Assembly: GCA_021789095.1 (NCBI GenBank)
Contig: JAJYJX010000087.1
Location: 1 to 10,186 of the forward strand
Reading direction: 5' to 3'
DNA: 10,186 nucleotides
Origin: a bacterium
Lineage (GTDB): Bacteria; JAMCPX01
The position numbers and the translations under genes are program-made. Of this stretch, positions 1 to 10,186 are shown piece after piece. How positions within the stretch are numbered: the stretch's first letter is position 1; each line of letters begins with the position of its first letter. The notes below the pieces were generated by a model. The model saw only the letters and a list, made by a program, of their open reading frames with translations. It made no database searches and was not told the origin of the DNA.

Positions 1-1
1 A

Positions 2-1492
2 AAATTGGTTCTGACCGTAGTGGTTTTGCTGTCACTGCCCGGTATGGTTCTTGCAAAAGATGACTACAAGACACTCGGGGGCTGGGTACATCCTGGATAT
101 GAGGCCATCAAAGAGAACGGCTACCAGGGCGCGCAGACATGCGTGATGTGCCATCCCGAGGCATTAAACGAGATTACCCAGACGGTACACTGGTACCTGG
201 CTACACCTATCAGAAATGTTCAAGGGTTGCCCGATGGCTCATGGTGGGGCATGTTAAACAGAGAATGCGCACTCGCAGGGTCCCTGGCGGTCTCTAACTG
301 GACTGCTTCGACAAACAGTCATTTTACGGTCCAGGCGGCAGGATGCGGGGTATGTCACATAGGAAGCCTGCCCATGCCTCCCCTCCCTCCGGGTATACCG
401 CCGTCTCAGGAGCGGGCAAACACCGTGGATTGTCTGATATGCCACGCCAAAGATTACAATATGAAGACCAGGGAAACATTGGTCACCGATGCAACAGGCA
501 CTCACTGGGGCAAGGACACGTCTTTAAAAGCAGCACTCAGCATAACAAAAGTTCCTACAAACGAGGCGTGCCTGAGATGCCATGAACATGCATTTTCCTA
601 TGATTATAAGAGAGGTACTCCCTATACACCCCAGACCGATGTCCATGCAAAGGCAGGGCTTCAATGCATAACCTGTCATGTCACAGAACACCATAAAATG
701 CCCAAGGGACAATATGAGTCTGATATGGCTGCAAATGATCTGCCGAATGTAAAGGTTACCTGCTCCAACTGTCATGGTGATACACCGCACAGAGGCAAGG
801 TTGGTAAGATCTTGAATGAGCATATTGCAAGAATAGCATGTCAAACCTGTCATATACCCGTTGTGTCCGGCATATCGTATGAAAACTGGGGCAAACCTGT
901 AAAAGATACCATATATGGGAAATACAGCGAACTTTCGAAATACGATAAGATTCCTTCGATCCCCGGTTTCTATGTCCCCACAGTAAAAATAGAAATGGGT
1001 CATCCTTCTTATATTTGGAGGGTTCCGAATAAACAGTATCATCAGGATGTGCAGAGCTGGATGGCATTCGAAATATCAAACATCAAAACACCCGGAGCAC
1101 AGATATACCCTGTAAGGGGATTAACCCAGATCATGCTCTTTGATAAGAAGCTCAAGATGTGGCAGGCTCCGGGCATGGGATTCTTGAAAGATAACCCTCA
1201 AATGGCAAACTTTCCGCTCCTCCTTGCACCGAACAGGGAGGTTTACAACAAGACAGGCGATGTAAAGGCAGCAATAGATGCCGGCATGAAACCGTTTGCT
1301 GCAATGGGATTTACCTGGAGCGGTGAATGGATGGCAATGCAGGTCCCGGGCACATCATACATATCGGTAAATCACGCTATAAAAAAGATCGGACTTTCCT
1401 GCAACAAATGTCATTCAAAACAAAGCGTGATGGACTTCAAGGCGCTTGGGTATTCTCCGGAGCAAATTCAGAACCTTGAGAAACCACAATAG
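2..1492 (+). CDS. Octaheme c-type cytochrome, tetrathionate reductase (OTR) family; 5' end cut by window
   Basis: Exported multiheme cytochrome that probably works as a periplasmic reductase or electron carrier. From the TTG at position 5, eight CXXCH heme sites lie at residues 46, 114, 143, 189, 221, 253, 279 and 466. Family-like landmarks are HW after heme 1, DCLICH at heme 3, CHGDTPH at heme 6, NEHIARIACQTCHIP at heme 7, and a heme-free stretch of about 180 residues with IYPVRG and AIDAGMK before heme 8. Spacing and landmarks match the octaheme OTR family as I remember it, whose members reduce tetrathionate, nitrite or hydroxylamine in vitro; the true substrate here is unknown. Residues 2-17 look like the core of a Sec signal peptide ending VLA. 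The AAA codon before the TTG stays open, so the real start is probably upstream of the window. C88 and K149 or K154 could match the special cysteine and the lysine heme ligand described for OTR; this is inference. No partner gene is visible. Confidence 0.85.
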   Translation, partial: KLVLTVVVLLSLPGMVLAKDDYKTLGGWVHPGYEAIKENGYQGAQTCVMCHPEALNEITQTVHWYLATPIRNVQGLPDGSWWGMLNRECALAGSLAVSNWTASTNSHFTVQAAGCGVCHIGSLPMPPLPPGIPPSQERANTVDCLICHAKDYNMKTRETLVTDATGTHWGKDTSLKAALSITKVPTNEACLRCHEHAFSYDYKRGTPYTPQTDVHAKAGLQCITCHVTEHHKMPKGQYESDMAANDLPNVKVTCSNCHGDTPHRGKVGKILNEHIARIACQTCHIPVVSGISYENWGKPVKDTIYGKYSELSKYDKIPSIPGFYVPTVKIEMGHPSYIWRVPNKQYHQDVQSWMAFEISNIKTPGAQIYPVRGLTQIMLFDKKLKMWQAPGMGFLKDNPQMANFPLLLAPNREVYNKTGDVKAAIDAGMKPFAAMGFTWSGEWMAMQVPGTSYISVNHAIKKIGLSCNKCHSKQSVMDFKALGYSPEQIQNLEKPQ

Positions 1493-1514
1493 ATAATTTC
1501 AATCACCGGATTGC

Positions 1515-1538
1515 AGGGGCATGGCACGCCATGCCCCT
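1515..1538. terminator. Hairpin terminator between convergent cytochrome gene and fmt
   Basis: A near-perfect inverted repeat AGGGGCATGG / CCATGCCCCT around a CACG loop lies 22 bp after the cytochrome stop codon and 14 bp before the end of fmt. The T-richness behind it is only moderate (TCTTACTTGTTCT). The symmetry and position suggest it ends transcription from both sides. Confidence 0.8.
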
Positions 1539-1551
1539 CTTACTTGTTCTC

Positions 1552-2484
1552 TCACCCTAACGTATCTCCCGGTTTCATCCTTCTTCCGTTGGCGTAGCTC
1601 AGTGCATCCATTTCTCTGCTGCCAGCCGGTTTTACAGATTTTATAATAAGTATGCCATTCCCGGTTGCAGTATGAATACCAAGTTTGTCTATCTTAACAA
1701 TTGCAGCAGGTGAGTGAACAGGCTTCTCAGCAACCGGTTCCGTACCCAATACCTGTACTATATTGCCCTTATAAAGGGTCCATGCAGTTGGCCATTCAAT
1801 CAATGCCCTAACAATATTGTGGAGTTCAATCGATGATCTATTAAAATCAAGCTTGCCTTCTTCCCTGTTTATCTTCGGAGCTAATGTTGCAAGTCCATGC
1901 TGTTGAGCAACAGGTTCTATTTGTTTTCCTTCAATAAGGTGGAGCGTTTTTAACAGCATATCTGCCCCGAGTTTTGAGAGTTTTTCTCCGAGCATTAAGG
2001 CATCATCCGTAAGATCAATATCAATCTCTCTCTGCATAAAGATGGGACCGCTGTCCATGCCTTCATCAAGTAGCATCACGGTCATACCTGTTTTCTTTTC
2101 ATTGTTCATTATGGCCCTTTGTATCGGCGCAGCTCCCCTGTATTTTGGCAGTAGTGATGGATGCAGGTTTAAACAACCATACGCCGGTATATGCAGAACA
2201 TCCGGTGGTATAAATTTACCGTAAGCAACAACAACAATAGCATCCGGAGTATGACGCTTTATACATTCTACCGTTTCATTATTATTCCGTAAAGTAGCAG
2301 GGGTTAATATATCTATTTTGTATTTCGCGGCAAGTTCAGCAACAGGTGTAGACCTGTTTTTAAGCCCCCTGCCTGCCGGTTTTTCCGGGTTTGTTATTAC
2401 ACAAACAACCTGATGCGATGATTTTATAATAGCCTCCAGTGAAGGTACACTGAATGCAGCGCTGCCCATAAATATGATTTTCAT
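1552..2484 (-). CDS. fmt: Methionyl-tRNA formyltransferase
   Basis: Transfers a formyl group from 10-formyltetrahydrofolate to the amino group of Met-tRNA(fMet) in the cytoplasm, giving the initiator tRNA of bacterial translation. The 310 residues match the usual length (E. coli about 315). The N-terminal half is the formyltransferase Rossmann domain starting MKIIFMGSAAFSVPSLEAI. The signature LNLHPSLLPKYRGAAPIQ begins near residue 105, and the catalytic triad is N106, H108 and D144 (in EGMDSGP). The C-terminal part from about residue 205 is the tRNA-binding oligonucleotide-fold domain. Translation starts at the ATG at 2484. No strong Shine-Dalgarno site is seen; GAAGG is 14 bases away, which is far. 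A TATAAT -10-like element lies at 2505-2510 without a clear -35. The hppA terminator separates it from the upstream gene on the same strand. The common partner gene def (peptide deformylase) is not adjacent. Confidence 0.97.
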   Translation of the reverse strand: MKIIFMGSAAFSVPSLEAIIKSSHQVVCVITNPEKPAGRGLKNRSTPVAELAAKYKIDILTPATLRNNNETVECIKRHTPDAIVVVAYGKFIPPDVLHIPAYGCLNLHPSLLPKYRGAAPIQRAIMNNEKKTGMTVMLLDEGMDSGPIFMQREIDIDLTDDALMLGEKLSKLGADMLLKTLHLIEGKQIEPVAQQHGLATLAPKINREEGKLDFNRSSIELHNIVRALIEWPTAWTLYKGNIVQVLGTEPVAEKPVHSPAAIVKIDKLGIHTATGNGILIIKSVKPAGSREMDALSYANGRRMKPGDTLG

Positions 2485-2522
2485 AGATTATGTGTAGACC
2501 TTCAATTATAAAGATGCAAATA

Positions 2523-2552
2523 AAATACCCCGCTGATCTCAGCGGGGTATTT
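2523..2552 (-). terminator. Rho-independent terminator after hppA
   Basis: A 13-bp perfect stem (AAATACCCCGCTG / CAGCGGGGTATTT) closes on a 4-base loop. Read on the minus strand, the right arm runs into TATTTTATTT. It lies about 55 bp after the hppA stop and before fmt, so it ends the exchanger-hppA transcript. Confidence 0.9.
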
Positions 2553-2606
2553 AAGTGTTACCGATTTAAAGTAGGGGGGCAAAATTTTGAACCCTCACAA
2601 TATTAT

Positions 2607-4781
2607 TTACAGGAACAAAGGTGCCATAACAAGGGTCACTGTTGCCAGTAACTTTATAAGAACATGGATGGACGGACCTGCAGTATCCTTGAATGGGTCG
2701 CCTACCGTGTCTCCGACGACCGCGGCCTTATGTGCGTCGGATTTTTTACCGCCGAATGCACCGGTCTCTATGTACTTCTTTGCATTGTCCCATGCACCGC
2801 CGCCGTTGTTCAGAACTACCGCAAGGAGTATGCCGGTAATGGTTGCATCCATAAGGAAGCCGGCAACTGCCTGAGCACCGAAGCCGAACTGCCTAAATAT
2901 CAGCCCTACGACAATAGGTGATAATATAGGAAGAATACCCGGAACCACCATCTTCTTGAGTGCTGTTCTGGTAACAATATCGACCGTACGTCCGTAATTG
3001 GGCTTTGATGTACCTTTCATAATGCCCGGATTTTCCTTAAACTGTGCCCTGACATCGCTGATGACTGAATACGCTGCTTTCCCGACAGCAGCTATCGCCA
3101 GTGATGCAAAAATGAACACCAGCATTGCACCAAGCAACGCAGCGACAAACACGTGTACATCCGCAAGGTTAATAGTGTGCGCTGTGTTATAAATTTCCTG
3201 GACAAGCGGGTTTGACATGGGTTGACCGATAAGACCCTTTGCCTTTGTCATCAGCTCACCTACATCATCAAGGTACGCATTGAAGAGCAGGAACGCTGCA
3301 AGTGCCGCACTGCCGATTGCATAACCTTTTGTCAATGCCTTTGTCGTATTACCGACGGCATCGAGCCTGTCTGTCTTCTTCCTGATCTCCTCAGGCTGCT
3401 GTGACATCTCGATAATACCGCCTGCATTATCCGTTATCGGACCGAAGGTATCCATTGCAAGGATGTATGCGGATGTCGAAAGCATACCCATGGTTGCAAT
3501 CGCCGTACCAAAGAAACCGCCGCCTGATATAGCACCTGCTGCAGGATTATTTACCATTTCAAGCGCACTGCCCTTTAGTCCGAAGTAATAGGACATAAGC
3601 AAGGCAGTACCTATTACTATGGCAGGCAGCACGGTATTCTCAAATGCAACTGCAATACCGGTAATAATAACCGTAGCCGGTCCTGTTTTTGCAGACTCTG
3701 CAATCTCTTTAACAGGCCTGTATTTGTATTCCGTATAGTACTGTGTGATGAAAACAAACAGGATGCTTGTTGCAATACCGACCAATCCTGCATAGAAGAA
3801 CCACAGGTTGTTGTTCAGCAGGAGGTCCGTAGCAACCCAAAAACCGGCTGCTGCAAGGATACTCGTAAGGTAATATCCTTTGTTCAGCGCCTGCATCGGG
3901 TCTCCGTCCTCTTTTGTTTTTACGATGATGACCCCGAACATGGCTGCGATAAGACCAAACGCCCTTGCAAGCAGCGGGAACAAAATACCCTTTATTCCAA
4001 AATGCTGATAAAGCGCTATCCCAAGGATCATGGCTCCGATGTTCTCTGCAGCGGTTGACTCAAAAAGGTCGGCTCCCCTTCCTGCACAGTCGCCGACGTT
4101 ATCACCGACCAGGTCTGCTATAACAGCAGGGTTTCTCGGGTCATCCTCGGGAATACCGGCCTCAACCTTACCCACAAGGTCTGCACCGACATCAGCGGCC
4201 TTTGTATAAATACCGCCGCCAAGCTGGGCAAACAAAGCAACGAAGCTTGCGCCGAACCCGTATCCAACAAGCATGTATGGAACATGTTGTGCATCTGAAA
4301 GGCCTCCGTATATCAGGAACAACAAAGATATACCAAGCAAGCTCATAGCAACAATCGTAATGCCCGAAACAGCACCGCCCCGGAGCGATACCTTCAACGC
4401 CTCATCAAGGCTCCTTGTTGATGCTGACGCTGTTCTAACATTCGATCTGATTGCAATGTGCATGCCTACATACCCTGCAAGCGCTGATGAGAAAGAGCCG
4501 AATATAAAGGCTATACCTGTTTTTATAGCAAGGCCAGAATCATGCTGCACACCAAGATATATGCCAACGATTATCAGAGCTGTCAGGATTGCAAGAGAAA
4601 TGATCGTTTTGTACTGCCGGTTCAAAAATGCGACAGCACCTTCTTTAATCGCATTGCTGATCTCCTGCATCTTCGGTGTCCCCATATCCTTGCTCAGTAC
4701 ATAACTTGCCAGCCAGCCCGCGTACCCCAACGATACGAGACTGACCACGATGATGAAAACTAAAATCTGTTCGGGTGTCAT
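2607..4781 (-). CDS. hppA: Membrane-bound H+-translocating pyrophosphatase, K+-independent type
   Basis: Integral membrane pump that hydrolyses pyrophosphate and moves H+ across the inner membrane. The 724 residues and about 16 hydrophobic segments fit the family. The pyrophosphate/Mg site motifs are all present: [31 protein letters not shown] around residues 212-242, GPITDNAGG at 447-455, and [14 protein letters not shown] at 691-704. The K+-dependence switch reads [10 protein letters not shown]: Lys at 481 and Thr at 484, where K+-dependent enzymes, including the Na+ pumps, have Ala and Gly or Ala. By that established rule this is a K+-independent H+ pump. The start is the ATG at 4781, preceded by a strong AAGGAGG site with 4 bases of spacing. 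Its start overlaps the stop of the exchanger gene as ATGA, so the two are one transcript with coupled translation. A strong terminator follows. Confidence 0.98.
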
Positions 4782-5959
4782 ACTTCCTCCTTTTTAATTT
4801 TTATATATTTTCTGTAAGTGCTGATAAAGTTCTCTACCATATCTATGCCCTTAATCCTTAACACTATCAAAACAGCTTCTGTCAATGCCCATATGAAGAA
4901 AATGAGCGTTGCCAATCCCCTTGTAGAGGGTATAAAAAATTGTATACACCATACAAGGAACATACCACTTGCTTCATATAAAGTGAACCTCATGTCAATC
5001 AAAAGTAACATCGTTGTACTCAACTGGGCTACGGTAAGCAGTATTTCTGATTCCTGGTAAGCATCAAAGCGGATTGGCGTGACACCGCCCATTGCATACG
5101 AATAAATGAACGGCAGCAGCGCAGGCAGCAAGGTAAGCTGGTTTATGGTCGATGAGGTTATGTTCATCAAGCCCATGGTTGCCCCCTTTTTTTGCTTTGC
5201 CCAGTAAAACGCGCTCAGCTTTTCCGGAAACTCCGATAAAAAGGGCGACACCCATTGAATAAAGATGAATCCGGATATGCCGACAGACACTGCAACACTC
5301 TTCATGCTTTCTACAAAAGGATCCACGGCTGCTATGAGCCCGAACCCGCCGGCAATGAAAAGCATAACAATGGTAAAAGTCCTGTACTGTCCCTTCATTT
5401 TTAATATCTGCGCAGGTATATACTCCATGTGAGACTCTTCTTCCCTTTCCCTTGAAGGCAGCTTTAAAAGGAATACCAGATAAAGCACGTATATGCCCAG
5501 CATGACAAACCCATCGATAAGGGTCAGACTGCCCTTTATATAAACAATGAAAAGATATATCAAACCTATAAGGAAGAACGCCACTTCTATTGAATGGGCC
5601 TTTTCTATACGGATTGTAGAGCCATTTTTATGTTTCCTGTTGTATAGATACGACACAAAGAACACAAGCGGCAGTCCGACACCCGTCAATAATCTCAGAG
5701 AACCGGTTAAATTCGCAAGCATCAGATGGACCTCTTTATGCCATGCAAGATCCGCTTCAACCATGAACTCCGGTGCTGTCTGTAGCCAGGCAAGTACTGC
5801 AAGGGCAAATCCCTGGGATATAAAATACTGGGCTGATTCCGCAGACCATGCAATGATAAGAGCGAGTATAACAATAGCAGGGAATGTCCATAGTGCATGT
5901 ATCGCACCAACAGTACCGCTATGTACGGAAACAGGGATAAGATTGAAAATTTCGTGCAT
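4778..5959 (-). CDS. Divergent CaCA-superfamily cation exchanger (Na+/Ca2+ or cation/H+ antiporter-like)
   Basis: A 393-residue membrane protein with about ten hydrophobic segments in two halves. Each half holds a degenerate alpha repeat like those of sodium/calcium exchangers. Repeat 1 at about 58-98 has TAPEF (E64) and NLTGSLRLLTGVGLP (N83); repeat 2 at about 240-283 has SEFPEKLSAF (E246) and NITSSTINQLTLLPALLP (N266). The paired PE and N-x-x-S signatures match the ion-binding glutamates and GN(I)xGSN loops of CaCA proteins, but the usual GTS before PE and the GSN-x-x-N core are altered, so the ion carried cannot be told. The halves are joined by a charged loop near 168-190. A weak start (ATG at 5959, no Shine-Dalgarno, T-rich leader) contrasts with the strong site inside its 3' end that serves hppA. 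The ATGA overlap with hppA suggests the exchanger uses the proton gradient, or supports the ion balance, of the pyrophosphatase. That role is inference. Confidence 0.8.
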   Translation of the reverse strand: MHEIFNLIPVSVHSGTVGAIHALWTFPAIVILALIIAWSAESAQYFISQGFALAVLAWLQTAPEFMVEADLAWHKEVHLMLANLTGSLRLLTGVGLPLVFFVSYLYNRKHKNGSTIRIEKAHSIEVAFFLIGLIYLFIVYIKGSLTLIDGFVMLGIYVLYLVFLLKLPSREREEESHMEYIPAQILKMKGQYRTFTIVMLFIAGGFGLIAAVDPFVESMKSVAVSVGISGFIFIQWVSPFLSEFPEKLSAFYWAKQKKGATMGLMNITSSTINQLTLLPALLPFIYSYAMGGVTPIRFDAYQESEILLTVAQLSTTMLLLIDMRFTLYEASGMFLVWCIQFFIPSTRGLATLIFFIWALTEAVLIVLRIKGIDMVENFISTYRKYIKIKKEEV

Positions 5960-6057
5960 AAAAAAATCGGTAGCTTTAAAAGAAATCTAAGTCAAGTAAA
6001 AAGCAGATTTTTTAGCTTGAATGGATCCCGGACCTCTTGGCGGTGAGCCTCGGTTGC

Positions 6058-6426
6058 CTAATCTCTGCTTTTCTTGTATTCCTCGATTATATCGAGTATC
6101 TCTTGTACATGGAATGGCTTGCTTATACAACCATCGCAACCGATAAGGATGAAGCGTTCCCTGTCACTTTTAAGTGGAGCTGATGTAAGAGCTATTACAG
6201 GAATTTTACCAGTCCTGGCGTCGGACTTTATAAGCTTCGTAAGGGTAATACCGTCCATGCCTGGCAGGTTTATATCCATAAATATCAGATCCGGGACATG
6301 CTCATTGATTATTCTCATAACAGAAAGGCCATTGCTTGCCTCTATTACAGTATAGTCTTGTAACTCCAGTAAATCCCTTATGAGCCTTGCAGTCTCAGGA
6401 TCATCCTCAACAATGAGTATTCTCAT
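6058..6426 (-). CDS. Single-domain response regulator (CheY-like receiver)
   Basis: A stand-alone phosphoacceptor receiver of 122 residues with no output domain. Numbered from the chosen start MRILIVEDD, it has the acidic pair D8/D9, the phosphorylation aspartate D51 in FMDINLPGMDG, the switch T81 in ALTSAP, and the conserved lysine K103 in SKPF. Such proteins relay phosphate from a histidine kinase to another protein; the kinase is not in the window. I chose the ATG at 6426 because MRILIVEDD is the usual receiver start and TAGGTG lies just ahead. A GTG at 6432 would add two residues (MY). It lies 98 bp upstream of the exchanger gene on the same strand and could be read through into it, but no shared function is proven. 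A promoter and palindromic site lie about 100 bp upstream. Confidence 0.93.
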   Translation of the reverse strand: MRILIVEDDPETARLIRDLLELQDYTVIEASNGLSVMRIINEHVPDLIFMDINLPGMDGITLTKLIKSDARTGKIPVIALTSAPLKSDRERFILIGCDGCISKPFHVQEILDIIEEYKKSRD

Positions 6427-6524
6427 GTACACCTATTTAAATTTAAGCTTTATAAAGTTTATTAAAACAAAGTGTACAGGTTTCAACACTATAACTCATT
6501 TTATTTATCTATTGTCTTAAATTG

Positions 6525-6544
6525 TTGTATTTTATACGATACAA
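6525..6544. promoter_or_regulatory. Palindrome 1, TTGTAT-N8-ATACAA, operator-like
   Basis: Inverted repeat with perfect 6-bp arms around an 8-bp spacer, overlapping the -10 box of the response-regulator promoter. It resembles palindrome 2, centred about 50 bp away (roughly five helical turns), and shares the 9-mer CGATACAAA with the lipoprotein promoter at 9059. Confidence 0.45.
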
Positions 6545-6559
6545 AAAAATAAAAATCAA
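6531..6559 (-). promoter_or_regulatory. Sigma-70-like promoter of the response regulator
   Basis: On the minus strand, TTGATT (6559-6554) is followed after exactly 17 bases by TATAAA (6536-6531). The predicted transcription start near 6524 leaves a leader of about 100 bases before the receiver start. The left palindrome (6525-6544) covers the -10 box, so a protein bound there would block this promoter. Base composition is AT-rich, so chance matches are possible. Confidence 0.45.
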
Positions 6560-6573
6560 GTAATTCCCAATTT

Positions 6574-6596
6574 ATTGTATTGATTTTTGATACAAT
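6574..6596. promoter_or_regulatory. Palindrome 2, ATTGTAT-N9-ATACAAT, operator-like
   Basis: Inverted repeat with perfect 7-bp arms around a 9-bp spacer. Half-sites are TTGTATTG and, on the other strand, TTGTATCA, close to those of palindrome 1 and of the lipoprotein promoter. The regulator is unknown. Confidence 0.45.
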
Positions 6597-6742
6597 GAAA
6601 CCGTTTGTACTGGTGGTGTGGAATATTCAACATAGACGAACCAACCCTTTGTTCCCCTCCACCATTTCAATTTCATAATTAAAACTGTGACGTCATAATA
6701 ACAATAAATATGCAACAATAATCACAATAATATCTTCTAAGT

Positions 6743-6760
6743 ATCTTAAAAATATAAGAT
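6743..6760. promoter_or_regulatory. Inverted repeat ATCTTA-N6-TAAGAT upstream of the sigma-54-like promoter
   Basis: Perfect 6-bp arms, ending 7 bp before the -24 element at 6768. It could bind a regulator of the small-protein gene, but its AT-richness makes chance plausible. It lies nearer than the usual 80-150 bp of sigma-54 activator sites. Confidence 0.25.
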
Positions 6761-6767
6761 TTATTTT

Positions 6768-6783
6768 TGGCACAAAACATGCT
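6768..6783 (+). promoter_or_regulatory. Sigma-54 (RpoN) type -24/-12 promoter of the small-protein gene
   Basis: TGGCAC-N5-ATGCT matches the sigma-54 consensus TGGCAC-N5-TTGCW at all but one defined position. The invariant GG (6769-6770) and GC (6781-6782) are 12 bp apart, as required. The predicted start near 6794 leaves a short leader carrying GGAGG at 6800-6804 before the ATG at 6813. An overlapping sigma-70 reading (TTGGCA, 16-bp spacer, TATAAT at 6789-6794) also exists, but its start near 6801 would cut into the ribosome binding site, so the sigma-54 reading fits better. Confidence 0.6.
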
Positions 6784-6812
6784 TATTTTATAATGTTATG
6801 GAGGCAAGAGTT

Positions 6813-6950
6813 ATGTGGATTTTAAAGTTTATTTTTATAGTATCAGGAGTGGTCTATGAACTGCTGCATTATGTTGCAACTGGCTTATACAATACTATAA
6901 GCAAGAAGATTTCAGACCGTCTGTACAAGCCCAATAAGAGTCAAGCATAA
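6813..6950 (+). CDS. Small membrane-type protein, 45 residues, unknown function
   Basis: A short ORF from ATG at 6813 to TAA at 6948-6950. The protein starts MWILKFIFIVSGVVYELL, a hydrophobic segment of about 14-18 residues. A likely amphipathic stretch (HYVATGLYNTI) and a basic tail (SKKISDRLYKPNKSQA) follow. The start is well supported: GGAGG at 6800-6804 is 8 bases away, and a sigma-54-like promoter lies just upstream. An in-frame ATG at 6798 would overlap the ribosome binding site and is less likely. I recognise no family. It stands alone between divergent and convergent neighbours. The topology suggests a single-pass or membrane-surface peptide, such as a small regulator of a membrane protein; that is inference. 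The evidence that it is a gene is the promoter, ribosome binding site and membrane-like sequence together. Confidence 0.6.
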   Translation: MWILKFIFIVSGVVYELLHYVATGLYNTISKKISDRLYKPNKSQA

Positions 6951-7029
6951 TCAGGAAAATGATTAATACCAAGCACCAAACTCTATACAGTCTTGAACAT
7001 TGGAACTTTGAGTTGAGGAGTCGTAATGT

Positions 7030-8463
7030 TTATCTTGTCATCCATGACCTGCTTTTCAACGTTGTAAATGCATACGGGAATATCCACTGCAAAGTAAAAA
7101 TGGAAAAATACGCATAAAGTATTCCATAAATAAAATCAGAATTCTTTTCTGAACGGATATAATAAGCCGTATACACAGCCGCTATAAGTCCTACCAGCGA
7201 AAGATACCTGAATATATTTGCAGGATACAGCACAAGGTTCACAAATAATAGTATAATTGCATAGTACTGGAACGGATAACGCATATTGACAATCACAAAA
7301 TTGACGAAAGGAAGCAGCCTGTGCTTTTCCCTGTACTTCTTAAGGATGAATGTAGACAGAATAATGGATTCCCTTATATTGCTTCTTTCCCACCTCAAAT
7401 ACATCCTTGACAATTGATTATATTTGGTAGGCACGAGTGTATGTACAACTGCATTGTTTTGATATGTTGTATAAAATCCACTGCGGAGTACAAGATTGGT
7501 AAGTGCCCTGTCCTCGCCGTACGTACACACCTGGCCAAGAAATATCTCATTGAGCCATTGGTCCATAACCTGTTTTACAATATCAGCCCTATAAGCCGAA
7601 AATGCCCCTGGACAGCATAGAACAGCACCGTAAGTGGCCTGGCAGGCTCGTGTAAAATCAAATGACAGGATAAAGCTAACACCAAGCATCTTTGGTATTA
7701 TACCTTCATTTTTGTTTAATACTTTTACGTTTCCTGCAACCGCGCCGATCTTCTTATTGGATACAAACGGAGCAACAATACTATGTATGGCTCCTTTCTC
7801 TATTATACTGTCCGAATCTATTGTTACAAATATCTCACCCTTTGCCTGTTTGAACCCATGGTACAGTGCCTGCCGCTTTCCCATATTGTGAGGCAGTTTT
7901 ATCAATCTGACATTATCCGGATACTTTGCTTCAGCCTTTTGCATGTACAAAAATGTATCGTCCTTGGAACCGTCATCAACACATATAACCTCTAACTTAT
8001 CATGGGGGTAACCTGCCTCTATTGCAGCCTTTATGGCTTTTTCCACCAGTGCACCTTCATTATAGGCGGGTATAATAACACTAATTTCAGGCAGAGGATT
8101 GTCCTTTAAAGCATTATACGGCTTGTAAATGAACCAGAGGAATGTCCGGAAAAGCAGGTATAAAAGCGTGATAGCGGAGTAGCTGATTGCAGAGTATGTA
8201 AAGAAACTGAAGAATTTGCCCTGTGCTATGGTAATTTCCCATAACTTCACAAATGAACCGTAGTAAATGGACGCAGCTACAAACCCTGCTACAGCAGCAA
8301 GCGTGCTTGCTTTCAGCAGTAGATCCACGACGCCAGTATCATGCAATTTACTTATACCGGCAAGCGATTGTCCCGTGTCCTTGCTGTTTACAAAAAAAGA
8401 ATATCTTCCCCCGACCCTGTCATGCATTTTAATGTTTTCTTTCTTTACAGACCAGTTGGACAT
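7030..8463 (-). CDS. Processive family 2 glycosyltransferase, hyaluronan synthase/NodC/chitin synthase-like
   Basis: Inner-membrane enzyme that probably polymerises and exports a polysaccharide from UDP-sugars. Two hydrophobic segments at about 48-68 and 86-111 precede a GT-A catalytic domain: ISVIIPAYNEG at 127-137, VDDGSKDDT with D163/D164, the metal-binding DSDS at 216-219, CCPGAFSAYR at 283-292 as in NodC and hyaluronan synthases, and GED with D318 as the likely catalytic base. The acceptor motif QxxRW is present only as MYLRW at 354-358, with Met in place of Gln. Three or four hydrophobic segments follow between about 385 and 466. The 477 residues fit single-subunit synthases. The ATG at 8463 is the first possible start; no clear Shine-Dalgarno is seen. 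No sugar-nucleotide or export genes are adjacent, so the polymer cannot be predicted. Confidence 0.88.
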   Translation of the reverse strand: MSNWSVKKENIKMHDRVGGRYSFFVNSKDTGQSLAGISKLHDTGVVDLLLKASTLAAVAGFVAASIYYGSFVKLWEITIAQGKFFSFFTYSAISYSAITLLYLLFRTFLWFIYKPYNALKDNPLPEISVIIPAYNEGALVEKAIKAAIEAGYPHDKLEVICVDDGSKDDTFLYMQKAEAKYPDNVRLIKLPHNMGKRQALYHGFKQAKGEIFVTIDSDSIIEKGAIHSIVAPFVSNKKIGAVAGNVKVLNKNEGIIPKMLGVSFILSFDFTRACQATYGAVLCCPGAFSAYRADIVKQVMDQWLNEIFLGQVCTYGEDRALTNLVLRSGFYTTYQNNAVVHTLVPTKYNQLSRMYLRWERSNIRESIILSTFILKKYREKHRLLPFVNFVIVNMRYPFQYYAIILLFVNLVLYPANIFRYLSLVGLIAAVYTAYYIRSEKNSDFIYGILYAYFSIFTLQWIFPYAFTTLKSRSWMTR

Positions 8464-8569
8464 GGCATAAACAACTAATATCCGATAGCATCAAAGTCAA
8501 GTTTTTACGAAAGTATTCCTTATAGCGAAAAAATCCCTTGTCTTTCCTTGCTCCGTATTTGCCTCCTTG

Positions 8570-8664
8570 GAATATTAACGATGCATGTCTATTTTTGTTC
8601 CGCACTATGTGTTTAATCTAAAACAACTGTTGACATTACTGTTGAAAATCATTATCAAAAAAGT
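8570..8664 (+). promoter_or_regulatory. Upstream region of feoA with promoter and Fur-like site
   Basis: The 201-bp divergent gap between the glycosyltransferase and feoA (8464-8664) holds, at its right end, TTGACA (8630-8635), a 17-bp spacer and TATCAA (8653-8658). The stretch ending CATTATC at 8656 matches the 19-bp Fur consensus at 14 positions (8638-8656) and covers spacer and -10. I see no other strong element; on the opposite strand TTGACT near 8500 lacks a well-spaced -10. Confidence 0.6.
8638..8656 (+). promoter_or_regulatory. Fur box overlapping the feoA -10 region
   Basis: Compared by eye with GATAATGATAATCATTATC, 14 of 19 bases agree, including an unbroken AATCATTATC. Its position between -35 and -10 is typical for repression by Fe(II)-Fur, and the downstream gene is an iron-uptake gene. 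Confidence 0.65.
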
Positions 8665-8946
8665 ATGGAAGCTATAAAAGATACACCAAATTCCGATAAA
8701 GCTCTTAATCAGGGCCTGCTTCAGCTAAGCGGTATGAAAGCCGGGGAAGAGGGAATCGTAAGGCAGGTTACCGGAGGAATGGGTTTTATCAAAAAACTTA
8801 TTAACATAGGCATTCGCATAGGCAGCAAGGTTAAAGTGATAAACGCCTCAAAGGGACCGATAATTATTTCATCGGAAGGAACAAAAGCAGCGATAGGTAA
8901 GGGGGCAGCATCAAAGATTTTAATCGAGATAATAAAGAGTCTATAA
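8665..8946 (+). CDS. feoA: FeoA-domain protein, ferrous iron transport accessory
   Basis: Small cytoplasmic SH3-like protein that assists the FeoB ferrous iron channel. The FeoA core runs from about residue 20 to the end: LSGMKAGEEGIVRQV, then GFIKKLINIGIRIGSKVKVI and a final ILIEIIKSL strand. The first 20 or so residues (MEAIKDTPNSDKALNQG) are polar and extra to the usual domain. The ATG at 8665 has no Shine-Dalgarno, but the promoter upstream would start transcription at about 8664-8666, so the mRNA may be leaderless. An internal ATG at 8737 (residue 25) would clip the domain start and also lacks a Shine-Dalgarno. There is no feoB after it, so it is an orphan in this window; a lipoprotein gene with its own promoter follows. 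Iron repression is expected from the Fur-like site. Confidence 0.88.
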   Translation: MEAIKDTPNSDKALNQGLLQLSGMKAGEEGIVRQVTGGMGFIKKLINIGIRIGSKVKVINASKGPIIISSEGTKAAIGKGAASKILIEIIKSL

Positions 8947-8971
8947 GCCCCGCCGGGAAAGATGGAGCTTA
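8944..8971 (+). terminator. Weak hairpin after feoA
   Basis: TAAGC and GCTTA arms, extended inward by a mismatch and two G-C pairs, enclose a 12-base loop at the feoA stop codon. Only a loosely T-rich tract follows, so termination is uncertain. Confidence 0.25.
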
Positions 8972-9052
8972 AGTTCTTACTGTTTTATAATAAACATGGG
9001 AATATATCTCCGCATATAAGGGAAAATCCCCTAAAGGGTGTAAACACTGTTC

Positions 9053-9081
9053 TTGACACGATACAAATGCTTTTGTATTGT
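9053..9081 (+). promoter_or_regulatory. Sigma-70 promoter of the lipoprotein gene with palindrome in the spacer
   Basis: A consensus TTGACA (9053-9058) is followed after exactly 17 bases by TATTGT (9076-9081). The predicted start is near 9088, just ahead of AAGGAGG at 9092-9098. The spacer and -10 are occupied by a palindrome with arms ATACAAA (9061-9067) and TTTGTAT (9072-9078), extendable to 10 pairs with one G-T pair. Its position would let a repressor block polymerase. Confidence 0.65.
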
Positions 9082-9103
9082 CATAAGAAATAAGGAGGTC
9101 ACT

Positions 9104-10048
9104 ATGAAGTCAATAAATAACAGGAAAGCAACCCCGTTCATAATATTATTTTCCCTATTCTCTATCACACTTATTAGCAATTGCAGCGGTGGTCCAGGGT
9201 ATGTACCGGCTGGCGGCAATAACAATATGTGCTCACAGAATTTATCACCTGATGTAAAGAAATTGCTCGGCTGTCCAACAGCGCCAGCAGCGTCGACCCA
9301 GCAGTTACCGCCATCTATTATAATAGCAAACGGCGGCACGTATGGTGAATGCCCCTCAGTACCAACCACAGGACCGATTAGTGTGTATATAACTGCTACA
9401 GACTTCCAGACACTGGGTCCTGTTTCTGGCGCAGCAGTATCATTTTTTACAAGCACATCAAACACCGTTGGCACATCATCGCCTGATATAACCGCTACAG
9501 CAGGTCAAAACGGAATAACCACAGCAACACTTCCGACGGGCATACCGTTCGTAGCAAAGGGTTCATCAACAGGTTATAAAGATACATACCAATTCGGTGA
9601 TTTACTCGCCGGGAATGATGCAGGTCATTTCCTGCCTGTGTTATTAATATCCGATTTCACTGTTGGTCTCCTGTCTAGCTTTGCAAGTGTAAAACCGGAC
9701 TGGACCAACGGAGCCGTAGCTGGTGAAGTAGTGGACTGCAGCGGCAATGCCATACAAAATGCCATTGTATCCCTTGTAGATGCAAAAACAGGTATAACAG
9801 TAACGACCAGCCTTGTATACTTCACGTATTCGTCCACTTTTAAGGCTGATATACCTGATTCTTCTTTAACTTCAACATCAGACAATGGAATATTCCTATC
9901 TATCAATACTCCACCGGGTGATTATTACTTGGTGGCACAGGGTGTACTGCCCGGCGGGAATGCCATCGTAGTGCTCGGAGAAAGTTATGTAGAATCTGTC
10001 GCGAACTCGGTAAGTATAGCGAATATTCTGCCTCCAGTCACAAAGTAG
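9104..10048 (+). CDS. Putative lipoprotein with two Ig-like/carboxypeptidase-regulatory-like beta domains
   Basis: An exported 314-residue protein of unknown function. The start MKSINNRKAT at 9104 is chosen because AAGGAGG lies 5 bases upstream; a TTG in the same frame at 9053 overlaps the -35 box and is rejected. A basic N-terminus and hydrophobic segment (11-24) lead to LISNC with C27, a lipobox-like site with unusual Asn before the Cys, then a Gly/Pro/Asn-rich linker. Domain 1 (about 90-180) shows GAAVSFFTSTSN and GITTATLPTG, as in Ig-like or invasin-type repeats. Domain 2 (about 203-312) has GAVAGEVVDCSGNAIQNAIV, DNGIFLSI and PPGDYYLVAQG, the pattern of carboxypeptidase regulatory-like domains. 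Extra cysteines at 43, 57, 83 and 211 could form disulfides or anchor sites. It is probably on the outer membrane or cell surface. It has its own promoter and terminator, so it is a single-gene unit. Confidence 0.8.
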   Translation: MKSINNRKATPFIILFSLFSITLISNCSGGPGYVPAGGNNNMCSQNLSPDVKKLLGCPTAPAASTQQLPPSIIIANGGTYGECPSVPTTGPISVYITATDFQTLGPVSGAAVSFFTSTSNTVGTSSPDITATAGQNGITTATLPTGIPFVAKGSSTGYKDTYQFGDLLAGNDAGHFLPVLLISDFTVGLLSSFASVKPDWTNGAVAGEVVDCSGNAIQNAIVSLVDAKTGITVTTSLVYFTYSSTFKADIPDSSLTSTSDNGIFLSINTPPGDYYLVAQGVLPGGNAIVVLGESYVESVANSVSIANILPPVTK

Positions 10049-10078
10049 TCGATAAACGTGTATAGATATACGACATAT

Positions 10079-10113
10079 AAACAAGCCCCTGATATTATAG
10101 GGGCTTGTTTTTT
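10079..10113 (+). terminator. Rho-independent terminator after the lipoprotein gene
   Basis: A 12-bp perfect stem (AAACAAGCCCCT / AGGGGCTTGTTT) with an 8-base loop GATATTAT runs directly into further T residues. It lies 30 bp after the stop codon. Confidence 0.95.
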
Positions 10114-10128
10114 AAAAAGAATCCTGTT

Positions 10129-10186
10129 ATGAAGCAAATATCCGTCGTTACCAAAAAAAGGATAGAGATGATTGATGTTACAGCCG
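10129..10186 (+). CDS. Start of a gene, probably YjbQ/UPF0047 family; 3' end outside window
   Basis: An open frame begins at ATG 10129 and runs off the window after 19 codons: MKQISVVTKKRIEMIDVTA. The pattern I-x-V-x-T-x-x-R-x-E-x-I-D-(V/I)-T is what I recall for the N-terminus of the YjbQ/UPF0047 proteins, annotated as secondary thiamine-phosphate synthase. There is no clear Shine-Dalgarno site (AAAAAGAATCC upstream) and no promoter between the terminator and the ATG. With so few residues the family call is tentative. Confidence 0.45.
   Translation, partial: MKQISVVTKKRIEMIDVTA

Follow-up and report, generated by a model that had tools for sequence, protein, structure and literature searches.

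LpxC carries out the committed step of lipid A synthesis and is a drug target. It is largely an open question how bacteria other than enterobacteria adjust lipid A synthesis to demand. Among small membrane proteins, Ecr influences lipid A modification by way of PhoP/Q, and transcription of the psp genes depends on sigma-54. The only target of the Desulfovibrio vulgaris response regulator DVU2934 is lpxC, and the operon that encodes this regulator also includes a kinase and an HD-GYP protein (PMC3333781). A sigma-54 promoter is also predicted upstream of lpxC in Leptospira (PMC12655853). Because of these two cases, dedicated control of lpxC has precedent. In our literature search, we found no small membrane protein joined to dedicated lpxC control.

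We analyzed a stretch of bacterial DNA of 10,186 nucleotides (hereafter the window; contig JAJYJX010000087.1 of assembly GCA_021789095.1) that encodes a predicted membrane peptide of 45 residues. The likeness to D. vulgaris, at the level of published description, is that lpxC in this group has a dedicated sigma-54 promoter and that a kinase/HD-GYP operon is found near the peptide gene; the reported targets of DVU2934 include no small membrane peptide. The likeness to Leptospira, a distant phylum, lies in the same predicted sigma-54 control at lpxC, and the available part of that report mentions no peptide (PMC12655853). PspG/PspD and YohP-type proteins are also small inner-membrane proteins, but they show no sequence match to the peptide, and their activator site and co-regulated gene differ. 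The Ecr family protein (NF033861) is likewise a small membrane protein and about as long as the peptide, but the latter falls below the family cut-off (12.8 against 33 bits; E = 0.074) and is not a member. The peptide constitutes a testable candidate for the control of lipid A synthesis.

Identification of a conserved small-protein gene

The features of the locus are given below in window coordinates; copy counts refer to the eight sequences described further on.

6058 to 6432, reverse strand: divergent single-receiver response regulator of 124 residues
6686 to 6703, forward strand: operator-like site U1, TGTGACGTCATAATAACA, conserved in 8/8 copies
6709 to 6726, reverse strand: operator-like site U2, TGTGATTATTGTTGCATA, with its ATCACA half in all 8 copies (reading ATCACG in one)
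6768 to 6783, forward strand: sigma-54 -24/-12 element, TGGCACAAAACATGCT, kept in 8/8 copies
6794, forward strand: predicted transcription start, placed by promoter geometry 12 nt downstream of the -12 GC
6800 to 6804, forward strand: Shine-Dalgarno sequence GGAGG, 8 nt before the ATG in 8/8 copies
6813 to 6950, forward strand: gene for the putative small membrane protein of 45 residues, MWILKFIFIVSGVVYELLHYVATGLYNTISKKISDRLYKPNKSQA, from the open reading frame, orthologs, selection and AlphaFold
7030 to 8463, reverse strand: convergent family 2 glycosyltransferase (GT2), a conserved neighbor that one peptide-bearing genome has lost

The reading frame of the peptide runs from the ATG at 6813 to the stop codon at 6948-6950 (45 codons). 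The list of open reading frames gave this frame as 50 residues from an in-frame upstream ATG at 6798. That codon coincides in part with the GGAGG, and two relatives carry AAG or ACG in its place; we therefore place the start at 6813, which yields a length of 45 residues. The GGAGG, the ATG eight bases on and the 45-codon frame were all found where the initial annotation had placed them.

The peptide was searched in nine genomes of the phylum, all from one family and several of them fragmented. It was found in seven (its own genome and six of the eight others), with one additional paralog in genome G003. The alignment of these eight sequences contains 17 invariant columns, and identity to the peptide of the window ranges from 53 to 67%. 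Across the eight copies, differences at codon positions 1, 2 and 3 amounted to 235, 172 and 501, respectively, although these counts are not independent, and dN/dS was ~0.02-0.23 in the pairs where dS was computable, dS being saturated in many others. This pattern indicates that the peptide evolves under strong purifying selection. Loss of the frame in relatives would have refuted the initial annotation; the frame was instead recovered, with a synonymous bias, in six other genomes and one paralog, and the sigma-54 box, the Shine-Dalgarno sequence and its distance to the ATG are all invariant in the relatives. As far as comparison of sequences can tell, a real, selected gene that family databases have overlooked is a well-supported reading of this frame.

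The two genomes without the peptide were inspected. In G008 its place falls at a contig end, since the neighboring glycosyltransferase gene continues up to base 6615 of a contig only 6617 bases long. G004 lacks both the peptide and the neighboring gene; this genome is 87% complete and split into ~410 contigs, and the absence probably reflects an assembly gap. A scan of 84,980 species genomes recovered relatives of the peptide in only five records, all of them MAGs. No convincing homolog was found outside the phylum by a profile search of 386 genomes, and no relative was present in the viral contigs searched. Two weak matches outside the phylum (G167 and G089) were rejected as spurious, as one has no peptide-like open reading frame and the other lies inside a 685-residue FtsK-like frame. 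The isolate codes suggest a mine-drainage setting for the host group.

The second copy of G003, on contig C34 (L022 10001, reverse strand), is diverged, comes with a sigma-54 box and a pair of operator sites of its own, and is divergent from TadE/TadG-like pilus genes. GT2 is likewise present twice in this genome, the second copy being on contig C8.

Predicted structure and family assignment

AlphaFold predicts a single helix over residues 2-37, with a pLDDT of ~90 over the first 20 residues. The Kyte-Doolittle maximum over 19 residues is 1.3-1.8, which is hydrophobic but not extreme, and K5, E16 and H19 are conserved. Following the positive-inside rule, the basic C-terminal tail suggests that the C-terminus would be cytoplasmic. 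Searches of Pfam, NCBIfam, PHROGs and PDB sequences returned no credible match, in agreement with the initial annotation, which had recognized no known family, and a fold search of the PDB with the peptide likewise gave nothing credible. The peptide does not fit a Flp or type IV pilin: the segment G12-V-x-Y-E16 sets the glutamate at +4 where the prepilin motif wants it at +5 after the cleavage Gly, and the Pfam search with the peptide gave no pilin match. The invariant E16-x-x-H19 (window positions 6858-6869) sits in the hydrophobic helix, where a metal or haem ligand is conceivable.

A predicted sigma-54 promoter upstream of the peptide gene

Upstream of the gene, TGGCAC (6768-6773) and TGCT (6780-6783) are separated by six nucleotides, with the GG at 6769/6770 and the GC at 6781/6782. 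This confirms the TGGCAC-N5-ATGCT element with exact GG/GC spacing, and the start at about 6794, that had been proposed for this locus. TGGCAC-N6-TGCW has this sole exact match within the window. All eight copies retain the broader pattern TGGCAY-N5-NTGCW, at a distance of 41-54 nt upstream of the ATG. When we resampled each copy's own upstream 120 bp (first-order Markov model; 20,000 sequences per copy), the box appeared in 0.05-0.28% of the sequences, against eight of eight real copies. The GGAGG begins at +3 to +16 from the predicted start, never before it, and its distance to the ATG is always 8 nt while the predicted leader varies from 15 to 28 nt. RpoN was found in eight of the nine genomes and nine full bacterial enhancer-binding proteins (EBPs) in the window's own genome, where the sigma-54 pattern matched 32 sites against four for the reversed control. 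The intergenic sigma-54-like sites of this genome include a type IV pilin promoter. These sequence patterns indicate that the peptide gene has its own sigma-54 promoter, which would be used in vivo.

A sigma-70-like sequence absent from the initial annotation, TTGGCA-N16-TATAAT (6767-6794), overlaps the sigma-54 box, and transcription might instead proceed from it, the sigma-54 match being incidental. Its 11/12 matches in the window speak for this possibility. Yet it is present in the window only: the -10 hexamer is not conserved in relatives whereas the sigma-54 box is kept in 8/8 copies, and the start would fall at ~6801, inside the GGAGG. We therefore consider sigma-70 transcription highly unlikely.

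The leader also bears on whether the peptide could be the hydrophobic toxin in a type I toxin-antitoxin system, a class that it resembles by its short length, hydrophobicity and basic tail. A leader of 15-28 nt leaves no room for the long structured leader usual in such systems. No antisense promoter was better than 9/12 matches and no Rfam match was obtained. The conserved activator-dependent promoter, shared with an essential biosynthetic gene (see below), also argues against a toxin, which we regard as very improbable.

Genomic neighborhood

The window also encodes a multihaem cytochrome, Fmt, an H+-pyrophosphatase, a Na/Ca exchanger and FeoA, in addition to the receiver-only response regulator and the family 2 glycosyltransferase. 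The multihaem c-type cytochrome (2-1492) is cut by the start of the window and matches Cytochrome_C7 and MtrC/MtrF-like domains. In five relatives, the place of the 124-residue receiver is occupied by an operon of a histidine kinase and a REC-REC-HD-GYP protein divergent from the peptide (domains were tested in two relatives, and the three others were judged by similarity and length). The receiver is probably a remnant of this operon.

The convergent GT2 adjoins the main peptide locus in six of seven genomes, which raises the possibility that the peptide is an accessory subunit of this membrane glycosyltransferase, as a small polysaccharide-synthase partner. However, the whole block is syntenic, so this linkage is weak evidence. 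Moreover, G002 has neither the kinase/HD-GYP operon nor a GT2 match at E = 1e-20, only a 3' flank resembling the GT2 end, and yet its peptide is kept, with a dN of 0.07 against a dS of ~1.8-1.9 to its nearest relative. Neither the operon nor the glycosyltransferase is therefore needed for the peptide, and a role as glycosyltransferase partner appears improbable. In that genome, the flank in question (L017 ~9700-9790, and L003) resembles the end of a GT2 gene, which looks eroded beside the kept peptide.

Operator-like sites shared with lpxC

Two operator-like sites precede the promoter. The center of U1 lies ~97-100 bp before the predicted start and the site resembles the lpxC operator TGTGATGTTATTATCACA. 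U1 and U2 are ~21 bp apart from center to center in most copies, and the pair spans about -70 to -107 from the start. The half-sites TGTGAY and RTCACA are conserved upstream of the peptide in 8/8 copies.

A search of the nine genomes for TGTGAY/RTCACA together with the sigma-54 box returned 19 places, 17 of which are peptide or lpxC promoters: eight at the peptide and nine at lpxC (one per genome). The remaining two were one site inside lpxC and one lpxC site read in reverse. The reversed-pattern control gave five. The lpxC promoter has a single palindrome, TGTGAT-N6-ATCACA, whose first base lies 68-70 bp ahead of the TGG. Half-site spacing differs between the peptide and lpxC promoters, which counts against common control. 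Measured from the TGG, the peptide sites are centered at about -71 and -50 and the lpxC palindrome at about -61; the peptide sites are thus placed ~10.5 bp on either side of the position of the palindrome, that is, one helical turn each way. None of the 10 other intergenic sigma-54-like promoters of the window's genome carries the half-site pair. A search with the 18-bp site motif alone was no better than its control, and the motif becomes informative only in combination with the sigma-54 box.

The link to lpxC is partly post hoc. The first search, with the long spacer of the peptide, hit one lpxC promoter, after which a shorter spacer was allowed; an 18-mer search hit lpxC sites in further genomes. 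The presence of the lpxC site in all nine genomes is the strongest answer to this concern. Where both genes are on one contig (G002, G005 and G007), lpxC lies 4-5 kb from the peptide. No EBP gene adjoins the peptide or lpxC, and none of the EBP loci examined carries the operator. Co-regulation of the peptide with lpxC appears well supported by this shared architecture, and the two genes are probably turned on together by a common, rare sigma-54 switch. Conservation of promoter and operator can in this way link an orphan small protein to a pathway where sequence families give no placement.

Proposed function of the peptide

The initial annotation had suggested a regulator of a membrane complex; this was a guess, which the shared operator search narrowed to a gene co-regulated with lpxC. 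We lean modestly toward the peptide being a small protein of the inner membrane that is produced alongside LpxC under a single sigma-54 activator and probably tunes lipid A or envelope synthesis. One candidate EBP would bind the TGTGAY/RTCACA operators upstream of the lpxC and peptide promoters only and, with RpoN, would switch on both genes. The product would be anchored in the inner membrane by a single helix (residues ~2-23), the basic cytoplasmic tail forming an amphipathic continuation of it, and would most likely assist or tune the synthesis of lipid A/LPS or of the envelope at times of raised LpxC output. The one functional lead to this presumed biochemical role is co-regulation with lpxC, which is no proof of joint function; the molecular target is the least certain element of the proposal.

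The same promoter could also serve a general sigma-54 membrane-stress protein, similar to PspG or YohP, that protects or adjusts the inner membrane and has only its activator in common with lpxC. The size of the peptide, its single helix, its basic tail and a stress-type promoter fit this description, and stress-induced small membrane proteins of <50 residues are a known class (PMC12719787). The regulon, however, comprises practically two genes, one of them lpxC, which argues for a specific role in envelope synthesis, and we hold the general stress protein as a tentative possibility. A narrower version of the lpxC-linked role is somewhat more doubtful still: the peptide could be a dedicated membrane-bound regulator of LpxC, acting on its stability, membrane docking or activity. 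The two-gene sigma-54 regulon formed with lpxC would then replace or complement lipid A control of the enterobacterial FtsH/LapB type.

Other sigma-54-like promoters

The lpxC promoters of the nine genomes (L123, L124-L130 and L050) all present a conserved sigma-54 box. The predicted lpxC start lies 3-6 nt before the ATG (ATG at +4 to +7; in L125, LpxC starts at +6), and the mRNA would therefore be near-leaderless, with no room for a Shine-Dalgarno sequence. Finally, on contig C9 of the window's own genome, two sigma-54-like promoters ~2.2 kb apart (L051 and L052) share an upstream inverted repeat around GAATATTGTTTA. They precede a small exported protein and an outer-membrane-efflux-like protein and represent a candidate separate EBP regulon.
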